Assembly (NCBI RefSeq): GCF_004348545.1
Contig: NZ_SMKL01000031.1
Coordinates: 1-64,000 of the forward strand
Source: Jiangella ureilytica
GTDB taxonomy: Bacteria > Actinomycetota > Actinomycetes > Jiangellales > Jiangellaceae
Reading direction: 5' to 3'
DNA length: 64,000 nt
Positions 1 to 64,000 of this stretch are shown here, in pieces. Every line of letters begins with the position of its first letter. Within the stretch, counting starts at the first letter, position 1. The notes below the pieces were generated by a model that was given only the letters and a program-made list of their open reading frames with translations, searched no databases and was not told the origin of the DNA. A program made the translations under genes and the position numbers.

Positions 1-199
1 CCGGACCCTCACCATCAGCGGGAAACGCGTCCGGATCGTCACCACCCATCCAGAACCCACCACCCGCGAGCCGCACCATCCCCCGCGCCACATCCTTGAC
101 CTCGCGCACCGGCGGCACGAACGGCAGCCCGAGATCGGCGACCGATCCCGCCTCACCCACGGGCTCCCGATCCGCCGACGGCGCACAACACCCCGACAT
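1..199 (-). CDS. Formylglycine-generating enzyme (sulfatase-modifying factor), N-terminal part
   Basis: This gene is cut by the left edge, so only the first 66 residues are visible. It should oxidise the active-site cysteine of newly made sulfatases to formylglycine in the cytoplasm. The visible part starts MSGCCAPSADREPVG and has, near residues 48-65, the typical family entry motif GGGFWMGGDDPDAFPADG after a VRLAGG strand. No signal peptide is seen. The start is the ATG at 199. It is the last visible gene of the minus-strand sulfatase run, 183 bp after the nearest sulfatase gene; I see nothing else in that gap. Three intact Cys-type sulfatases next to it explain its presence. The catalytic cysteines would lie beyond the window. 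Confidence 0.9.
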   Translation of the reverse strand, partial: MSGCCAPSADREPVGEAGSVADLGLPFVPPVREVKDVARGMVRLAGGGFWMGGDDPDAFPADGEGP

Positions 200-382
200 C
201 AACGCTCCTTGACGAGACAGGCTGCGGATCCGGTCCAGCTCGTGTGCGACGGCCACGGCGCCGGACAGGTTGGACGAACGCGAGCTGCACCCACGAGAGA
301 GCACGTCCCGAGCGCGAGTCCTGCGCTGTCGTCCGGAGGCGTGGACATCGTTCGGTCTGCCGGAGATCCGCCGCGGGCTCCT

Positions 383-1684
383 TCAGCCGTAGTGTGCGGC
401 GTGGTCATTCAGCAACGCGGTGTGGAAGCCGGTGAGGCGGGCCGTGAGGTCGCTGGCGATGTCGGGATGGTGGAGCGCCAGGTCGTAGCTCTCCTCGGGG
501 TCGTCACGCAGGTTGTAGAGCTGTCTGTCGTGCAGCTTCCAATCGCCGTGACGGACGCCTCTGCATGTCGTGCCGTTGTAATAGAAGAGGTCGCCTCGGT
601 CGACGGGCCGGCCGGTGCTGAGTGCCGGCATCAGGTCGCGCCCGTCGATGACGCGATCGGCCCTGGGCATGACTCCCGCCGCGGCGCACAGCGTGGGGAG
701 CAGGTCGGCCAGGCGCGCTGGCTCGCGGTAGGTCACGCCGGGCGGTACGACCGCGGGCCACTCGACAACGAGGGGGACGCGCACGCCGCCTTCGTAGGTC
801 TGCATCTTGCGGCCCCGGAGGTGACCCGCGCTGCCGACGTACCAGGGGCCGTTGTCGCTGGTGAACATCACGCAGGTGTGGTCGCGGATGCCGAGGGCGT
901 CGAGCTCGTGGAGCAGCAGCCCGAGGTAATGGTCGATCTCTTGGACCGAGTCGCCGTGGGGTCCGGCCGCCGACCGGCCGGCGAACTCGGAGAAGAGTGG
1001 CTCGTGCGGCTGCGTATGGGAGAGCACGAGGAAGAACGGCTGATCGGCGTGGGCGCGGACGAAGGCCGTGGTCTGCTCGCTGTAGCGGCGGGTCAGTGCC
1101 GCCTGGTCCGGCTGCACCTCGATGACCGTGCGGTCGTCGTAGAGGGGGAGCGGTGGCCAGGTCGTCGGCGTCATGTCGTTCGAGTACGGGAGGCCGAAGA
1201 AGCGGTCGAAACCGTGCTCGAGCGGATGGTCCTGGGGGCGAACGCCCAGGTGCCACTTGCCGATCCACGCCGTGGCGTAGCCGGCGCTCTTGAGGTACTC
1301 GGCGACGGTCGTCTCCTGCGCCGCCAGTCCGTTCGTGCTGTTCGGGAACAGGACGGCGGGCAGGTTGACACGGGGGGCATAGCATCCGGTCAGCAGCTCG
1401 GCTCGCGAGGGCGTGCACACTGGGGCCGCGTAGAAGTCGGTGAAGAGCATGCCGCGCCGTGCCATGCCGTCGAGCACCGGCGTCTCGATGAGCGGTGAGC
1501 CGTAACAGCCCAGATCGCCGTAGCCGAGATCGTCGGTGTACACGACGATGAAGTTGGGGCTCGCTGCCGACCTGGGTTCGCCGGCCTGCGCGGATGGCGC
1601 CAGCCCGGCGAGTGCGGTGCCGACGGCCGTGGCTCCGGCGCCGCGGAGCAGATCTCTGCGAGTGACGGATGCCGCGATGTTCAT
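383..1684 (-). CDS. Tat-exported Cys-type sulfatase
   Basis: A family S1 sulfatase of 433 residues that should hydrolyse a sulfate ester outside the membrane. Residues 1-34 form a twin-arginine signal (VTRRDLLRGAG). The metal-site pair D51-D52 lies in YTDDLGYGD. The formylglycine motif CTPSR begins at C90, and the substrate-site motif GKWHLG and the SDNGP metal motif are intact. The ATG at 1684 overlaps the stop of the upstream sulfatase-like gene (ATGA), so translation is probably coupled. An open frame continues upstream but has no signal sequence and only lies inside the neighbour. The sulfated substrate cannot be read from the sequence. Confidence 0.93.
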   Translation of the reverse strand: MNIAASVTRRDLLRGAGATAVGTALAGLAPSAQAGEPRSAASPNFIVVYTDDLGYGDLGCYGSPLIETPVLDGMARRGMLFTDFYAAPVCTPSRAELLTGCYAPRVNLPAVLFPNSTNGLAAQETTVAEYLKSAGYATAWIGKWHLGVRPQDHPLEHGFDRFFGLPYSNDMTPTTWPPLPLYDDRTVIEVQPDQAALTRRYSEQTTAFVRAHADQPFFLVLSHTQPHEPLFSEFAGRSAAGPHGDSVQEIDHYLGLLLHELDALGIRDHTCVMFTSDNGPWYVGSAGHLRGRKMQTYEGGVRVPLVVEWPAVVPPGVTYREPARLADLLPTLCAAAGVMPRADRVIDGRDLMPALSTGRPVDRGDLFYYNGTTCRGVRHGDWKLHDRQLYNLRDDPEESYDLALHHPDIASDLTARLTGFHTALLNDHAAHYG

Positions 1685-2979
1685 CGAAGGACCTCCTCGA
1701 CCTCGACCGGCGACGGGTGGGTGGATCGTTCCGGGGCGGACTGGCTCGCTGCTTCGGCCGCTACGTCCTGCCGCGTCGCTTCCAGCCCGTCGCGGAGGAC
1801 CTCGACGACGTCGGGGTGCAGCGCGGCGAGGTTGTAGGTCTCGCGTGGATCGGTGTCGACGTCGAACAGCTGCGGCACGTACGACCATGGCCGGTTCCCC
1901 GGCGGCCGTCGGTCGTTGTCGAAGGCGACGTGGAGCTTCCACTGCTCATGGCGCACTGCGTTGAGGAACTCGTTGAAGAACAGGTAGACGGGGCCTCGCG
2001 TGGGCGAGGCTCGTCCGGTCAGCAGGGCCGACATGTCCTCGCCGTCGAGGTCGTCGGGAGCCGGGACGCCGGCGAGGGCGCACAGCGATGGGGTGACGTC
2101 CAGCAGCGATCGCGGGACGGTGTCGCGGATGCGCCGGGTCTGGGTGAGCTGCGACGCGACGAACGGCACGCGCACACCGCCGTCGTAGACCTCTGGCTTG
2201 CGCCCCCGGCGGCTCTGAGTGCGGCCCTCCCCGCCGGGGCCGTTGTCGCTGGTGATGACCACGAGAGTGTTCGCCGACAGGCGTGTCCGGTGCAGGTGAT
2301 CGATGAGCCGGCCGAGGTGGCTGTCGAGCTGTTCGACGACGTCGCCGTATGCGCCCGCGCGGGATCGCCCGGCGAAGGCCGGCTCTGGAGCGTACGGTGC
2401 GTGCGGTGCCAGGTGAGAAAGGACGATGAGGAACGGTTCGTGTCGGTGTTCGTCGACGAAGCGGATCGCCTCGTCGGTGATGCGGCGCGCGCCGAAGGCG
2501 ATGTCGAAGGCCGGGTCTGTGGCGGTGGTTCCCTGGTACCAGGTCAGCGGGTCGACATCGGTGCCGAACAAGGTTCCGGCGAACGTGTCGAAGCCGTGGT
2601 GCAGGGGATGCTGCTCGCCGAGCGAGCCCAGCCTCCACTGTCCGAACCACGCGGTCCGGTAACCGGCCGACCTCAGCAGCGACGCCATCGTCGGCACCCC
2701 CGACGGCAGGCCGGCGGTCATTCCCGGTCGCAGGGACGCCGGAAGTCCGTAGCGCGCCCCGAAGCGGCCGGTGAGGAGGCCCGCGCGCGAGGGCGTGTCG
2801 GTGGCGCCGGCGGCGTACATGGACTCGCATACGACGCCTGTCGCGGCGAGCCGGTCGATGGTCGGCGTCCGGATGAGCCTTGCGCCGTAGGTTCCGAGGT
2901 CACCGACTCCCAGGTCGTCGGCCAGGACCAGGACGATGTTGGGTTGCCCGGGTGCTGCCGGGCGTGCGGCCGTGTCCAT
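1681..2979 (-). CDS. Sulfatase-fold protein lacking the catalytic Cys/Ser
   Basis: A 432-residue S1 sulfatase homologue whose active site is altered. Fold marks are present: LADDLGVGD with D21-D22, SHLAPHAPY, and TSDNGP. The nucleophile position of the C/S-x-P-x-R motif, however, is Asp61 (ATDTPSRAGLLTG). The usual GKWHLG is GQWRLG (Q114 and R116 replacing Lys and His). No signal peptide is seen, unlike the other three sulfatases here. The start at 2979 is set by AGAAGGGA nine bases upstream; a longer frame to 3018 has no ribosome site. Its stop overlaps the start of an intact sulfatase gene. It may be a non-catalytic partner, a binding protein, or an enzyme with another chemistry. Confidence 0.85.
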   Translation of the reverse strand: MDTAARPAAPGQPNIVLVLADDLGVGDLGTYGARLIRTPTIDRLAATGVVCESMYAAGATDTPSRAGLLTGRFGARYGLPASLRPGMTAGLPSGVPTMASLLRSAGYRTAWFGQWRLGSLGEQHPLHHGFDTFAGTLFGTDVDPLTWYQGTTATDPAFDIAFGARRITDEAIRFVDEHRHEPFLIVLSHLAPHAPYAPEPAFAGRSRAGAYGDVVEQLDSHLGRLIDHLHRTRLSANTLVVITSDNGPGGEGRTQSRRGRKPEVYDGGVRVPFVASQLTQTRRIRDTVPRSLLDVTPSLCALAGVPAPDDLDGEDMSALLTGRASPTRGPVYLFFNEFLNAVRHEQWKLHVAFDNDRRPPGNRPWSYVPQLFDVDTDPRETYNLAALHPDVVEVLRDGLEATRQDVAAEAASQSAPERSTHPSPVEVEEVLR

Positions 2980-3042
2980 CACTCGATCCCTTCTCGCTTC
3001 GATCCCGTGCGGTCGCACGGACCGTCGGAGTGCGCTGGAGCG

Positions 3043-3076
3043 GCCCGTGCCCTGTGCTGCGGCTCAGGGCACGGGC
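3043..3076 (-). terminator. Hairpin between the TIM-barrel and sulfatase-like genes
   Basis: A perfect 12-bp inverted repeat, GCCCGTGCCCTG with its complement, encloses a 10-base loop directly after the TIM-barrel stop. There is no long T tract, as is usual in high-GC actinobacteria. It may terminate or attenuate transcription into the two downstream sulfatase genes. Confidence 0.6.
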
Positions 3077-3095
3077 GGCGCTCAGTCGCCGGCTC

Positions 3096-4004
3096 TCATC
3101 GACCCGAGCAGCTGAGGTAGTCGAAGCTCTCCTCGGCGAAGACGGCCGGCCCGTCGGGCCAGTTGGTGCGGTCGGCTTCGACCACGTAGTAGCGCACCCG
3201 GCCCTGCGCCGCCTCGAGGATGGGGCCCCAGTCGATGGTGCCCTCACCGACACTGGTCTGCCCCGCGGTGCCGGTGCCGATGACTCCGTCCTTGATGTGC
3301 AGTAGCTGGATGCGGTCGCCGTACTGCTCGATGAGTGCGGCGGTGTCGACGCCGGCGGTCTCGGACCAGAAGACGTCGACCTCGAAGGTGACCCAGCGCG
3401 GGTCGGTGTTCTCGACCAGGATCTGCCATGCGGTCTTGAGCTCACCCGTGTCCGGGTCGGGGTAGGTGGTCTGGAACTCACCGGCGTGGTTGTGCCCGAA
3501 CAGCCGGCCGGTGCCGTTGCGGACCGACAGTTCGCCGAGCCGGTTCATCTGGGCGGCGGTGGCGAGGGTGTTCTCGTAGCTGCCGATGCCCGGCTGTCCG
3601 AACCCGCCGGATCCGACGAACCGGTGCCCGATCGACTTGGCGTACTCGAGGAAGTCGCCGAAGTTGGCGTCGGTGTACCGGTACTGCCCGCTGGACGCCT
3701 TCAGGCCGTACTTCCGCAGCAGCGCCTCGAACTCGTCGGCGGGCATGTCGTAGGAGCCGGCGTAGGGCTGGACCTCCTTGTAGCCGATCTCTGCGAGCGT
3801 GGCGAGCACCTCCTCGAGGCCGACGTCGGCGATCCACTCTCGCGCGCCGAAGAGCTGGAATCCGATGGCCGGGGTGGGCACGCGGACGGAACAGTCGGCG
3901 GACGCGGACGCCGGCGACGTCGCGACGGCACCGGAGGACAAGGCGAGGGCGGCGGCGGCCGCGGTGAGAGCGCGCGCCAGCCGTCGGCGGGAATATCGGG
4001 TCAT
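3096..4004 (-). CDS. Exported sugar isomerase/epimerase-like TIM-barrel protein
   Basis: A 302-residue protein of the xylose-isomerase-like (AP endonuclease 2) TIM-barrel superfamily. Residues 1-36 form an export signal with SRRRLARAL and a long Ala-rich stretch. Expected metal-site regions are seen: GHNHAGEF around residue 170, EVDVFW near 205, and LLHIKDG near 235. Members interconvert keto and aldo sugars or epimerise them. The ATG at 4004 has GGAGG seven bases upstream. It lies between sulfatase genes in the same direction (30 bp after the previous gene), which suggests it acts on a desulfated or oxidised sugar, probably outside the cytoplasm. The exact reaction is unknown. Confidence 0.85.
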   Translation of the reverse strand: MTRYSRRRLARALTAAAAALALSSGAVATSPASASADCSVRVPTPAIGFQLFGAREWIADVGLEEVLATLAEIGYKEVQPYAGSYDMPADEFEALLRKYGLKASSGQYRYTDANFGDFLEYAKSIGHRFVGSGGFGQPGIGSYENTLATAAQMNRLGELSVRNGTGRLFGHNHAGEFQTTYPDPDTGELKTAWQILVENTDPRWVTFEVDVFWSETAGVDTAALIEQYGDRIQLLHIKDGVIGTGTAGQTSVGEGTIDWGPILEAAQGRVRYYVVEADRTNWPDGPAVFAEESFDYLSCSGR

Positions 4005-4034
4005 AGCAGTGCCTCCAGACGAGATGGGACCGGA

Positions 4035-5939
4035 TCAGACGAAGAGTGGGGTCTGCGGCGTGTACTCCCCTCGGAGGACGAGCCCCAGGTAGCGGCCGCA
4101 ATTGCGCAGGTATCGGTCGCTGCCCGCGGCGGCCCGATCGAGCGCGGGCAGGGCGGGGAGGGCGGCGTCGCCGATGTAGGTCAGTGCGTTCGCCGCCTGG
4201 AGCCGCACCCGCGCGTTCTCGTGCGTGTCGAGTGTTGCGGCGAGCCAGGACACCGCGGGCCGGTGCGAGCCGAGCTTGACGAGCAGCTCGCTCAGCACCA
4301 CCTTGACGTGGGGTGAGGGCTCGAGGTCCCAGCGCTCCTCGAGGGCGGCGAGGTGGTCGATGGCGCCGCCATGGCCGAATATGAGCAGTCCGCTGGCGGC
4401 CCAGTACCGGATGACCTCGTTGGTGTCACCGAGTTCACGCAGGAACAGCGGCGCGTGCGCTGCCTCGCGTGCGATCGCCCGCGCGGCCAGCGCCATGATC
4501 CGGCGCAGTGGGTAGGCGCCGGGCTCCCTGGCGTCGTCATAGCCCTCCAAGGCAGAGCCCTCGGGGATGAAGCCGTTGTCGTTGACCTCCATCATGTGCT
4601 CAGCCAGAACCCGGCGGAACTCCTCCAGCCGGGCCCGGTGGTGCGGGTCGCCGACGAGGTTGTGCAGGTGGTCCGGGTCGGCGTGGGTGTCGTAGAACTC
4701 CTCGGCGGGGCGCTCGCGCCAGAACCGGTCCTGGACGTCGTCGAGGGTGCCGTTCAGGTGCGCCTGCTCCCAGTCCTGGTAGCTCTTGAGCTGCCAGGCG
4801 TAGGCGTTGACCTGTCCGTACGGGCGGTGCGGGGCGTAGGTGCGGATGTAGCGCAGCCGCCCGTCGGAGACGGTGCGCACCATGTCGTAGCGCTCGTCCA
4901 TCCGACCACGCATGCCGAAGGCGTAGCGGCGCGGCTCGGTACGCTGCCGGCCGGCGAGGACCTGGCCGTGCACGTGGCCTGGCACGGGCACTCGCGCCAG
5001 CGACAGCACGGTGGGCCCGAGGTCCATGAGGGTCACCGGGTCGTCGATGGCCGAGCCTGGCCGGGCCGGGGCCAGGTGCGCCCAGCGTCGCGGGAACCGG
5101 AGGACGAGAGGGACGCGCAGGCCGTCGTCGACGGCGTGGCGCTTGCTCCACGGCAGGACGCCGCCGTTGTCGCCGTAGTAGAAGACGATGGTGTCCTCGG
5201 CGAGCCCGTCGGCGTCCAGTTCGGCGAGCCGGGCGGCGAGCTGGGCGTCCATCGCGGCCATGAGGTCGTACTGGTGCGCGCGGTCAGCGCGGACGTTCGG
5301 CGTGTCCGGCAGGTACGGCGGGACCCGGACCTGCGCCGGGTCGGTGACGCCGTCGGGGGCGCCGAACAGCTGCGACTCGTGCGTGGTCTGGAAGTTGAAG
5401 ACGGCGAAGAAGGGCGTGTCCGCGGGCCGGTCGCGCCAGTGGGCGGTACGGCCGCTCGCGTCCCAGGTCGCCGCCAGGTCGACGACGGTGTTGTAGTCGG
5501 TCTTGTCGTTGTTGGTGCAGTAGTAGCCGGCCTGGCGGAGGTACTCGGGGAAGCCGCGGACGTACGCCGGGAGCTCGCCCTCGGCGCGCATGTGGTGGGC
5601 GGGGCCGGCGGCCTCGGCGTGCAGGCCGGTGATGATCGAGAACCGCGACGGCGCGCACACCGGCGCGGTGGAGAACGCGTTGCGGTACAGCACACCGTCA
5701 CGGGCGAGCGCGTCGATGGTGGGCGTGCGGGCGAGTGGGTCGCCGTAGGCGCCGACATACGGGTTGTTGTCCTCGCTGACCAGCCACAGGATGTTGGGCC
5801 GGGCGCGGGACGGTGTCGCCGCGTGGGCGGGAGCGGCGGCCACGGCGAAGGTCGCCGCGACCGCGCCGGCCGCGGCGAGAAGATCTCGCCGGGACACGGA
5901 GGAGCAGGACGGCGTCGCCTGCTCGGGTTGGTGGGTCAT
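4035..5939 (-). CDS. Tat-exported sulfatase with C-terminal HEAT-like repeats
   Basis: A 634-residue sulfatase. Residues 1-40 hold a Tat signal (VSRRDLLAAAGA) ending near AHA. The metal motif is in LVSEDNNPYVG, and the formylglycine motif CAPSR starts at C95. A KTDYN motif follows near residue 147, as in heparan-N-sulfatase-like S1 enzymes. YYGDNGG is the second metal motif. After the catalytic part (about residue 455) come alpha-helical repeats with HEAT character, such as NEVIRYWAASGLLIFG and ARVRLQAANALTYIGD, which probably bind a partner or glycan. The start at 5939 has AAAGGA seven bases upstream. It is 13 bp from the preceding sulfatase gene, so one transcript is likely. Confidence 0.92.
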   Translation of the reverse strand: MTHQPEQATPSCSSVSRRDLLAAAGAVAATFAVAAAPAHAATPSRARPNILWLVSEDNNPYVGAYGDPLARTPTIDALARDGVLYRNAFSTAPVCAPSRFSIITGLHAEAAGPAHHMRAEGELPAYVRGFPEYLRQAGYYCTNNDKTDYNTVVDLAATWDASGRTAHWRDRPADTPFFAVFNFQTTHESQLFGAPDGVTDPAQVRVPPYLPDTPNVRADRAHQYDLMAAMDAQLAARLAELDADGLAEDTIVFYYGDNGGVLPWSKRHAVDDGLRVPLVLRFPRRWAHLAPARPGSAIDDPVTLMDLGPTVLSLARVPVPGHVHGQVLAGRQRTEPRRYAFGMRGRMDERYDMVRTVSDGRLRYIRTYAPHRPYGQVNAYAWQLKSYQDWEQAHLNGTLDDVQDRFWRERPAEEFYDTHADPDHLHNLVGDPHHRARLEEFRRVLAEHMMEVNDNGFIPEGSALEGYDDAREPGAYPLRRIMALAARAIAREAAHAPLFLRELGDTNEVIRYWAASGLLIFGHGGAIDHLAALEERWDLEPSPHVKVVLSELLVKLGSHRPAVSWLAATLDTHENARVRLQAANALTYIGDAALPALPALDRAAAGSDRYLRNCGRYLGLVLRGEYTPQTPLFV

Positions 5940-5952
5940 CGGTGCCGTCCTT

Positions 5953-7446
5953 TCAGCCCGTAGGAACGCCGGCGAGGATCTCGCGCAGGTAGCGGTCGCG
6001 CAGCGGGTCGCCGGTGTCCTTCATCCACCCGAGCAGCGCGGCACGCTGGCGGCGCAGGGCGCCCTGCGCCGCTGAACCCGGTACCGCCGCAGACGCAGCC
6101 AGGTCGTGCAGGGCGTCGGGATCGTTCCACAGGTCGTAGAGCTCCTCCGGCTCCCGATGCAGATAGAAGTCGACCCGCTCGGCGAGGACGGGGTCGCCGA
6201 CTGCGGCCGCCGTCATCGCCGGCCAGCTCAGGCCCTGCATGTTCTCGGCGCGGTAGCTGGTCTGCCCGTCGGACCAGGCGTTCCAGATGTAGCCCCACCG
6301 CTCGTCCTGGACACACCGCATCTCGAAGCGCCGGCGAGCGCTCGTCTCATGGAAGACCGTGACCATGTGGTCGCGGCCGGACTGGCTGCCGGTCAGCAGC
6401 GGCGTGAGGTCGCTGCCGTCCAGCCGCGGTGGCGGCGTGGCACCGGCGGCCAGGCACATCAGGGGGAAGAGGTCCATCGTCGAGACGAAGTGCTCGCGGT
6501 CGACGTGACGGGCACGGGCGACGCCCGGCCAGCGGATGATGAGCGGCGTCCTGGTGCTCTGCACGTAACAGTTGGCCTTCGCGAACGGCAGCGCGATGCC
6601 GTTGTCGGACAGGAAGATCACGATCGTGCTGTCAGCCAGACCGGCCGCGTCGAGCTCGGCCAGTACCGCCGCCAGGGTGTCGTCCGCTCGCCGGCTGCTG
6701 CTCAGATACTCGGACAGCTCCTGACGGACGCCGGGAAGGTCGGGCAGGAAGCCTGGTACCTCGACGTCGGCCGGCGCGTACTCTTTGGACGGCTGCGCGA
6801 CCGTGGCCAGTTGCTCGGGAGTGAACATCCGCTGCTCCTCCGCGCTGCCGTGAAACGGGCGGTGCGGGTCATGGGAGTTGGCCATCAGGAAGAACGGCCG
6901 GCCCTCCGCCTTCGCGCGGTCGAAGAACCCGGCGGCCGCCCGGGCATACGTCGCAGGGTCGCGGCCCATGCCGAGATCGGGCTGGTCGATGGCCAGGTCC
7001 CAGCCGAACCGGTGGACCGGGGCGAGGTGGGTGACCTTGCCCAGGATGCCGGCCAGGTAGCCGCGGCCGCGGAGGAGATCGGTGAGGATGGGAACGTCGT
7101 CGCGGATGGGTCCGAAGCCCTCGGCACCGTTGCGATGCGGGAAGCGACCGGTCATGAGGGCGGACCGGCTGGGTTGGCACACGGCGAGCGGGACGTGGGC
7201 GCGATGGAAGGCCATGCCGTCGGCGGCCAGGCGATCGATGGTGGGCGTGATGCCCGGTAGCCCGCCGAAGCAGCCGGGGGTGTCGGCGCCCATGTCGTCG
7301 ACGGTGAACAGCAGGATGTTCGGCGTGCTCGGGCCTGTGTCGCCGGCGTGTGCGCGGAGGACCGTCTGGTCGAGGCCGATGGGTGCGGCTGCGGCGGTCG
7401 CCGCGGCGCCGAGAACGAGCCGGCGCCGGGAGAGCCTGGTGTCCAT
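5953..7446 (-). CDS. Tat-exported Cys-type sulfatase
   Basis: A 497-residue S1 sulfatase. Residues 1-35 contain a Tat signal (LSRRRLVLGAAA). FTVDDMGAD supplies the first metal residues (D50-D51). The formylglycine motif CQPSR starts at C90, GKVTHLAP is the substrate-side lysine motif, and FLSDNGIALP the second metal site. The sequence resembles the HEAT-bearing sulfatase downstream in overall order but lacks the repeat tail. The ATG at 7446 was chosen over an upstream in-frame start because AGGAAGGGG precedes it by seven bases and the Tat signal then begins at the N-terminus. It is probably the first gene of the sulfatase block after a hairpin behind the dehydrogenase gene. Confidence 0.92.
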   Translation of the reverse strand: MDTRLSRRRLVLGAAATAAAAPIGLDQTVLRAHAGDTGPSTPNILLFTVDDMGADTPGCFGGLPGITPTIDRLAADGMAFHRAHVPLAVCQPSRSALMTGRFPHRNGAEGFGPIRDDVPILTDLLRGRGYLAGILGKVTHLAPVHRFGWDLAIDQPDLGMGRDPATYARAAAGFFDRAKAEGRPFFLMANSHDPHRPFHGSAEEQRMFTPEQLATVAQPSKEYAPADVEVPGFLPDLPGVRQELSEYLSSSRRADDTLAAVLAELDAAGLADSTIVIFLSDNGIALPFAKANCYVQSTRTPLIIRWPGVARARHVDREHFVSTMDLFPLMCLAAGATPPPRLDGSDLTPLLTGSQSGRDHMVTVFHETSARRRFEMRCVQDERWGYIWNAWSDGQTSYRAENMQGLSWPAMTAAAVGDPVLAERVDFYLHREPEELYDLWNDPDALHDLAASAAVPGSAAQGALRRQRAALLGWMKDTGDPLRDRYLREILAGVPTG

Positions 7447-7495
7447 GGGTGTGCCCCTTCCTGCGTGCGGCCGGAAGGTCGCACGCATCGGTGGG

Positions 7496-7537
7496 GGTCC
7501 GGGCTCGGCCGTGCTGCGGCGCGGCCGAGACCGGACC
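7496..7537 (-). terminator. Hairpin downstream of the PQQ-type dehydrogenase gene
   Basis: A 15-bp stem with one mismatch (arms 7496-7510 and 7523-7537, beginning GGTCCGG) lies 20 bp after the dehydrogenase stop. It probably ends or attenuates that transcript before the sulfatase genes. Confidence 0.6.
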
Positions 7538-7556
7538 TGGCCGGCTAGGGAGTCCC

Positions 7557-9980
7557 CTACCGGCCGGCGGCGACGCCGCGGCCGTGGAAGTCGATGGCGT
7601 CGACGTTGTAGCCGTTGTTCTGGTCGGTCCGGAACACCATGTAGAGCGTGTGCGTGCCGCCCGGATCGGTGACCGGCGCCGGGACGGTGTCGACATAGGC
7701 GTCGGCGCTGCCCGTGCTCTGGATCGGCGTGGACGCCAGCAGCTCGCCGTCGGGTGTGCCGGCGCGCAGTTCGATGGTGCCGGTGGTGGTGCCGGCGACC
7801 CGGTAGCTGATCGCGTTGATGCCACGCAGGTTCATCCGCTCGAACGCGATCCAGTCACCGGTCGAGATGCTCGCCACGCGGTAGGCGCCCTCGGCGTAGG
7901 CATCGCTGCGCTGCTCCGACGTCCCGGACTGCGTGCTGCGGTGCTCGGCCTGACGGTGTTTTGGCTGCATCATGACGGTGGTGGTGCCGGTCAGCGGCGC
8001 GACGCCGTCGGCGCCCTGGTCGGTGTAGGTCGCGGTGACGACGTAGAACATGTTGGCGTCGTCGCCGTGCCCGGCCGCCGACGTGGTGAAGGTTCCGGAG
8101 CAGCCGTGCAGCTCCTCGAGCGGGTGGCCGTGGGTGTCGTGGCCGATGGCCGGCTGGACGACGACGTCGTCGCAGTCGATCCGGCCGTCCTCCCTGTCCT
8201 GGACCGCGACGCGGTATCGGATGGTGTCGCCGGCGTCGACGAAGCCCCCGTCGGGCGGCAGCAGCAGCCGGACGTCCGGCGCGGTGTTGCCGACACTGAC
8301 GGCGACGCTGGTCACGCCGGTGCGACCGGTGTCGTCCGTGACGGTCAGGGTGGCCTCGTGGTCGCCCCTGGTCGTGTACGTGTGCGTCGGGTTGGCCTCC
8401 GTGGAGGTGACGCCGTCGCCGAAGTCCCAGTGGAAGCCGATCGTCTGACCCTCGTCGGGGTCGGCGGAACCGGCGCTGGAGAAGTCGACCGTCAGCGGCG
8501 CCCTGCCGTTCGTCGGCGTGGCCGTCGCCACGGCCTTCGGAGCGCGTTCGCCGGGTGGCGCGTGCTCGATGCGATAGATGCCGTCGTCGGGGTTGTTCCG
8601 CCCGAAGCCGCGGCCCCACTCGGCGAGGTACATGGCGCCGTCAGGACCGAACACCATGTCCATCGGCGCGTTGAAGACCATGTCGGGCAAGAAGCCGGTG
8701 GCGTGAGCCGGTTGGCCGTTCTCGTCCAGCTCGAGCTCGGCGAGGAAGTGCTTGCCCCACTCGTAGAAGAACGCCTTGCCGTCGTAGTACTCGGGGAACT
8801 TGCCGTCGGAGTCGAGGTCCGGGTCGTACTGGTAGACCGGCCCGGCCATGGGCGCGCCACCCGTGCCCAGCTCGGGGAAGTCCGGATCGGGAGCGCTGGC
8901 GGAGTAGGCGATCTCCGGCGCGATCACCGGCGGCAGCTGCCGGAGGCCGGTGTTGTTGGGCGAGTCGTTGACCGGGTTGGCGCAGTCGAACTTCGGGCCG
9001 GAGACGCCGGTGGCGAAGTCGTAGTCGTTGTAGGCCAGGTTCGGGCCGTGGCAGTAGGGCCAGCCGTAGAACCCGGGCTCGTCCACGGTCTGCCACTCCA
9101 CGTAGCCCTCCGGGCCGCGCTCCGGATTCGCGGCGCGGGCGTCGGGCCCGTAGTCGGCCAGGAGGATTGCGCCGGTGTCCGGGTGGATGGAGATCCGGAA
9201 CGGGTTGCGGAAGCCCATCGCGTAGATCTCCGGGCGGGTCTGCGCCGTGCCCGGCGCGAACATGTTGCCCTCGGGGATCGTGTAGCCGCCCGCCTCGGTG
9301 TCGGTCGGCGTGATCCGCAGGACCTTGCCGCGCAGGTCGTTGGTGTTCGCCGACGATCGCTGGGCGTCGAACTCCGCGCGGTCCCGTCGCTCGTCGATGG
9401 GGGAGTAGCCGGACGACTCGTAGGGCTGGGTGTCGTCACCGGTGGACAGGTACAGGTTGCCGTCGGCGTCGAACTCGATCGACCCGCCGACGTGTGACGG
9501 CCGCGGCGGATAGGTGGTCGGGACGCTGAGCAGCTCGACCTCGCTGGCCAGGTCGAGGGCGTCGCCGACCATGCGGTAGCGGGACAGCCGCTTCTCCGGC
9601 TCCTCGATCGAGGAGTAGTAGAGGTAGATCCAGCCGTTGGTCTCGAAGTCCGGGTCGAGCGCCAGACCCTGGAGGCCGCTCTCGCCGCGGGTGTCGACAG
9701 TGACCGCACCGGCCGTCACCGTCCCGCCCGTGTCGGGCTTCCAGATTCGAAGACCGCCTGTGCGCTCGATGAAGAAGACCCGGCCGTCGGGCGCCACGGT
9801 CAGCTGCATCGGCTGAGTGACCTCGGCGACCAGCGACACCTTCTGGAAGTCGGTCTGCGGCGGCGGGTCCGCGTGGTCCGTTCCCTCGTGCGCCGCCGTC
9901 GGTGTGGAAGCGCCGGCCGTAACCACCGCTGCGCTGGCCGCGAACGCCAGGAAGCGGGTCCGGAACGTTCGATGACTCAT
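7557..9980 (-). CDS. Secreted PQQ-type sugar dehydrogenase with PKD and carbohydrate-binding domains
   Basis: An 807-residue secreted protein. Residues 1-30 are a signal peptide (FLAFAASAAVVTAG). Residues of about 40-470 form a glucose/sorbosone-dehydrogenase beta-propeller, with PMQLTVAPDGRVFFIERTGG, GLQGLALDPDF and MGFRNPFRISIHPDTG. Residues 480-570 are a PKD domain (FHWDFGDGVTSTEANPTHTY). After an Ig-like stretch, about residues 675-800 look like a family 6 carbohydrate-binding module (STGDWIAFERMNL). Such proteins oxidise an aldose or bind a sugar at the cell surface. The ATG at 9980 has GAGAGGAG five bases upstream. It is divergent from the first ROK regulator, which likely controls it. 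Confidence 0.88.
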   Translation of the reverse strand: MSHRTFRTRFLAFAASAAVVTAGASTPTAAHEGTDHADPPPQTDFQKVSLVAEVTQPMQLTVAPDGRVFFIERTGGLRIWKPDTGGTVTAGAVTVDTRGESGLQGLALDPDFETNGWIYLYYSSIEEPEKRLSRYRMVGDALDLASEVELLSVPTTYPPRPSHVGGSIEFDADGNLYLSTGDDTQPYESSGYSPIDERRDRAEFDAQRSSANTNDLRGKVLRITPTDTEAGGYTIPEGNMFAPGTAQTRPEIYAMGFRNPFRISIHPDTGAILLADYGPDARAANPERGPEGYVEWQTVDEPGFYGWPYCHGPNLAYNDYDFATGVSGPKFDCANPVNDSPNNTGLRQLPPVIAPEIAYSASAPDPDFPELGTGGAPMAGPVYQYDPDLDSDGKFPEYYDGKAFFYEWGKHFLAELELDENGQPAHATGFLPDMVFNAPMDMVFGPDGAMYLAEWGRGFGRNNPDDGIYRIEHAPPGERAPKAVATATPTNGRAPLTVDFSSAGSADPDEGQTIGFHWDFGDGVTSTEANPTHTYTTRGDHEATLTVTDDTGRTGVTSVAVSVGNTAPDVRLLLPPDGGFVDAGDTIRYRVAVQDREDGRIDCDDVVVQPAIGHDTHGHPLEELHGCSGTFTTSAAGHGDDANMFYVVTATYTDQGADGVAPLTGTTTVMMQPKHRQAEHRSTQSGTSEQRSDAYAEGAYRVASISTGDWIAFERMNLRGINAISYRVAGTTTGTIELRAGTPDGELLASTPIQSTGSADAYVDTVPAPVTDPGGTHTLYMVFRTDQNNGYNVDAIDFHGRGVAAGR

Positions 9981-10123
9981 GACGCTCCTCTCGCAGAGCC
10001 ACGAGGGCTCACTGGGCTTCATTGCTCACGGGTGAAAACTAAGGGACCATCGGGCGTACCACAAGAGCCGATTTTGTGGCAGTTCGCCCGGATGAGTGGG
10101 CGCACACCGAATCAACCAGCCGT

Positions 10124-10136
10124 TTTGCGGCGCAAA
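10124..10136. promoter_or_regulatory. Palindrome in the dehydrogenase/ROK divergent promoter region
   Basis: TTTGCG-G-CGCAAA is a perfect 13-bp palindrome about 48 bp before the ROK start and 144 bp from the dehydrogenase start. A TTGACA hexamer at 10145-10150 could be the -35 of the ROK promoter. An operator for the ROK protein is plausible but unproven. Confidence 0.4.
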
Positions 10137-10183
10137 GGAGGGGATTGACAGAGCGGCCACAGTGGTGGTGCAAGTTTTTCCAT

Positions 10184-11350
10184 GTGAGCAATGAAGTCCA
10201 GTGGCCGAGTGGTCGGCGCAGCCGTCATGGGCGGCTGCTCGCGCTGCTGCGCGACGAGGGCGCCTCGACCCGGATCGAGTTGGCTCGCCGGATGTCGTCG
10301 TCACCGACGACGGTCTCGCGGATCGTCGCTCAGCTCATCGACGGGGGATTCGTCGCCGAGGGAGCCCGTGTCACGCGCGCGGGCGTCGGCCGGCGTGGGA
10401 CCGAGGTGGACATCGCGGTCGACTCGCACTGGGTCGTCGGCGTGCAGATCGGCGTCGGCCGGGTCCGGGTCGGCGTCGCCAACCTGGTCGGCCGATGCCT
10501 TGCGCTCTCCGGCTTCTCCTTCGATCCCGGCGCACGGGCCACCGATGTCGTCGCGCGAGCGGCCAGGACCTTGCTCGCCCTGATCGTCGGCGCGAGGGTG
10601 AGGCGCGATCGGGTGGTCGCCGTCGGCGTCGCGGTTCCGGGTCCGGTGGACGACGCGCGCCGGAGGCTGCTCATGCAGATCAACCTCGCCTGGGAGGACG
10701 TTGCCGTCGCCGACGTGCTGGAACGCCTGGTCGGGTTGCCGGTCGTCGTCGAGCACAACGTGCGTTCGATGGCGCTCGCCGAGGCGGTCTTCGGCGCCGC
10801 GCGAGGTGTGGGCAGCGTCGGCTTCATCCACCTGCGGACCGGGATCGGAGCGGGCCTGGTGGTGGCCGGCCGCGGTTTCCTGGGCGGCGTGCACGGGGCG
10901 ATCGAGCTCGGGCACATCCGCGTCACCGAGGGGGGCCGCCGCTGCTCCTGCGGTGCGGTCGGCTGCCTGGAGACGGAGCTGTCCGACCGCGGCCTGCGGC
11001 GGAGTCTGCGGCAGGTAGGTGCCCGGTGCGACGGCCGGGAGCCGCTGGCCGCGCTCCTGCGTGCCGCGCGCGCCGACCGCGGTGCCGCCATCGTCCTCGA
11101 CACGCTCATCGGGAAGCTCGCCGCCGCGCTCTCGATGGTCGTCAACCTGCTGACACCGGAGATCATCCTGCTCGGAGGCTCCCTGGAGCTGCTGCCCGAC
11201 GGGCTGATCGACCGGCTCAGCCGCAACACCCGTGAGGGTGTCTTCCCGGTGATCCGCCCGTCGGTGCGCCTCCAGCGCTCCAGTCTGGGGCCGGATGCGG
11301 GCGTGAAAGGAGCGGCCACGGCCGCTCTCGACCGATTCGTCTACGCCTGA
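10184..11350 (+). CDS. ROK-family transcriptional regulator (first copy)
   Basis: A 388-residue ROK repressor. Residues 1-75 hold a winged-helix DNA-binding domain (TRIELARRMSSSPTTVSRIV), followed by the sugar-kinase-like fold with VAVPGPVDD, VVEHNVRSMALAEA and the zinc motif CSCGAVGCLE. The GTG at 10184 was chosen because the second ROK gene starts identically (VSNE) and the upstream frame is not protein-like. There is no ribosome site, so the message may be leaderless. It heads a plus-strand operon for a glycosidase-like protein, a TauABC/SsuABC-type importer and an oxidoreductase, and is divergent from the dehydrogenase and sulfatases. A sugar or sugar derivative from that locus is the likely inducer. 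Confidence 0.92.
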   Translation: MSNEVQWPSGRRSRHGRLLALLRDEGASTRIELARRMSSSPTTVSRIVAQLIDGGFVAEGARVTRAGVGRRGTEVDIAVDSHWVVGVQIGVGRVRVGVANLVGRCLALSGFSFDPGARATDVVARAARTLLALIVGARVRRDRVVAVGVAVPGPVDDARRRLLMQINLAWEDVAVADVLERLVGLPVVVEHNVRSMALAEAVFGAARGVGSVGFIHLRTGIGAGLVVAGRGFLGGVHGAIELGHIRVTEGGRRCSCGAVGCLETELSDRGLRRSLRQVGARCDGREPLAALLRAARADRGAAIVLDTLIGKLAAALSMVVNLLTPEIILLGGSLELLPDGLIDRLSRNTREGVFPVIRPSVRLQRSSLGPDAGVKGAATAALDRFVYA

Positions 11351-11382
11351 TCGACGAACCATCACAGAACAGGAGACACGCC

Positions 11383-12369
11383 ATGTCCAATGCGACGGCC
11401 CGCATCGACCTCCCGGTGCATCAGCTGGATCCGATGGACTCCACCGTGGTGCTCAGCCCCGAGGCCAACGAGGCCGGCTATTGGATCGGCTGCGCCGCGG
11501 TACTGCACGAGCCCGAGAAGAACCGCTTCGTGATGACGTACCGCCAGCGGCGTCCCCGCGACCACGCCGAGGGCGACCGCGGCTACCGCTGCGCGGTGGC
11601 GGTCAGCGGCGACGGCGTCACGTTCACCGATGTGTGGTCGGTCAACAAGGCGGCACTCGACTCGCCGTCCATGGAGCGGTTCAGCATCATCCCGGTGGAA
11701 GACGGCTACCAGCTCTACATCAGCTACGTCGACCCGGCCGACAACCGCTGGCGGATCGACGTCATCGAGGCCGAGGAGGTCGATCGCTTCGACGTCGCGT
11801 CGCGCAAGGAGGTGCTCACCGCGGCCTCGACGGGCACCGAGGGCGTGAAGGACCCCTACGTGCTGCGGCGCGGCCCCGTCACGTACCTCATCGCCAGCTA
11901 CGCGGAGGGACTGGCCGAGCCGTCGCGTGCGGCGTCGGCCCACGCGACGGCCGACATCTACAACGTCGGCGCCACGACTCACCCCACGGGCCTGGCCACC
12001 AGCGTCAACGGTCGTGACTTCACCTGGCATGGTGAGATCCTGGGCGTCGGCGAGGGCTGGGACCGCTACCAGGCCCGGATCAACTCCGTCGTCGCCTTCG
12101 ACGGCGGCGGCTACCTGGGCTTCTACGACGGCTCGGCCAGTCACCGGGAGAATTACGAGGAGCGCACCGGCCTCGCGGTGTCCTCGGACCTGTTCACCTG
12201 GCACCGGCTCACTCCGGACGGGCCGTGGACCGTCGTGCCGCACGCCACCGGCTCGGTCCGCTACGTCGATGCACTCGTCATCGGCGGCGAGTGGTGGATC
12301 TACTTCGAGGCGACCCGTCCGGACGGTGCGCACGAGCTGCGGCTCGCCCGCCGCCCCGTGCGAGTCTGA
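11383..12369 (+). CDS. Cytoplasmic five-bladed-propeller glycosidase-like protein
   Basis: A 328-residue protein without signal peptide. Repeating blades are visible: [56 protein letters not shown] and [16 protein letters not shown]. Such repeats and the KDPYV motif fit the glycosidase propeller fold (GH43/32/117/130 superfamily). The exact family cannot be set by eye. It follows the ROK gene by 32 bp and precedes the permease by 16 bp. It probably cleaves a short sugar or glycoside brought in by that importer. The start ATG at 11383 has AACAGGAG upstream. The catalytic acids were not assigned. Confidence 0.75.
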
Positions 12370-12385
12370 GCAGGAGGCGCAGACC

Positions 12386-13237
12386 ATGGCCAACAAGCAT
12401 GCAGAGTCGCTGCTGGAGGCCGGCCGGACCGGACCCGCGGACGCCGGAGGGGCACCGCCTCCCACCCCGGAACGGCGCCGGATGCGCCGCGCCGGCTCGA
12501 TCGCCTGGCTGTATCTCGCGACGTTCGTGCTGGGCATCGGGCTCTGGTGGCTCTACGCCGCGCTCGGCGACAACGAGCTCGCACCAGGGCCGCCGGAGGT
12601 CATCCGAAGCTTCGGTGAGGGACTGCGCAACGGCTGGCTGCTCGAGCACACCCAGGCCAGCCTCGGCCGGGTCGTCGCCGGTTTCCTGCTCGGGGTGGCC
12701 CTCGCGATTCCCGCCGGCTTCCTCATGGGGTGGTACCGGTGGGCGCGGGGGATGGTCGAGCCGTGGGTGCAGTTCTTCCGCACTGTGCCGCCGCTGGCGC
12801 TGATCCCGCTGGTCATCGTGTTCCTGGGGATCGGTGAGACGGCGAAGATCTTCGTGATCTTCCTGGCGGCGTTCCTCTCGTGCGTGATCGCGACCTTCCA
12901 GGGGGTGCGGAACGTCGACGTGACGTTCGTCAACGCGGCCCGGGTCCTTGGCGCCGGGGATGCCACCATCTTCGGCCGGGTCATCGTGCCGGCGTCGATG
13001 CCGTACATCTTCGTCGGGATGCGGGTGGCCCTCGGGTCGTCCTGGGCGACGCTGGTGGCCTCGGAACTGCTGGCGGCGCCGACCGGCCTGGGCCGGATGA
13101 TGCAGAGTGCGCAGCAGTTCCTGCAGACCGAGCGCATCGTCGTCGGGATCATCATGATCGGCGCCCTCGGCTTCGCCATGGACCGGCTGCTGCTCGTCGG
13201 CGAACGCCGGCTCACGAGCTGGCAGGAGGTGCGCTGA
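12386..13237 (+). CDS. TauC/SsuC-type ABC transporter permease
   Basis: A 283-residue inner-membrane permease with about six helices (for example [20 protein letters not shown] and [18 protein letters not shown]). The cytoplasmic EAA-loop sequence [20 protein letters not shown] near residue 200 contacts the ATPase. The family carries nitrate, taurine, aliphatic sulfonates or pyrimidine precursors. The ATG at 12386 has AGGAGG upstream. One base separates it from the ATPase gene, so they are coupled. In this sulfatase locus, a sulfonated or sulfated small sugar is an attractive cargo, but that is inference from context. Confidence 0.92.
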
Positions 13238-13238
13238 C

Positions 13239-14030
13239 ATGGCGCCGATGATCTCCATTCAATCGGTCACCAAGGTCTACCAGTCGTCTCGCGGGGAGGT
13301 CACCAGCCTGGACGACGTCAGCCTCGACGTGGACCGCGGCGAGTTCGTGACACTGGTCGGGCCGAGCGGCTGCGGCAAGAGCACGATGCTGAACCTCGTC
13401 GCCGGGCTGCTGGAGCCCACCTCGGGACGCATCCTGGTCGACGGCGCCCCCGTGGCCGGTCCCGGCCCGGACCGCGGCGTCATCTTCCAGCAGTACGCCC
13501 TGTTCCCGTGGCTGACCGCGCGCAAGAACGTGGAGTTCGGGCTGCGACTCCAAGGCCTGAACAAGCGCGAACGGCGCGAGCGCGCCCAGCACTACCTCGA
13601 GCTCGTGGGCCTGGGCCGGTTCGGGTCGGCCCTGCCCAAGGAACTGTCCGGCGGCATGAAGCAGCGCTGTGCCATCGCGCGCGCCTACGCCGTGAACCCG
13701 TCGCTGCTGCTGATGGACGAGCCGTTCGGCGCACTCGACGCGCTGACCCGCGTGCAGATGCAGGACGATCTCCTGGCGACCTGGCAGCAGGAACGGCGGA
13801 CGGTGCTGTTCATCACCCACGACGTCGACGAGGCCGTGTACCTGGCCGGTCGCGTCGTGGTCATGAGCCCTCACCCGGGGCGTATCAGCGACATCGTCGA
13901 TGTCCCGTTGCCGTATCCACGCACGGAGGACATGCGGCTGTCGCCGCAGTTCGCGCAGATCCGCGGACGCGTCTGGCGCGGTGTGCACCACCCTTCCGCA
14001 ACGTCCACCCTACGAGGCGATGGAGCCTGA
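13239..14030 (+). CDS. TauB/SsuB-type ABC transporter ATPase
   Basis: A 263-residue nucleotide-binding subunit that powers the neighbouring permease. Walker A GPSGCGKST is at residues 41-49, the Q-loop FQQYALFPW near 88, the signature LSGGMKQR near 138, Walker B LLLMDEPFGALD near 159 and the H-loop ITHDVDEA near 192. Length and motifs are normal for the TauB/SsuB/NrtD group. The gene follows the permease with one base between stop and start and precedes the binding-protein gene by two bases, so all three are expected on one coupled message. Confidence 0.95.
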   Translation: MAPMISIQSVTKVYQSSRGEVTSLDDVSLDVDRGEFVTLVGPSGCGKSTMLNLVAGLLEPTSGRILVDGAPVAGPGPDRGVIFQQYALFPWLTARKNVEFGLRLQGLNKRERRERAQHYLELVGLGRFGSALPKELSGGMKQRCAIARAYAVNPSLLLMDEPFGALDALTRVQMQDDLLATWQQERRTVLFITHDVDEAVYLAGRVVVMSPHPGRISDIVDVPLPYPRTEDMRLSPQFAQIRGRVWRGVHHPSATSTLRGDGA

Positions 14031-14032
14031 TC

Positions 14033-15061
14033 ATGATCATGCGACGCAGTGTGCTCGCCGTCCCGCTGATGGCCGCCCTGGCCGTCGCCGGCTGCTCCGG
14101 GGACGACTCGGACGACTCCGGCGACCAGGCGACGACGGGCGGCCGCGAGACGGTCGAGCTGAACGTGGGCTATATCGACACCAGCATCAACGGTGTCGGC
14201 CTGATCTCGGTGGCCAATGACCTGGACCTGTGGGAGAAGGCCGGCATCGACGTCAATCTGACGCCGTTCACGAACGGCCCGACCCAGGTCGAGGCGATGG
14301 CGGCCGGCTCCCTGGACGTCGGGTACATGGGCGCCGGTGCGACATGGATGCCCGCGTCCGGCCAGGCCGTGATCGTCGCGCCCAGCGAGGCCACCTACGG
14401 CGACTTCCTCATCGCCTCCCCGGACTCCGGCGCACAGAGGGTCGAGGACATCGAGGGCCTGCGCGTCGGCGTCCCCGTCGGCGGCTCGGGCGAGATGATC
14501 CTCAGCCTCGCCCTCGACGCGGCCGGCCTGACCGAGGACGACATCGAGAAGGTGCCGCTCGACCCGCCGGCGGTCGTGTCGGCGTTCGTGAGTGGTCAGA
14601 TCGACGTCGCCGCGATCTTCTCGCCGCTCAGCGACCAGATCATGCAGAGCGTGCCGGAAGCCGTCGTCATCGCGAACAACAAGGACTTCCCCGACGTGAC
14701 GTTCCTGGGTGCGTGGGTGGCCTCGAACGAGGCGATGGAGGACAAGCAGGAGGCCGTCGAGCGGTTCCTCGAGGTGTACATCGAGGCGAACGACTACCGC
14801 AAGGAGAACCCCGAGGACACGGTCGAGCTCGCGGCCGCGGAGTCGGGAGCACCGGCCGAGCAGCTGCAGGGCCAGGTCGACGCGCTGGAGTGGTTCACCT
14901 CCGACCAGCTCCTGGCCGACAACGAGGACGGCGCGACGCGGGAGCGGTTCGGCGCGCTGCAGGACCTGTTCGTGGAACTGGGCCGGATGGAGAGTGCACG
15001 CCCGGTCGAGGAGTGGGTGAACATCGACCTGTTCGCGCAGGCCGCGGAGAACCTGTCGTGA
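14033..15061 (+). CDS. ABC transporter substrate-binding lipoprotein (TauA/SsuA/NMT1-like)
   Basis: A 342-residue lipoprotein; lipobox AVAGC places the lipidated cysteine at residue 21. The mature part has the NMT1/SsuA-like pattern: ELNVGYIDTSINGVGLISVANDLDLWEKAGIDV is spread over residues 41-73, and AMAAGSLDVGYMGAG is the ligand-cleft region. This group binds sulfonates, nitrate, bicarbonate or thiamine precursors. Two ATGs six bases apart (14033 and 14039) could start it. It completes the importer encoded just upstream, and its stop overlaps the next start. The ligand is unknown; the sulfatase context suggests a sulfur-bearing or acidic sugar. Confidence 0.9.
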   Translation: MIMRRSVLAVPLMAALAVAGCSGDDSDDSGDQATTGGRETVELNVGYIDTSINGVGLISVANDLDLWEKAGIDVNLTPFTNGPTQVEAMAAGSLDVGYMGAGATWMPASGQAVIVAPSEATYGDFLIASPDSGAQRVEDIEGLRVGVPVGGSGEMILSLALDAAGLTEDDIEKVPLDPPAVVSAFVSGQIDVAAIFSPLSDQIMQSVPEAVVIANNKDFPDVTFLGAWVASNEAMEDKQEAVERFLEVYIEANDYRKENPEDTVELAAAESGAPAEQLQGQVDALEWFTSDQLLADNEDGATRERFGALQDLFVELGRMESARPVEEWVNIDLFAQAAENLS

Positions 15062-16113
15062 GCGTCGGCAGCGGTCCGGTGCGGATCGGGATCCTGGGCG
15101 CGGGCTTCGTCGCCGACCTGTACCTGCGGGCGCTGGAGCACATCCGCGGCCACGAGGTGACCGCGATCTCCGCACGGAGTCCGGAACGTGCGGCCAAGCT
15201 GGCCGACCGGTTCGCGATTCCGGCGGCCGTCACGGGAGTGGCCGACCTGGTGGCCCGCGACGACGTCGACCTCGTGCTCGTCGGCGTGCCGCACGACCTA
15301 CACGTCGAGGCGGTCACTGCTGCCGCCGAGGCGGGCAAGGCGGTGGTCTGCACCAAGCCGCTGGGGCGCAACGCGGACGAGGCGCAGGCCTGCCTCGACG
15401 CCGTCGAACGCGCCGGCGTCTGGCACGGCTACGCCGAGACCGAGGTCTTCGCTCCCGGACTGGTCAAGGCGAAGCAGCTGGTCGACTCGGGCGCCGTCGG
15501 CCGGGTCACCTGGGTGCGGGCCCGTGAGGCGCACGGGAACCCACACGCCCACGCGCGGGACAAGGAACGCATGGGCGGCGGGCCGCTGCGCGGCCTGGGC
15601 TGCCACTGCGTCGCCATCGGCCGCTGGTTCCTCGAAGGGTCCCAGCCGGTCGAGGTCATGGCCTGGGGCGACCGCCTGGTGCGCGACGACGTCACCTCGG
15701 AGGACAGCGCCGTGATGCTCGTCCGGTTCGACGACGGCCGCCTCGTCCAGGTGGAGGCCGGCTGGACGCACGTCGCCGGCCTCGACGTGCGCAACGAGAT
15801 CCACGGCTCGCACGGCTGGATCGGCACCGACGAGACCGGCAGCACCGGCCTGCGTGCCTTCGCCGGCAACCCGGCCGGCTATGTCGTCGAGAAGGCCGGC
15901 TCGACCCAGGGCTGGATCACCCCCGTGCCCGACGAGCCGTGGACCTACGGGTACCACGCCGAACTCGCCCATTTCATCGACTGCTACCGGCGCGGCGAAT
16001 CACCGCGGCAGACGCTGCGCGACGGCGTCATCGACAACGCGGTGATCGACGCCGGCTACCGGTCGATGACCAGCCGGGCTTGGGAGCCGGTGACGCTGCC
16101 GGCCGGCGGCTGA
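15058..16113 (+). CDS. Gfo/Idh/MocA-family NAD(P)-dependent oxidoreductase
   Basis: A 351-residue cytoplasmic sugar oxidoreductase. The Rossmann motif GILGAGFVADLYL is at residues 10-22. CTKPLGRNADEA near residue 100 is the EKP-like cofactor and active-site motif, here with Thr for Glu. The C-terminal half has the family beta-sheet domain (VEAGWTHVAGLDVRNEI). The GTG at 15058 overlaps the previous stop (GTGA), showing coupling to the binding protein. It is the last gene before a strong hairpin. Members oxidise or epimerise sugar hydroxyls, so it likely handles the imported ligand. Confidence 0.92.
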   Translation: MSVGSGPVRIGILGAGFVADLYLRALEHIRGHEVTAISARSPERAAKLADRFAIPAAVTGVADLVARDDVDLVLVGVPHDLHVEAVTAAAEAGKAVVCTKPLGRNADEAQACLDAVERAGVWHGYAETEVFAPGLVKAKQLVDSGAVGRVTWVRAREAHGNPHAHARDKERMGGGPLRGLGCHCVAIGRWFLEGSQPVEVMAWGDRLVRDDVTSEDSAVMLVRFDDGRLVQVEAGWTHVAGLDVRNEIHGSHGWIGTDETGSTGLRAFAGNPAGYVVEKAGSTQGWITPVPDEPWTYGYHAELAHFIDCYRRGESPRQTLRDGVIDNAVIDAGYRSMTSRAWEPVTLPAGG

Positions 16114-16126
16114 CGATGGCACCGTC

Positions 16127-16156
16127 TGGCCGCCGCCGATCGCCCGGCGGCGGCCA
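16127..16156 (+). terminator. Terminator after the ROK/ABC/oxidoreductase operon
   Basis: A perfect 11-bp stem (TGGCCGCCGCC and complement) with an 8-base loop begins 14 bp after the oxidoreductase stop. It separates the operon from the second ROK gene, which therefore needs its own promoter. Confidence 0.7.
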
Positions 16157-16211
16157 GGCACGACAGCGGAAAGATCCCGTGGTCATGCCCCGCGATGATA
16201 GTTTTCCTCAT

Positions 16212-17375
16212 GTGAGCAACGAACTGCAGCGGACCGAGGAGTCCAGCAGACGGGGTCAGATCCTGCGCCTGTTGCGTGCCGAGCCGGGGCTCACGCGGAT
16301 CGAGGTCGCCCGGCGTACTGGCCTGTCGGCGACCACCATCACGCGCGTCGTCGCGCCCCTCGTCGCCGACGGCAGCGTCACCGAGAAGGGTAAGGTCTCG
16401 CGTCTGGGCACCGGCCGCCCCGGCACGGAGATCTCCATCGTCCCGACGTCGCACTACGTGGTCGGCGTGCACATCGGCGCCGGCTCGGTGCGCGTCGGCA
16501 TCGTCGATCTGCTGGGCGTCAGCCACTGGCAGTCCGGCTTCGATTTCGAGCCGCATCAGGACGCCGACGTCGTCCTCGACCGCGTGGCCGTGTCCGTCAC
16601 GCAGCTGATCGCCGACACCGGCGTCGACCGGTCCCGACTGCTCGGCATGGGCGTCGCCGTGCCGGGCCCGGTCGACTCCGGCCACCGCCGTCTCCTGCTG
16701 ACCATCAACCTCCCGTGGCGCGACGTGCCGGTCGCCGACCGGCTGGAACGGATGGTCGGCCTGCCGGTCGTGGTCGACCACAACGTCCGCTCCATGGCGT
16801 TGGCCGAAGCGCACTTCGGCGCCGGGAAGGGCCTGCGCAGCGTCGCGTTCATCTACCTGCGTATGGGCCTCGGAGCGGGTCTCGTCGTCGAGGGCCAGGC
16901 CTTCCAGGGTGGCGTCCACGGCGCCATCGAGATCGGTCACCTCCGTGTCGCCGAGGGTGGCGAGAAGTGCATCTGCGGCGGGGTGGGCTGCCTGGAGACC
17001 GTGCTGTCGGAACGATCGCTGCGCACCGCGCTCGACGACCTCGAGCTGCCCTCCGACGTGAGCAACCCGTTCGTCGCCCTGCTGAGCGCCGCCGAGGCCG
17101 ACCCGGCGGTGGCGGCCCATGCGGAGATGATGACGAAGCGCTTCGCGACCGGTCTGTCGGCTCTGGTCAACCTGCTGAACCCGGAGCTGATCCTGCTCGG
17201 CGGCTTCCTCTCGGCCGTGCCGGAGGAGTTCGTCGGCCGGCTCACCGAGGCCACGCGCGAGGCCGTCTTCCCGATCATCCGACCGACGGTCCAGCTGGCG
17301 CGGTCCGATCTGGGTCTGGACGCGGGCGTGTACGGGGGAGCGACCGTCGCGCTCGACCAGTTCTTCTACAACTGA
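16212..17375 (+). CDS. ROK-family transcriptional regulator (second copy)
   Basis: A 387-residue ROK repressor clearly related to the one at 10184. The N-terminal winged helix has TRIEVARRTGLSATTITRVV. The kinase-like fold has VAVPGPVDS, VVDHNVRSMALAEA and the zinc motif CICGGVGCLET. The GTG at 16212 matches the other copy (VSNELQ). A GATAGT hexamer at 16197-16202 ends about ten bases before the GTG, and no ribosome site is seen, so a leaderless transcript is likely. It is convergent with, and 8 bp from, the following minus-strand operon, and could control that operon or the upstream one. Confidence 0.93.
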   Translation: MSNELQRTEESSRRGQILRLLRAEPGLTRIEVARRTGLSATTITRVVAPLVADGSVTEKGKVSRLGTGRPGTEISIVPTSHYVVGVHIGAGSVRVGIVDLLGVSHWQSGFDFEPHQDADVVLDRVAVSVTQLIADTGVDRSRLLGMGVAVPGPVDSGHRRLLLTINLPWRDVPVADRLERMVGLPVVVDHNVRSMALAEAHFGAGKGLRSVAFIYLRMGLGAGLVVEGQAFQGGVHGAIEIGHLRVAEGGEKCICGGVGCLETVLSERSLRTALDDLELPSDVSNPFVALLSAAEADPAVAAHAEMMTKRFATGLSALVNLLNPELILLGGFLSAVPEEFVGRLTEATREAVFPIIRPTVQLARSDLGLDAGVYGGATVALDQFFYN

Positions 17376-17383
17376 GCGTCGTG

Positions 17384-18160
17384 TCAGCGGAGCACGGCGA
17401 GGCAGCGACGCAGATCGGCGAGATCACCGTGGGCGGGTCGCCCCGAGAACGTGAGGAGCCGCTTCCAGCTGGTCCGGTGCGCGCTCTCGTAGACGGCCGG
17501 AAGCGTGGTGTCGCCCTTCGCGTCGGTGAGCGTGACGCGGGCCGGACGGGCGGTGTCGGGTGGGAAGACCCGGGCGTTGAGCCGTTGGGTGGCGCCGGCC
17601 CAGGTGACGACCAGCGCGGGCGGAACGGCGTCGGTCATGACGATGCGGATGAGCAGCGCCGACTCCGCGCCGTCGATCAGCGCGAGCCGTCCCACGGCGC
17701 GCTCGCCATGGAGCAGCCGGTGCCGCGTCAGGACGGCCGGGGTGCGGCCGAACGCCCGGAGCAGCCAGGCGACGACCTCGAGCAGCTCGCGGTCCACGTC
17801 GGCTCCGAGAGGCGCGTAGGAGGTGCACTCGAGCACGCCGGGACCGGTCGCCCGCCAGGTTCGGAGCAGGGCCGTCGCGGGGTCCGCCGCGTACGCCCAG
17901 TCGAGGACGGCACACGTGTGGGTCAGGCTCGCGTCGAGCGCGTCGAGTTCCGCGGCGGCAACGGGCGTGGGGTGGACGACGAGCACGCCTCGTGCGCCGG
18001 CGGCAGCCGCGGCTGCGGCGCGTGCGGCCCACCCGGGAGCAGCGCCGTCGATGGCATACACGTCGGCGTGGCCGGTGCTCCAGGCGAGTGAGAGCGGGAG
18101 ACCGGCCACCACCGACGCCACCGCCGGCGCGATACTGGCATCGGCGGACACCGACGCCAT
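17384..18160 (-). CDS. Unknown protein coupled to a Gfo/Idh/MocA oxidoreductase
   Basis: I do not recognise this 258-residue protein. It has no signal peptide or membrane segment. The N-terminal half resembles a degraded nucleotide-fold pattern (VDVYAIDG-like, ARGVLVVHPTPVAAAELDALD), with no glycine motif. The C-terminal half is beta-rich (ESALLIRIVMTDAVPPALVV, NARVFPPDTARPARVTLTDA). The ATG at 18160 overlaps the stop of the oxidoreductase gene by one base (TGATG), so the two are made together. It might be a non-catalytic partner of that enzyme. A much longer open frame upstream in this register is a shadow of the neighbouring genes. Confidence 0.7.
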   Translation of the reverse strand: MASVSADASIAPAVASVVAGLPLSLAWSTGHADVYAIDGAAPGWAARAAAAAAAGARGVLVVHPTPVAAAELDALDASLTHTCAVLDWAYAADPATALLRTWRATGPGVLECTSYAPLGADVDRELLEVVAWLLRAFGRTPAVLTRHRLLHGERAVGRLALIDGAESALLIRIVMTDAVPPALVVTWAGATQRLNARVFPPDTARPARVTLTDAKGDTTLPAVYESAHRTSWKRLLTFSGRPAHGDLADLRRCLAVLR

Positions 18161-19191
18161 CAGGCCGCCCGGCCGGTGAGGGCTCGAGCTGCGGCCGCCT
18201 CGGCGAGGTCGACGGCGTACCGGAGGTCGTCGACAGCCGCCTGGACGTCGCGCGGGTCGGTCCGGACGCCGCGGGCGAGCTCGGCGATCCGGCGCCACTC
18301 GCCCTCGTAGCCGTTGTGGTCCTCCGGTGGCATCAGCCGGGTTCCGGTGCGGGTGGTCACGGCCGCCACGCCGGCGCCGGCGTGGACGTAGGACGGCGGG
18401 AACTCGACGAGCAGGTGGGCGTCCGCCGATACGACCTCGAACGTCCAGTCGGGCTTCCAGGTCGCGTTCTTCGACCCGGTGAGCTCCACCGTCGTGTCCC
18501 CGCCGCGAGCGAGGACCAGCCACCCGAACGGCTCGACCGCGTCGACGTGGATCACCTCGTCCACGATGGGCGCGAAATGCCGCACCAGCGGCAGGTCGTG
18601 GATCGCGAGGGTGAGGATGACGTGTCTCAGGAAGGCCGCAACGGCCTCGGGGGTGTCCAGGTCGAACCGCGGGAACGGCGGCCGGCCGAGGAACTCGGTG
18701 GCGGCGTCCTCGAACCGCGCGTTCGGGCCGTTGACGATGCGCGACCGAACGGCGTGCACGTCGCCCCACGACATCGTCTCGGTGCGGGCCCAGCGCCAGG
18801 CCGGGTCGAAGGTGTGCATGGCACCGACGACGACCGGTACGCCCGTGGCCGCTGTGACGGCCTCGATGCGCTCGGCGTCGGCAATCGTGGTGGCGAGCGG
18901 CTTCTCGCACAGCACGCCCCGGACGCCCGCGCGGCAGGCCGCCTCCACCTGGGCAGTGTGGACCCGAGGCGGGCTGCACACCGCGACGACGTCGACGCCG
19001 GGGTCCTCGAGAACGTCCCCGACGCGCGTGGTGGACCGCGCGCCGACCCGGCTCGCCACCTCGGCGGCCACCGCCGGGTCCACGTCCATGACGTGGACCA
19101 CGCGGAACAGCGGGCCGAGCCGCGCCAGCGTCGGCAGATGGATCGCCTGGGTGACCGGACCGGCACCCAGGAATCCGACCCCCAGCGTCAT
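18160..19191 (-). CDS. Gfo/Idh/MocA-family oxidoreductase
   Basis: A 343-residue sugar oxidoreductase. The N-terminal Rossmann motif is GVGFLGAGPVTQAIHLPTL. The active-site motif CEKPLATTIADAERIE is complete near residue 96, and VVVGAMHTFDP and HDLPLVRHF follow as in the family. There is no signal peptide. It is the middle gene of a minus-strand trio between an exported TIM barrel (6 bp upstream) and an unknown coupled protein. The set suggests oxidation and isomerisation of one sugar, perhaps split across the membrane. The substrate cannot be read from sequence. Confidence 0.92.
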   Translation of the reverse strand: MTLGVGFLGAGPVTQAIHLPTLARLGPLFRVVHVMDVDPAVAAEVASRVGARSTTRVGDVLEDPGVDVVAVCSPPRVHTAQVEAACRAGVRGVLCEKPLATTIADAERIEAVTAATGVPVVVGAMHTFDPAWRWARTETMSWGDVHAVRSRIVNGPNARFEDAATEFLGRPPFPRFDLDTPEAVAAFLRHVILTLAIHDLPLVRHFAPIVDEVIHVDAVEPFGWLVLARGGDTTVELTGSKNATWKPDWTFEVVSADAHLLVEFPPSYVHAGAGVAAVTTRTGTRLMPPEDHNGYEGEWRRIAELARGVRTDPRDVQAAVDDLRYAVDLAEAAAARALTGRAA

Positions 19192-19197
19192 CGAGCC

Positions 19198-20091
19198 TCA
19201 GAACCGCAGCGCGGTCAGGTACTCGTACGACGCCTTCACGCTGGCCATCGGGTCCGGCGGATTGTCGAGATCGAAGATGTAGTTCCGGACCCCCAAGCGG
19301 CGGGCGGCGTCGAAGATCGCCGGCCAGTCGATGATCCCCGAGCCGATGTCCGTCTGCGCCCCGCCGGACACCATGTCCTTGAGGTGCAGCGTACCGATGC
19401 GCTTCGCGTTCGTGGTCATGAACTCGACGACGTCGACGCCGGCGAACTGGGCCCAGTACACGTCCAGCTGGAGGTCGACCAGGCGCGGGTCGGTGTCGGA
19501 GAGCAGCACCTCCATCGGCGTGACACCTTCGACGGGACGGAACTCCATGTCGTGGTTGTGATGGCCGAAGACGAACCCGGCGTCGCGGGCCGCCTCGCCG
19601 GCAACGTTGAAGTCGCGTGCGACCTGCCGGAGAGCGGCGAGCGACCTGCGGTCGGCCTCGGGCAGCACGTTGCAGCGCAGATAGCGCACGCCAAGGGCCC
19701 GCGACTCCTCGAGCGCGGTGTCGAAGCCGGTCCGGATGATCGGCAGGCTCAGCATTCGCGAGACCACGCGCAGACCCAGGCTGTCGAACAGATCGCGCAA
19801 CTCGGCCGGCGTGCGGCCGAACAACGACGGCCCCAGCTCCACCTTCGTGATCCCGAGATCCGCGACGGCGGCCCAGGTGCCCTCGAAGTCCTGGTTCAGC
19901 GCAGTGCGGATCATGAACCACTGCTGGCCGATCCACGTGCGCGGGATGCGGCGACCCCGCGCCCTGTCGGCCACCTCGTCGGCGGCCGCGACCGCGGGCC
20001 ACACACCGGCCGCCACCGCAGCGGTCGCGGCGGTCGCAGCGGTCGCGGTGCGGAGGAATGCCCGCCTCCCCACGCCTTGCTGTCCGGCCAT
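19198..20091 (-). CDS. Tat-exported sugar isomerase/epimerase-like TIM barrel
   Basis: A 297-residue TIM-barrel protein of the xylose-isomerase-like superfamily. It has a Tat signal at residues 8-35 (GRRAFLRTATAAT) ending near VAAA. Metal-site stretches are GHHNHDMEF near residue 175, DLQLDVYWAQ near 205 and TLHLKDM near 233. The ATG at 20091 is preceded by AAAGGAGG, a very strong ribosome site. It resembles the TIM barrel at 3096 in fold and export but is clearly diverged. It heads a trio with an oxidoreductase and an unknown protein. I see no clear operator in the 279 bp upstream. Confidence 0.86.
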   Translation of the reverse strand: MAGQQGVGRRAFLRTATAATAATAAVAAGVWPAVAAADEVADRARGRRIPRTWIGQQWFMIRTALNQDFEGTWAAVADLGITKVELGPSLFGRTPAELRDLFDSLGLRVVSRMLSLPIIRTGFDTALEESRALGVRYLRCNVLPEADRRSLAALRQVARDFNVAGEAARDAGFVFGHHNHDMEFRPVEGVTPMEVLLSDTDPRLVDLQLDVYWAQFAGVDVVEFMTTNAKRIGTLHLKDMVSGGAQTDIGSGIIDWPAIFDAARRLGVRNYIFDLDNPPDPMASVKASYEYLTALRF

Positions 20092-20370
20092 GGGACACCG
20101 CCTCCTTTGGCGAAGTGCAACATCGTTTCTTGCTGGACGAAATTAAGCGGATGCTAGCGACGCGAGAGATGCAGTGTCAATCTCCGGATCCGCGCGAATT
20201 CCGCCGGTGCCCGCTGCCCTTGTAGGCGAACCTCGCTCCTATTATTACTGTCATGCAACGAACTGCGGAAGTGACTTCCCGATGGCGCGGGAACGATCTC
20301 GAGTGGTGAGCACTGGCGGCCGAGGCGTGGTGCGCCCAAGGAGCACGAGCCGTGGGGTGCCGCGATCGGC

Positions 20371-20737
20371 GTGGCCACGGTGAGGCACCGCTTCCCGCAG
20401 TTGGTCTACCTCGTCGGCGCGCCCAGCCGGACCCGCGGTTCAGACTGGCGAACGAGCGCACCTTCCTCGCCTGGAGACGTACCTCGCTGGCGCTCGTGGC
20501 GGCCGGCGTGGCGCTCGAAGCCCTGGATCTGCCGATCCAGGGCGCGATGCGATCCGCCGCTGCCATCACCTTCGTCGCCCTCGGTCTGTGCAGCGCCGGC
20601 CAGGCCTGGATCGGTTGGTCGCGGACCGAGCGAGCTCTTCGGGCGAGCCGGCCGCTTCCCGCGCCGATCCTGGCGCCCTCCTCACCGCAGGCGTGATCGG
20701 CGCTACGACGCTCATCGCGATCGGACTGCTCCTTCGA
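20371..20737 (+). pseudogene. Frameshifted DUF202 (YidH-like) membrane-protein gene
   Basis: The protein is recognisable only by joining three frames. A GTG at 20371 opens [17 protein letters not shown]. Near 20421 the frame changes to [20 protein letters not shown], the DUF202 signature, with helices through [16 protein letters not shown]. Near 20675 it changes again to [20 protein letters not shown], the last helix. Normal homologues are about 120 residues in one frame with three membrane helices. Either the gene is decaying or the assembly has small errors here. Its function is unknown in general. Confidence 0.75.
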
Positions 20738-20748
20738 CCGGCCACGTC

Positions 20749-21065
20749 GATCCCGGTCTGCAGCCGGAGCGGACGTTGCTGGCCTGGCGCCGGACGTGCC
20801 TCTCGCTGGCGCTCGCCAGTGCCGTAGCGGTGCGGCTCATGGCCGAGGACATGGGTGTGGCCGGCGTGCTCGCCGGCCGTGTCGGGCTCTTCCTCGGCGG
20901 CGGGACTGGCTGGTCATCACCGTGCGCCATCGTCGTGTCCTCGCCGGACTGCGCCGGGATCCGTTGCGGCTCACAGCCGGGGGGATCCCCATGGCGGCGC
21001 TGTCGATCTCCGCGGCACTGGTGGCGACGAGCTGCCTCGTGGTCAGGGTCGGCGGCCACATCTGA
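20749..21065 (+). pseudogene. Second frameshifted DUF202 gene
   Basis: A DUF202 domain begins [20 protein letters not shown] at 20749 and runs through two helices to [10 protein letters not shown]. It then continues only in another frame, from about 20905, as [20 protein letters not shown] and a final helix ending at a TGA at 21065. DUF202 genes often come as such adjacent pairs. No start codon in the same frame is evident. Broken in the same way as its neighbour, it is probably not functional unless the reads are wrong. Confidence 0.7.
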
Positions 21066-21376
21066 TTCCGGACGGGTCGGACCCGGCGTTCACGCGCTTG
21101 TGCAAGGGCGGGACCGTGCTCCAGGCGGCGCTGGTGACGGCCAACGCCGCTGCGCTGGAGAATCCGGAGGCCTCGCACGTCGCCCGGGCCGCCGCCCCCG
21201 TTCCCGTGGGTCACGCACCTGGGTTGTGGCGCCACGCGCCGTGGTCGTCGCGGGACTCGCCGCCTATCCCGCCGGCCTCAGTTCCGGACCGCATCTGGAA
21301 CGCGCTGGTGGTCGGCTGGAACGGCGTGTGACCTGTTCCCACCTTCGGTGAGCCTGCCGTCCGGAGACGAGCGAGG
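21066..21376. other. Gene-free spacer between DUF202 remnants and the MFS gene
   Basis: About 310 bp with open frames on several registers but no recognisable domain, ribosome site or clear terminator. The fragment [20 protein letters not shown] is open but without family resemblance that I can name. It may be part of the decayed DUF202 area. Confidence 0.4.
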
Positions 21377-22588
21377 CTACGCGATCAGCGGGCCGGAGCC
21401 GCGGCGGGCGGACAGCCACCAGAGCGCGATGGCGACGACGCCGAGGACGGCGCTGAGCACGAACGGCGCCTGCAGGCCCTGCCAGGATGCGACTGCGCCG
21501 CCGCCGAGCGCGCCCACCGCGCCGGCGCCGAACACCACCGTCCGCCAGGCCGCGGTGACCCGTCCCAGCAGCCCCGGCGGCGTCAGCCGCTGCCGCACCG
21601 AGACGGCCGCGACGTTGAGCACTGTGAAGCCGCCGCTGGTCGCCACCACGACGACGACCGCCGCCCACGTCGTCGGCGCGGCAAGCAGCAGCGCCGGTGT
21701 CACGGCGATGACGGCGATGCTGCCCAGCAGGACGGCCCGGTGCCGGCGGCGGCCGATGAGGCGGTCGGCGAGCAGTGCGCCGGTCAGGCCACCGACCCCG
21801 CCGATCGCGAGGAACACGCCGAAGCCGAGTGCGCCGGCGTCGAGCCGCGCGTCCAGGTAGAGCACGAACACCGCGAACCAGGCGGCGTCGGCGAGCATCA
21901 CCATCGCGACCGCGCCCAGCAGCCCGCGAAGCACCCGCTGCCGCGCCAACCAGCCGAGCCCGGCACGCACCCCGTCGGCCACCACGGGCGCGCCGGCCTC
22001 GCCGCGCCGGGCGGTCGCGGCCAGCAGCGACGCGGGCAACGACAGCACCAACAGGACGGCGATCGCCAACGTCGCGCTGTTGGCCGCGAACGGCAGCGCC
22101 ACGCCGACCGAGAACAGCGCGGCGCCGACCATCGGCCCGACGAACTCGTTACCGGCCACCTCGCCGGCGACCAGGCGCCCGTTGGCCCGCTCCAGCAGCC
22201 TCGACGGCACCAGCCGCGGCACGACGGTCTGCGCGGCGGTGTCGCGGACGGTCTCGGCGACACCCAACGCGAACGCGGCGACGGCGATCAACGGCAGCGT
22301 CGCGGTGTCCGTCAGCAGCGCCGCCACCAGCCCGAGCAACACGACGATGCGGCCGACATCGGCCCCGGCGAGCAGCGTCCGCGCGCTGCGGCGGTCCGCC
22401 AGCGACCCGGCGGCCAGCCCCGTCAGCAGCCACGGCAGCGCCGTCGCCGCGCCGACCGCCGCCACCGCGAACGCGTCGTCGGTCAGCGACGCTGCCAGCA
22501 GCGGAAACGCGGCCACCCGAATGCCGTCACCGAGATTCGCCAACGTCGCCGCCGCCCAGAACCGCCAGAATCGGCCACCAAGACGCAT
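21377..22588 (-). CDS. Major facilitator superfamily transporter
   Basis: A 403-residue membrane transporter with about twelve helices, typical length for the family. The loop motif GLAAGSLADRRSARTLL near residue 70 is the MFS signature between helices 2 and 3, and ALLADRLIGRRRHRAVLLG repeats it in the second half. The ATG at 22588 (MRLGGRFWRFW) begins directly before helix 1; the frame extending upstream is Arg-rich and unlikely. No ribosome site is seen, but TACGAT lies six bases upstream, so a leaderless message is possible. It resembles small-molecule or drug exporters. Its neighbours give no clue to substrate. Confidence 0.9.
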   Translation of the reverse strand: MRLGGRFWRFWAAATLANLGDGIRVAAFPLLAASLTDDAFAVAAVGAATALPWLLTGLAAGSLADRRSARTLLAGADVGRIVVLLGLVAALLTDTATLPLIAVAAFALGVAETVRDTAAQTVVPRLVPSRLLERANGRLVAGEVAGNEFVGPMVGAALFSVGVALPFAANSATLAIAVLLVLSLPASLLAATARRGEAGAPVVADGVRAGLGWLARQRVLRGLLGAVAMVMLADAAWFAVFVLYLDARLDAGALGFGVFLAIGGVGGLTGALLADRLIGRRRHRAVLLGSIAVIAVTPALLLAAPTTWAAVVVVVATSGGFTVLNVAAVSVRQRLTPPGLLGRVTAAWRTVVFGAGAVGALGGGAVASWQGLQAPFVLSAVLGVVAIALWWLSARRGSGPLIA

Positions 22589-22734
22589 CGGCCAATCGTA
22601 TGCCGGGACCGGGACGGGACGTCCAGTGACGTCGTCGACGCGTCGCGCCCGGCCCCGGAGCATCCTCGTCGTCTCGCTCGTAGCGCGGCCTGCGCCGCTT
22701 GCCAGAATCCGGCCGACCACGGAGCGCCGGCGTT

Positions 22735-22754
22735 CACCGGCGATAGCGCCGGTG
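22735..22754 (-). terminator. Hairpin after the LacI/ABC/GH operon
   Basis: CACCGGCG and its complement form an 8-bp stem with a 4-base loop about 40 bp after the GH127 stop. It is a plausible end of the long minus-strand operon. Confidence 0.45.
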
Positions 22755-22795
22755 CGGGCACGGCCCTGTCGTCCGGCCGGCCGGAGGGCTGCCGG

Positions 22796-24655
22796 TCACC
22801 TCGATGGCAACCAGATCCGCATGGCCGACGGCCCCCGTTCGGCCCAGCGGTGGTACGGGATGAGGACGATGTCGTCGCCGCCGGCCGTCCGGAGCATGGC
22901 CCCGTCGTCGTGTGGGACGGGCGGCGCCGAGGGGTCGACCAGCAGGTCGTCGAGCGTCACGGCGGCCGGCAGGTCCACCGACTCCGCGCACAGCACGAGC
23001 GGTCCGCGTTCGACGGCGACGCATCCACGAACCGCGTCGACGCGGCGGTCCGGCCAGGTGAGCCTCGGCGCGACCGGCAGGACGAGCCGGATCTGCTCGC
23101 CGGGGACGAGTGGGCGGTCGACGACGGCGAAACCGGGCGCGACGACCGTGGTCCGGCCGCCTTCGCTGAGCACCGCGCCGCCTGCCCACGGCGGCACACG
23201 CAGCCGCAGCATCACCGCGTGAGCCGGTGCGTCGGCCACACGGACCGTCACCGTGCCGTCGGCCGGGTACGCCGTGTCGACCTCGATCGCGAGGACGCCG
23301 CCGTCGTCGAATCCGGTCGCGATGCGGGCCGGCGCGTACTGCAGCAGCGTCAGCTCCCGTGGCCCGGACGACGCCGCGTACGCCTGCCACGACGCCAGCG
23401 TCCGGGCCACGTTGGTGGGGCAGCAGGAGACGTCGAACCAGGCGGCCCGGGTGCCGCCCTCGGCCCGCGGGCTGACGGTGTCGTCGTCGCCGACGCCGGC
23501 GGCGGTGCGCTGGTGCAGCGGGTTGGCGTAGAAGAACGCCCGGCCGTCGGACCGAGGCGACGTGGCGACGACGTTGTAGAACGTGCGTTCCATCAGGTCG
23601 GCGTAGCGGACGTCACCCGTGGCCAGGTACAGCCGCCACGACACCATGACCGACGCGACGCCGGCGCAGGTCTCGCAGTACGCGCGGTCGGCCGGCAGCT
23701 CCCAGTCCTCGCCGAAGCCCTCGTCCTGGTGCCGTGAGCCCATGCCGCCGGTGAGATACGTGCGCCGCTCGACGGTGTGGTCCCACTGCCGGGCGACCGC
23801 GCCGAGCAGGTCGTCGTCGCCGAGGTCGACGGCGACGTCGACGGCGCCCGCGGACAGGTAGAGCGCGCGGACGGCGTGGCCGCGGAAGACGGTCGCCTCG
23901 CGCACCGGGACGTCATCCTGGAAGTAGGCGCGGCCGAGCGGGATGTCGCGCAGGATGCCCCGACCGCGCCGGTCCAGGAACAGCCGGGCCTGCTCGACGT
24001 AGCGGCCGGCACCCAGCGCCCGGCCGAACTCCGCCAGCCCGACCTCGATCTCCGGGTGCCCGCACACACCTTGCCGGCCGTCCGGCCCGAACTCCGCGCA
24101 GACGTGGTCGGCCGCCCGGCGCGCGACGTCGACCAGTGGGTCGGCACCGGTCGTGCGCAGCCGCGCAACCGCGGCCTGCAGCAGATGCCCGGTGTTGTAC
24201 AGCTCGTGACCGGTCTCGAGGTCGCTGTAGCGCGCATCCTGCCCGCCGTGCCCGTAACAGGTGCTCAGGTAGCCGTCGGCGTCCTGCGCAGCGGCGATCC
24301 GGGCGGTGAGCCGGCGCACCATGGCGTCGGCGGAGGGCGCTCCGGTGCGCCCGTACTCCCACGCGGCTGCCTCGACGAGCTTGTAGACCTCGGAGTCGGA
24401 GAACGACCAGCCCGGCCGCTCCGGCCCCGTGGTGCCGGACGCCACGCGGTCGAAGTTGGCCAGCCAGCCCAGCCGCTCCATCCACGACTCGCAGTGCTCC
24501 AGCGTCGCGCCGGCGTTGGTGGCCTGCAGCTCGGCCCAGAAGCCGCCGGTCACACCGACCTCGGCCAGACCGAGCGGCCGCTGCGCACCGCGGGCCGGCA
24601 CGACCGGTCGTCCGCCGGCCGCGTCGACGCCGGTGACGGTCTCCTCCGCTGTCAC
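22796..24655 (-). CDS. GH127-family glycosidase, likely beta-L-arabinofuranosidase
   Basis: A 619-residue cytoplasmic enzyme with an alpha/alpha-barrel and a beta-sandwich tail. By comparison with the known GH127 enzyme HypBA1, the zinc ligands are E328 and C330 (YCETCAG) plus C411 and C412 (VSCCPTN). C411 is the nucleophile, and E312 (HQDEGF) sits at the spacing of the acid/base. All are intact. The GTG at 24655 overlaps the GH31 stop (GTGA), so the two are coupled. With GH31 and a sugar importer it should release L-arabinofuranose from imported oligosaccharides. Exact linkage specificity is inferred from the family. Confidence 0.92.
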   Translation of the reverse strand: MTAEETVTGVDAAGGRPVVPARGAQRPLGLAEVGVTGGFWAELQATNAGATLEHCESWMERLGWLANFDRVASGTTGPERPGWSFSDSEVYKLVEAAAWEYGRTGAPSADAMVRRLTARIAAAQDADGYLSTCYGHGGQDARYSDLETGHELYNTGHLLQAAVARLRTTGADPLVDVARRAADHVCAEFGPDGRQGVCGHPEIEVGLAEFGRALGAGRYVEQARLFLDRRGRGILRDIPLGRAYFQDDVPVREATVFRGHAVRALYLSAGAVDVAVDLGDDDLLGAVARQWDHTVERRTYLTGGMGSRHQDEGFGEDWELPADRAYCETCAGVASVMVSWRLYLATGDVRYADLMERTFYNVVATSPRSDGRAFFYANPLHQRTAAGVGDDDTVSPRAEGGTRAAWFDVSCCPTNVARTLASWQAYAASSGPRELTLLQYAPARIATGFDDGGVLAIEVDTAYPADGTVTVRVADAPAHAVMLRLRVPPWAGGAVLSEGGRTTVVAPGFAVVDRPLVPGEQIRLVLPVAPRLTWPDRRVDAVRGCVAVERGPLVLCAESVDLPAAVTLDDLLVDPSAPPVPHDDGAMLRTAGGDDIVLIPYHRWAERGPSAMRIWLPSR

Positions 24656-26667
24656 GCCGCCGCCTCCGTCCGCAGCCGGACTGCCGATCCAGCCCGGGTG
24701 AAGACCGGGATCTGCTCCAGCGGCGCCGCCGCGGTCACCGTCGTGCCGCCCTCGACGAGGGATCCGGTGGCGGCGTCCACCCAAGCCGCCCCGGCCGGCA
24801 GGTACACCTCGCGCGACCGGGCGCCCGGCGACGTCACCGGCGCGACCAGCACGTCCGGGCCGAACAGGAACACGTCGTCGACCTCCCACGCCCGCGGATC
24901 GCCGGGGTAGTCCACGAACAGCGGCCGCATCGGCGGCAGCCCGGTCCGCGCGGCCACACGCATCTGCTCATGCAGGTAGGGACGCAGCCGCTCACGCAGG
25001 TGCAGCAGGCCGGAGATGATCTCGTAGGCCTCTTCGCCGTAGGACCAGACCTCGTTCGGCCCCCCGGTCTGCGCGTACGACGTCGGCGTGCGCGGCTCGC
25101 GGTCGCCGTGCAGCCGGAACAGCGGACAGAAGACGCCGTACTGGAACCAGCGGATCATCAGCTCGCGATAGGCGGGGTCGCGGGCGTCGCCGCCGTGGAA
25201 GCCGCCGATGTCGGTGGTCCACCACGGGATGCCGGACACAGCGATCGACAGCCCGGCCCGCACCTGCACGCGCAGCGACTCCCACGTCGCCGGGATGTCG
25301 CCGGACCACACCGCGGCGCCGTACCGCTGCGAGCCCGCCCAGGCCGAGCGCGACAGCAGCACCGTCGGCTCCGCTCCCGCGGACGCCAGACCCTCGGCGA
25401 ACAGCCGGGCGTTGTCGCGCGGATAGATCGGCGCGACCTCCGCGCCCGGGCCGGCATGGAGCGTCAGGTTCCCGGGGTGCGACGGGTTCAGCTCGGGCTC
25501 GGACGCGTCGAGCCAGAACACCCGGATGCCGAGGTCGAGGTAGTTGCGTCGCACGAGGTCCCAGACGTAGTCGCGGGTGGCGGGGTTCGTCGGGTCGTAG
25601 AAGGCCACCGGCATCGGCGTCGTCATGCCCTTGTCCTGGATGGTCTGGTGCGCCTCGACGCCCTGGTCGGCGCCGACCAGCAGGCCGCGGTCGCGGAAGT
25701 CGGCGTAGTTCTCCGACAGCGGCGACACCGTCGGCCAGACCGACACCATCAGCTCGACCCCGAGCTCGCGCAGCTCGGCCACCATGGCGGCCGGATCGGG
25801 CCACTCGTCCGGATCGAACCGGTAGTCGCCCATCGCGGACCAGTGGAAGTAGTCCGCGACGATGACCGAGAGCGGCAGTCCCCGCCGGCGGTGCTCGCGG
25901 GCGACGGCCAGCAGCTCGTCCTGGGTGCGGTAACGCAGCTTCGACTGCCAGAAGCCGCTGGCCCAGGCCGGCAGCTCCGGCGCGTGGCCGGTGGCGTCGG
26001 CGTACCGGGCGAGGATCTCCGCGGGGGTGGGCGCCGCGGAGACCCAGTAGTCGATCTCGCGTGCCTGCCCCGCCAGCCAGCGGGTCGCGTTGTCGGCGAA
26101 CTCGACCCGGCCGACGGCGGGGACGTTCCACAGCAGGCCGTAGCCGCGGTCGGAGAGCACGAACGGGATCGACACCTCGCCGTTGCGCTGCACGAGGTCC
26201 AGGGCCAGGCCCTTGAGGTCGAGCCGTCCGTGCGTGCGCTGGCCCAGGCCGAACAGCTTCTCGCCGGGGTAGGCGGCGAACTGCTGGTGGATCTCGTAGG
26301 CTCCGGAGCGGTTGCCCTGGAAGTGCCGGGCGCCCGGCAGCCAGAAGTGCTCGCGGCTCTCGGCCAGCAGCTCCGCGCCGGTGCTCGTGCGGCGGAACGT
26401 CAGCAGCGGCTCGGGGTACGCGGCGGTCCGGTCGAACCGGACGTCGACGGTGAGCTCCCCGTGCACGACCCTGGCGCTGCCCTCGTCGGCCGTGATCACC
26501 GGGAGGTCGGCCTTCGGCGGCTCGTCCAGCGCGCCGTGGCTCTCGGACGGGATCCGGTACTGCGCCGCGCGCACGCGCACGCTGTCCGAGCCCCACGCCT
26601 CGATGGTCAGCACCTCGTGACGGTGCCGCACCTCCAGCATGGTGGGAAAAGGGTGGAAGGTCACCAT
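24652..26667 (-). CDS. GH31-family alpha-glycosidase, alpha-xylosidase-like
   Basis: A 671-residue cytoplasmic enzyme. The order is an N-terminal beta-sandwich (1-225), then a TIM barrel with VIVADYFHW near 268, the nucleophile D387 in WLDASEPE and the acid/base D457 in VWSGDIPATW, then C-terminal sheet domains. WPTVSPLSENY resembles YicI-type alpha-xylosidases rather than sulfoquinovosidases. No signal peptide is present. It sits 25 bp after a permease gene and overlaps GH127, so imported xylose- or arabinose-containing oligosaccharides are the expected substrate. alpha-Glucosidase or alpha-galactosidase activity is possible within this family. Confidence 0.92.
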   Translation of the reverse strand: MVTFHPFPTMLEVRHRHEVLTIEAWGSDSVRVRAAQYRIPSESHGALDEPPKADLPVITADEGSARVVHGELTVDVRFDRTAAYPEPLLTFRRTSTGAELLAESREHFWLPGARHFQGNRSGAYEIHQQFAAYPGEKLFGLGQRTHGRLDLKGLALDLVQRNGEVSIPFVLSDRGYGLLWNVPAVGRVEFADNATRWLAGQAREIDYWVSAAPTPAEILARYADATGHAPELPAWASGFWQSKLRYRTQDELLAVAREHRRRGLPLSVIVADYFHWSAMGDYRFDPDEWPDPAAMVAELRELGVELMVSVWPTVSPLSENYADFRDRGLLVGADQGVEAHQTIQDKGMTTPMPVAFYDPTNPATRDYVWDLVRRNYLDLGIRVFWLDASEPELNPSHPGNLTLHAGPGAEVAPIYPRDNARLFAEGLASAGAEPTVLLSRSAWAGSQRYGAAVWSGDIPATWESLRVQVRAGLSIAVSGIPWWTTDIGGFHGGDARDPAYRELMIRWFQYGVFCPLFRLHGDREPRTPTSYAQTGGPNEVWSYGEEAYEIISGLLHLRERLRPYLHEQMRVAARTGLPPMRPLFVDYPGDPRAWEVDDVFLFGPDVLVAPVTSPGARSREVYLPAGAAWVDAATGSLVEGGTTVTAAAPLEQIPVFTRAGSAVRLRTEAAA

Positions 26668-26692
26668 GAATGTCTTGTCCTCGCGGTTCGGT

Positions 26693-27514
26693 TCAATCCT
26701 TGACGGCGCCGGCGGTCACGCCGCCCGCCACGTAGCGCTGCGCCACGACGAGCAGCACCGCGGCCGGGACGGAGGCGACCACGGCGGTCGCCATGATCGA
26801 GTTCCATTGAGTGGTGTTGTTGCCGATGTAGGCGTAGATGCCCAGGGTGATCGGGATCTGGTCGCCGTTGCGGTTCAGGGTGGAGGCGAAGATGAAGTCC
26901 GACCACGCCCACAGGAAGGCGAACAGCGACACCGTCAGCACCGAGTTCCGGCTCACCGGCAGCACGACGGACCGGAACGTCCGCCAGGTGCTCGCGCCGT
27001 CGACCTTCGCCGCTTGCACGAGCTCGCGCGGGATGCCGGACATGAACGCCGTGAACAGCAGCACGCCGAAGGGCACCGCGATGGTGGAGTCGGCGATGAT
27101 CAGTCCCCAGACGGTGTTGAGCCAGCCCAGACGCACGTAGATGGCGTAGAAGCCCATCGCCATCACGACGCTCGGGATCATCTGCGCCACCAGCAGCAGG
27201 AAGCTCAGGACGCCGGACCCGCGCGGCCGGAGCTGCGCGAGGGCGAAGCCCGCGGGCGCGGAGATCAGCAGCGTGAGCGCGACGCAGCCGAGGCCGACCA
27301 GGATGCTCGTCGTGAGCGCCGGCAGCTGGTCGCCGAACACGTCGGTGTAGCCCTCGAACGTCGGCGCCCAGGGGAACCAGTGCGGCGGGTCGGCCCGCAT
27401 GTCGCCCGTCCTCGTCAGCGACACGTTGAGCATCCAGTAGACCGGGAAGAGCATGATCGCGGTCAGGACGAGCCCGAGCACGGTCTTCCACCAGGAGCGG
27501 CGGTGAGTGTTCAT
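26693..27514 (-). CDS. Carbohydrate ABC transporter permease, MalG type
   Basis: A 273-residue permease with six helices; it opens with LGLVLTAIMLFPVYWMLNVS, typical of MalG-type proteins. The EAA loop QAAKVDGASTWRTFRSVVLP is near residue 178. The ATG at 27514 overlaps the stop of the MalF-type gene (ATGA). It forms the membrane channel of a sugar importer with the neighbouring permease. No ATPase gene lies in this operon, so a shared MsiK-like ATPase from elsewhere in the genome is expected, as is common in actinobacteria. Confidence 0.94.
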   Translation of the reverse strand: MNTHRRSWWKTVLGLVLTAIMLFPVYWMLNVSLTRTGDMRADPPHWFPWAPTFEGYTDVFGDQLPALTTSILVGLGCVALTLLISAPAGFALAQLRPRGSGVLSFLLLVAQMIPSVVMAMGFYAIYVRLGWLNTVWGLIIADSTIAVPFGVLLFTAFMSGIPRELVQAAKVDGASTWRTFRSVVLPVSRNSVLTVSLFAFLWAWSDFIFASTLNRNGDQIPITLGIYAYIGNNTTQWNSIMATAVVASVPAAVLLVVAQRYVAGGVTAGAVKD

Positions 27515-28479
27515 GACCGTTCCTGCCTGTGCTGGAGGTACAGGTAGACGAAGCCGGCGGCCAGCGCGATGACGATGAGCAGGTTGCCCACGGCCGCCGC
27601 GGGGGAGAAGTCCGGCTGGCCGGTGCCGAAGGCCTCGCGGTACGACCACACGGCCAGCGTGATCGACGCGTTGCCCGGCCCGCCGGTGGTCATGATCCAG
27701 ATGACGTCGACCACCTTGAGCGTGTAGATCAGGCCCAGCAGCAGCGTGATCGCCGACACCGGGCGCAGCAGCGGGAACGTCACCCGCCAGAACCGCTGCC
27801 ACGCGTTGGCGCCGTCCAGTGCCGCCGCCTCGTAGAGGTCGCCGGAGATGTTCTGCAGGCCGGCGTACAGGATCACCAGGTTGAACGGGATGCCCAGCCA
27901 GATGTTCGCGACGATCACCGACCACAGCGCGGAGTCCGGCGACGTCAGCCAGTTGATCTGGCCGATGCCGAACGCCTCCAGCACCGAGTTGACGATGCCG
28001 TTCTCGCTGTTGAGCATCCAGGACCAGGTCGATGCGGACACGATCAACGGCAGCAGCCACGGCACCAGGAACATCGCACGCAGCACCGCCGACAGCCGGA
28101 AGTGGTGGTGGAAGAACACCGCCAGCGCCAGCCCGATCGCATACTGCGCCGCAATGGACACCAGGGTGAACAGGGCGGTGTTGCGCAGCGCCAAGCCGAA
28201 CGTGCTGGACGTGACGACGTCGGCGTAGTTGGCCAGGCCGAGGAACTCGGCGTTGCCCTGCACGAACGCCCTCGGGGTGTAGTCGTGCAGGCTGAGCTCG
28301 ACGTTCCGGTAGAGCGGGTAGGCGTAGAAGATCGCCAGATACGCGAGCAGCGGCGCGAGGAAGGCCAGCGCCGCCCAGCGCGTCGAGGACATCCGGCGCC
28401 GGGTCGGGGGAGCGCTCGCGGTGGTGGCGGGCGCCGCGGCCCCCGCCACCACCGTGGCGCCGTTCACGGTCGGAGACAT
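27511..28479 (-). CDS. Carbohydrate ABC transporter permease, MalF type
   Basis: A 322-residue permease. About 30 Ala/Thr/Pro-rich cytoplasmic residues precede the first helix (AALAFLAPLLAYLAIFYAYP). The EAA loop EAAALDGANAWQRFWRVTFP is near residue 222. It starts four bases after the binding-protein stop, so it is probably translationally coupled. Codons 9-20 contain a perfect hairpin in the RNA. A later start at 28392 (MSSTRWAAL) is possible but lacks a ribosome site. It pairs with the MalG-type subunit. Confidence 0.93.
   Translation of the reverse strand: MSPTVNGATVVAGAAAPATTASAPPTRRRMSSTRWAALAFLAPLLAYLAIFYAYPLYRNVELSLHDYTPRAFVQGNAEFLGLANYADVVTSSTFGLALRNTALFTLVSIAAQYAIGLALAVFFHHHFRLSAVLRAMFLVPWLLPLIVSASTWSWMLNSENGIVNSVLEAFGIGQINWLTSPDSALWSVIVANIWLGIPFNLVILYAGLQNISGDLYEAAALDGANAWQRFWRVTFPLLRPVSAITLLLGLIYTLKVVDVIWIMTTGGPGNASITLAVWSYREAFGTGQPDFSPAAAVGNLLIVIALAAGFVYLYLQHRQERS
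28420..28453 (-). promoter_or_regulatory. Hairpin just after the binding-protein gene, inside the permease start
   Basis: Arms of 12 bp (GGTGGTGGCGGG and complement) with a 10-base loop lie 31-64 bp after the binding-protein stop, within the first codons of the MalF-type gene. It could stabilise the upstream message or slow translation of the permease, giving excess binding protein. Confidence 0.45.
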
Positions 28480-28483
28480 GACG

Positions 28484-29746
28484 TCACTCGGTCGCCGACT
28501 CCGCGTTCGCCTGTGCCTCGGCGAGCGCCTCCTCCGGGCTCATCGAGCCGCTCAGCGCGTTCTGGACCGCCGTCCAGAGCGCCTCGGAGATCAGCGGGTA
28601 GTCGGTGCCGAGGTCGTCGCTGGTCCGCCCCTTCGCCGTACGGACGGCGTCGACCCACGGCTGCAGGCTCGGGTCCTCCGCCAGCAGGGCCTCCTGGCCC
28701 TCCGCCGTCGGCGGGATGTAGTAGGCGAAGGTGTTCGCCGTCTCGACCAGGCCCTCGGGGGTGGACATGCACTCGACGATCTGCGTGGTGACGTCGTAGC
28801 GGGCGGTGTCGTCCTGGACCGGCGCGGTGATGAACTCACCGCCGGTCGGAGTGGGCGCGGCGCCGCCGTCGACGCCGGGGACGGAGACGACCCCGGTGGG
28901 GAACCCGGCGTCGGCGGCGCTGTTGACCTGCCAGGTGCCGTTCACCGCGAACGCGAACTCACCGGTGAGGAACTCCTCCCAGGTGGTGTTCTGCGAGTTG
29001 GTGATCACGGAGTTCGGTGCGTACCCGGCCTCCAGCCAGCCGGTCCACAGCTGCAGCGCCTCGACGGCCTCGGCGGAGTCGAGGTCGCGCAGGTCGGCCC
29101 CGGCGCCCCAGAACCACGGCAGGAACTGGAACGATCCTTCCTCGGTGCCGATGGCGGCGAAGGTGATGCCCTTGTGCCCCGCGCCGGTCACCTGCTGCAG
29201 CGCCGCGGTGAGCGAGGCCCAGTCCGTGATCGAGGCGGGGTCGACGCCCGCGGCGTCGAGGATCTGCTGGTTGTAGTAGATGGCCAGCGTGTTCGCGCCG
29301 ATCGGGATCCCGTACGCGTCGCCGTCGACGACGCCGGCCGCCAGCAGGTTCTCGTCGATGGCGGAGGTGTCGAAGCCGAACTCCTCCATCGTGGTGAGCA
29401 TGCCGGTGTCGGCCAGGGTCGAGACGGCCGGGTTGTCGAGCAGGATGATGTCCGGCGCGGTGCCCTCCTGCGCGGCCAGCAGCGCCTGGTTCGTCAGGGC
29501 GGTGGTGTCGTAGGCGGTGCGCTCGATGGTGACGCCGGCCTCGTCGCCGCAGGCCGCGACCCGCTGCGCCCAGTCGGAGGCCTCGTCGTGCTGCGGGTAG
29601 GGGTCCCACCAGGTGTAGGTGTCGGTCGAGGCCTCGGCGTTGCCGCCGCCGTCGTCGGACGACGAGCAGGCAGCCATGGCGGTGACGACGAGTATGGCGG
29701 ACCCGGCCGCGCCCAGGGCGCGCGCCGGTGTGGATGGACGCTTCAC
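28484..29746 (-). CDS. Sugar ABC transporter substrate-binding lipoprotein
   Basis: A 420-residue family 1 solute-binding protein. The lipobox is VTAMAAC with the lipidated cysteine at residue 27. It has the usual two-lobed pattern: DTYTWWDPYPQ, APDIILLDNPAVSTLADTGML, GANTLAIYYNQQILDAAGVD and FAVNGTWQVNSA. The start is a GTG at 29746 with AGGAGG eight bases upstream. It follows the LacI gene by 26 bp and precedes the permease by four. It should capture an oligosaccharide for GH31 and GH127 to degrade in the cytoplasm. Confidence 0.94.
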   Translation of the reverse strand: MKRPSTPARALGAAGSAILVVTAMAACSSSDDGGGNAEASTDTYTWWDPYPQHDEASDWAQRVAACGDEAGVTIERTAYDTTALTNQALLAAQEGTAPDIILLDNPAVSTLADTGMLTTMEEFGFDTSAIDENLLAAGVVDGDAYGIPIGANTLAIYYNQQILDAAGVDPASITDWASLTAALQQVTGAGHKGITFAAIGTEEGSFQFLPWFWGAGADLRDLDSAEAVEALQLWTGWLEAGYAPNSVITNSQNTTWEEFLTGEFAFAVNGTWQVNSAADAGFPTGVVSVPGVDGGAAPTPTGGEFITAPVQDDTARYDVTTQIVECMSTPEGLVETANTFAYYIPPTAEGQEALLAEDPSLQPWVDAVRTAKGRTSDDLGTDYPLISEALWTAVQNALSGSMSPEEALAEAQANAESATE

Positions 29747-29772
29747 TGCGTTTCCTCCTCGAGTGGGATGGG

Positions 29773-30792
29773 TCAGGTTCGGGGGGCGGCCGTGCTCTTC
29801 CGGTCGACGAGCTCCGGGGCGACGAACCGGACGACGTAGGGCTCGGCCCGGCCGGCCTCGGACTCGATGCGGCGGACCAACTGGCGCACGGCCATCCGGC
29901 CGAGCCGGTCCGGCGCGCTCTCGATGGACGAGTACGGCAGGGAGAAGACCCGGGCGAACTCGTCGGAGTAGCGGCCGATGACAGACAGGTCGTCCGGCAC
30001 GGTGAGCCCGCGCTCGTGCAGGACGGTGGGGAGAGCCGCGGCGGCGGCCTCGTTGTTGAGCAGCAGCCCGGTGGCCGAGGGGTACCGGTCGAGCAGCGCG
30101 TGCAGCGACCGCCCGACGGCGGGCTGCCGCGACTCACCGAACACCGCGTGCAGGGTGACGCCGCGCAGCCGGGCCTGCTGAAGGGCGGCGTCCTGGAGCC
30201 GCCAGACGTAGGCGCCGCCGCGCTGGACGACGTGTTCGGGCTGGGACACGAGGATCAGCTCGTGGTGGCCCAGCCGGTGCATGTGGTCGACCATCATCCG
30301 GCCGGCTTCCTCGAAATCGAGATCGAAGACGTCCAGGCCGGAGCAGTCGCCGGGCAGGCCGACGAGCGCGCCCGGCTGCGGCGCGGCGCGCAGCACCGGC
30401 AGGCGGTCGTCGTCCTGGGCCACGTTCAGCAGCACGAGTCCGTCGACCATGCGGGAGTCGGTGATGCGGCGCAGCGCCTTGTCGCCGTCGGCCTCGGTGA
30501 CGAGCAGGACGTCGTAGCCGAGCTCGCGCGCGGTGTCGGAGACACCGAGCATGTACTCCAACATCGCAGGCGCGAACTCGTCCTCGAGGAACTGCGCCAG
30601 CAGCCCGATCACCATGGTCTGCGACGTCGCCAGCGCGCGGGCTCCGGCGTTGGGGGTGTAGCCGAGCCGGAGCACGGCGTCGTTGACCCGCTGCCGGACC
30701 TCCGCGGAGATCGCTCGCTTGCCGGACAGGGCGTACGAGGCCGTGCTGCGGGAGACCCCGGCCGCCCGGGCGACGTCACCGATCGTGACCAC
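29773..30792 (-). CDS. LacI-family repressor of the arabinose/xylose-type operon
   Basis: A 339-residue LacI repressor. Residues 2-22 are the helix-turn-helix (TIGDVARAAGVSRSTASYAL), the hinge helix follows, and residues 60-330 form the sugar-binding domain. The GTG at 30792 has AGGAGG upstream. It is the first gene of the operon (binding protein, two permeases, GH31, GH127). A palindrome at 30811-30822, 19 bp before the start, is its likely operator, so it probably represses itself and the whole operon. The same core recurs before the large GH-A enzyme gene at 34684. Confidence 0.94.
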   Translation of the reverse strand: MVTIGDVARAAGVSRSTASYALSGKRAISAEVRQRVNDAVLRLGYTPNAGARALATSQTMVIGLLAQFLEDEFAPAMLEYMLGVSDTARELGYDVLLVTEADGDKALRRITDSRMVDGLVLLNVAQDDDRLPVLRAAPQPGALVGLPGDCSGLDVFDLDFEEAGRMMVDHMHRLGHHELILVSQPEHVVQRGGAYVWRLQDAALQQARLRGVTLHAVFGESRQPAVGRSLHALLDRYPSATGLLLNNEAAAAALPTVLHERGLTVPDDLSVIGRYSDEFARVFSLPYSSIESAPDRLGRMAVRQLVRRIESEAGRAEPYVVRFVAPELVDRKSTAAPRT

Positions 30793-30810
30793 TGTTCCTC
30801 CTGAAATCTG

Positions 30811-30822
30811 CGAACCGGTTCG
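30811..30822. promoter_or_regulatory. LacI-type operator before the lacI-family gene
   Basis: CGAACCGGTTCG is a perfect 12-bp palindrome with a central CG, as LacI-family proteins prefer. It lies 19 bp upstream of the regulator start and matches the core of the operator at 34684-34709. Confidence 0.8.
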
Positions 30823-30834
30823 ACGATTGTCGGT

Positions 30835-30873
30835 CTCCGGCGGCGCGCTCGAGGTGCCGGCGCGCCGCCGGAG
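30835..30873 (-). terminator. Terminator after the large GH-A gene
   Basis: A perfect 13-bp stem (CTCCGGCGGCGCG and complement) with a 13-base loop lies 20 bp after the stop of the 1232-residue enzyme gene, separating it from the LacI operon. Confidence 0.75.
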
Positions 30874-30892
30874 CCGGGTCAGTTCGCCGATG

Positions 30893-33800
30893 TCATCGCA
30901 GCCTTGATCCGCTGTACGGTGCGACGGTGATCTTGTCGATCACCGGCGCGAACTGCGCACGCAGGTGGATGCCGGGCCACAGGTCCTCGCTGTAGGTGAC
31001 GCCGTCGAAGTTCGGCGCCTCCTCCGATGCGAACGTGATGGTGTTGCGTCCCTTCCGCAACTCGAGCGGAACCGTCAGCTCCCAGAAGTTGTTGCCGTGG
31101 AAGCTGCCGGGGAAGCGGACGCTCGGCACCTCGGCACCGTTGACCGTGAGGTCCGCTCGACGGGCCATCGGGTTGGGGTTGTAGTGCGACGCCTGCGACT
31201 GCTCGGGGTTGGAGTAGCGCACCCGCATCGCGTACGTGCCGGCGGCGGGCGCCGTCACCTCGAACGTCAGCGTGTTGCCGTTGCCCGGCTCGCCGCCGAC
31301 GCCGGTGACGGCGGCGCCGCCGCTGGCCAGCGAGAGCTCCGCCACTTCCGCGGTTCCGGCCGTGGTGGCGTCCTCGGCCTCGTAGACCTGCTCCGCGAGC
31401 GTGCCGGTCGCTTGCACGACCTCGAGCCGGTCGACGAGCGCGGCCCCGGTGACCCCGGAGACGGTGACCTTGTTGATCCCGCCGGAAAGCGAGACCGCCA
31501 CCCCGGACGTCGCCGGGCCGACCCGCAGCACGTCCCGGCCGTTGACGGCCAGGTCGGCGACGCCGCCGCCCAGCGCGTGCAGCCGCAGCGTGGCCTCGGC
31601 GTCATCGGCCGAGTACACCCAGAACGTCGCGGTCTCACCGGGGCGCACCTCGGCTCCGCCGGCGCCGGACGCGCCGCGCCGCTGCAGCCGGGGGTCGTCG
31701 TAGACGGCGCGGGCCCCCGTCAGCTCGGCCAGCTCGGCCTCGTAGGCGTCGCTCGTCGCCTCCGGGTTGGCCAGCGACAGGTGGATGCGGTCGACGATCG
31801 CGTCGCCCTTGGTGGCGCGGGTGCCGTCGAGGCTCCGCGCGGCCAGCGTGATGGTGTGCGTGCCGGCCGTCAGCTCGACCGTCGTGTCGGTGTGGTCCCA
31901 GACGACCCACTTGTAGCCGAGCGGCAGGAACAGCTCCTGCTCGGCTTCGCCGTCGACGCGCAGGAACACGTTCGTCGGGCCCTGCTCCTGCACGGCGGCG
32001 AAGGTGTTCAGCGAGTTGGCGAAGACGCTGAGGTCGTAGACGCCGTCCTGTGGGACGTCGACGGTGAAGTCCAGCGTCACGTTCGAGCCGGTGCGCAGGC
32101 CACCGACGTCGTACCCGCCGGAGGTGTAGAACTTCGACACGTCCGACGGCGACCCCTCCGGGCCGTTGCGGCTGTAGCCGGATCCGGTGTGCGCGGCGTC
32201 CTCGGCCTCGTAGCTCCGCTCCCAGAGGGTCGGCGCGACGGCGGTGGGCGTGCCGTCGCCGGCGGGCGTGAGCACGATCTCGTACGCCGACGACCCCGCC
32301 AGCTCCGGCAGGTCGCCGCCGAAGTCGAAGGCGACCGTGCCGTCGTCGCTCACCTCGACGACCCGCTCGTCGACGATCCTCGGCTGAGCGGAATCGCCGA
32401 TCTGGCCGGTCCACGGGATCTCCCGGATCCAGGCGTGCACGCTGGCGCCGAGGTCGTCCGGCACGTTCTGGAACTCGACGAACGCGTTGCCGTCCGAGCC
32501 GCCGAACAGTGCCCTGGCCTGCGACTTCTCCTTGTCGAGGGTGGCCACTCCTTGCAGGGTGTAATTCTGCCCCGGGAATGGAGGCCGCACCTCGACCGTG
32601 TTGCCGGTCATGCCGGCGTACGCGTTGAACAACCACCACTGGCCGTTGGCCCGGTTGGCCTGGACCGCGGAGTCGGACAGGTTCCCGTTGATGTTCCAGA
32701 ACGCGATCATCCCGTTGACCTTGGAGTCCTCGAGAGCCGAGATCCACTGGATCATCTGCCCCGGAACCGACGTGTGGTAGTTGAACGCGTACTCGTTGAT
32801 GTTGATCGGCAGCTTCGTGCCCTCGTACGGCGTGCCGGCGAAGACCTCTGCCTCCCACTGGCGATAACGGGCCACGCTGGTGCGGATCTGCTCGGGGTGG
32901 CTGAGCTCGTGCCAGGTGATGATGTCCGGCACCGTGCCGGCCTCGACGGCGTGCTCGAGGAAGCCGCGCACCTCGGCGTACAGCACGCTGGTGTTCGGGC
33001 CGGAGATGCGCATGTCCGGGCCCAGCTTCTCCCTGATCATCGCGTACGCGTGGTCCCATGCGGCGAAGTAGGCGGTCGGGTCGGTGCGCCAGCTCACCCG
33101 GTTGTAGCTCCACTGGCCGGTGCCGAACATGTTGCCCTCGGGCTCGTTGAACGGCTCGATGACCAGGTTGTCCCGGTACTCCGGGTCGAGCTGCGCGATC
33201 TGGTCGAGCTGCCGTTCCATGACTTGCCAGTAGCCGTCGAGCTTCTGCTGGGGGGTGCTGCCCGGCCACTGGTACGGGAAGCCGCGGTAGTAGTCCGTGG
33301 TGCGCACGTAGACGTCACCGTCGGTGCTGTCCGCCAGCGGTTTCACCACCTCGAGGGCGTCGGAGCCCGGGTGCTGGGCGCCGTCCTGGCCCTTCGTCGC
33401 GACCGTGCTCAGGTTCATGCCCTCGATGAGGTTGTTGCTCGGGATGCCCTCGCCGTAGAGCCCGTAGAGACTGCCCGACGCGCCACCGTGGAACGGGCCG
33501 GTGTCCTCGGCGAGGTCGATGACCAGTTCGCCTTCGCGGACGACGGTGACGGTGGCGGTGACCGTCCACGTGCCGGCGGTGCCACTGACGGTGAAGGCGC
33601 CGCGCTGGGCGTAGTCGTCGGGGTCGACGTCATCCCAGGTCACCGGCAAGGCACGGGTGTAGCCGTCGGTGAACGTGGCCGGGACGGTCTGCGGCAGGTT
33701 CGGCGCGGTGCCGATCGTCGTGCGCAGGTCGAACGATTCCTGCGCGATACCGGTCGGGGTGGGCAGGGTGCCGCCGAAGTCCTCGGCGACCTGCTCGGGC

Positions 33801-34591
33801 GTCAGCGCCGCCCGGTAGATGCGGAAGTCGTCGACGGCGCCGTCGAAGAGCGGATCCTGGTAGAACGAGCGGCCGATGAAGCCGGCCGCGGTCGCGCTCG
33901 ACGTCAGGAGGTCACCGGCGCCGATGGTCGTGCGCGCCGAGCCGACCGCGACACCGTCGAGGTACGTGGTCACCCGGTCCGCGGCCGTGTCGAGCGTGAC
34001 GGTCAGCGTCTTCCAGGTGGTGGCCGGCAGCGCGGCCGAGCCGGTGACCTGCGCCTCCGCGCCGCCACCGCCGGTGGTCACCGCGGTGCGCAGGCGGCCG
34101 TCGCCGTTGTACGGCGTACTGAACAGGTATCGGGTGGTGTTCGTCCCGAGGGCGTAGATCCACTGCCATGGCGCGGTGGCGCCGTCCCAGCGGATCCGCG
34201 TCGACACGGTGAGATCGGTGGCCCCCGCCAGGATCTCGCGGGGGAGGCGGATGTAGGCGCCGGTCGAGGTCGGCGCGCCGCCGGGGAGGTCGATCGCCGC
34301 GCTGCCGTCGGCGCCCTCGGCCAACGTGGCGCTGGCGCCGTTGACGAGGACCGCGTCGAGACCGCTGCCGCTGGAGTCAGAGACGACTCCGCTGGTCAGA
34401 TCGTCGGCGTCGAACTGGTAGTGGGCCTGTGGAGCCGGCAGCTCCACGGTCGCGGTGCCCGCGCCGGGGGCCGAGGGATCGGCTGCGGCTGATGGCGAGG
34501 CGCCGGCGGTTGTCGCGAGGCCGGCGCCGACCGTGGCGATCACGGCCGCCAGCGCGGCCGCGCGGGTTCGTGTAGCTCTCGTAAGCACCAT
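30893..34591 (-). CDS. Large secreted multidomain clan GH-A glycoside hydrolase (GH39-like)
   Basis: A 1232-residue secreted enzyme. Residues 1-37 are a signal peptide. Residues 55-275 are a LamG/concanavalin-like domain (HYQFDADDLTSG, FDGAVDDFRIYRAALTPEQV). Residues 285-350 form an Ig-like Big_4 domain. Residues of about 355-780 are the catalytic barrel, with acid/base E483 (EPFNEPEG) and nucleophile E600 (NINEYAF). Two or three CBM6/CBM35-like sandwiches follow (WERSYEAEDAAHTGSGYSRN, LAEQVYEAEDATTAG). The family is uncertain; beta-xylosidase or arabinofuranosidase-type action fits the LacI operon next door. The ATG at 34591 has CAGGAGC upstream. Expression is probably controlled by operators at 34684 and 34775. 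Confidence 0.85.
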   Translation of the reverse strand: MVLTRATRTRAAALAAVIATVGAGLATTAGASPSAAADPSAPGAGTATVELPAPQAHYQFDADDLTSGVVSDSSGSGLDAVLVNGASATLAEGADGSAAIDLPGGAPTSTGAYIRLPREILAGATDLTVSTRIRWDGATAPWQWIYALGTNTTRYLFSTPYNGDGRLRTAVTTGGGGAEAQVTGSAALPATTWKTLTVTLDTAADRVTTYLDGVAVGSARTTIGAGDLLTSSATAAGFIGRSFYQDPLFDGAVDDFRIYRAALTPEQVAEDFGGTLPTPTGIAQESFDLRTTIGTAPNLPQTVPATFTDGYTRALPVTWDDVDPDDYAQRGAFTVSGTAGTWTVTATVTVVREGELVIDLAEDTGPFHGGASGSLYGLYGEGIPSNNLIEGMNLSTVATKGQDGAQHPGSDALEVVKPLADSTDGDVYVRTTDYYRGFPYQWPGSTPQQKLDGYWQVMERQLDQIAQLDPEYRDNLVIEPFNEPEGNMFGTGQWSYNRVSWRTDPTAYFAAWDHAYAMIREKLGPDMRISGPNTSVLYAEVRGFLEHAVEAGTVPDIITWHELSHPEQIRTSVARYRQWEAEVFAGTPYEGTKLPININEYAFNYHTSVPGQMIQWISALEDSKVNGMIAFWNINGNLSDSAVQANRANGQWWLFNAYAGMTGNTVEVRPPFPGQNYTLQGVATLDKEKSQARALFGGSDGNAFVEFQNVPDDLGASVHAWIREIPWTGQIGDSAQPRIVDERVVEVSDDGTVAFDFGGDLPELAGSSAYEIVLTPAGDGTPTAVAPTLWERSYEAEDAAHTGSGYSRNGPEGSPSDVSKFYTSGGYDVGGLRTGSNVTLDFTVDVPQDGVYDLSVFANSLNTFAAVQEQGPTNVFLRVDGEAEQELFLPLGYKWVVWDHTDTTVELTAGTHTITLAARSLDGTRATKGDAIVDRIHLSLANPEATSDAYEAELAELTGARAVYDDPRLQRRGASGAGGAEVRPGETATFWVYSADDAEATLRLHALGGGVADLAVNGRDVLRVGPATSGVAVSLSGGINKVTVSGVTGAALVDRLEVVQATGTLAEQVYEAEDATTAGTAEVAELSLASGGAAVTGVGGEPGNGNTLTFEVTAPAAGTYAMRVRYSNPEQSQASHYNPNPMARRADLTVNGAEVPSVRFPGSFHGNNFWELTVPLELRKGRNTITFASEEAPNFDGVTYSEDLWPGIHLRAQFAPVIDKITVAPYSGSRLR

Positions 34592-34683
34592 CGTTGCTGC
34601 TCCTGATTCGTCGGGTGCGTGGCGGTGCCGATGGGTCCTGCGATGCGTGGTGCGTTGTCCTCCTCGCTGTCGACTCAGCCGCC

Positions 34684-34709
34684 ACAGTGTCGAACCGGTT
34701 CGACACTGT
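34684..34709. promoter_or_regulatory. Perfect 26-bp LacI-type operator before the large GH-A gene
   Basis: The left arm ACAGTGTCGAACC is mirrored exactly by GGTTCGACACTGT, giving a perfect palindrome centred at 34696/34697. Its core CGAACCGGTTCG is identical to the palindrome before the LacI gene. It lies about 93 bp before the enzyme start codon, where it could overlap the promoter. Confidence 0.85.
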
Positions 34710-34774
34710 AGCGCCCGGACGACTGACGCGCGAGATGTGTGGGATTGGCCGGGCCCCGGCCTACGGCGACTTAT

Positions 34775-34788
34775 TGTGAGCGTTCACA
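34775..34788. promoter_or_regulatory. Second operator-like palindrome, TGTGA-GCGT-TCACA
   Basis: This 14-bp near-palindrome has a central CG and resembles the classic lac operator half-site TTGTGAGCG. It lies between the IclR stop and the 26-bp operator, 184 bp before the large enzyme. A different LacI-family member may use it. Confidence 0.45.
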
Positions 34789-34845
34789 GGATGAGCGTCA
34801 AGAGTGTGGCCTCAGCCGAGGCGTGATCAGCTGCGGGCGCCGCGT

Positions 34846-35592
34846 CTAACCTGGCTGGCGACCCAGCTCCGCCTCTGCGCCTTTGACAGCCTGTTGCAGA
34901 GGCGCGACGAACTCCATGAGCCTTCTCTTGCTGACCCGCACGCCGGGCGCCGACACGCTCAGCGAGCCGGCCACCCGGCCATCGGCGTGCATGAGCGGGG
35001 CCGCGACGCATCGGATACCCAGCTCGTGCTCCTGCTCGTCGACCGCGAAACCTCGGTATCTCGTCAGCTCCAGGTCGGCTCGAAGGGCATCAGGCGTGGT
35101 GAGCGTGTGCTGCGTGTACTCCGTCAGGTCTGCCGCGTCGATCAGTGCGTCTCGTTCGGCAGTCGACAAGTGAGCCAGGATCGCCTTCGATACGCCGGTG
35201 CAGTGCAACGGCGCGATCAGGCCGATCCGGGAGTACATCCGCACGGGGTGCTGGCTCTCGATCTTCTCGATGAAGACGACATGGCTGTTCTCCAGGATCG
35301 CCAAGTGGACGGTCTCTCCAGTGGCCTGGTTCAGGTCGCGCATGAACGGCAATGCGACGTCGCGGATGTCGATCGACTCCAGCGCTCGCTGTCCGAGCTC
35401 CATGACTGCGGCGCCCAGACGGTAGGTCCCGTTGGGGCGACGGTCCAGCAAGCGCCAGCTGTGCAGCGCGTGGAGGATCCGCAAGGCGGTGGTCGAATGG
35501 ACCCCCAATTGGTCGGCGACCTCGCCGACGCTCCGCGGCCGGTCAGCGACGAACATCAGCGTCTCCACGGCGCGATGAACCGACTGCGTCAT
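34846..35592 (-). CDS. IclR-family transcriptional regulator of the galactan locus
   Basis: A 248-residue IclR regulator. The N-terminal winged helix (residues 5-65) has SVGEVADQLGVHSTTALRILHAL. The C-terminal effector domain has GETVHLAILENSHVVFIEKIE, CTGVSKAILAHLS and GIRCVAAPLMHADGRVAGSL. It lies directly upstream of nothing in the same operon; the genes around it (GH2, GH53, importer, sugar-acid enzymes, hydrolase) define the likely regulon. Two perfect CTGCG-N5-CGCAG sites 139-173 bp upstream suggest autoregulation. The inducer may be galactose, arabinose or a sugar acid. Confidence 0.93.
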   Translation of the reverse strand: MTQSVHRAVETLMFVADRPRSVGEVADQLGVHSTTALRILHALHSWRLLDRRPNGTYRLGAAVMELGQRALESIDIRDVALPFMRDLNQATGETVHLAILENSHVVFIEKIESQHPVRMYSRIGLIAPLHCTGVSKAILAHLSTAERDALIDAADLTEYTQHTLTTPDALRADLELTRYRGFAVDEQEHELGIRCVAAPLMHADGRVAGSLSVSAPGVRVSKRRLMEFVAPLQQAVKGAEAELGRQPG

Positions 35593-35730
35593 CGACGTTC
35601 GTCCTGTGCGCGAGAGCTCACCTTGGCGCGGGCCGTGACTCTACCCATCGGACACGATTCCTTCCAGCATGGCGCAGATCATGCAGCGGTACGAGCAGCT
35701 GTCGGCGATGACTGGTGCAACTCTACGCCG

Positions 35731-35765
35731 CTGCGCGTACCGCAGTTGTCCTGCGAATTGCGCAG
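35731..35765. promoter_or_regulatory. Paired IclR-type sites upstream of the IclR gene
   Basis: Two perfect inverted repeats, CTGCG-CGTAC-CGCAG at 35731 and CTGCG-AATTG-CGCAG at 35751, start exactly 20 bp apart, so both lie on the same face of the helix. They are 139 bp and more upstream of the IclR start. The same paired motif occurs before GH2, GH53 and the secreted hydrolase. Confidence 0.75.
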
Positions 35766-35830
35766 GAACCGTGGCCCACGACCTCGACCGCGTCCGGCCC
35801 GCCGGCCGCCCTCTGGTGGCGTTCGCGGGC

Positions 35831-35870
35831 GATGGGAGGGGCTCCCGATTCGCGTCGAGCCCCTCCCATC
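35831..35870 (-). terminator. Terminator after the GH2 gene
   Basis: A perfect 14-bp stem, GATGGGAGGGGCTC and complement, with a 12-base loop begins about 34 bp after the GH2 stop. It should end that transcript before the IclR control region. The rest of the 310-bp spacer holds the IclR sites. Confidence 0.8.
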
Positions 35871-35903
35871 TCGATCATCCGGCCGACCCGGCGATCCAGG
35901 CGG

Positions 35904-38417
35904 TTACCCGGCCACCAGGAACTGGGCGGTTGCCCCCGCGAGCCCGGGCGCGGTCACACTCACCGTGACCTCGCCGGGCTCGTCCTGTGCCCTGAGGATC
36001 GCCAGCAGCCTGCCCTGGAAGGCGTTCCGCTCGGCCAGCCGGTAGTCCTGCCGGTCGGACATGTTGCCGTTGTCCGATCCCAGATAGGTCACCGGCCCGC
36101 TCACCGACCAGGTGACCCGGTTGCTGGCGGTGGGAACCACGAGTCCATTGGCGTCCACGATCTCGGCGACGACATGCGCCACATCGCGCCGGTCGGCGGC
36201 GATCTCGTCTCGATCCACCGTGAGCCTGACGGCTGCAGGCGTTGAGGTCGTCGTGAGCTCGGTCGTCGCCGCGATGTTGTTGAGCTTGCGTCCCACGGCC
36301 CGGAGCGTGCCCGGCTCGTACGGGACGTCCCAGACGAGACTGAGATCCGAGGTCGTGCGAGGCGTGTTCCGCTCGGGCGGGTAGTTGCCGTACGACTCGA
36401 TCATGCCGATCGCCGGGTGCCAGTAGCCCTTGACTCCGAGCGACCGGCCGTTGAGGAACAGCTCCACCGAGTCGCAGTTGGTGAAGCACCGGACGGAGAC
36501 GAGCCGTCCCGCCGGGACGTTCTGGTTCCAGTGCGGGAAGAGGTAGACCATCGGCTCCTCGGTCCACTGGCTCTGGTAGAAGTGATAGCCGTTCTTCTTG
36601 AACCCGCACAGGTTCAGCACGCCTCCGCCGAATCCCCGGCTGTTGGGCGAGGACGCCTCGCCCAGATAGTCGACACCGGTCCACATGAAGTCCCCGGACG
36701 CGTAGTCACGCGTCGAGATGAACTTGTACTGGTTCTCGACGTCGAGACTGTGGTTCGTGGTCATGCTCGAGCTCTCGCTCCCGACCATGGGCTTGTGGCC
36801 CCACTTCTCGCGGTCGACCTCCATGTACAGGTGGGCCCGGTTGCGCCATCGGTTGCAGTAGTTGTAGCCCACGATGTCCATCTCGGCGATGAACTCGTCG
36901 GTGGTGGCGGCTCCGGGTCGCTCGTGTCCCATCCGGTCGCACCCGACCGTCACCAACCTCGTGGGGTCCTCGCGGTGGAAGACCTCGTTGAGCCGCCGCA
37001 GTGTGACGTGCCCGTTCGGGTCTCCCTCGGGAGACTGGTCGGCGACCTCGTTGCCCGCGCTCCACATCACCACCGACGGGTGGTTGCGGTCGCGGTGCAC
37101 GACGTTGACCACGTCGCGCTCGAACCACTCCTCGAAGTAGGCGCTGTAGCCGTTGGGCGTCACCTGCGGCTTGGGCGCCTTCCACTCGTCGAACACCTCG
37201 TTCATCACGAGGAAGCCCATCCGATCGAAGAGATCGAGGACCTCGGTGGCGAACGGTGTGTGGCCGGTCCGGATCGCGTTGCAACCCATCTCCTTGAGCA
37301 GCCCCAAGCGGCGGACCCAGACGCCCTCGGGCACCGCGGCACCTACCAGACCGCCGTCGTGGTGGAGGTTGACCCCGTTCATCTTGACCTGCTGGCCGTT
37401 GATCAGCAGGCCCCGGTCCGCGTCGAGCACGGCGGTGCGGATGCCGATCGGGGTGAGGTAGACGTCTGCGACGCCGAGCGCCTCGCCATCAGGGCCCGGC
37501 CGGGTCCGGACCGTGCTCTTGATCGTGTGCATCACCGGATCGTCCACCGTCCACAACGCGGGGTCGTCGACGTCGATCTGCTGGCGGAACGTGTGCTCCT
37601 TTCCGTGCGGGATGGTCTTGGACGACTCGACCGTCTCGACCGTGCGTCCCTCCGCGTCCACCAGGTCGGTCTGCAGGAAGACCTGGAGCGGGCGCGTGCC
37701 CTCGTTCTGCACTCTGGTCCTGATCTGCAGGGTGGCCGCTTCTGCGGCGGCCTCCTCGACGATCACCTGGGTGCCCCACTGGCCGACATGGACGTCGTGC
37801 ATCGCGGTGAGCCAGGTGTGCCGGTAGATCCCGGAGCCGGAGTACCACCGGCTGTTCGGCTGGCGGGAATTGTCCACTCGCACGGCGATGACATTGTCGC
37901 CGTCGATGAGATGCGGGGTCAGGTCGTAAGCGAACGGGACGTAGCCGTAGGGGCGATGACCCAGTTCGTGTCCGTTGATCCAGACGGTGCTTCTCTGGTA
38001 GACGCCGTCGAAGTCGATCACGAACCGGCGGCCGGCCCTCCCGCTCGGCACGGTGAAACGCTTGCGGTACCAGCCGATGCCGGTCGGTACCCATCCGCCC
38101 GGCCCTCCTGACGGCTCGCCGGCGCTCAACGGCCCTTCGATGCTCCAGTCGTGCGGCAGGTCGACGTCCTGCCAGCCGGCATCGTCGAAGGCGGGGTCCT
38201 GGGCGCCGTCCTGGTCGCCGCGGACGAACCTCCAGCCGAAATCAAAGGTGGCACGGTGGCGACCTTCCTGCGTCGCATCGTCGGCCGCGTGTGCGACCGA
38301 GGAGCCTGTGATCTCGGGAATGACACCGGCCGCAAGAAGGCCCATGCCGAGTCCCGCCCCTCCTCTGAGCAGCTGGCGCCGCGTCGCGCCTCCGGTGGCC
38401 ACTGTCTGATCGGTCAT
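35904..38417 (-). CDS. Tat-exported GH2-family beta-galactosidase-like enzyme
   Basis: An 837-residue GH2 enzyme with a Tat signal at residues 12-45 (TRRQLLRGGAGLG). The order is a jelly-roll sugar-binding domain (55-220), an immunoglobulin-like domain (220-330), a TIM barrel (335-640), then C-terminal sandwich domains. The acid/base is E457 (SAGNEVAD) and the nucleophile E548 (VGSESSS). MNGVNLHHDGG and NAIRTGHTP are GH2 landmarks. It is probably secreted to trim galactose from galactan or arabinogalactan, complementing GH53 next to it; beta-glucuronidase or mannosidase action cannot be excluded. The start has GGAAGG upstream. An IclR-type site lies 170 bp upstream. Confidence 0.93.
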   Translation of the reverse strand: MTDQTVATGGATRRQLLRGGAGLGMGLLAAGVIPEITGSSVAHAADDATQEGRHRATFDFGWRFVRGDQDGAQDPAFDDAGWQDVDLPHDWSIEGPLSAGEPSGGPGGWVPTGIGWYRKRFTVPSGRAGRRFVIDFDGVYQRSTVWINGHELGHRPYGYVPFAYDLTPHLIDGDNVIAVRVDNSRQPNSRWYSGSGIYRHTWLTAMHDVHVGQWGTQVIVEEAAAEAATLQIRTRVQNEGTRPLQVFLQTDLVDAEGRTVETVESSKTIPHGKEHTFRQQIDVDDPALWTVDDPVMHTIKSTVRTRPGPDGEALGVADVYLTPIGIRTAVLDADRGLLINGQQVKMNGVNLHHDGGLVGAAVPEGVWVRRLGLLKEMGCNAIRTGHTPFATEVLDLFDRMGFLVMNEVFDEWKAPKPQVTPNGYSAYFEEWFERDVVNVVHRDRNHPSVVMWSAGNEVADQSPEGDPNGHVTLRRLNEVFHREDPTRLVTVGCDRMGHERPGAATTDEFIAEMDIVGYNYCNRWRNRAHLYMEVDREKWGHKPMVGSESSSMTTNHSLDVENQYKFISTRDYASGDFMWTGVDYLGEASSPNSRGFGGGVLNLCGFKKNGYHFYQSQWTEEPMVYLFPHWNQNVPAGRLVSVRCFTNCDSVELFLNGRSLGVKGYWHPAIGMIESYGNYPPERNTPRTTSDLSLVWDVPYEPGTLRAVGRKLNNIAATTELTTTSTPAAVRLTVDRDEIAADRRDVAHVVAEIVDANGLVVPTASNRVTWSVSGPVTYLGSDNGNMSDRQDYRLAERNAFQGRLLAILRAQDEPGEVTVSVTAPGLAGATAQFLVAG

Positions 38418-38505
38418 GGATCTACTTCCTTCCCTTTGAGCCGGTCTGGCTGACGTGCGTGAGGCGGCGCGCGTGGGCGACGCCGCGCGGCGGTAGCGGC
38501 AGGAG

Positions 38506-38572
38506 GAGCCGAGGTGCGGCGGAGATCGTCAGCCGGCCGGGCACGGCTCGGCGGCCGGCGTCACCTCGGCTC
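38506..38572 (-). terminator. Nested stem-loop after the GH53 gene
   Basis: An outer 11-bp stem (GAGCCGAGGTG and complement) encloses an inner 7-bp GCCGGCC/GGCCGGC stem. It lies about 73 bp after the GH53 stop and just before the GH2 control site, so it is a plausible terminator. Confidence 0.55.
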
Positions 38573-38586
38573 GACCTCGGCACCAA

Positions 38587-38621
38587 CTGCGCACTTCGCA
38601 GGAACGCTGTGCTGGTCGAAG
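38587..38621. promoter_or_regulatory. IclR-type site pair upstream of GH2
   Basis: CTGCG-CACTT-CGCAG at 38587-38601 is a perfect match to the IclR-gene sites. Exactly 20 bp on, CTGTG-CTGGT-CGAAG at 38607-38621 is a weaker second copy. The pair is 170-204 bp upstream of the GH2 start. Confidence 0.65.
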
Positions 38622-38644
38622 GAGCTATCGGCGTCGTCCCCGGA

Positions 38645-41062
38645 CTAGAGCCCGGCGCACTGCCCGCTCTTCGGCCCCATCGTGTTGTTGGTCGAACCGT
38701 TGTTGACCGGCGCGGGGTCGTTGCCCGAACAGGCCAGTGGACCTGTGATCCGGTTGCCCGCGATCACGTTCCACCCCGATACGCCGGTGACCGAGACCGG
38801 CCCGATCACCGTGTTCGGTTCACAGTCGACGGCGGGATTGCCCAGGGTCACCGACGATGCTCCCTGGACGGTCAGCGGCCCGGTCACTCGGGTGCCGCAG
38901 ACGACGACCACCCCGTCGCCCTGCGAGGTCACCGGGCCGGTGATCTGGCCCTTGTCGATGACGACCGACGCTCCCGGCCGGACGGTGACCGGCCCGGCGA
39001 TCGTCGCCCGCTCGATGCAGGTGGTACCTGAGGTGATGGTCAGCGCACCGAGGTGTCGCCCGGACACCGTGTCGTCGCACGCCGGGGTCACGTAGTCGTC
39101 GATGACCTCGACGAGCGCGGTGACCTCGCCGAACTCGGTCGAGCCGGTGACCGCGACCTGCCCGGCTGTGTCGGTGGCGTCGGCCGGCACGTCGTCCCAG
39201 TCGACTGGGATCGAGGCCGTCGAGCCGTCAGCGGTGGTGAGCACCTGCACCGTCTCGGGCAGCGCCGGCTCGCCGCCGGCCAGCACGGTTCGGTAGATGC
39301 GGTCCTCCACGACGTGGGTGGCGCGGCTCTTGTTGTAGATGTCGATCGAGCTGTGCGGCTCGTAGGTGTTCGCCATGCCCGGCACCGATCGGAACATCGA
39401 CTGCCAGCTCGCCGGCTCCCAGGTCAGGACCCCCCGGCCCTGGTTGTTGATGACGTCGTTGTTGGCCTGGAACACACGCTGGATGGCGTCGGCCTGACCC
39501 TGGAGCGTCCGCGGGTAGATCGCGTTCGGCATCGGCGCGCCGCCGGCGCCCGAGGCCGGGTAGGACGTCTCGGCGACCACGAGACCGACCTCGGGGTATG
39601 CCGAGGCGATCGTGTGCAGGTTGTTCACGAGCTGTGCCATCGTCCCGTGGTGCTCGGGGTAGTAGGACTGGCCGATGATGTCCGGGAAGACACCGTGCAA
39701 CTCCCTGAGGCGCGGGAGCGTCTGGCTCCACATCTCCATCGCCTTCTCGATGCCGCTGATCTCCTGGTTGCCCACCCCCGGGCCGAGCACCGGGCCGATG
39801 CCACCGCCGGTCAGCGAGTGGATCTCGACCAACGTCGACGGAGAGGCGTCCCGGACGGCACGAATACCGGCGGCCTGCAGCTCGGCGAAGCGGTCGAAGG
39901 CCTCCGAGTAGAGCTGCTGCTCGACCGGGTCGTCGGAGTTCATGTACGGCCACAGCAGACCACCGCCGGGCTGGGACTGGTAGATCCCGGCCAGGTTGCG
40001 GAAGTAGGCCGGGTTCGCCGTCCCGATCACCGGGCCGGTGGTCATGCCGGTGGCCTCGCTGCCCCACATGAAGCCGTTGTTGACCTCGTTGCCGATCGCC
40101 ACCTTGTCCGGCGTCGTGCCCTGGTCGACGAGCTGGCGGATGTAGTCGTAGGTGTAGTCGTAGACCGCGTCCACCAGTTGGTCGAACGGGAGCTCGGCCC
40201 ATGCCCGCGGCTTGGCCTGCTTGCCCGGGTCGGCCCACGAGTCCGAGTAGTGGAAGTCGATGGCCAGTTCGAGCCCGCGCTCCTTGATCCATTTCGCCGA
40301 CTGGAGCGAGCGCTCCGGACCCTGGCGCGGGGGGTTGACCGGGTTGCCGGACGATTCGCTGCGGGGCTCGTTGAAGATCCGCAGGCGTACGAGCTCCATG
40401 CCCCGGTCCTGGACGACGTCCAGCAGGAACGGTCCGGCGCCGCGATCCTCCTTCAGCGGATGCACCCAGTACTGGCGGTTCTGGAAGTCGTCGATGTACG
40501 ACAGATCGGCACCCAGCACGACGTCGTCGCGGAGGTAGTTGTAGGCGCTGATCTCGCTCACGCCGACGGTTGCCCCCGGCGACGACCCCGTGATCGTCAC
40601 GCGGATGTAGCGAGTGCCCGGAAGGGTGAACAGCTCGACCGCACCTCGGCCGGGGGTGGCGTTGTCCGACCGGTCGGCGATCACCGACCAGGCGTCGCCC
40701 TCGCCCGAGGCCTCGACCACGTACTGATATACCGCGCCGGAGTCCGGAAACACGACTTCGACTTTCCGGATGTTGTCGTAGATTCCACCGAGATCGAGCG
40801 TGAGCCATTGCTCGCTGGGGTCGGCGGCGAGCCACGCAGTCTCCGTGTCCTGGTCGATCGCCAGTCTGCTTGAATCGGCACCGCTGCCGGCCTCGACAGA
40901 CGCCCATGGTCTTTCCGCGATGTCGCTCTCGATCGGCTTGATCTCGACGTCACCGAAGAGTGCGGCTGCCGGCGTAGTAGCACCGAGCAATGTAGCGCCG
41001 CTTCCTACGGCGAGTGCGGCGGCCGCACTCACAATAGTGCGGATCGGGCGATTCCTTGCCAT
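38645..41062 (-). CDS. Secreted GH53 endo-beta-1,4-galactanase with discoidin domain and repeat tail
   Basis: An 805-residue secreted enzyme. After a signal peptide (1-36) comes an F5/8 type C (CBM32-like) domain at about 45-175 (TAWLAADPSEQWLTLDLGGI). The GH53 barrel covers about 182-590, with LGADLSYIDDFQ, acid/base E326 (AIGNEVNNGF) and nucleophile E498 (VVAETSYP). An Ig-like domain follows. The tail from about residue 650 has repeated IxGPVTV-type turns. It should cut beta-1,4-galactan side chains of pectin. The ATG at 41062 is preferred because GGAGAGG precedes it; an in-frame TTG twelve bases earlier is weaker. Paired IclR-type sites lie 142-176 bp upstream. Confidence 0.93.
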   Translation of the reverse strand: MARNRPIRTIVSAAAALAVGSGATLLGATTPAAALFGDVEIKPIESDIAERPWASVEAGSGADSSRLAIDQDTETAWLAADPSEQWLTLDLGGIYDNIRKVEVVFPDSGAVYQYVVEASGEGDAWSVIADRSDNATPGRGAVELFTLPGTRYIRVTITGSSPGATVGVSEISAYNYLRDDVVLGADLSYIDDFQNRQYWVHPLKEDRGAGPFLLDVVQDRGMELVRLRIFNEPRSESSGNPVNPPRQGPERSLQSAKWIKERGLELAIDFHYSDSWADPGKQAKPRAWAELPFDQLVDAVYDYTYDYIRQLVDQGTTPDKVAIGNEVNNGFMWGSEATGMTTGPVIGTANPAYFRNLAGIYQSQPGGGLLWPYMNSDDPVEQQLYSEAFDRFAELQAAGIRAVRDASPSTLVEIHSLTGGGIGPVLGPGVGNQEISGIEKAMEMWSQTLPRLRELHGVFPDIIGQSYYPEHHGTMAQLVNNLHTIASAYPEVGLVVAETSYPASGAGGAPMPNAIYPRTLQGQADAIQRVFQANNDVINNQGRGVLTWEPASWQSMFRSVPGMANTYEPHSSIDIYNKSRATHVVEDRIYRTVLAGGEPALPETVQVLTTADGSTASIPVDWDDVPADATDTAGQVAVTGSTEFGEVTALVEVIDDYVTPACDDTVSGRHLGALTITSGTTCIERATIAGPVTVRPGASVVIDKGQITGPVTSQGDGVVVVCGTRVTGPLTVQGASSVTLGNPAVDCEPNTVIGPVSVTGVSGWNVIAGNRITGPLACSGNDPAPVNNGSTNNTMGPKSGQCAGL

Positions 41063-41203
41063 TGGCCTCTCCAATTCGAGTCGTCATTGATCTGATGGAG
41101 ATGGGTGATTGACCGTCGCGTCCCGCGGCGGCCTGAATGCACATGGGCGGGCTCTCCTCAACCCCTTTCGCGGTCACCCCTCGGAGGCTCTCGGCGAGGC
41201 GTA

Positions 41204-41238
41204 CTGCACATGGTGCAGTCGCTCTGCGTTATGTGCAG
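41204..41238. promoter_or_regulatory. Paired IclR-type sites upstream of GH53
   Basis: CTGCA-CATGG-TGCAG at 41204 and CTGCG-TTATG-TGCAG at 41224 start exactly 20 bp apart. They are 142-176 bp before the GH53 start, nearly the same offset as the pair before the IclR gene. They could also influence the importer operon about 700 bp away on the other strand. Confidence 0.7.
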
Positions 41239-41932
41239 GGAGTCTGGCTCACGGGGAAATCGCATGTCAAGGGGCGGCTCGTGGCCCATGAGGCGTCCAT
41301 CAAGCCAGATTCTGGGCCCGGATGAGCTTGACGCGCAGCAAGCTAGCCTCCAGACTGGGACCGGTCACAGTCCTGAGACGCTACCGCAGCTGCGGCTCAC
41401 GGTGTGCTCGGAAGATCCGCGAGGGGAATGGCAACCAAAGGAGGTTGTGGGGCGGTGCCAGATGCGGCGCAATTCCACCACGGCCTCGTGGGCTGCCACC
41501 GTCGCGGCGACGGTCGTCCGGATTGCTCTCGCACCTTTGGATTCACGGCACGAGCCATTCGGCGAATTGATCTTCCGGCCTCCCGGCATCTCGGCGCGCG
41601 ACATCTGCGTCGTCGCCGACGAGCAGGCGTGAATGCGCTACTGCGACTCGTCGAACGTCGGAAATGCCAATGGGATCGCGAACACCAGAACCGGGTCGCC
41701 TCGAAGTCCGCTCTTGAACCGGATAGTGTTCCAGCGGTACTCGCGGGTGCCGACACTCATCGTCGGGCCACCATCGTCGCGGTCGGGGAATGGCCCGACG
41801 TTCCTGCGGGCCTCCAGACGATCGATGGCGCGCAGCGACATGACTCGACGGCAGTGGGTCGATGTCTCCGCACGACGGTGACGCCGATCGGTGCGTCGCC
41901 AGAAGACCTACCAATCACAGGAAGGTGCTCCG
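41239..41932. other. Gene-poor region between GH53 control sites and the importer operon
   Basis: Nearly 700 bp without a convincing gene. Short open frames occur on both strands but none has a ribosome site with a recognisable domain. The last 20 bases contain AGGAAGGTG, the ribosome site of the binding-protein gene. A long leader or a decayed gene is possible. I found no copy of the IclR-type motif within it. Confidence 0.45.
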
Positions 41933-43243
41933 ATGAATGACCGATCGTCGGCGGGCCGCTTCACCGTTCGCCGGGGTCACGCGCGGCGCGCTGTGGCCCT
42001 TGCAGGCGCCGTCGTGCTTCTCGCCGCGTGTGGCGGCGGAGATGGCACGGCGGAGGACGCTGGTGAGGACGGCCCGATCGTGCTCGACTTTCCGACGTGG
42101 CAGGCGAACGAGCCCGGTCACGGCGAGGCACTGCGTGCCATCGTGGAAGAGTTCGAGAGCCGCCATGAAGGCGTCACCGTGAACATGTACCCGGTCAGCA
42201 ACGAGGACTTCCAGAACCAGATCGTCACCCAACTCTCAGCGGGCGACCCGCCGGACATCATCGCTTCGGGCAACCACTTCTATGCCTTCGCCGGCACGGG
42301 TCAGCTCGAGCCGTTGAACGACCGGCTGGAGGAGAGCGGCCTCCTGGACGAGTGGGAGGACTTCCAGCAGGAGCGCGTGGTCGACGGAGATCATCTGGCT
42401 CTGACGATGCATGCCCTCACCCGCCTGCTCTACTACAACGAGGAATACCTCGCCGCGGCGGGCCTGGATGCGCCCCCGACCTCCCCGACCGAGCTGGCCG
42501 ACGCCGTCGAGGCGCTGGCAGGGAGCGTGGGGGAGGGCGTTTCGCCCTGGGGGGCGACGACCACGACGCACTCCAACCTCTTCGGCGAGTCCACGGCCTT
42601 CATCGTCGGCATGGGAGGTCAGTGGATCACCGATGGAGAGTGGAGTGTCACGGCCCCGGAGACCGTCGAGGCGGTCGATCTCTACCGCCGGTTGGCACAG
42701 CAGGCTCCCCCCGGTCTCGACGGTGGAGGCTACCGGCAGCTGCTCGGCGATGGCCGGATCGCCATGTCGCAGGACGGCAACTGGGTCATCTCCACGCTCG
42801 ACGAGGTGTCGCCGGCCGACGTACGGCCGAAGCTCAAGGCGGCGCCGCCGCCGTTCGAGAACACGGTCGCTCTGGTCGGGACATCGCTGTCGATTCCGGA
42901 GGGAATCAGCGAGGAGCGCAAGGACCTCGTCTGGGAGTTCATCCAGGTCGCTGCCGAACCGGAGTTCCAGGGCATGTGGGCCGGCTCCATCGACGCGGCG
43001 CCGGGGCGTACGGGTTCGATCACATCCGAACAGGTGCAGGAGCGGCCCGAACTCGAAGTGGTCGCGCAGACCATCGCGAGCGCTCAGCCGGAGTTCCCCG
43101 ACAGCGCCAACTTCCGCGCCAACTTCGGCGAGATCGAACAGCACATCATCGACGCGATGATGCGGTTGCTGACGACCGACGACGAGACCGCGGCCGTTCT
43201 GGCCGATCTGGAGTCCCAGCTGTCATCCGTCACCGAACCGTGA
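41933..43243 (+). CDS. Sugar ABC transporter substrate-binding lipoprotein
   Basis: A 436-residue family 1 solute-binding protein with lipobox LLAAC and lipidated cysteine at residue 33. Typical pieces are IVLDFPTWQANEPGHGEAL, QNQIVTQLSAGDPPDIIASG, LTRLLYYNEEYLAAAGLD and RIAMSQDGNWVIS. The ATG at 41933 has AGGAAGG upstream. It starts the importer and sugar-acid operon that runs to 47930. It should bind galacto- or arabino-oligosaccharides released by GH53 and GH2. No ATPase gene is included, so a shared ATPase is expected. A strong hairpin directly follows the stop. Confidence 0.94.
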   Translation: MNDRSSAGRFTVRRGHARRAVALAGAVVLLAACGGGDGTAEDAGEDGPIVLDFPTWQANEPGHGEALRAIVEEFESRHEGVTVNMYPVSNEDFQNQIVTQLSAGDPPDIIASGNHFYAFAGTGQLEPLNDRLEESGLLDEWEDFQQERVVDGDHLALTMHALTRLLYYNEEYLAAAGLDAPPTSPTELADAVEALAGSVGEGVSPWGATTTTHSNLFGESTAFIVGMGGQWITDGEWSVTAPETVEAVDLYRRLAQQAPPGLDGGGYRQLLGDGRIAMSQDGNWVISTLDEVSPADVRPKLKAAPPPFENTVALVGTSLSIPEGISEERKDLVWEFIQVAAEPEFQGMWAGSIDAAPGRTGSITSEQVQERPELEVVAQTIASAQPEFPDSANFRANFGEIEQHIIDAMMRLLTTDDETAAVLADLESQLSSVTEP

Positions 43244-43250
43244 GAACCGG

Positions 43251-43291
43251 GGCCTGGTGGTCGGGGCGAGTACCGCCTCGACCACCAGGCC
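43251..43291 (+). promoter_or_regulatory. Intercistronic hairpin after the binding-protein gene
   Basis: A perfect 13-bp stem, GGCCTGGTGGTCG and complement, with a 15-base loop begins 8 bp after the binding-protein stop and ends 28 bp before the permease start. As in other ABC operons, it may stabilise the upstream message or partly terminate, keeping binding protein in excess. Confidence 0.65.
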
Positions 43292-43319
43292 GTTCGGCCG
43301 GCCAGAGGAGGAAATGTCC

Positions 43320-44279
43320 ATGCCGGTAGTCACCGATGACCGCCGAAAGGCCGGCACTCCCACCGGGAGACCGGGGCGGTCGCCGTGGCGCCCGTCGCTC
43401 TCGACGCGCAACAACCTGCTGTCGTACATGCTGCTCGCGCCTTCGCTCGCGATGACCCTGGTGTTCATCGCGTTCCCGATCTACATGATCGTGAATCTGA
43501 GCCTGCGCGACGGCAAGACGATGATCATGAGCGAGGTCGGCGATCTCCCCCTGACCCTGGGCAACTACGACAGTGTGCTCGCCGACCCCGACACGTGGCA
43601 CTCGCTGCGCATCTCGGCCATGTACACGGCAGCCACCGTGACCGCGGCCATTCTGGTGGGGCTCGTGACGGCACTGCTGATCCGCCGGCGGCTGCCGGGG
43701 CGCAGGTGGCTTCGGACCCTGATCCTGATTCCCTGGCCGATCCCCGGGGCGATCGCGACCGTCGCCTTCGTCTGGATGCTCGACGGCACCTACGGCGTCA
43801 TCAACTACATCTTGCGCATGGTCGGCATCATCGACCAGAACGTCGCCTGGTTCTTCGATCCGCAGACGGCGTTGATCGGCGTACTGATGCCGACGGTGTG
43901 GAGCGCATACCCGTTGTGCACGCTGATGCTTCTGGCGTCTCTGCAGTCCGTGCCCGACGAGCTGTACGAAGCGGCGAAGGTGGACGGCGCGGGTGCGATC
44001 CTGCAGTTCCGCCACGTGACCTGGCCGGCGGTGCAGAACACGGCCGTGCTCGCCATGATCGTGACCGGTCTGTGGACCTTCACCACCTTCGACTTCGTGT
44101 ACGCCATCACGCGCGGCGGTCCCGACGGCGCGACCCAGACCTTGGCGGTGGCCATCTACAACCAGGCGTTCCGGTTCTTCGACCTGCCCCACGCGTCCGC
44201 CCTCGGGGTGGTGACGATGGTGCTGGCAGGGCTCGTGCTGCTGGCCTTGTTCCCCGTCGTCCGCCGACGCTTCTTCTGA
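43320..44279 (+). CDS. Carbohydrate ABC transporter permease, MalF type
   Basis: A 319-residue permease with six helices, beginning SYMLLAPSLAMTLVFIAFPI. The EAA loop EAAKVDGAGAILQFRHVTWP is near residue 220. ATGs at 43314 and 43320 are both possible; 43320 is chosen because AGGAGG is then eight bases upstream rather than two. It follows the hairpin after the binding-protein gene and pairs with the next permease to import an oligosaccharide. Confidence 0.93.
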   Translation: MPVVTDDRRKAGTPTGRPGRSPWRPSLSTRNNLLSYMLLAPSLAMTLVFIAFPIYMIVNLSLRDGKTMIMSEVGDLPLTLGNYDSVLADPDTWHSLRISAMYTAATVTAAILVGLVTALLIRRRLPGRRWLRTLILIPWPIPGAIATVAFVWMLDGTYGVINYILRMVGIIDQNVAWFFDPQTALIGVLMPTVWSAYPLCTLMLLASLQSVPDELYEAAKVDGAGAILQFRHVTWPAVQNTAVLAMIVTGLWTFTTFDFVYAITRGGPDGATQTLAVAIYNQAFRFFDLPHASALGVVTMVLAGLVLLALFPVVRRRFF

Positions 44280-44319
44280 CGATGTGCCGCCGCGTGCGGC
44301 TTCCGAGGTGATGAGTAGC

Positions 44320-45144
44320 ATGACCCGAGGCATGATCATCCGCTACGGGCTGATCGTCGCGATCATCGTTGTCCTGCTGTTCCCCGTCTACTGGATGGCG
44401 CTCACAGCGGTGCTGCCGACCAGAGAGTTGCTCTCTCCGTCACCACCGCTGATCCCGGACCTCTCATCGATCAGCTTCGACTCGTTCCAGCGGGTCTTCG
44501 AGCTCCGCCCGGTCGGGCGTTGGATGACGAACTCCGCCGTCGTGACGGCCGGGACGGTGGTGTGTTCGGTGGTGCTGGCGACGATGGCCGGCTACAGCCT
44601 GTCGCGGCTGGCCTCGAAGATCGGTCTGGTGGTCGGCTACAGCTTGTTCGCGGTTCGTCTCATACCGACCACGCTTCTGGTCATCCCGCTGTTCATGATG
44701 TTCAGCGAGGTCGAGCTCAACAACACACTGCGCAGCCTCGTGATCGCCAACACCGTCGTGATCGTCCCCTTCGCGGCATGGCTGATGAAGTCGTTCTTCG
44801 ACTCCATCCCGGTCGAGTTGGAAGAGGCGGCCATGGTCGACGGCTGCTCGAGACTGCGGTCGTTCCTGACGATCGTCCTGCCGCTGGCCAGACCTGGGAT
44901 CGGCGCGGTGGCGATCTTCTCCGGGATCCTGGCCTGGGGCGACTTCACGTTCGCCAGAACCCTCATCCAGGGCGATGCGGGAACCACCGTGACGGTGGGC
45001 CTGGTGAGTTTCGTCGGCGAGTACACCGCCGACTGGGGAGCGCTCATGGCCGCCGGCCTGCTGTCGATCGCACCCATGGTGGTCTTGTTCATCCTGCTCG
45101 AGCCCCTGCTCATCAGCGGCCTGACGAGTGGTGCGGTGAAGTGA
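44320..45144 (+). CDS. Carbohydrate ABC transporter permease, MalG type
   Basis: A 274-residue permease opening YGLIVAIIVVLLFPVYWMAL. The EAA loop EEAAMVDGCSRLRSFLTIVLP is near residue 170. GAGGTG at 44305-44310 is nine bases before the ATG at 44320; the ATG at 44311 directly abuts it and is less likely. It completes the membrane part of the importer and lies 60 bp before the sugar-acid dehydratase gene. Confidence 0.93.
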   Translation: MTRGMIIRYGLIVAIIVVLLFPVYWMALTAVLPTRELLSPSPPLIPDLSSISFDSFQRVFELRPVGRWMTNSAVVTAGTVVCSVVLATMAGYSLSRLASKIGLVVGYSLFAVRLIPTTLLVIPLFMMFSEVELNNTLRSLVIANTVVIVPFAAWLMKSFFDSIPVELEEAAMVDGCSRLRSFLTIVLPLARPGIGAVAIFSGILAWGDFTFARTLIQGDAGTTVTVGLVSFVGEYTADWGALMAAGLLSIAPMVVLFILLEPLLISGLTSGAVK

Positions 45145-45204
45145 GTGCCGCCGCCGCAGCCCCGGTCGTACCGCGCCCCATCACTGACGAGGAGTTCTGA
45201 CAAC

Positions 45205-47013
45205 GTGACACCAGCAGGGACGTCCCGCCGCCTGCGCAGCAACCGGTACTACGGCGGCTACAACCAGCAGGCACTGGTCCGCAACGGGCACATGCAGGCC
45301 CTCGGCTTCCCCGACGGCCTGTTGCGGTCCGGGAAGCCGCTGATCGGCATCGCCAACAGCCAGTCGGACCTGAATCCGTGCAACGCCCACCTCGGCGAGG
45401 TCGCCGAGGCGGTCAAGCGCGGAGTCTGGGAAGCCGGTGGCGTGCCCGTGGTGTTTCCCACGATCAGCCTCGGCGAGGCCAACATGCTTCCGACCACCAT
45501 GCTGTTCCGCAACCTCATGAGCATGGATGTCGAGGAGACGCTGCGCGCGAATCCCGTCGACGGGGTCGTGCTCCTGGGCGGCTGCGACAAGACCACGCCG
45601 GCCCAGCTCATGGGTGCGGCGAGCGTGGACCTGCCGACGCTGGTGCTCACGGGCGGGCCGATGCTGACCAGCCGGTTCCGCGGCCGGACACTCGGCACGG
45701 GCACCGACGCCCGCAAGCTCGCAGACGAGGTGCGGGCCGGCCGCATGGCTCCGGAGGAGTTCTTCGCCGCCGAGGGGTGCTATGCGCGCAGCGCCGGCCA
45801 CTGCATGGTGATGGGAACCGCGTCGACCATGGCAAGCGTCGCCGAGGCCCTCGGCATGCAACTCCCCGGCACGTCGTCCATCCCGGCCCCGGATGCGGCC
45901 CGTAAGCAGGCCGCGCACCGGGCCGGGCGACGCATCGTCGAGATGGTGCACGAAGACCTGCGGATGTCGCGGATCCTCACCCGCGGCGCGTTCGAGAACG
46001 CCGTCAAGGTGAACGCCGCGCTCAGCGGATCGACGAACGCGGTCCTCCATCTGCTCGCCATCGCGGGCCGGGCGGGTGTGCCGCTGGAGCTGGACGACTT
46101 CGACCTGTGGATGCGCGACGTACCGTGGCTGGCCAACCTCCGCCCGGCCGGCGAGCACTACATGGAGGACTTCCACCACGCCGGCGGGCTGCCTGCTCTC
46201 ATGCGGCGCCTGATCGATCACCTGGAGACCAAGGCGCTGACCGTCACGGGCGCGACCGTCGCGGAGAACGTGGCAGCCGCAGAATGCTTCGACGACGACG
46301 TCATCCGGCCGCTCGACCGGCCGCTGGGCATCGGCGCCGGCACCGCGGTGCTGCGCGGCAACCTGGCACCCGACGGTGCCGTCATCAAGCAGGCCGCCGC
46401 GAGCCCCGGGCTCATGCGGCACCGCGGCCGCGCCCTCGTCTTCGACACCATCCAGGAGTGCGAGGCGAAGATCCACGATCCCGACCTGGACGTTGACGAG
46501 AACACCGTGCTCGTGGTGCGCAACTGCGGACCGAAGGGATACCCCGGCATGCCGGAGGTGGCCAATCTTCCGATCCCGCGCAAGCTGCTCGAACGGGGTG
46601 TGGACGACATGGTCCGCATCTCGGACGCGCGCATGAGCGGAACCGCCTACGGCACCGTCATCCTGCACGTGGCACCCGAAGCCGCCGCCGGAGGTCCCCT
46701 CGCACTGGTTCGGACAGGAGACGTGATCGCACTCGACGTACCGGCCCGGACCCTCGTGCTGGAGGTCGACGACGCCGAGCTGCAGCGGCGACGGCAGGGG
46801 TTGCCAGAGCGGCCCCGGCGCTTCGAGCGCGGCTGGGCCAAGCTGTACGAGGACCACGTCCTTCAGGCGGATCAGGGCGCGGACCTGGACTTCCTGGTCG
46901 GCGCCAGTGGTGCCGAACCGCACGGCGGCGATCCGTACGCCTCACCGGACGAGGACGAACTGCTGCGCACCGATGCCGGCCTCGTCGGCCGCCGACCGGA
47001 GACCACCGCATGA
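45205..47013 (+). CDS. IlvD/Edd-family sugar-acid dehydratase
   Basis: A 602-residue iron-sulfur dehydratase of the IlvD/Edd family. Motifs in order are NSQSDLNPCNAHL (C59), LLGGCDKTTPAQLMGAAS (C127), the third-cysteine region GHCMVMGTASTMASVAEALG near 200, RNCGPKGYPGMPE near 455 and DARMSGTAYGTV near 490. Relatives dehydrate L-arabinonate, D-xylonate, galactonate or gluconate to 2-keto-3-deoxy acids, or act on dihydroxy acids. The GTG at 45205 is chosen from GAGGAG eleven bases upstream and the family start RRLRSNRYYGG. The stop overlaps the next start. Context favours a pentonate or hexonate from galactan or arabinogalactan. Confidence 0.92.
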   Translation: MTPAGTSRRLRSNRYYGGYNQQALVRNGHMQALGFPDGLLRSGKPLIGIANSQSDLNPCNAHLGEVAEAVKRGVWEAGGVPVVFPTISLGEANMLPTTMLFRNLMSMDVEETLRANPVDGVVLLGGCDKTTPAQLMGAASVDLPTLVLTGGPMLTSRFRGRTLGTGTDARKLADEVRAGRMAPEEFFAAEGCYARSAGHCMVMGTASTMASVAEALGMQLPGTSSIPAPDAARKQAAHRAGRRIVEMVHEDLRMSRILTRGAFENAVKVNAALSGSTNAVLHLLAIAGRAGVPLELDDFDLWMRDVPWLANLRPAGEHYMEDFHHAGGLPALMRRLIDHLETKALTVTGATVAENVAAAECFDDDVIRPLDRPLGIGAGTAVLRGNLAPDGAVIKQAAASPGLMRHRGRALVFDTIQECEAKIHDPDLDVDENTVLVVRNCGPKGYPGMPEVANLPIPRKLLERGVDDMVRISDARMSGTAYGTVILHVAPEAAAGGPLALVRTGDVIALDVPARTLVLEVDDAELQRRRQGLPERPRRFERGWAKLYEDHVLQADQGADLDFLVGASGAEPHGGDPYASPDEDELLRTDAGLVGRRPETTA

Positions 47014-47930
47014 CCAGCGCGTTCCGCGGCGTCTACTCGATCCCCGTCACCCCCTTCACCGACACCGGACACCTGGACCTGCCGGCGTTGGAACGCGTGG
47101 TCGACTTCACCATCCAGGCCGGCGCGCATGGCGTTGTCACACCGGTCGTGGTGAGCGAGTTCTTCACACTCACCGACATCGAGAGACGTCAAGTGGTGGA
47201 GTACGTCGCGGCGACCACGGCCAAGCGTGTCTCCGTGATCGCCGGGGTATCCGCGCCCTCCACCCACGGCGCTGCGATCTTTGCGGCGCATGCGGCCGAA
47301 GCGGGGGCGGACGCCGTCATCGCGGTTCCGCCATATGTCAAACGCGGCTCGTGGCCGGAGCTCATCGCATACTTCGAGGCCATCGCCGCCGCCAGCGGGC
47401 TGCCGGTGTTCGTGCAGAACGCCGACGGGCCCTCCGGGACACCCTTGTCGCCGGCTCAACTGCTCGAACTGGCCGATCGCGTCGAGGCGGTCTCGTGGAT
47501 CAAGGAGGAATCCAGCCAGTCCAGCCAGACCATCACGGCGGTTCTCGGCGCATCGGCAGGGGGCGTTCGCGGGATCATGGGCGGCAAAGGCGCACGCTAT
47601 CTCCTCGACGAGTACCAGCGTGGCGTCTGCGGCACCATGCCCGGCTGCGAGTTCACCGACCTGCACGTCGCGCTGTGGGACGCGCTCGAAAGCGGCGATC
47701 ACAACCGGGCCGGGGATGTCTACCGGCTGCTGCTTCCGCTTGTCGAGATGGAGGACCAGTACGGCGGTGCGGCGTTCTGCAAGGAAGTCCTGCGCATGCG
47801 CGGGGTTCTCACCAGCACATTCGTTCGTGAACCAGGATCTCGGCCGCTGGATGCACCGGCCGTGGAGTTGCTGGCCCGTCATTTGCGTGCCGCAGAGTCA
47901 CTGGCCGCCCTTGGGAGTCCCGCCGGCTGA
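47010..47930 (+). CDS. DHDPS/NAL-family enzyme, 2-keto-3-deoxy sugar-acid dehydratase or aldolase
   Basis: A 306-residue class I TIM barrel. The Schiff-base lysine is K165 (SWIKEESSQ). The usual tyrosine before the NVPxRTG-type loop is replaced by Gln in FVQNADGPSG. A similar QDAP loop occurs in bacterial 2-keto-3-deoxy-L-arabinonate dehydratase, so that activity is favoured over lysine biosynthesis. The ATG overlaps the dehydratase stop (ATGA). Together the two would convert a sugar acid to 2-ketoglutarate semialdehyde, or to pyruvate plus an aldehyde. A sugar dehydrogenase to form the acid is not in this operon. Confidence 0.88.
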   Translation: MTSAFRGVYSIPVTPFTDTGHLDLPALERVVDFTIQAGAHGVVTPVVVSEFFTLTDIERRQVVEYVAATTAKRVSVIAGVSAPSTHGAAIFAAHAAEAGADAVIAVPPYVKRGSWPELIAYFEAIAAASGLPVFVQNADGPSGTPLSPAQLLELADRVEAVSWIKEESSQSSQTITAVLGASAGGVRGIMGGKGARYLLDEYQRGVCGTMPGCEFTDLHVALWDALESGDHNRAGDVYRLLLPLVEMEDQYGGAAFCKEVLRMRGVLTSTFVREPGSRPLDAPAVELLARHLRAAESLAALGSPAG

Positions 47931-47957
47931 GCTCATGCCGTAGGTCGGCTCTGGTCT

Positions 47958-47992
47958 TGGCTGCTTCTGCAGTCCGGCTGCGTCATGCGCAG
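47958..47992. promoter_or_regulatory. IclR-type site pair upstream of the secreted hydrolase
   Basis: CTGCG-TCATG-CGCAG at 47978-47992 is a perfect copy of the IclR-gene motif. A weaker copy, TGGCT-GCTTC-TGCAG, starts exactly 20 bp earlier. The pair is 46-80 bp before the hydrolase start. Confidence 0.7.
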
Positions 47993-48037
47993 CGGAGTGT
48001 CACGTTGATCGGCTCGACGAGGAGACGGGAGAGTCTT

Positions 48038-49972
48038 GTGAACGAGAGGCCGGCACTGAGACGCAGAACCACTCGCTGGGCTGCGGCGGTCGCCGCCTTC
48101 GCCCTGGTGTCCACTGCGGTGGCCGCGCAGGCGTCGGCGGCGGCGTCGGAGCTCGAGCCAGTCGCCGTTCCCGGTATCGGAACGGAGGTCTGGCTCTTCG
48201 ACGAACGAGAAGCGTACGACTTCACCAAGCGTGAGCCCACCATCGCGCCGCGCTATCTGGTCTATCCCGACAAGGCCGTCGACGCGGCGGAAGCGGCCGA
48301 CCTCATCGATGAGCTCGGGCTCGCGACGCATCTGACCGAGTACGCGACGCGAGCGTGGGTCATCAATCCGGCGAACGGCGTCAGCTACGACCCCGAGACG
48401 GACCTGGCGTCCTACTTCTCGCTGCTCAGCGAGCTGCCGCGGCAGGCCACGTGGCAGCACACCAACATGAAGGTGATCGGAATCGGCGAGGGCGCCACCT
48501 TCGTCAACAACGTCATCTCGCAGAACTCGTGGTCGATCGCCGGCATCTTCACCTACGGCGGGACCATGAGTTCGACCGTCACGCCGCATGCGCCGATCCC
48601 CGCCTATATTCACGGCGACGCGACCGCGGCGGAACGGTATGTGTCGGCGAACGAAGCCGTCCGGGTGAGCACTCAGGACGGGATCACCGTTCATGAGAAT
48701 CCGGACGACCCTCTTGTGCGGGTTGTCGCCTCACAAGACGGCGGCCAGAGCTTGGCTGAGGCGTTTTCGGCCGCATGGGACCATCTCCTGAGCCACAACT
48801 ATCGCATCTATCTTGATGCCAACAATCCGGGGCGGGTCGACCCTTACGTCACGCGCGAGGGATTCACGCTGTTCTCCTATCGACTCGACGATCTGGGTGT
48901 CCGGCAGACACCGGTGACCGACTCGCTGGGGTCGAGTGGCGGTGAGTACATGTGGCAGGAGTACATTCCCGATTCGGCCGCCGAAGCACCTGCGGGCACC
49001 TTGCCGTTGATCGTGCTCCTGCACGGTACGACCGACATGCCCCAGCACATCGCCGAGCGGGGAGGCTGGATCGAACAGGTTGCCGAGGTCGGCGCGATCA
49101 TGGTCTCCGCCGAGAACCAGGGCAGCCGATTCGGCTTCCTGAACTTCGATGCGGACTCGACCGAACGGCTCGTCCAGCATCTCGCGGTGAAGTACCCGCA
49201 GATCGACACCGGGCGCGTCTACGCCTACGGTTTCTCGCTCGGTGCCAGCCAGGCTCAATCCTGGCCGCTCGCGAAGCGCGATCTCTTCGCCGCCGTGGCG
49301 GGCCTGGGAGCCCCGTTCGGAGGCGGCGACGCACAGATCGCTCAGGCCCGCGCGATCGCGGCGCCCAGGCACGAAGTGCCGTTCTACATGCTCCAGGGCG
49401 TGAACGACACCATCGGGCAGCTGCCGGTCTCAGCCAGCTCGCGAAGCGTCTATTCGGCGGTGCGGGCCTACGGGGCACTCAACGGAGTGGACGTGCCGCA
49501 AGCTCCCGATCTCTCGACCAACCCCTTCTATGGCATCGCACTGGACGATCAGGGGTGGGACACGATCGGTGCGAAGGACGCGCACCTCGGCACCCTCTCC
49601 AACGACCGCGGGGTGGTCATCAAGTTGGCAGCGGTCAACGACCTCGCGCACGTGAACTACCCTCTGTCCGCTCCCGAGATCTGGGACTTCTTCGACGACT
49701 ATCGGCGCGACACCGCGACAGGGGAGCTGCTCTTCGTCCCGAGTTTCGAGAGGGTGCGATGGCACTACGACCGGGCCGTTCGCGATGGCCTGCTCACGGG
49801 CGAACTGGCCATCGAACTCGCGGAAGCGATCGATCGAGCCGAGGAGTTCCTCGACGGTCCGCGGCACCACGCCGCTCTCGTTCAGCTTCGGAACGCCGCG
49901 CGCGCGGCCGATCGAGCGGGGGCCGTCGCGCTGGCCGCTGCCGTGACGGAGCTACGCCGGTCGCTGAGCTGA
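48038..49972 (+). CDS. Secreted alpha/beta-hydrolase (esterase) of the galactan regulon
   Basis: A 644-residue secreted protein with a signal peptide at 1-35 (AAAVAAFALVSTAVAAQASA). Residues of about 40-295 form a domain I do not recognise, rich in aromatic and beta segments. Residues of about 300-560 are an alpha/beta-hydrolase of the PHB-depolymerase-like esterase type: LPLIVLLHGTTDMPQHIAER, then the nucleophile elbow GFSLGASQ, and a late His in LAHVNYPLS. The last 70 residues are helical. The GTG at 48038 has GGGAGAG upstream. Removal of acetyl or feruloyl groups from galactan-type polymers is plausible but inferred. It has its own IclR-type promoter sites. Confidence 0.85.
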   Translation: MNERPALRRRTTRWAAAVAAFALVSTAVAAQASAAASELEPVAVPGIGTEVWLFDEREAYDFTKREPTIAPRYLVYPDKAVDAAEAADLIDELGLATHLTEYATRAWVINPANGVSYDPETDLASYFSLLSELPRQATWQHTNMKVIGIGEGATFVNNVISQNSWSIAGIFTYGGTMSSTVTPHAPIPAYIHGDATAAERYVSANEAVRVSTQDGITVHENPDDPLVRVVASQDGGQSLAEAFSAAWDHLLSHNYRIYLDANNPGRVDPYVTREGFTLFSYRLDDLGVRQTPVTDSLGSSGGEYMWQEYIPDSAAEAPAGTLPLIVLLHGTTDMPQHIAERGGWIEQVAEVGAIMVSAENQGSRFGFLNFDADSTERLVQHLAVKYPQIDTGRVYAYGFSLGASQAQSWPLAKRDLFAAVAGLGAPFGGGDAQIAQARAIAAPRHEVPFYMLQGVNDTIGQLPVSASSRSVYSAVRAYGALNGVDVPQAPDLSTNPFYGIALDDQGWDTIGAKDAHLGTLSNDRGVVIKLAAVNDLAHVNYPLSAPEIWDFFDDYRRDTATGELLFVPSFERVRWHYDRAVRDGLLTGELAIELAEAIDRAEEFLDGPRHHAALVQLRNAARAADRAGAVALAAAVTELRRSLS

Positions 49973-49990
49973 CCGCACGTCCGTAGCGGT

Positions 49991-50032
49991 GACGGGTGAG
50001 GTGCGCCGAGGCGTCGGCGCACCTCACCCGTC
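49991..50032. terminator. Bidirectional terminator between the hydrolase and LacI genes
   Basis: A perfect 17-bp stem (arms 49991-50007 and 50016-50032, GACGGGTGAGGTGCGCC) with an 8-base loop lies between two convergent genes, 19 bp after the hydrolase stop. It can serve both strands. Confidence 0.88.
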
Positions 50033-50085
50033 CTTGACAGCTCGTGGCGGCGAAGGCGCGTGGTCGTCGCGCCAACGCCGTTCGA

Positions 50086-51099
50086 TCACGTCGACTCGCG
50101 TTGGACGAGGGTCGTCGGAAGGATGGTTGCGGCGCCGTCCTTGCCGTCGATCACCTCCACCAGGAGACGTACGAGCTCAACGCTCATCTGCTCGAACGGC
50201 AGCCGGACGGTGGTGAGCGACGGCTCGAGGGAGGCTGCCAGGTCGGTGTCGTCGAATCCGCCGACCGCGATGTCGGTGGGCACGCGCAACCCGGCCTCTC
50301 GTAGCGCGGCCATGGCTCCGGCCGCCATGCGGTCGTTCGCTGCGAAGACCGCGTCGATGCGTTCACACCGCTGCAGCAGCTCCTGCATGCCTGCGTAGCC
50401 GCTGGCGCGACTGTAGTCGCCGTGCGCCACGAGGCTTTCGTCGTATTCCTCTCCCATCGCCTCGCGGTAGCCGGCCAGGCGTTCCCGGCCGCCCGACGTG
50501 TCGAGCGGTCCGGCGATGGTTGCGATGTGCCGGCGGCCGGACTCGGCGAGGTGGGACGTCATCTGCCTCGCGCCGCCCCGGTCGTCGGCGGAGACGTAGG
50601 CGAGGTCGTCCTCGAACCCGATCGGGCGGCCACAGCTCACGGTGGGGATCCGCGCATCGAGGAGCGGATCGAGCAACGGGCTGCCGGAGTGGTTCGAGAT
50701 CAGCAGGACTCCGTCGACGTGACCGGCCATGATGAAATCGGTCGCGCGCTTGCGGTCCGCGTCGGTCCCGGCGGTCATCAGGATCAACGACATGTCCCTG
50801 TCGCCGAGAGCGGCGGCGGCGCCGCGGAGGAGAACGGCGATGTTGGGGTCGTCGAACAGCAAATGCTGTTTCTCGGCCAATAGGAAAGCCACCGAGTTCG
50901 ACCGGCGCGTCGCCAGACTTCTGGCGTGGTGATTGACCTGGTATCCAGTGCGCTGGATCGCCTCCTGGACAGCAGCCAAGGCGTCGGCACTCACCCAATG
51001 GCCGCCGTTGAGAACGCGCGACACCGTACCTCTGGAAACTCCGGAGGCGGCAGCCACATCACGAATCGTGGGTCGGCGCGGTCTGCCAGGTGGATTCAC
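50086..51099 (-). CDS. LacI-family transcriptional regulator (second)
   Basis: A 337-residue LacI repressor. The helix-turn-helix TIRDVAAASGVSRGTVSRVL is at residues 11-30, followed by the sugar-binding domain with GVLLISNHSGS, PTVSCGRPIG, AVFAANDRMAAGAM and a DDTDLA segment. The GTG at 51099 gives the usual short N-terminus; the open frame extending to 51297 adds unusual sequence. TATCCT about 12 bases upstream of the GTG and no ribosome site suggest a leaderless message. It is convergent with the hydrolase gene. I see no matching operator nearby, so its targets are unknown. Confidence 0.9.
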   Translation of the reverse strand: MNPPGRPRRPTIRDVAAASGVSRGTVSRVLNGGHWVSADALAAVQEAIQRTGYQVNHHARSLATRRSNSVAFLLAEKQHLLFDDPNIAVLLRGAAAALGDRDMSLILMTAGTDADRKRATDFIMAGHVDGVLLISNHSGSPLLDPLLDARIPTVSCGRPIGFEDDLAYVSADDRGGARQMTSHLAESGRRHIATIAGPLDTSGGRERLAGYREAMGEEYDESLVAHGDYSRASGYAGMQELLQRCERIDAVFAANDRMAAGAMAALREAGLRVPTDIAVGGFDDTDLAASLEPSLTTVRLPFEQMSVELVRLLVEVIDGKDGAATILPTTLVQREST

Positions 51100-51306
51100 G
51101 TCCCTAGGATATTCGCTGAGCACGTCCGTAGCGGAGTCCCTGGCCTTGCGCCGGGCCGCCACATCGGGGCACACGGGGTGTCCCGGCGAAAGCGCCATGC
51201 CGGGCGGTCTACGCCGAGCGTGACGCGATGTCCAGACGGAAGGGACGCCGGTGGCGCGCGAGACTAGCTGAATGCCCCCGGTGGTGACGGAGCACACGGC
51301 CGGCTC

Positions 51307-51753
51307 TCATTCGTGGCTGCCGAGGATCGACATGATGTCGATGAGTTCGGGCCAGCGGGATCGCGGTAGCGGGGAGAACAGCTCCTCGGCGGCGGCCGCG
51401 TAGGCACGCAGCCACGTTTCCGCTTGCTGAACGCCTGCAGGAGTGGCGATCATCTTGGTCACGCGCCGATCGGCGGGGTCTTCGGTGCGTGCCACGAGTT
51501 CGTCGCGGACCAGTGCCTCGAGCAGTGACGAGGCCGTCCCTTGCGCGATGCCGACGGCAGCGGCGACATCGGTGACGCGGATGGGGCCCAGCCGGGCGAC
51601 CTCTACCAGCACGCGCGCCCGCGGGAAGGACACGCCGACCTCGCCGAGTCGTTCGTCGAACGCGCGGCCAAGGATCTTTGCCACGCGGCCGAACGTGTCG
51701 GCGAGCTCGACGGCCGAGGGGCCCGTGTTGCCACTGCCGGGTCGATCTGCCAT
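51307..51753 (-). CDS. MarR-family transcriptional regulator
   Basis: A 148-residue MarR regulator. The winged helix is at about residues 55-105: RVTDVAAAVGIAQGTASSLLEALVRDELVARTEDPADRRVTKMIAT (spread over 60-105) with the wing DPADRR. Helices at both ends form the dimer. The ATG at 51753 has AAGGAG eight bases upstream. It is divergent from an SDR-type gene, and the 108 bp between them hold three short palindromes. It probably represses both genes and is released by a small, possibly aromatic or oxidising, ligand. Confidence 0.93.
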   Translation of the reverse strand: MADRPGSGNTGPSAVELADTFGRVAKILGRAFDERLGEVGVSFPRARVLVEVARLGPIRVTDVAAAVGIAQGTASSLLEALVRDELVARTEDPADRRVTKMIATPAGVQQAETWLRAYAAAAEELFSPLPRSRWPELIDIMSILGSHE

Positions 51754-51790
51754 CGCGACGCTCCTTCGGTGCTCGTCTTGACACTAGTAT

Positions 51791-51838
51791 GCATCGATGC
51801 CAATCTATTGATATCGATACATCTACGTCGATGCATCG
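51791..51838. promoter_or_regulatory. Cluster of palindromes between the MarR and SDR genes
   Basis: GCATCGATGC (51791-51800), TATCGATA (51812-51819) and CGATGCATCG (51829-51838) are perfect palindromes spaced about 20 and 18 bp centre to centre, in a stretch that is AT-rich for this genome. They are the likely MarR binding sites for both divergent promoters. Confidence 0.65.
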
Positions 51839-51861
51839 TCATCAATGGAGAGGAGTCTCCC

Positions 51862-52851
51862 ATGCGAATCTTCCTGACCGGCGGAAGTGGCTTCGTGGGC
51901 CAGCACCTGATCCGTCAGTTGCGCGCGGAGGGCCACACCGTCCTGGCCCTGGCCCGCTCCGCCGCCAGTGCGCAGAAGGTCACCGACGCCGGTGCCCAGC
52001 CGGTGCGCGGCGACCTGGCCGAATTGTCCGGCCGGAATGGTCCAGCGGTTCGCCCGGCATGGTCGGATCACCTCCACGAGGTCGAGGTGGTCGTGCATGC
52101 CGCGGCCCGCATGGAGTTCTGGGGTCCCGACGCACGATTCCGTGCTGACAACTACGAGCCGACCGTCGCCCTGCATGCCGCCGCCGCGCACGCAGAGGTG
52201 TCGCGGTTCGTGCTCATCAGCGCCGCCAGCGTCTCGTTGGGTGGCCAACGCGCCGCCGTGGTGGACGAGAACACCGACACCGGCACGCCGAACATCGCCT
52301 ACAGCCGGGTCAAGCTGGCCACCGAGAACGCGTTGCGCAGCGCCGTGACGCCAGGGATGAGCCTGGTGATCCTGCGCCCGCCGTTCATCTGGGGCCCGGG
52401 GATCACCACCATCGCCGACGCGGCCGAGGCCGCCACCAAGGGGCAGTGGATGTGGATCGACGGTGGCCGCCACGTCATGGACTACGTCCACGTCGACAAC
52501 CTCGCCGCCGCCGTCGTGCTGTCCCTCACCCGCGGGCGCGATGGCGCGGTCTACTACGTGACTGACGGCCATCCGATGCCGATCCGCGACTTCTTCACCC
52601 CGCTGCTGGGCACCCAGGGTGTCGACGTCTCCCGCAGCCGCAGTGTCCCGCTGGCTCTCGCCGCGCCGATCGCGGCCGTCATGGACGGCGCCGCCCGCCT
52701 GCTCCGCAGGCGCACCGCACCACCGCTCACCAACTGGCTCATCACCATCATGGGTCGCGACCGCTCCTACGACATCAGCGCCGCCCGCGCCGACCTCGGC
52801 TACACACCACGAGTCGGCCTCGCGGCCGGCATGCTCGAGATGGCCCGATAG
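51862..52851 (+). CDS. NAD-dependent epimerase/dehydratase-family (extended SDR) protein
   Basis: A 329-residue extended short-chain dehydrogenase. The nucleotide motif GGSGFVGQHL is at residues 7-16, a VVVHAAARMEFWG segment follows near 80, catalytic Tyr and Lys are in AYSRVK near 150, and RPPFIWGPG near 185 is typical of 3-beta-hydroxysteroid-dehydrogenase-like members. The ATG at 51862 has GGAGAGGAG upstream. It is divergent from a MarR gene and likely controlled by it. The substrate is unknown: a ketone, steroid or aldehyde reductase role is possible. Confidence 0.9.
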   Translation: MRIFLTGGSGFVGQHLIRQLRAEGHTVLALARSAASAQKVTDAGAQPVRGDLAELSGRNGPAVRPAWSDHLHEVEVVVHAAARMEFWGPDARFRADNYEPTVALHAAAAHAEVSRFVLISAASVSLGGQRAAVVDENTDTGTPNIAYSRVKLATENALRSAVTPGMSLVILRPPFIWGPGITTIADAAEAATKGQWMWIDGGRHVMDYVHVDNLAAAVVLSLTRGRDGAVYYVTDGHPMPIRDFFTPLLGTQGVDVSRSRSVPLALAAPIAAVMDGAARLLRRRTAPPLTNWLITIMGRDRSYDISAARADLGYTPRVGLAAGMLEMAR

Positions 52852-52893
52852 CGAGCCAGCTCGTCGCCCGATCCGCAGCCTCGTCCGCTGCGG

Positions 52894-53106
52894 TCAGGAC
52901 GCTCCGTCGCCCCGACCGGCCTCGGCCGACACCGCGCGGTCGCGCTGGATGCGGCGCGCGATGACGAGTCGTTGATCGAGCCAGTGATCGATCGACTCGG
53001 TCGTGCGGACGATCTCGGCAGGATCTTCGCAGCGGTGACGGTACTCGGTCAGCCGGTTCAGGATCCGGTCGACGTGGTCGAGTTGGGCGCCAGGGGACCA
53101 GGTCAT
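52894..53106 (-). CDS. Small hypothetical protein
   Basis: A 70-residue, soluble, mostly helical and charged protein starting MTWSPGAQLDHVDRILNRLT. I do not recognise a family. The ATG at 53106 has GGAGGAG five bases upstream; a GTG three bases earlier is too close. Good ribosome site and codon use support it being real. It follows the metallo-beta-lactamase-fold gene in the same direction by 79 bp and is convergent with the SDR gene. Confidence 0.6.
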   Translation of the reverse strand: MTWSPGAQLDHVDRILNRLTEYRHRCEDPAEIVRTTESIDHWLDQRLVIARRIQRDRAVSAEAGRGDGAS

Positions 53107-53185
53107 CACGGCTCCTCCGGTGATGCTGCGACATCGTCCACGGGCCGGTGCCCGATCGCCGCGAGACGAAACCCGTCCGAACCGG

Positions 53186-53986
53186 CTAACGCCGTTCTCG
53201 GCTGGGCAGGCGGATCGTCTGGCCGCGCTGGACGGTGCGGAGCTGGCCCGGCAGGCGGCGCCGGCGCACCTCGGCGATGAAGTCGGCCAGGGGTGAGCGG
53301 AAGACGGTGTAGTCGTTGTAGTGGATCGGGATGGTGATCGGCGGCGCGATGAGCTCCACGAGGTCGGCGCCCTGCCGATGGTCCATGGTGACGAGAACGC
53401 CGAGGGCGCGGGTCCCGCCCAGGTGGATCACCATGGCGTCCAGCGCCGGGAACCGCTCGGTGATCTCGCGCAAGGTCGGGCGGTAGAGCGTGTCTCCGGT
53501 GATGTAGAAGCGGCTGAGGGTGGTGCCGGCCCGCTCGACCTCCACGATGCTGCCCATCACCGGAGGCAGGAGCCGGCCGACCAGGCCGGGGCCGTGGGTG
53601 CCGGGAACCGAGGTGATCCGCAACGTCTGGTCGTCGCCGGTGAACTCGTGGCTGGTCCACGTCTCCAGCGCGACGGAGTCCTCGAAACCCCATCGCCGCA
53701 GCCGTCCTGCGGCGTGCGGCGTCGTGACGATCGGCAGCTCGTGCGGCAGCCGGGACCGAGCGACCCGATCGAAGTGGTCCCCATGCAGGTGGGAGAGGAG
53801 CACGGCCGTGAGCGGGGGAAGGTCGTCGGGCTGCATGGCCGGCTCGGTGCGGCGTTTCGAGAAGAGGCCGTACCCGAGGTGGACCCGTTGACCGCGGTGC
53901 AGGAAGTTCGGATCCGTGAGCACGGTGAAGTCCCCGAGTCGCAGCACCATGGTGGCCGTGCCGACGAACGTCATCGAGAGTGGCAT
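53186..53986 (-). CDS. Metallo-beta-lactamase-fold hydrolase (UlaG/NAPE-PLD-like)
   Basis: A 266-residue metal-dependent hydrolase. The start MTFVGTATMVLRLGDFTVLTDP is typical of UlaG-like proteins. The metal motif HLHGDH lies at about residues 67-72 (SHLHGDHFD), and further ligands are likely in TGDTLY near 165 and the late IHYNDYTVF. There is no signal peptide. The ATG at 53986 has GAGAGG seven bases upstream; the frame extending to 54313 is unlikely protein. The family includes lactonases and phosphodiesterases. The neighbours do not reveal its substrate. Confidence 0.88.
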   Translation of the reverse strand: MPLSMTFVGTATMVLRLGDFTVLTDPNFLHRGQRVHLGYGLFSKRRTEPAMQPDDLPPLTAVLLSHLHGDHFDRVARSRLPHELPIVTTPHAAGRLRRWGFEDSVALETWTSHEFTGDDQTLRITSVPGTHGPGLVGRLLPPVMGSIVEVERAGTTLSRFYITGDTLYRPTLREITERFPALDAMVIHLGGTRALGVLVTMDHRQGADLVELIAPPITIPIHYNDYTVFRSPLADFIAEVRRRRLPGQLRTVQRGQTIRLPSRERR

Positions 53987-54225
53987 GGGACGCCTCTCGT
54001 CCTGGGCGGTGTCCCACGCCATACCCCTACCGGCTGCCCACACGCAGGTCGGATGAGCCGTCTCGGGCGTGGAGTCGCGGCCGGTCGACACACGGGTCGT
54101 GTCGAGCGGCGGGCCGGGGACACGGACGCCGTCGTGATCGCGACCGACCAGGACAGCATCGCTCGTGCGGTGCCCCGGCCGGAACGGCTCATGCGTGCGT
54201 GCCGGATCGCTGGGTATGGGCAGGC

Positions 54226-55248
54226 ATGCGCCTGGGAGTACTCGACATCGGATCCAACTCGGCTCAACTTCAGGTGGTCGAGGCGACCTCCGGGGCGCCG
54301 CCGCTGCCCGCACACGCGGTGAAGCTGCCTACGCTGCTGTGCGAGGTCGTCGACGACGACGGCGCCATCGGCCCGGAAGGGGTCGCACGGGTCGCCGATG
54401 CGGTGGCCGCGGCTGTCCGCGAGGCCGCCGAGCAGCGGGTCGACTATCTCTATCCGTACGTGACGTCGGTGGTCCGTGACGCGGCGAACCGCGACGAGGT
54501 GATCGACCGGATCGAGGAACGGGCCGGGGTTCGGCCGCAGTTCCTGACCGGCGAGCAGGAGGCCCGGCTGACCTACCAGGCGGTACACCGCTGGTACGGC
54601 TGGTCAGCGGGCCGGCTGCTGCTCCTGGACATCGGCGGCGGGACGATGGAGATCGCACTGGGCCGCGACGCCGAACCGGACCTCGCCATCTCGCTGCCGC
54701 TGGGCGCTCGCCGGCTGACGCGGGAGCTGCTGCCCGACGACCCGCCGAGCCGCGACCAGCTGCGGGCGCTGCGGCGCCATGTGCGCGACACCATCGGCGA
54801 GGTCTCCGACCGGCTGCGCTGGGAGGGCCAGCCGGGCCGGGTCATCGCCACGTCGAAGACGTTCAAGCAGCTGGCCCGCCTGGCTGGTGCCGCGCGGCAG
54901 CGCAAGGGCCCGTTCGTCCGCCGCGACCTGGCCCGCCGCGACGTGCGCCGCTGGTTGCCCCGGCTGGCGGAGATGCCGGCCGCGGAACGGGCCGCCCTGC
55001 GCGGGGTGTCGGCGGCGCGCGCCGGGCAGCTGCTCGCCGGGGCCGTCGTCGCGGACACGACCATGGCGGCGCTCAACGTGCGGCGTGCGGAGATCTGCCC
55101 GTGGGCGCTGCGCGAGGGGATCGTGCTCAGCCACCTCGAGGCGATCACCGACCGCACGGCCGAGGTGCCGCTCCAACCCGTCCGGCACCTGGACAGGCAT
55201 CGGCCCGCATCGGACTCCAGCGTGACGCCGCTGCACCCGGTCGGCTGA
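54226..55248 (+). CDS. Ppx/GppA-family phosphatase
   Basis: A 340-residue protein of the exopolyphosphatase/pppGpp phosphatase family. It opens MRLGVLDIGSNSAQLQVVEA, the phosphate-binding loop of the ASKHA fold, and has LLDIGGGTMEIAL near residue 132 as the second loop. The length matches short actinobacterial Ppx1-type proteins without the C-terminal HD domain. No signal peptide is seen. The ATG at 54226 has only a weak ribosome site. It lies before the P450 gene with a 132-bp gap. A role in polyphosphate or stringent-response control is expected from the family. Confidence 0.9.
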   Translation: MRLGVLDIGSNSAQLQVVEATSGAPPLPAHAVKLPTLLCEVVDDDGAIGPEGVARVADAVAAAVREAAEQRVDYLYPYVTSVVRDAANRDEVIDRIEERAGVRPQFLTGEQEARLTYQAVHRWYGWSAGRLLLLDIGGGTMEIALGRDAEPDLAISLPLGARRLTRELLPDDPPSRDQLRALRRHVRDTIGEVSDRLRWEGQPGRVIATSKTFKQLARLAGAARQRKGPFVRRDLARRDVRRWLPRLAEMPAAERAALRGVSAARAGQLLAGAVVADTTMAALNVRRAEICPWALREGIVLSHLEAITDRTAEVPLQPVRHLDRHRPASDSSVTPLHPVG

Positions 55249-55380
55249 CGCCGTCGCGCGGCCGCGCTGCTGCGGCGCATCGTCGACCTGCCGGATCTCC
55301 CCGCCAAAGGCGCACGGCATGGCGACCGGAGTCCGGCGTGCTCTGGTGTGTGCGAGGGCGGCCCGGGGTACGTCGAGGCC

Positions 55381-56640
55381 ATGAGGATCGATGATGCGCC
55401 CGGTCTGCTTCGCGAGGGCTATACGTGGGCAGGGCGGCTGCGCGGCGACCGGCCGGCTGTGCCGATACGGCTGCTGGGGCGCCGGGCTGCGCTGGTCGGC
55501 GGGCCGGAGGGCGTGCGTCGCTTCTACGACCCGAGTCTGCGGAGGCGGGGAGCGTTGCCGTTGCCGGTCAAGCTGGTCCTTTTCGGCCGGGGATCGATCC
55601 ACGGCCTGGACGATGCCGAGCACCGTCACGACAAGGCGATGTACCTGAATGTTCTCACCCCCGCTGCCGTGGACGACCTCAGCAGGCGCGCGCAGGCCGA
55701 GTGGTCCGCGGCGGCGTCGAGCTGGACAGCAGACCGGCCCGTGGTGTTGTTCGACGAGGCAGTGCGGGTGCTCACTGCGTCGGTCCTGTCCTGGGCCGGG
55801 ATACCGGACCCGCGGGCCGACGTGACGGGTCGGCGCCTCGCCGCCGTGCTGGACGGCTTCGCCACCCCCGGCGCTCCCTACGCGCGGGCCGCTCTGGCGC
55901 GGTGGCGGCTGAATCGCTGGGCTGCCGGCCTCGTGCGCAAGGTGCGGCGCAACCAGATCCAGCCTCGGCCCGGGACCGCTCTGGACGTTGCCGCTCGCGC
56001 ACGCGACCTGGACGGCAGCCTGTTATCCGAGACACGTGCCGCCGTGGCGCTACTCAACGTGGTGCGCCCGACGGTGGCGGTCGCGTGGTTCGTGACGTAT
56101 GCGGGAATCGCTCTGCACCAGCAGCCGGAATGGCGCCGCCGAGTCGCCTCCGGCGACTCGGCCGCCTGCCGTGCGTTCGCGCAAGAGGTACGCCGGCTGT
56201 ACCCGTTCGTCCCGGTCCTTGCCGCACGCGCCCGGGACGAACAGGACGTTCTCGGTGTACGGGTGCCAGCCGGCGGACTGGTAGTGCTGGACGTGCACGG
56301 CACCGACCACGATCCCACCCACTGGCCCGAGCCGGAACGCTTCGACCCGAACCGGTTTCTCAGCGGCCCCGTCGATCCGGACACCCTCGTCCCCCAGGGC
56401 GGCGGCGACGTCAGGACCGGCCACCGGTGCCCCGGTGAGGACGTCACGCTCACCATGATCGAGGTCGCCACTCGTGCCCTCGCCGAGACGCCGTACACAT
56501 TGCCACCGCAGGACTTCCGAGTCGACCTGTCGCGGATGCCGACCCTGCCGCGAAGTCGTGTCGTCATGACGGTGCCGCCCAGCAGCGACCAGAGACCGAG
56601 CGAGACGGAGCCCTCACGATCTGGGCACGAGATCGCGTAG
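55381..56640 (+). CDS. Cytochrome P450 of CYP152 (fatty-acid peroxygenase) type
   Basis: A 419-residue P450. The heme cysteine is C350 in GHRCPGED, preceded by VPQGGGD, the CYP152 pattern. R229-P230 (VVRPTVAVAW) replaces the usual acid-alcohol pair of the I helix, as in the peroxygenases P450 BS-beta and SP-alpha. The K-helix ExxR is at E269-R272. There is no signal or membrane anchor. Such enzymes use hydrogen peroxide to hydroxylate or decarboxylate fatty acids and need no reductase partner, which fits the absence of redox genes nearby. The ATG at 55381 has CGAGG upstream. Confidence 0.93.
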   Translation: MRIDDAPGLLREGYTWAGRLRGDRPAVPIRLLGRRAALVGGPEGVRRFYDPSLRRRGALPLPVKLVLFGRGSIHGLDDAEHRHDKAMYLNVLTPAAVDDLSRRAQAEWSAAASSWTADRPVVLFDEAVRVLTASVLSWAGIPDPRADVTGRRLAAVLDGFATPGAPYARAALARWRLNRWAAGLVRKVRRNQIQPRPGTALDVAARARDLDGSLLSETRAAVALLNVVRPTVAVAWFVTYAGIALHQQPEWRRRVASGDSAACRAFAQEVRRLYPFVPVLAARARDEQDVLGVRVPAGGLVVLDVHGTDHDPTHWPEPERFDPNRFLSGPVDPDTLVPQGGGDVRTGHRCPGEDVTLTMIEVATRALAETPYTLPPQDFRVDLSRMPTLPRSRVVMTVPPSSDQRPSETEPSRSGHEIA

Positions 56641-57526
56641 CGTCAACCTGCTCTTCGTGGTCTCGGCGCCGCCGGGCGGTCGCTGCAGCAGACGAGGCGG
56701 AGACGGCTCGTTCGGCTTCGACCGCTGAGTCACAGCTTCTCGGCGCTGAACCATTCTGGGGCCCAGTGCGACGTCGCAAGCCGGCTCGTCCGTCTGCCGG
56801 CGGCGCGCCCATTGACGACACAAGGCCACGGTGAGCGTGTGGCGCGGCGGCGGCTGTCGCCAACCCGCACTCCGATCGTCGCGGACCGGGTGCCATCGAC
56901 GGCGGGTTCGCGCTCGCCGCCGTGCGCCGCACCGACCAGCAGGCCAGCGCCTCGGCGAGGCCGAGGTTGCGCACCGTGATCTCGTCGATGATCCGCTGTC
57001 GTTCGGCGCCGGCGGGCGGCGAACGAGCCCGCACGGCCCGGGCTCGGGTGAGCCGCGCCCCCAGGCGGTGCGGCTCACCCAAGATGGAGCGACGAACCCG
57101 GCACGTGGTTTCGAACTCGGGTCAGTCCGGGCGCCCATACCCGCAAAGGGCTTCGGGCACGCCGCGGAAGCGACGCCGTCTCATGGGTTGTCGGGGCGTT
57201 CACGAGAAGAGCACGGCGCCGCCGGGCTGGTGCCAGGGATGTCCCACCTCCGTGCCGCCTGCGGCTGCCCGCCTCGTCGGGATGGCCGCTCTCGAACCAC
57301 GATGGGACGCGTCGAGGTCGTGGATCGCGGTCGACGTGACGTCGCACGACGTCGGCCTGAAGGGTTCGACTCGACTCCGTCGGCACCGTGCCCACCCGCA
57401 CCCGCGTCCGGCACCACCAGGGCCTGGCGGGCGCACCCGTTCATCAGCGGGAGCCGCTCCGCCGGCCGGGCATGGGCTCTGACGCGACGGGGTACGTACC
57501 GCTGCGGTCGAGTGGAGGAGGATCTG
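56641..57526. other. Gene-free region with a strong hairpin
   Basis: Nearly 890 bp without a convincing gene. A perfect 11-bp stem (GGGTGAGCCGC at 57046 and complement ending 57080, 13-base loop) looks like a terminator for a lost or unseen transcript. On the minus strand just beyond it, the short string RIIDEITVRNLGLAEA resembles the N-terminus of RecN but is not continued. The last bases hold GGAGGAGG, the ribosome site of the next gene. Confidence 0.45.
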
Positions 57527-57910
57527 ATGCGGAATCTGCGTCGGTGGGGTGCGGTGTATGTGCTGATCCTGTTGTTCCTGGGTTCGTGGCTGGGGCAGTT
57601 CTTCACGCAGTTGTCGGAGTTCCGCAGCGAGCAGCAGGTGCACGGCGAGCCGTTCAGCTGGTCGGAGTATCTGACGTCGTTCTTCGCCTCGACGTTCGAG
57701 AACTGGCAGAGCGAGTGGCTGCAGCTGGTGTTCCAGGCGGTGCTGTTGCTGGCGGCGAAGCATCTGTTGTTCCAGGCTGACGCGGAGGATTTGGAGCGGA
57801 TCGAGCGCAAGATCGACAGCATCCATGAGCGGGTGGGCGCCGGCGAGGTGGGTCCGGAGGAGGGTGACGAGGCGGCGATCGATCCTGAGCCCCACGCCTC
57901 GGGCAGGTGA
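57527..57910 (+). CDS. Small membrane protein (DUF6766-like)
   Basis: A 127-residue protein with an N-terminal helix (AVYVLILLFLGSWLGQFF) and a second hydrophobic segment (LQLVFQAVLLLAAKHLLF). Between them is the conserved-looking EHGEPFSWSEYL-type stretch. The C-terminal 45 residues are charged and probably coiled (LERIERKIDSIHERVG). It matches the pattern of DUF6766-type proteins of soil bacteria, of unknown function. The ATG at 57527 has GGAGGAGG upstream. It is followed after 91 bp by another small gene. Confidence 0.8.
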   Translation: MRNLRRWGAVYVLILLFLGSWLGQFFTQLSEFRSEQQVHGEPFSWSEYLTSFFASTFENWQSEWLQLVFQAVLLLAAKHLLFQADAEDLERIERKIDSIHERVGAGEVGPEEGDEAAIDPEPHASGR

Positions 57911-58001
57911 GACCCGCTCGATCCCTCCGGGGGTACGACGGCCGTGCGGCGCCTCACAGGCCGCCCCGCCGACGCCGATTCGGACAGACAAGGAGACCGC
58001 G

Positions 58002-58370
58002 ATGGCTGTGACCGCCTTTCAGGATCTGCCCTTGGCCGACCGTGATCACGAGTGGGACGGAGACGCGGCTGAGAAGCGCATCCGCAGGTGGGCGGATGCC
58101 GAGGACGAACCGAACGAGAAGTACCGAGACGCGCACGTCTGGTACGACGCCGACAAGAAGGACAACTTCACCTCTTACAAGCTCCGCATCGCGGACGTGA
58201 TCGACGGCAGAGTGCGTGCGGTGCCTCGCGGCGTGATGGCCGCCGGGAACGTGATGCAGGGCGCGCGTGGGGGAGTCGACCTTCCATCGGCCGACATCGA
58301 CCGGGTCAAGAGGCACCTCGAGAAGTACTACGAGAAGATGGACGACGTCGCTCCTTGGATCGACGAATGA
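58002..58370 (+). CDS. Small hypothetical protein resembling phage-protease-associated domains
   Basis: A 122-residue soluble protein. It contains AEKRIRRWADAEDEPNEKYR, then WYDADKKDNFTSYKLRIADV, RAVPRGVMAAGNVMQGARGG and RVKRHLEKYYEKM. This order is seen in small stand-alone bacterial proteins and beside HK97-type prohead proteases. The function is unknown; no other phage gene is present here, so it is not evidence of a prophage. The ATG at 58002 has AAGGAG upstream. The 250 bp that follow hold no convincing gene. Confidence 0.8.
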   Translation: MAVTAFQDLPLADRDHEWDGDAAEKRIRRWADAEDEPNEKYRDAHVWYDADKKDNFTSYKLRIADVIDGRVRAVPRGVMAAGNVMQGARGGVDLPSADIDRVKRHLEKYYEKMDDVAPWIDE

Positions 58371-58620
58371 ACTGAGCTGCCCGCCGGAACCACGCCCTCT
58401 GTCGACGCCGTCGACCGATCCGTCCCGGTGCTCGCGGGCATCGGCGAGACGAGTACGGAGCGAGCTCTCGGGTCGGCCAGGGCTTCGAGCGTCCCCCTTG
58501 TCGTCGACGACGTCGCACACCTGACGCACCATCCGATCACGCCGCGGGCGCTTCGGGAGATCGCCGCGATCGACTCCGTGGCAGCGCTCGAGGAAGCGGT
58601 TGCGCGCGCTCGCTGGGCGG

Positions 58621-59799
58621 TCACTCCTGCCAGAAGGCCTGGCGCGCCACGGAACCGTTGACCGTCCGGCGGTACTGGCCGGGGGACGTGCCGGTGTGCT
58701 TCTTGAAGACGACGCTCATGTACTCGGAGTGGCTGAAGTCCAGCCGCTCGGCGATCTGTTGCAGCGTCCAGTCCGTCGAGGAGAGCAGTTCGGCGACGTG
58801 CGCGACGCGGACCCTGATGATCTCGCTGTGGACCGTCCGTCCCAGGGTCTCGGCGAACCGGAGGTCGAGTGCGCGGCGGGAGAGCCCGACGTGGCGGAGC
58901 ACCGCGGTGACGGCGAGGTTCTGGTCCGACCTGGCGCGGATGAACCGCAGTGCTTCGGAGACCAGCGGATCGTCGACGGCGAGGATGTCCGACGACTGGC
59001 GGGCGACGATGCGGATGGGCTCGATGAGGCGCAGGCCGGGTTCAAGCGACTGGCCCTGCATCATCAGGTCGAGCAGATGCGCGGCCAGATACCCCGTCGC
59101 GGTGGTGTTCGGCTCGATGCTCGACAGCGGCGGCGTCGTGAGGTTGCCGATCAGCTCGTCGTTGTCGACGCCGATGACGGCGACGGAGTCAGGCACCGCC
59201 AGGCCGGCGATCTTGCAGGCCTCGAGAACCTCCTGACCGGCGATGTCGTAGCAGGCGAGGACCCCGACGGGCTTCGGCAGCCCGGTGAGCCAGGTGGCCA
59301 GGAGTTCGCGGTCGGCGGCGCGCATGCTGGAGGGCTTCATCCGGAACTCGTGCGGTGTCGCGCCGTGCTGACGAACGTGGCCCGCGAACCATTCGCCGCG
59401 CTTCACCGACCAGGCGAACCGCTCGTCGCCGCAGAAGGCGAAGTGCCGAAGGCCGCGCTCGGCGAAATGACCGACCGCCCAGCGTGCGATCGTGCCGTCG
59501 TCGGTCTCGACACCCGGGAGCTCCGGGACCAGCCGGGCGGCGCTGAGGTCCACCGTCGGCAGACCGAGCCGGCGGATGAAGCGGGCGGTCTCCTCGTTCT
59601 CGATCCTGGCCATGATGCCGTCGCCGTGCCAGCCCTCGAGCCAGGAGAAGTCGGTCTCGTGACGGCTGTGCTCGGCCAGGTAGAGCGACCAGTGCGGGTG
59701 TTCCTCGACGTACTTCTTCACGCCGACGAGCAGTCCGCGGGCGTAGGCGTTCGAGGTCTCGACCAGCAGCGCGACGTGTCGCGTCCCGATGACAGGCAT
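58621..59799 (-). CDS. XylR-type transcriptional activator (LacI-like sensor plus AraC domain)
   Basis: A 392-residue regulator. Residues 5-275 form a LacI-like sugar-binding domain (RHVALLVETSNAYARGLLVG, VAVIGVDNDELIG). Residues 285-385 form an AraC-type DNA-binding domain with two helix-turn-helix units (NLAVTAVLRHVGLSRRALDLRF, TLQQIAERLDFSHSEYMSVVF). This is the XylR layout. The ATG at 59799 follows an AT-rich TTAGATTTTTTAC with no ribosome site, so leaderless translation is likely. It is divergent from an oxidoreductase and a Liv-type importer, which it probably activates in response to a sugar or polyol. Confidence 0.93.
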   Translation of the reverse strand: MPVIGTRHVALLVETSNAYARGLLVGVKKYVEEHPHWSLYLAEHSRHETDFSWLEGWHGDGIMARIENEETARFIRRLGLPTVDLSAARLVPELPGVETDDGTIARWAVGHFAERGLRHFAFCGDERFAWSVKRGEWFAGHVRQHGATPHEFRMKPSSMRAADRELLATWLTGLPKPVGVLACYDIAGQEVLEACKIAGLAVPDSVAVIGVDNDELIGNLTTPPLSSIEPNTTATGYLAAHLLDLMMQGQSLEPGLRLIEPIRIVARQSSDILAVDDPLVSEALRFIRARSDQNLAVTAVLRHVGLSRRALDLRFAETLGRTVHSEIIRVRVAHVAELLSSTDWTLQQIAERLDFSHSEYMSVVFKKHTGTSPGQYRRTVNGSVARQAFWQE

Positions 59800-59885
59800 G
59801 TAAAAAATCTAAGGTCTGCTGCTGGATTGCGCATGGTTCGCCCCGATGTGTCCTCCGTAGCCTTTCACATCACAGGAGGTCAACG

Positions 59886-60989
59886 ATGACGCAGAAAGTA
59901 CGGGTGGCCATCGCCGGACTCGGTTTCGGGTCCGAGTTCGTGCCGATCTATCAAGCCCATCCGGACGCCGAACTCGTCGCCGTGTGTCAACGCACCGAGA
60001 CTGCACTCAACGAGACGGCCGACCGTTTCGGCGTTCCTCGCCGCTACAGGGATTTCGCCGCGTTGCTCGCGGATCCGGACATCGATGCGGTGCACATCAA
60101 CACGCCCATTCCCGACCACGCACCTCAGACGATCGCGGCCCTCCGCGCGGGCAAGCACGTCGCCTGCACGGTGCCGATGGCCACGACCCTCGACGAATGC
60201 CGGGCGATCGTCACGGCGGTCCGTGAGTCCGGCAAGAACTACATGATGATGGAGACCGTCGTCTACTCCCGTGAGTTCCTGCACGTCAAGGAGCTCGCCG
60301 AGAACGGCACGCTGGGCCGGATCCAGTTCCTCCGCGGCGCGCACCACCAGGAGATGGCGGGGTGGCCGGGGTACTGGGAGGGCCTTCCTCCGATGCACTA
60401 CGCCACGCATGCCGTGAGCCCGGTGCTGTCGTTGGCGGGCGCGCTGGCCGAGAGCGTCGTGTGCCTCGGCTCGGGGCGGATCTCCCCGGAACTCACCGCG
60501 AAGTACGGTTCTCCGTTCGCGGTCGAGAGCGCACTCATCACGCTGCGGGACTCTCCGGTCGGCGCGGAGATCGCTCGTTCGTTGTTCGAGACCGCCCGTG
60601 AATACGTCGAGAGCTTCACGGTGTTCGGTGACCTGGCGACATTCGAATGGGAACAGACCCAGGGCTCGGGTCATGTTCTGCATGTCGGCGAGATCCCCAA
60701 GCCCGTCGAGATCGGGGACTTCGCGCATCGTCTGCCGCCGGAGATCGCCCCGTTCACGACGCACGGCGTCTACGACGACGAGAACGAGCATCTCTCGTTC
60801 ATCCAGGGCAGCGGGCACGGTGGATCGCATCCGCACCTGGCACACGAGTTCGTCCGCAGCATCCTCGAGGACCGGGCCCCTGCGATCGACGAGGTCACCG
60901 CCGCGAACTGGACATCGGTCGGGATCTGCGCCCACGAGTCGGCCATGAACGGTGGCACTCGGGTGGCGATCCCGGACTACACGAGCTGA
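59886..60989 (+). CDS. Gfo/Idh/MocA-family oxidoreductase
   Basis: A 367-residue NAD(P)-dependent sugar oxidoreductase. The Rossmann motif is VAIAGLGFGSEFVPIYQ (from residue 6), and VACTVPMATTLDECR near residue 95 replaces the usual CEKP cofactor motif. YATHAVSPVLSLAGALAES and HGGSHPHLAHEFVRSI in the second half fit the family's sheet domain. The ATG at 59886 has ACAGGAGG upstream. It starts the plus-strand operon with a LivH/LivM importer and is divergent from the XylR-type gene, so it likely acts on the imported sugar, polyol or sugar acid. Confidence 0.92.
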   Translation: MTQKVRVAIAGLGFGSEFVPIYQAHPDAELVAVCQRTETALNETADRFGVPRRYRDFAALLADPDIDAVHINTPIPDHAPQTIAALRAGKHVACTVPMATTLDECRAIVTAVRESGKNYMMMETVVYSREFLHVKELAENGTLGRIQFLRGAHHQEMAGWPGYWEGLPPMHYATHAVSPVLSLAGALAESVVCLGSGRISPELTAKYGSPFAVESALITLRDSPVGAEIARSLFETAREYVESFTVFGDLATFEWEQTQGSGHVLHVGEIPKPVEIGDFAHRLPPEIAPFTTHGVYDDENEHLSFIQGSGHGGSHPHLAHEFVRSILEDRAPAIDEVTAANWTSVGICAHESAMNGGTRVAIPDYTS

Positions 60990-61057
60990 CACCTGCCGCC
61001 ACGCACAGGTCGTCCGACGACCACGCGCCGATCGGCGCTCGACTGTGGGAGGTATCG

Positions 61058-62131
61058 ATGACGCCTGCCCTGACCGATGTGGACCGGGCCATCCGGAGGA
61101 ACCGGGCGGCAGCCTTGCGCCGGCCGCCGGTGTTGGTCGCCGCGGTCGTCGTGGTCGCGGTCGCCGCCTGGGTCCTGCTCCTCGCCGACGGCACCCCGGC
61201 GGGAGCGGCGGCGGACGACCCGGGCAAGTTCCTGGTGACGGCCCTGGACGCGGTGACCTTCGCGGGCCTGTCGTTCGTCGCCGCGTCCGGCTTCACCCTG
61301 ATCTTCGGCCTGATGCGCACGGTGAACATGGCCCACGGCTCGCTGTTCCTGCTGGCCGCCTACGTCGCCATCCGGGTGCAGGAGGCCATGGTCGGGCGGT
61401 CCCGCAACATCGACCCGGCCGACGTGGGCCTGCTCGACTGGGTGGTGCCGCTGCTGGCCGGTGCCGGTGTCGCGGCTGTGCTCGGTCTGCTGATCCAGCA
61501 GGTGTTCCTGCAGTGGAACGAAGGTCAGGAGATGCGGCAGACGCTGATGACCCTGGCGATCACCGTCGTGCTGGCCGACCAGATGTTGCGTGAGTTCGGC
61601 GGGCTCGCGCAGCGGATGGTCTGGCCCGGCACGGTGACGCACTTCTTCTCGATCTTCGGCGAGCGCTACGCAGCCACCAGGCTCTTCATGCTGGCGATCG
61701 CCGTGCTGATCGGCGTGCTGCTGTGGCTCTGGCTGAACCGGACGAGCATCGGCATGGTCATCCGGGCGGGCGTGGACGACCGGCAGATGGTGCGAGGCCT
61801 CGGCATCAACATCCGGCGGGTGTTCGCGCTCACCTTCCTCGTCGGCTCCTTCCTGGCCGGCGTCGGCGGGGTGCTCGGGGCGTCGTTCGCCGGCGCCGCT
61901 CCCGGGACGGACGGCAGCTGGCTGTTGAACGCGCTCGTCGTGGTGATCATCGGTGGACTCGGCTCGCTCAAGGGCGCGGCCGCCGGCTCACTGTTGTACG
62001 GCACGGTGGTCGCCTTCTCACCCGCGTACCTGCCCAGCCAGTACTCCTACTACGCGATCATCATGACGTTCGGTCTCCTGGCGCTCGTGCTGGCCGTGCG
62101 TCCCTACGGGCTGTTCGGGAGGCCGGCATGA
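61058..62131 (+). CDS. LivH-type branched-chain ABC transporter permease
   Basis: A 357-residue membrane protein. A cytoplasmic N-terminus precedes the first helix, then LSFVAASGFTLIFGLMRTVNMAHGS carries the LivH start pattern. NRTSIGMVIRAGVDDRQMVRGLGIN near residue 240 is the EAA-type loop to the ATPase, and IIGGLGSLKGAAAGSL is typical near the end. The ATG at 61058 has GGGAGG upstream, and the stop overlaps LivM. Hydrophobic amino-acid-type transporters of this group also carry urea, amides and polyols; the sugar-type regulator here suggests a non-amino-acid ligand. Confidence 0.93.
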   Translation: MTPALTDVDRAIRRNRAAALRRPPVLVAAVVVVAVAAWVLLLADGTPAGAAADDPGKFLVTALDAVTFAGLSFVAASGFTLIFGLMRTVNMAHGSLFLLAAYVAIRVQEAMVGRSRNIDPADVGLLDWVVPLLAGAGVAAVLGLLIQQVFLQWNEGQEMRQTLMTLAITVVLADQMLREFGGLAQRMVWPGTVTHFFSIFGERYAATRLFMLAIAVLIGVLLWLWLNRTSIGMVIRAGVDDRQMVRGLGINIRRVFALTFLVGSFLAGVGGVLGASFAGAAPGTDGSWLLNALVVVIIGGLGSLKGAAAGSLLYGTVVAFSPAYLPSQYSYYAIIMTFGLLALVLAVRPYGLFGRPA

Positions 62132-63198
62132 ACCTGCGCCCTCGCCTGACCGGCGAGACCCTCGCCCTCGCCGTCCTGGTCCTCTTCCTGGTGCTGCTGC
62201 CGAGCCTCGCGACGGCGTTCTTCGTCAACTTCGTCATGACCCAGACGCTGATCCTGGGGCTGGCGGCGGCGACCATCGTGTTCCTGGCCAAGTACGGCGG
62301 CATGACCTCGCTGGCCCAGCTCCTGATGTTCGGAGTCGCCGGCTTCATGTTCGGCAACGCGGCGCTCGAGGGCGGTGCGAGGGGCCTGAACCTCGGCTGG
62401 CATCCGTGGGCCGCCGTCGGGTTCGCGATCGTCGTCACGACGCTGGCCGCGTTCGTGCTCGGCGCCATCGCGAGCCGGACCACGGGCATCTACTTCCTCA
62501 TGCTGACCCTGGTCTACGGGGTCATCGGCTACTTCGTGTTCGCCCAGATCGTGGAGATCTCCGGACCCGGCGGCATCACGAGCATCCAGCGGCCGGACCT
62601 CTTGGGACCGCCGGTCCGGCTGTACTACGCGGGCCTGCTGCTCTCGGTGCTGGCCTACGTGGGCTTCCGGGCAATCCGGCGGACGGCGTTCGGGCTGGCG
62701 CTGCAAGGCGTTCGCGACGACCCGGTCCGGATGGCGTCGCTGGGCTTCAACGTGCCGCTGCACCGGGCGTTGGCGTTCACGCTGGCCGGGTTCGTGGCCG
62801 GGCTCGCCGGGCTGCTGAACGTGTGGTGGAACGGGCAGATCGATCCCGCGTCGATCTCCATCGGGCCCACCCTGATTCTGCTGATCATCGCCGTCATCGG
62901 CGGCATCTCGTCACTCGGGGGCGCCTGGCTCGGGGCCTTCGTCTACGTCCTGGTGTTCACCTACCTGCGCGATCTGCCGCTCGTCGACCGCATCGGCATC
63001 ACCGAGGCGCGGTTCAACACGGTCATCGGCGTCATCGTCTTGGCGATCATGGTCCTCTCACCCGAGGGCCTGACGGGGATCATCCAGCGGTTGCGCGGCC
63101 GCTTGCGGCGCCGGGCCGCGACCGAGCCCGCCCCGTCGGACGGCCGATCCCTACCCGTTCACACGACTCAGAAGGAACTCGGAGGAACACGATCATGA
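62128..63198 (+). CDS. LivM-type branched-chain ABC transporter permease
   Basis: A 356-residue membrane protein that pairs with the LivH-type subunit. AKYGGMTSLAQLLMFGVAGF is the typical N-terminal pattern, RTTGIYFLMLTLVYGVIGYF follows, and GLALQGVRDDPVRMASLGFN near residue 195 is the ATPase-contact loop. VIGGISSLGGAWLGAFVYVL is typical near the end. Its ATG overlaps the LivH stop and its TGA overlaps the binding-protein start, showing coupled translation. ATPase genes are not visible and may lie beyond the right edge. Confidence 0.93.
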   Translation: MNLRPRLTGETLALAVLVLFLVLLPSLATAFFVNFVMTQTLILGLAAATIVFLAKYGGMTSLAQLLMFGVAGFMFGNAALEGGARGLNLGWHPWAAVGFAIVVTTLAAFVLGAIASRTTGIYFLMLTLVYGVIGYFVFAQIVEISGPGGITSIQRPDLLGPPVRLYYAGLLLSVLAYVGFRAIRRTAFGLALQGVRDDPVRMASLGFNVPLHRALAFTLAGFVAGLAGLLNVWWNGQIDPASISIGPTLILLIIAVIGGISSLGGAWLGAFVYVLVFTYLRDLPLVDRIGITEARFNTVIGVIVLAIMVLSPEGLTGIIQRLRGRLRRRAATEPAPSDGRSLPVHTTQKELGGTRS

Positions 63199-64000
63199 GC
63201 AGATTGAAGCGACGAACAGCGCTCGCGCTCTCCGTGACGGCGGGGCTGGCGCTGGTGGCGGCGGGCTGCGGCGGTGACGGCGACTCCACCGGACTGCCCG
63301 CCGACGAGCAGAGCCCCGCCGGCGCCGGGTCGCCGTCCGGCGCCGGCGACGGGATCCGGCTGGGCATCCTCGGTCAGTGCGAGGGTCCGTTCGGCGGCTT
63401 TCACGAGGACGTCGTCGCCGGCACCACCCTGGCCCTGGCGCGGTTCGCCGGAGCGACACCCAACTCCACGACCAGCGCACTGGAGGGGTTCAGCGGCGCC
63501 GAGGTCGCCGGGACGCCGATCGAACTCGTCGGCATCGGCTGTGGCGACGACACCGCCGACCGCATCGTCCAGGAGGTGCGCCGGCTGGTCGAGCAGCTGG
63601 GTGCCAACGTGATCATCGGGCCGCTCTCCGGTGACGAGGGCATCGCGATCGCCGAGTACGCCAAGGCGAACCCCGAGCTCACCGTCTTCGCGGGCATCTC
63701 CGGGTCGCAGGAGCAGACTCTTCAGGTCCAGGCGCCGAACTACTTCCGCTTCTACGGCGACGGCGCCATCTGGAGCGCCGGACTCGGCGACCTGCTGCAC
63801 AACCAGGAGGGCTGGGACACCGTCGCGGTGATCGCCGACGACTACAGCTTCGGCCACACGTCTGCCGCGGGCTTCGTGGCGGACTTCTGCGCCGTCGGCG
63901 GCGAGGTCACCCACCGCGTCTTCCCGCCGCTCGGAACCACCGACTACTCGTCCTACATCGCCCAGCTGCCGAACCCCGACGAGGTCGACGGGTATTTCTG
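63195..64000 (+). CDS. Liv-type substrate-binding lipoprotein, N-terminal part
   Basis: Cut by the right edge; 268 residues are visible. The lipobox LVAAGC puts the lipidated cysteine at residue 25, followed by a Gly/Pro/Ser-rich linker. The mature part has GIRLGILGQCEGPFGGFHED, ANVIIGPLSGDEGIAIAEYA, FRFYGDGAIWSAGLGDL and VAVIADDYSFGHTSAAGFVA, as in LivJ-like (type 1 periplasmic) proteins. The ATG overlaps the LivM stop. The ligand is unknown; the neighbouring XylR-type regulator and oxidoreductase point to a sugar, polyol or sugar acid rather than an amino acid. Confidence 0.92.
   Translation, partial: MSRLKRRTALALSVTAGLALVAAGCGGDGDSTGLPADEQSPAGAGSPSGAGDGIRLGILGQCEGPFGGFHEDVVAGTTLALARFAGATPNSTTSALEGFSGAEVAGTPIELVGIGCGDDTADRIVQEVRRLVEQLGANVIIGPLSGDEGIAIAEYAKANPELTVFAGISGSQEQTLQVQAPNYFRFYGDGAIWSAGLGDLLHNQEGWDTVAVIADDYSFGHTSAAGFVADFCAVGGEVTHRVFPPLGTTDYSSYIAQLPNPDEVDGYF

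Follow-up and report, generated by a model that had tools for sequence, protein, structure and literature searches.

An S1-sulfatase-fold protein with aspartate at the formylglycine position, encoded by a gene that overlaps and is co-inherited with a twin-arginine-leader sulfatase gene

The stretch of Jiangella ureilytica DNA analyzed here (64,000 nucleotides; the window) encodes a protein, designated D, that belongs to the S1 sulfatases by fold and carries Asp at the formylglycine position. The changed site of D is under constraint, and the protein is tied to one particular clade of sulfatases, with whose genes its own gene overlaps and is co-inherited; the member of that clade encoded in the window is designated P. 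Based on these comparisons of genes and genomes, we give a probability of about 0.5 to the reading that D is a repurposed pseudo-sulfatase subunit, which would serve as the dedicated partner of P, the coupled Tat-exported sulfatase of the formylglycine type.

Fold and catalytic site of the D protein

The D/Q/R pseudo-sulfatase gene occupies positions 1681–2979, with its ATG at 2979–2977 and its stop codon at 1683–1681. It lies on the minus strand, which an earlier note on this DNA had not stated. The product of 432 amino acids has no signal peptide and adopts the full S1-sulfatase fold. It matches the whole PF00884 model (1–301) with 165 bits and Sulfatase_C with 34 bits. A structure model built from a ten-sequence alignment reached a pLDDT of 80.7 and a pTM of 0.86; its best Foldseek matches were S1 sulfatases, and comparison with human arylsulfatase A gave a VIA Z of 44.5 over 394 residues at 2.2 Å.

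The earlier note had described an Asp at the formylglycine position, a change of GKWHLG to GQWRLG, and retention of the metal-binding Asp residues and of SDNG, and all three descriptions hold. Codon 61 (2797–2799, minus strand) is GAC and places Asp at the first position of the C/S-x-P-x-R motif, in the context ATD61TPSRAG. Codons 114–116 (2632–2640, minus strand) read CAG TGG AGG, giving Q114 for the Lys and R116 for the His of GKWHLG. The metal ligands D21-D22 (2914–2919) and D245-N246 of SDNG (2242–2247) are kept, all on the same strand, together with R65, K261 (2197–2199), which is equivalent to the second sulfate-binding Lys, and H193 (2401–2403), which is equivalent to the His that serves as leaving-group acid. 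A profile alignment with S1 sulfatases, a check that the note had proposed, agrees with these assignments: D61 lies opposite the catalytic Cys77 of PsS1_19B (6prm), whose catalytic mutant is C77S, and Q114 and R116 correspond to the Lys and His in the GKWHLG motif of steroid sulfatase. A misaligned Asp was considered and rejected, as D61 aligns with Cys77 of PsS1_19B and with every Cys of the related clades P and C described below. All eight other sulfatase genes read in the window genome encode Cys at this position.

Formylglycine is known to be made only from Cys or Ser, so the D protein has no known route to it, and the known formylglycine chemistry is impossible with Asp at the site. Compared with human arylsulfatase A, steroid sulfatase, and PsS1_19B, D shares the fold, the metal ligands, the Arg of the motif, and the second Lys, but it has Asp for Cys/Ser, Gln for Lys, and Arg for His. 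Proteins that have the superfamily fold without formylglycine carry Thr or Ser at the site and are distant from D, which by sequence is an S1 sulfatase. Cys (3202) and Ser (857) are the sole residues reported for the site among the 4058 S1 sequences surveyed in SulfAtlas, and Lys113 is present in 94% (PMC5066984).

Conservation of the changed site

Close relatives were sought in 84,980 species genomes, among which two Nonomuraea species have a D ortholog with 55% best-segment identity; further members came from whole-genome searches. A genome of the window genome's own family (G001) encodes an ortholog that is 59–60% identical, and a genome of another actinobacterial family (G810), whose family and order offered only five genomes to search, encodes one that is 58% identical. 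The four orthologs, 54–59% identical in all, and the window protein make up a D clade of five members from four genera.

All five members contain the Sulfatase and Sulfatase_C domains, and none has a signal peptide. Each has Asp where S1 enzymes require Cys or Ser, and Gln and Arg (Q114 and R116) where the second signature requires Lys and His. Each also has R65 of C-x-P-x-R, the metal ligands D21, D22, D245, and N246, and K261. GQWRLG is common to all members, and the site motif is DTPSR in all except the G810 protein (L048:8604–9821), which has DSPAR and an Ala in place of the H193 found in the other four; its D/Q/R residues and metal ligands are unchanged. Orthologs with the D/Q/R set, for which the earlier note had advised a search, were thus found, and the refuting outcome that the note had named, changes conserved in no relative, did not occur. 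Judged by sequence, the D clade is a branch of the S1-sulfatase family that has kept the fold and lacks the Cys or Ser by which the enzymes are defined.

We compared the D clade with 19 Cys-type relatives, counting as a clean separator any position fixed in the D clade, with its residue absent elsewhere and at least 80% of the relatives sharing another one. Only five positions qualify: 61 (C to D), 82 (V to S), 114 (K to Q), 116 (H to R), and 139 (S to G), and three of them correspond to the Cys, Lys, and His of the catalytic site. Of the 10 site residues, nine are invariant in the D clade, compared with 35% of all columns (p ~5e-4). The dN/dS ratio of the D gene in the Nonomuraea pair is 0.21; for the partner P and for a third sulfatase, the ratios are 0.31 and 0.21, respectively. 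The loss of the catalytic residues is conserved and under purifying selection, and the simplest reading is a single change of the active site that was maintained from then on.

The nearest relatives of the D clade are P and a further clade, C, at 32–47% identity. Both resemble D in length and domain order and occur in the same actinobacteria, but they keep the Cys, Lys, and His, and P also has a Tat leader. Clade C sulfatases are of the Cys type (CTPSR), score about 500 bits against the P profile, and are present without D in the window genome's genus. They also lack a signal peptide, so the missing leader of D is less telling; a leaderless sulfatase in the D/P/C group can simply be cytoplasmic. 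The window genome has a second adjacent pair of genes for leaderless Cys-type sulfatases (CSPAR then CTPSR; G000:C102:120867–123451, L002), which is also conserved in the genus. A search of viral contigs gave no match. Related sulfatases occur in 729 plasmid records, all of them <60% identical to D; the one that was read, a 39% identical ORF at L042:5890–7200 on plasmid Mpl of Novosphingobium sp. PP1Y, in an almost unannotated record, is of the Cys type with GKWHLG.

The overlapping partner gene and its surroundings

The gene for P (383–1684, minus strand) encodes 433 amino acids with a Tat leader, CTPSR, and GKWHLG. The stop codon of the D gene overlaps its ATG in the sequence ATGA (1684–1681 as read on the minus strand), which bears out the translational coupling that had been claimed. 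The same overlap is found in all five genomes (the window, L035, L036, L037, and L048), and in each the product of the gene after D is a sulfatase of the Cys type that carries a twin-arginine leader and has CTPSR and GKWHLG. Alignments of both clades show the leader on P and none on D. The earlier note had also described three intact neighbors with Tat signals. Their leaders (TRRDLL, SRRDLL, and SRRRLV) and their Cys motifs (CTPSR, CAPSR, and CQPSR) are present, and D has no leader, as stated; a small correction is that GKWHLG occurs only in the coupled neighbor and that the other two belong to other S1 subfamilies (28% identical).

The D proteins form one clade and the P partners another, each with support of 100/99 or better. 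The branching order ((Nonomuraea x2),(window,(G001,G810))) is common to the two trees, at support values of 99–100. G001 belongs to the family of the window genome and G810 lies outside it, yet both trees join G001 with G810. The topology is shared but contrary to kinship, and the pair has therefore moved or been sorted as a unit. For L035, L048, and the window, this conflict suggests that the two genes were transferred together. A gene for an IS3-type transposase lies at L048:472–1488, ~5 kb from the G810 pair.

With a match of >700 bits taken as presence of P, the D members and the P matches fall in the same three of 394 genomes of the class and in the same two of 343 genomes of the Nonomuraea family; the other matches to D, at E 1e-128, are clade C. 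At these thresholds, none of the 737 genomes has D or P alone. The suggestion that D is a partner of the coupled sulfatase has thus gained strong genomic support, in the overlap in all five genomes, the perfect co-occurrence, and the congruent trees. Overlapping genes, it should be kept in mind, are inherited jointly regardless of any contact between the proteins they encode.

In the window, the D/P pair ends a minus-strand run that encodes a GSDH/PKD/CBM6 protein, two Tat sulfatases, and a sugar-isomerase-like protein. The sulfatases lie at 5953–7488 (CQPSR) and at 4035–5939 (CAPSR, with C-terminal HEAT repeats), and the sugar-isomerase-like TIM barrel (AP_endonuc_2), which has a twin-arginine-like leader, lies upstream of D at 3096–4004. 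After P, at positions 1–199 of the minus strand, the contig end truncates a gene for a formylglycine-generating enzyme to its 66 N-terminal residues (GGGFWMGGDDPDAFPADGEGP), which match the formylglycine-generating enzyme of 6s07 with an E value of 6e-9. The remainder was sought in the assembly and not found; the sole PF03781 match there (contig C81) belongs to a protein of another kind and was rejected as the missing part. On the divergent side lie genes for two ROK regulators and for an ABC transporter whose binding protein is of the NMT1 type; a GH31 gene lies farther along. Beside a ROK regulator and the ABC transporter, positions 11383–12369 (plus strand) encode a protein of 328 amino acids with no Pfam match, which by eye has the look of a five-bladed-propeller glycoside hydrolase.

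In Nonomuraea, a gene for a solute-binding protein and a clade C sulfatase gene precede the pair and a permease gene follows it. We infer that the surroundings in the window and in Nonomuraea are a setting for sulfated-glycan use. In G001, the pair has a transporter gene on one side and genes for PIN-domain and dihydroorotase-like proteins on the other; in G810 it adjoins a metallophosphoesterase gene. In these two genomes the pair lies amid unrelated genes, so that what is conserved is the two-gene unit and not the cluster. A FIMAH domain is inserted in the C-terminal part of the G810 partner sulfatase (L048:6928–8601); another ends the metallophosphoesterase encoded upstream of the G810 pair (L048:10050–11882).

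Possible roles of D beside the sulfatase

As a dedicated subunit, D would work with P, would probably bind it, and might be exported with it by Tat. The ATGA coupling would provide balanced co-synthesis of the two proteins. D would then dock on folded P in the cytoplasm, after maturation of P by the formylglycine-generating enzyme, and might leave the cell with it, carried by Tat without a leader of its own. The clade C sulfatases are leaderless too, which makes export the weakest step of this proposal. The cytoplasmic location that the earlier note had proposed is one of two possibilities: no member has a signal peptide, but Tat is able to carry a leaderless partner. In D, Asp61 would be an extra carboxylate at the metal site, facing R65, R116, and K261. 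The metal site might bind a ligand, such as a glycan fragment that is anionic or carries sulfate, or it might lock the subunit, and D might thereby position substrate for P, stabilize it, or activate it in a cluster for sulfated-glycan breakdown. The loss of H193 in the G810 member was counted against this proposal.

Each part of such an arrangement has a known counterpart. Tat can export proteins that lack a leader when they are bound to a partner that has one (PMC4273604, PMC10924467). Escherichia coli PaoABC, a Tat "hitchhiker" system (PMC4273604), resembles D and P in that a leaderless protein is encoded with a twin-arginine partner; co-export of D and P is putative. Dead paralogs are reported to activate their active relatives in the trypanosome AdoMetDC prozyme and deoxyhypusine synthase systems (PMC5201418, PMC3663545). 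The likeness lies in an inactive paralog kept beside an active one; the interaction is proven in those systems, whereas for D and P it is presumed, and in D the dead site is strictly conserved.

The main rival explanation, possible but in our view doubtful, is that D works independently as an alkaline-phosphatase-superfamily enzyme whose chemistry has changed, acting in the cytoplasm on what P releases. Asp61 would then be a metal ligand, a general base, or even a nucleophile, and Q114 and R116 would reshape the pocket for another ester. Such an enzyme fits a pocket that is kept far better than the rest (9 of 10 residues versus 35% of columns, p = 5e-4), with metal ligands and K261 in all five members and H193 in four, as well as the concentration of differences in the catalytic site and the existence of a related leaderless clade, C, that is Cys-type. 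A pure scaffold would not require a pocket conserved to this degree, which favors a ligand or a reaction, and we give changed chemistry most of the remaining probability because the metal site and K261 would be superfluous in a mere scaffold. On the other hand, the acid His is lost in one member, a separate enzyme would not need strict coupling to one partner, and we know of no Asp nucleophile in the alkaline-phosphatase superfamily. It seems unlikely that the formylglycine site has become an active site of another kind, with Asp61 bound to the metal or acting beside it and Q114 and R116 replacing Lys and His, whose new reaction on the same glycan would make D and P a two-step, two-subunit enzyme.

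We also judge it rather improbable that D is a cytoplasmic binding or sensing protein for a sulfated or desulfated sugar, which would regulate the pathway or buffer the ligand. The absence of a signal peptide from every member, the retained metal-binding pocket, and the cluster's own transporters and ROK regulators agree with such a role, but D has no DNA-binding or signaling domain, the ROK regulators already serve the window cluster, and G001 and G810 have the pair without such a cluster. That D is an active sulfatase whose Asp is matured by an unknown modification is very improbable: the fold, the metal site, and the nearby gene for a formylglycine-generating enzyme would suit it, but known maturation starts from Cys or Ser, the survey of 4058 S1 sequences has nothing else at the site (PMC5066984), and D has also lost the Lys and His (positions 114 and 116) that bind formylglycine and sulfate. 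Decay of a duplicate could likewise remove the catalytic Cys, Lys, and His, and an error of sequencing or assembly could alter the Cys codon. Both are scarcely credible in view of identical D/Q/R residues in five independent genomes, a dN/dS of 0.21, full-length ORFs, and conserved coupling, and a sequencing error or pseudogene was rejected on the five genomes and this ratio.

A non-exhaustive search of the open-access literature gave no description of an S1 clade with Asp at the site and no paper with the word "pseudosulfatase." Formylglycine is thought to define the S1 sulfatases, and automated annotation would label D a sulfatase; matches to PF00884 need a check for Cys or Ser before they are counted as sulfatases. 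D and P would be, as far as is known, the first described pair of a pseudo-sulfatase and a sulfatase. The pair offers a direct test of whether an inactive paralog controls or aims a sulfatase, and also of whether the Tat pathway can carry a leaderless subunit along with one.
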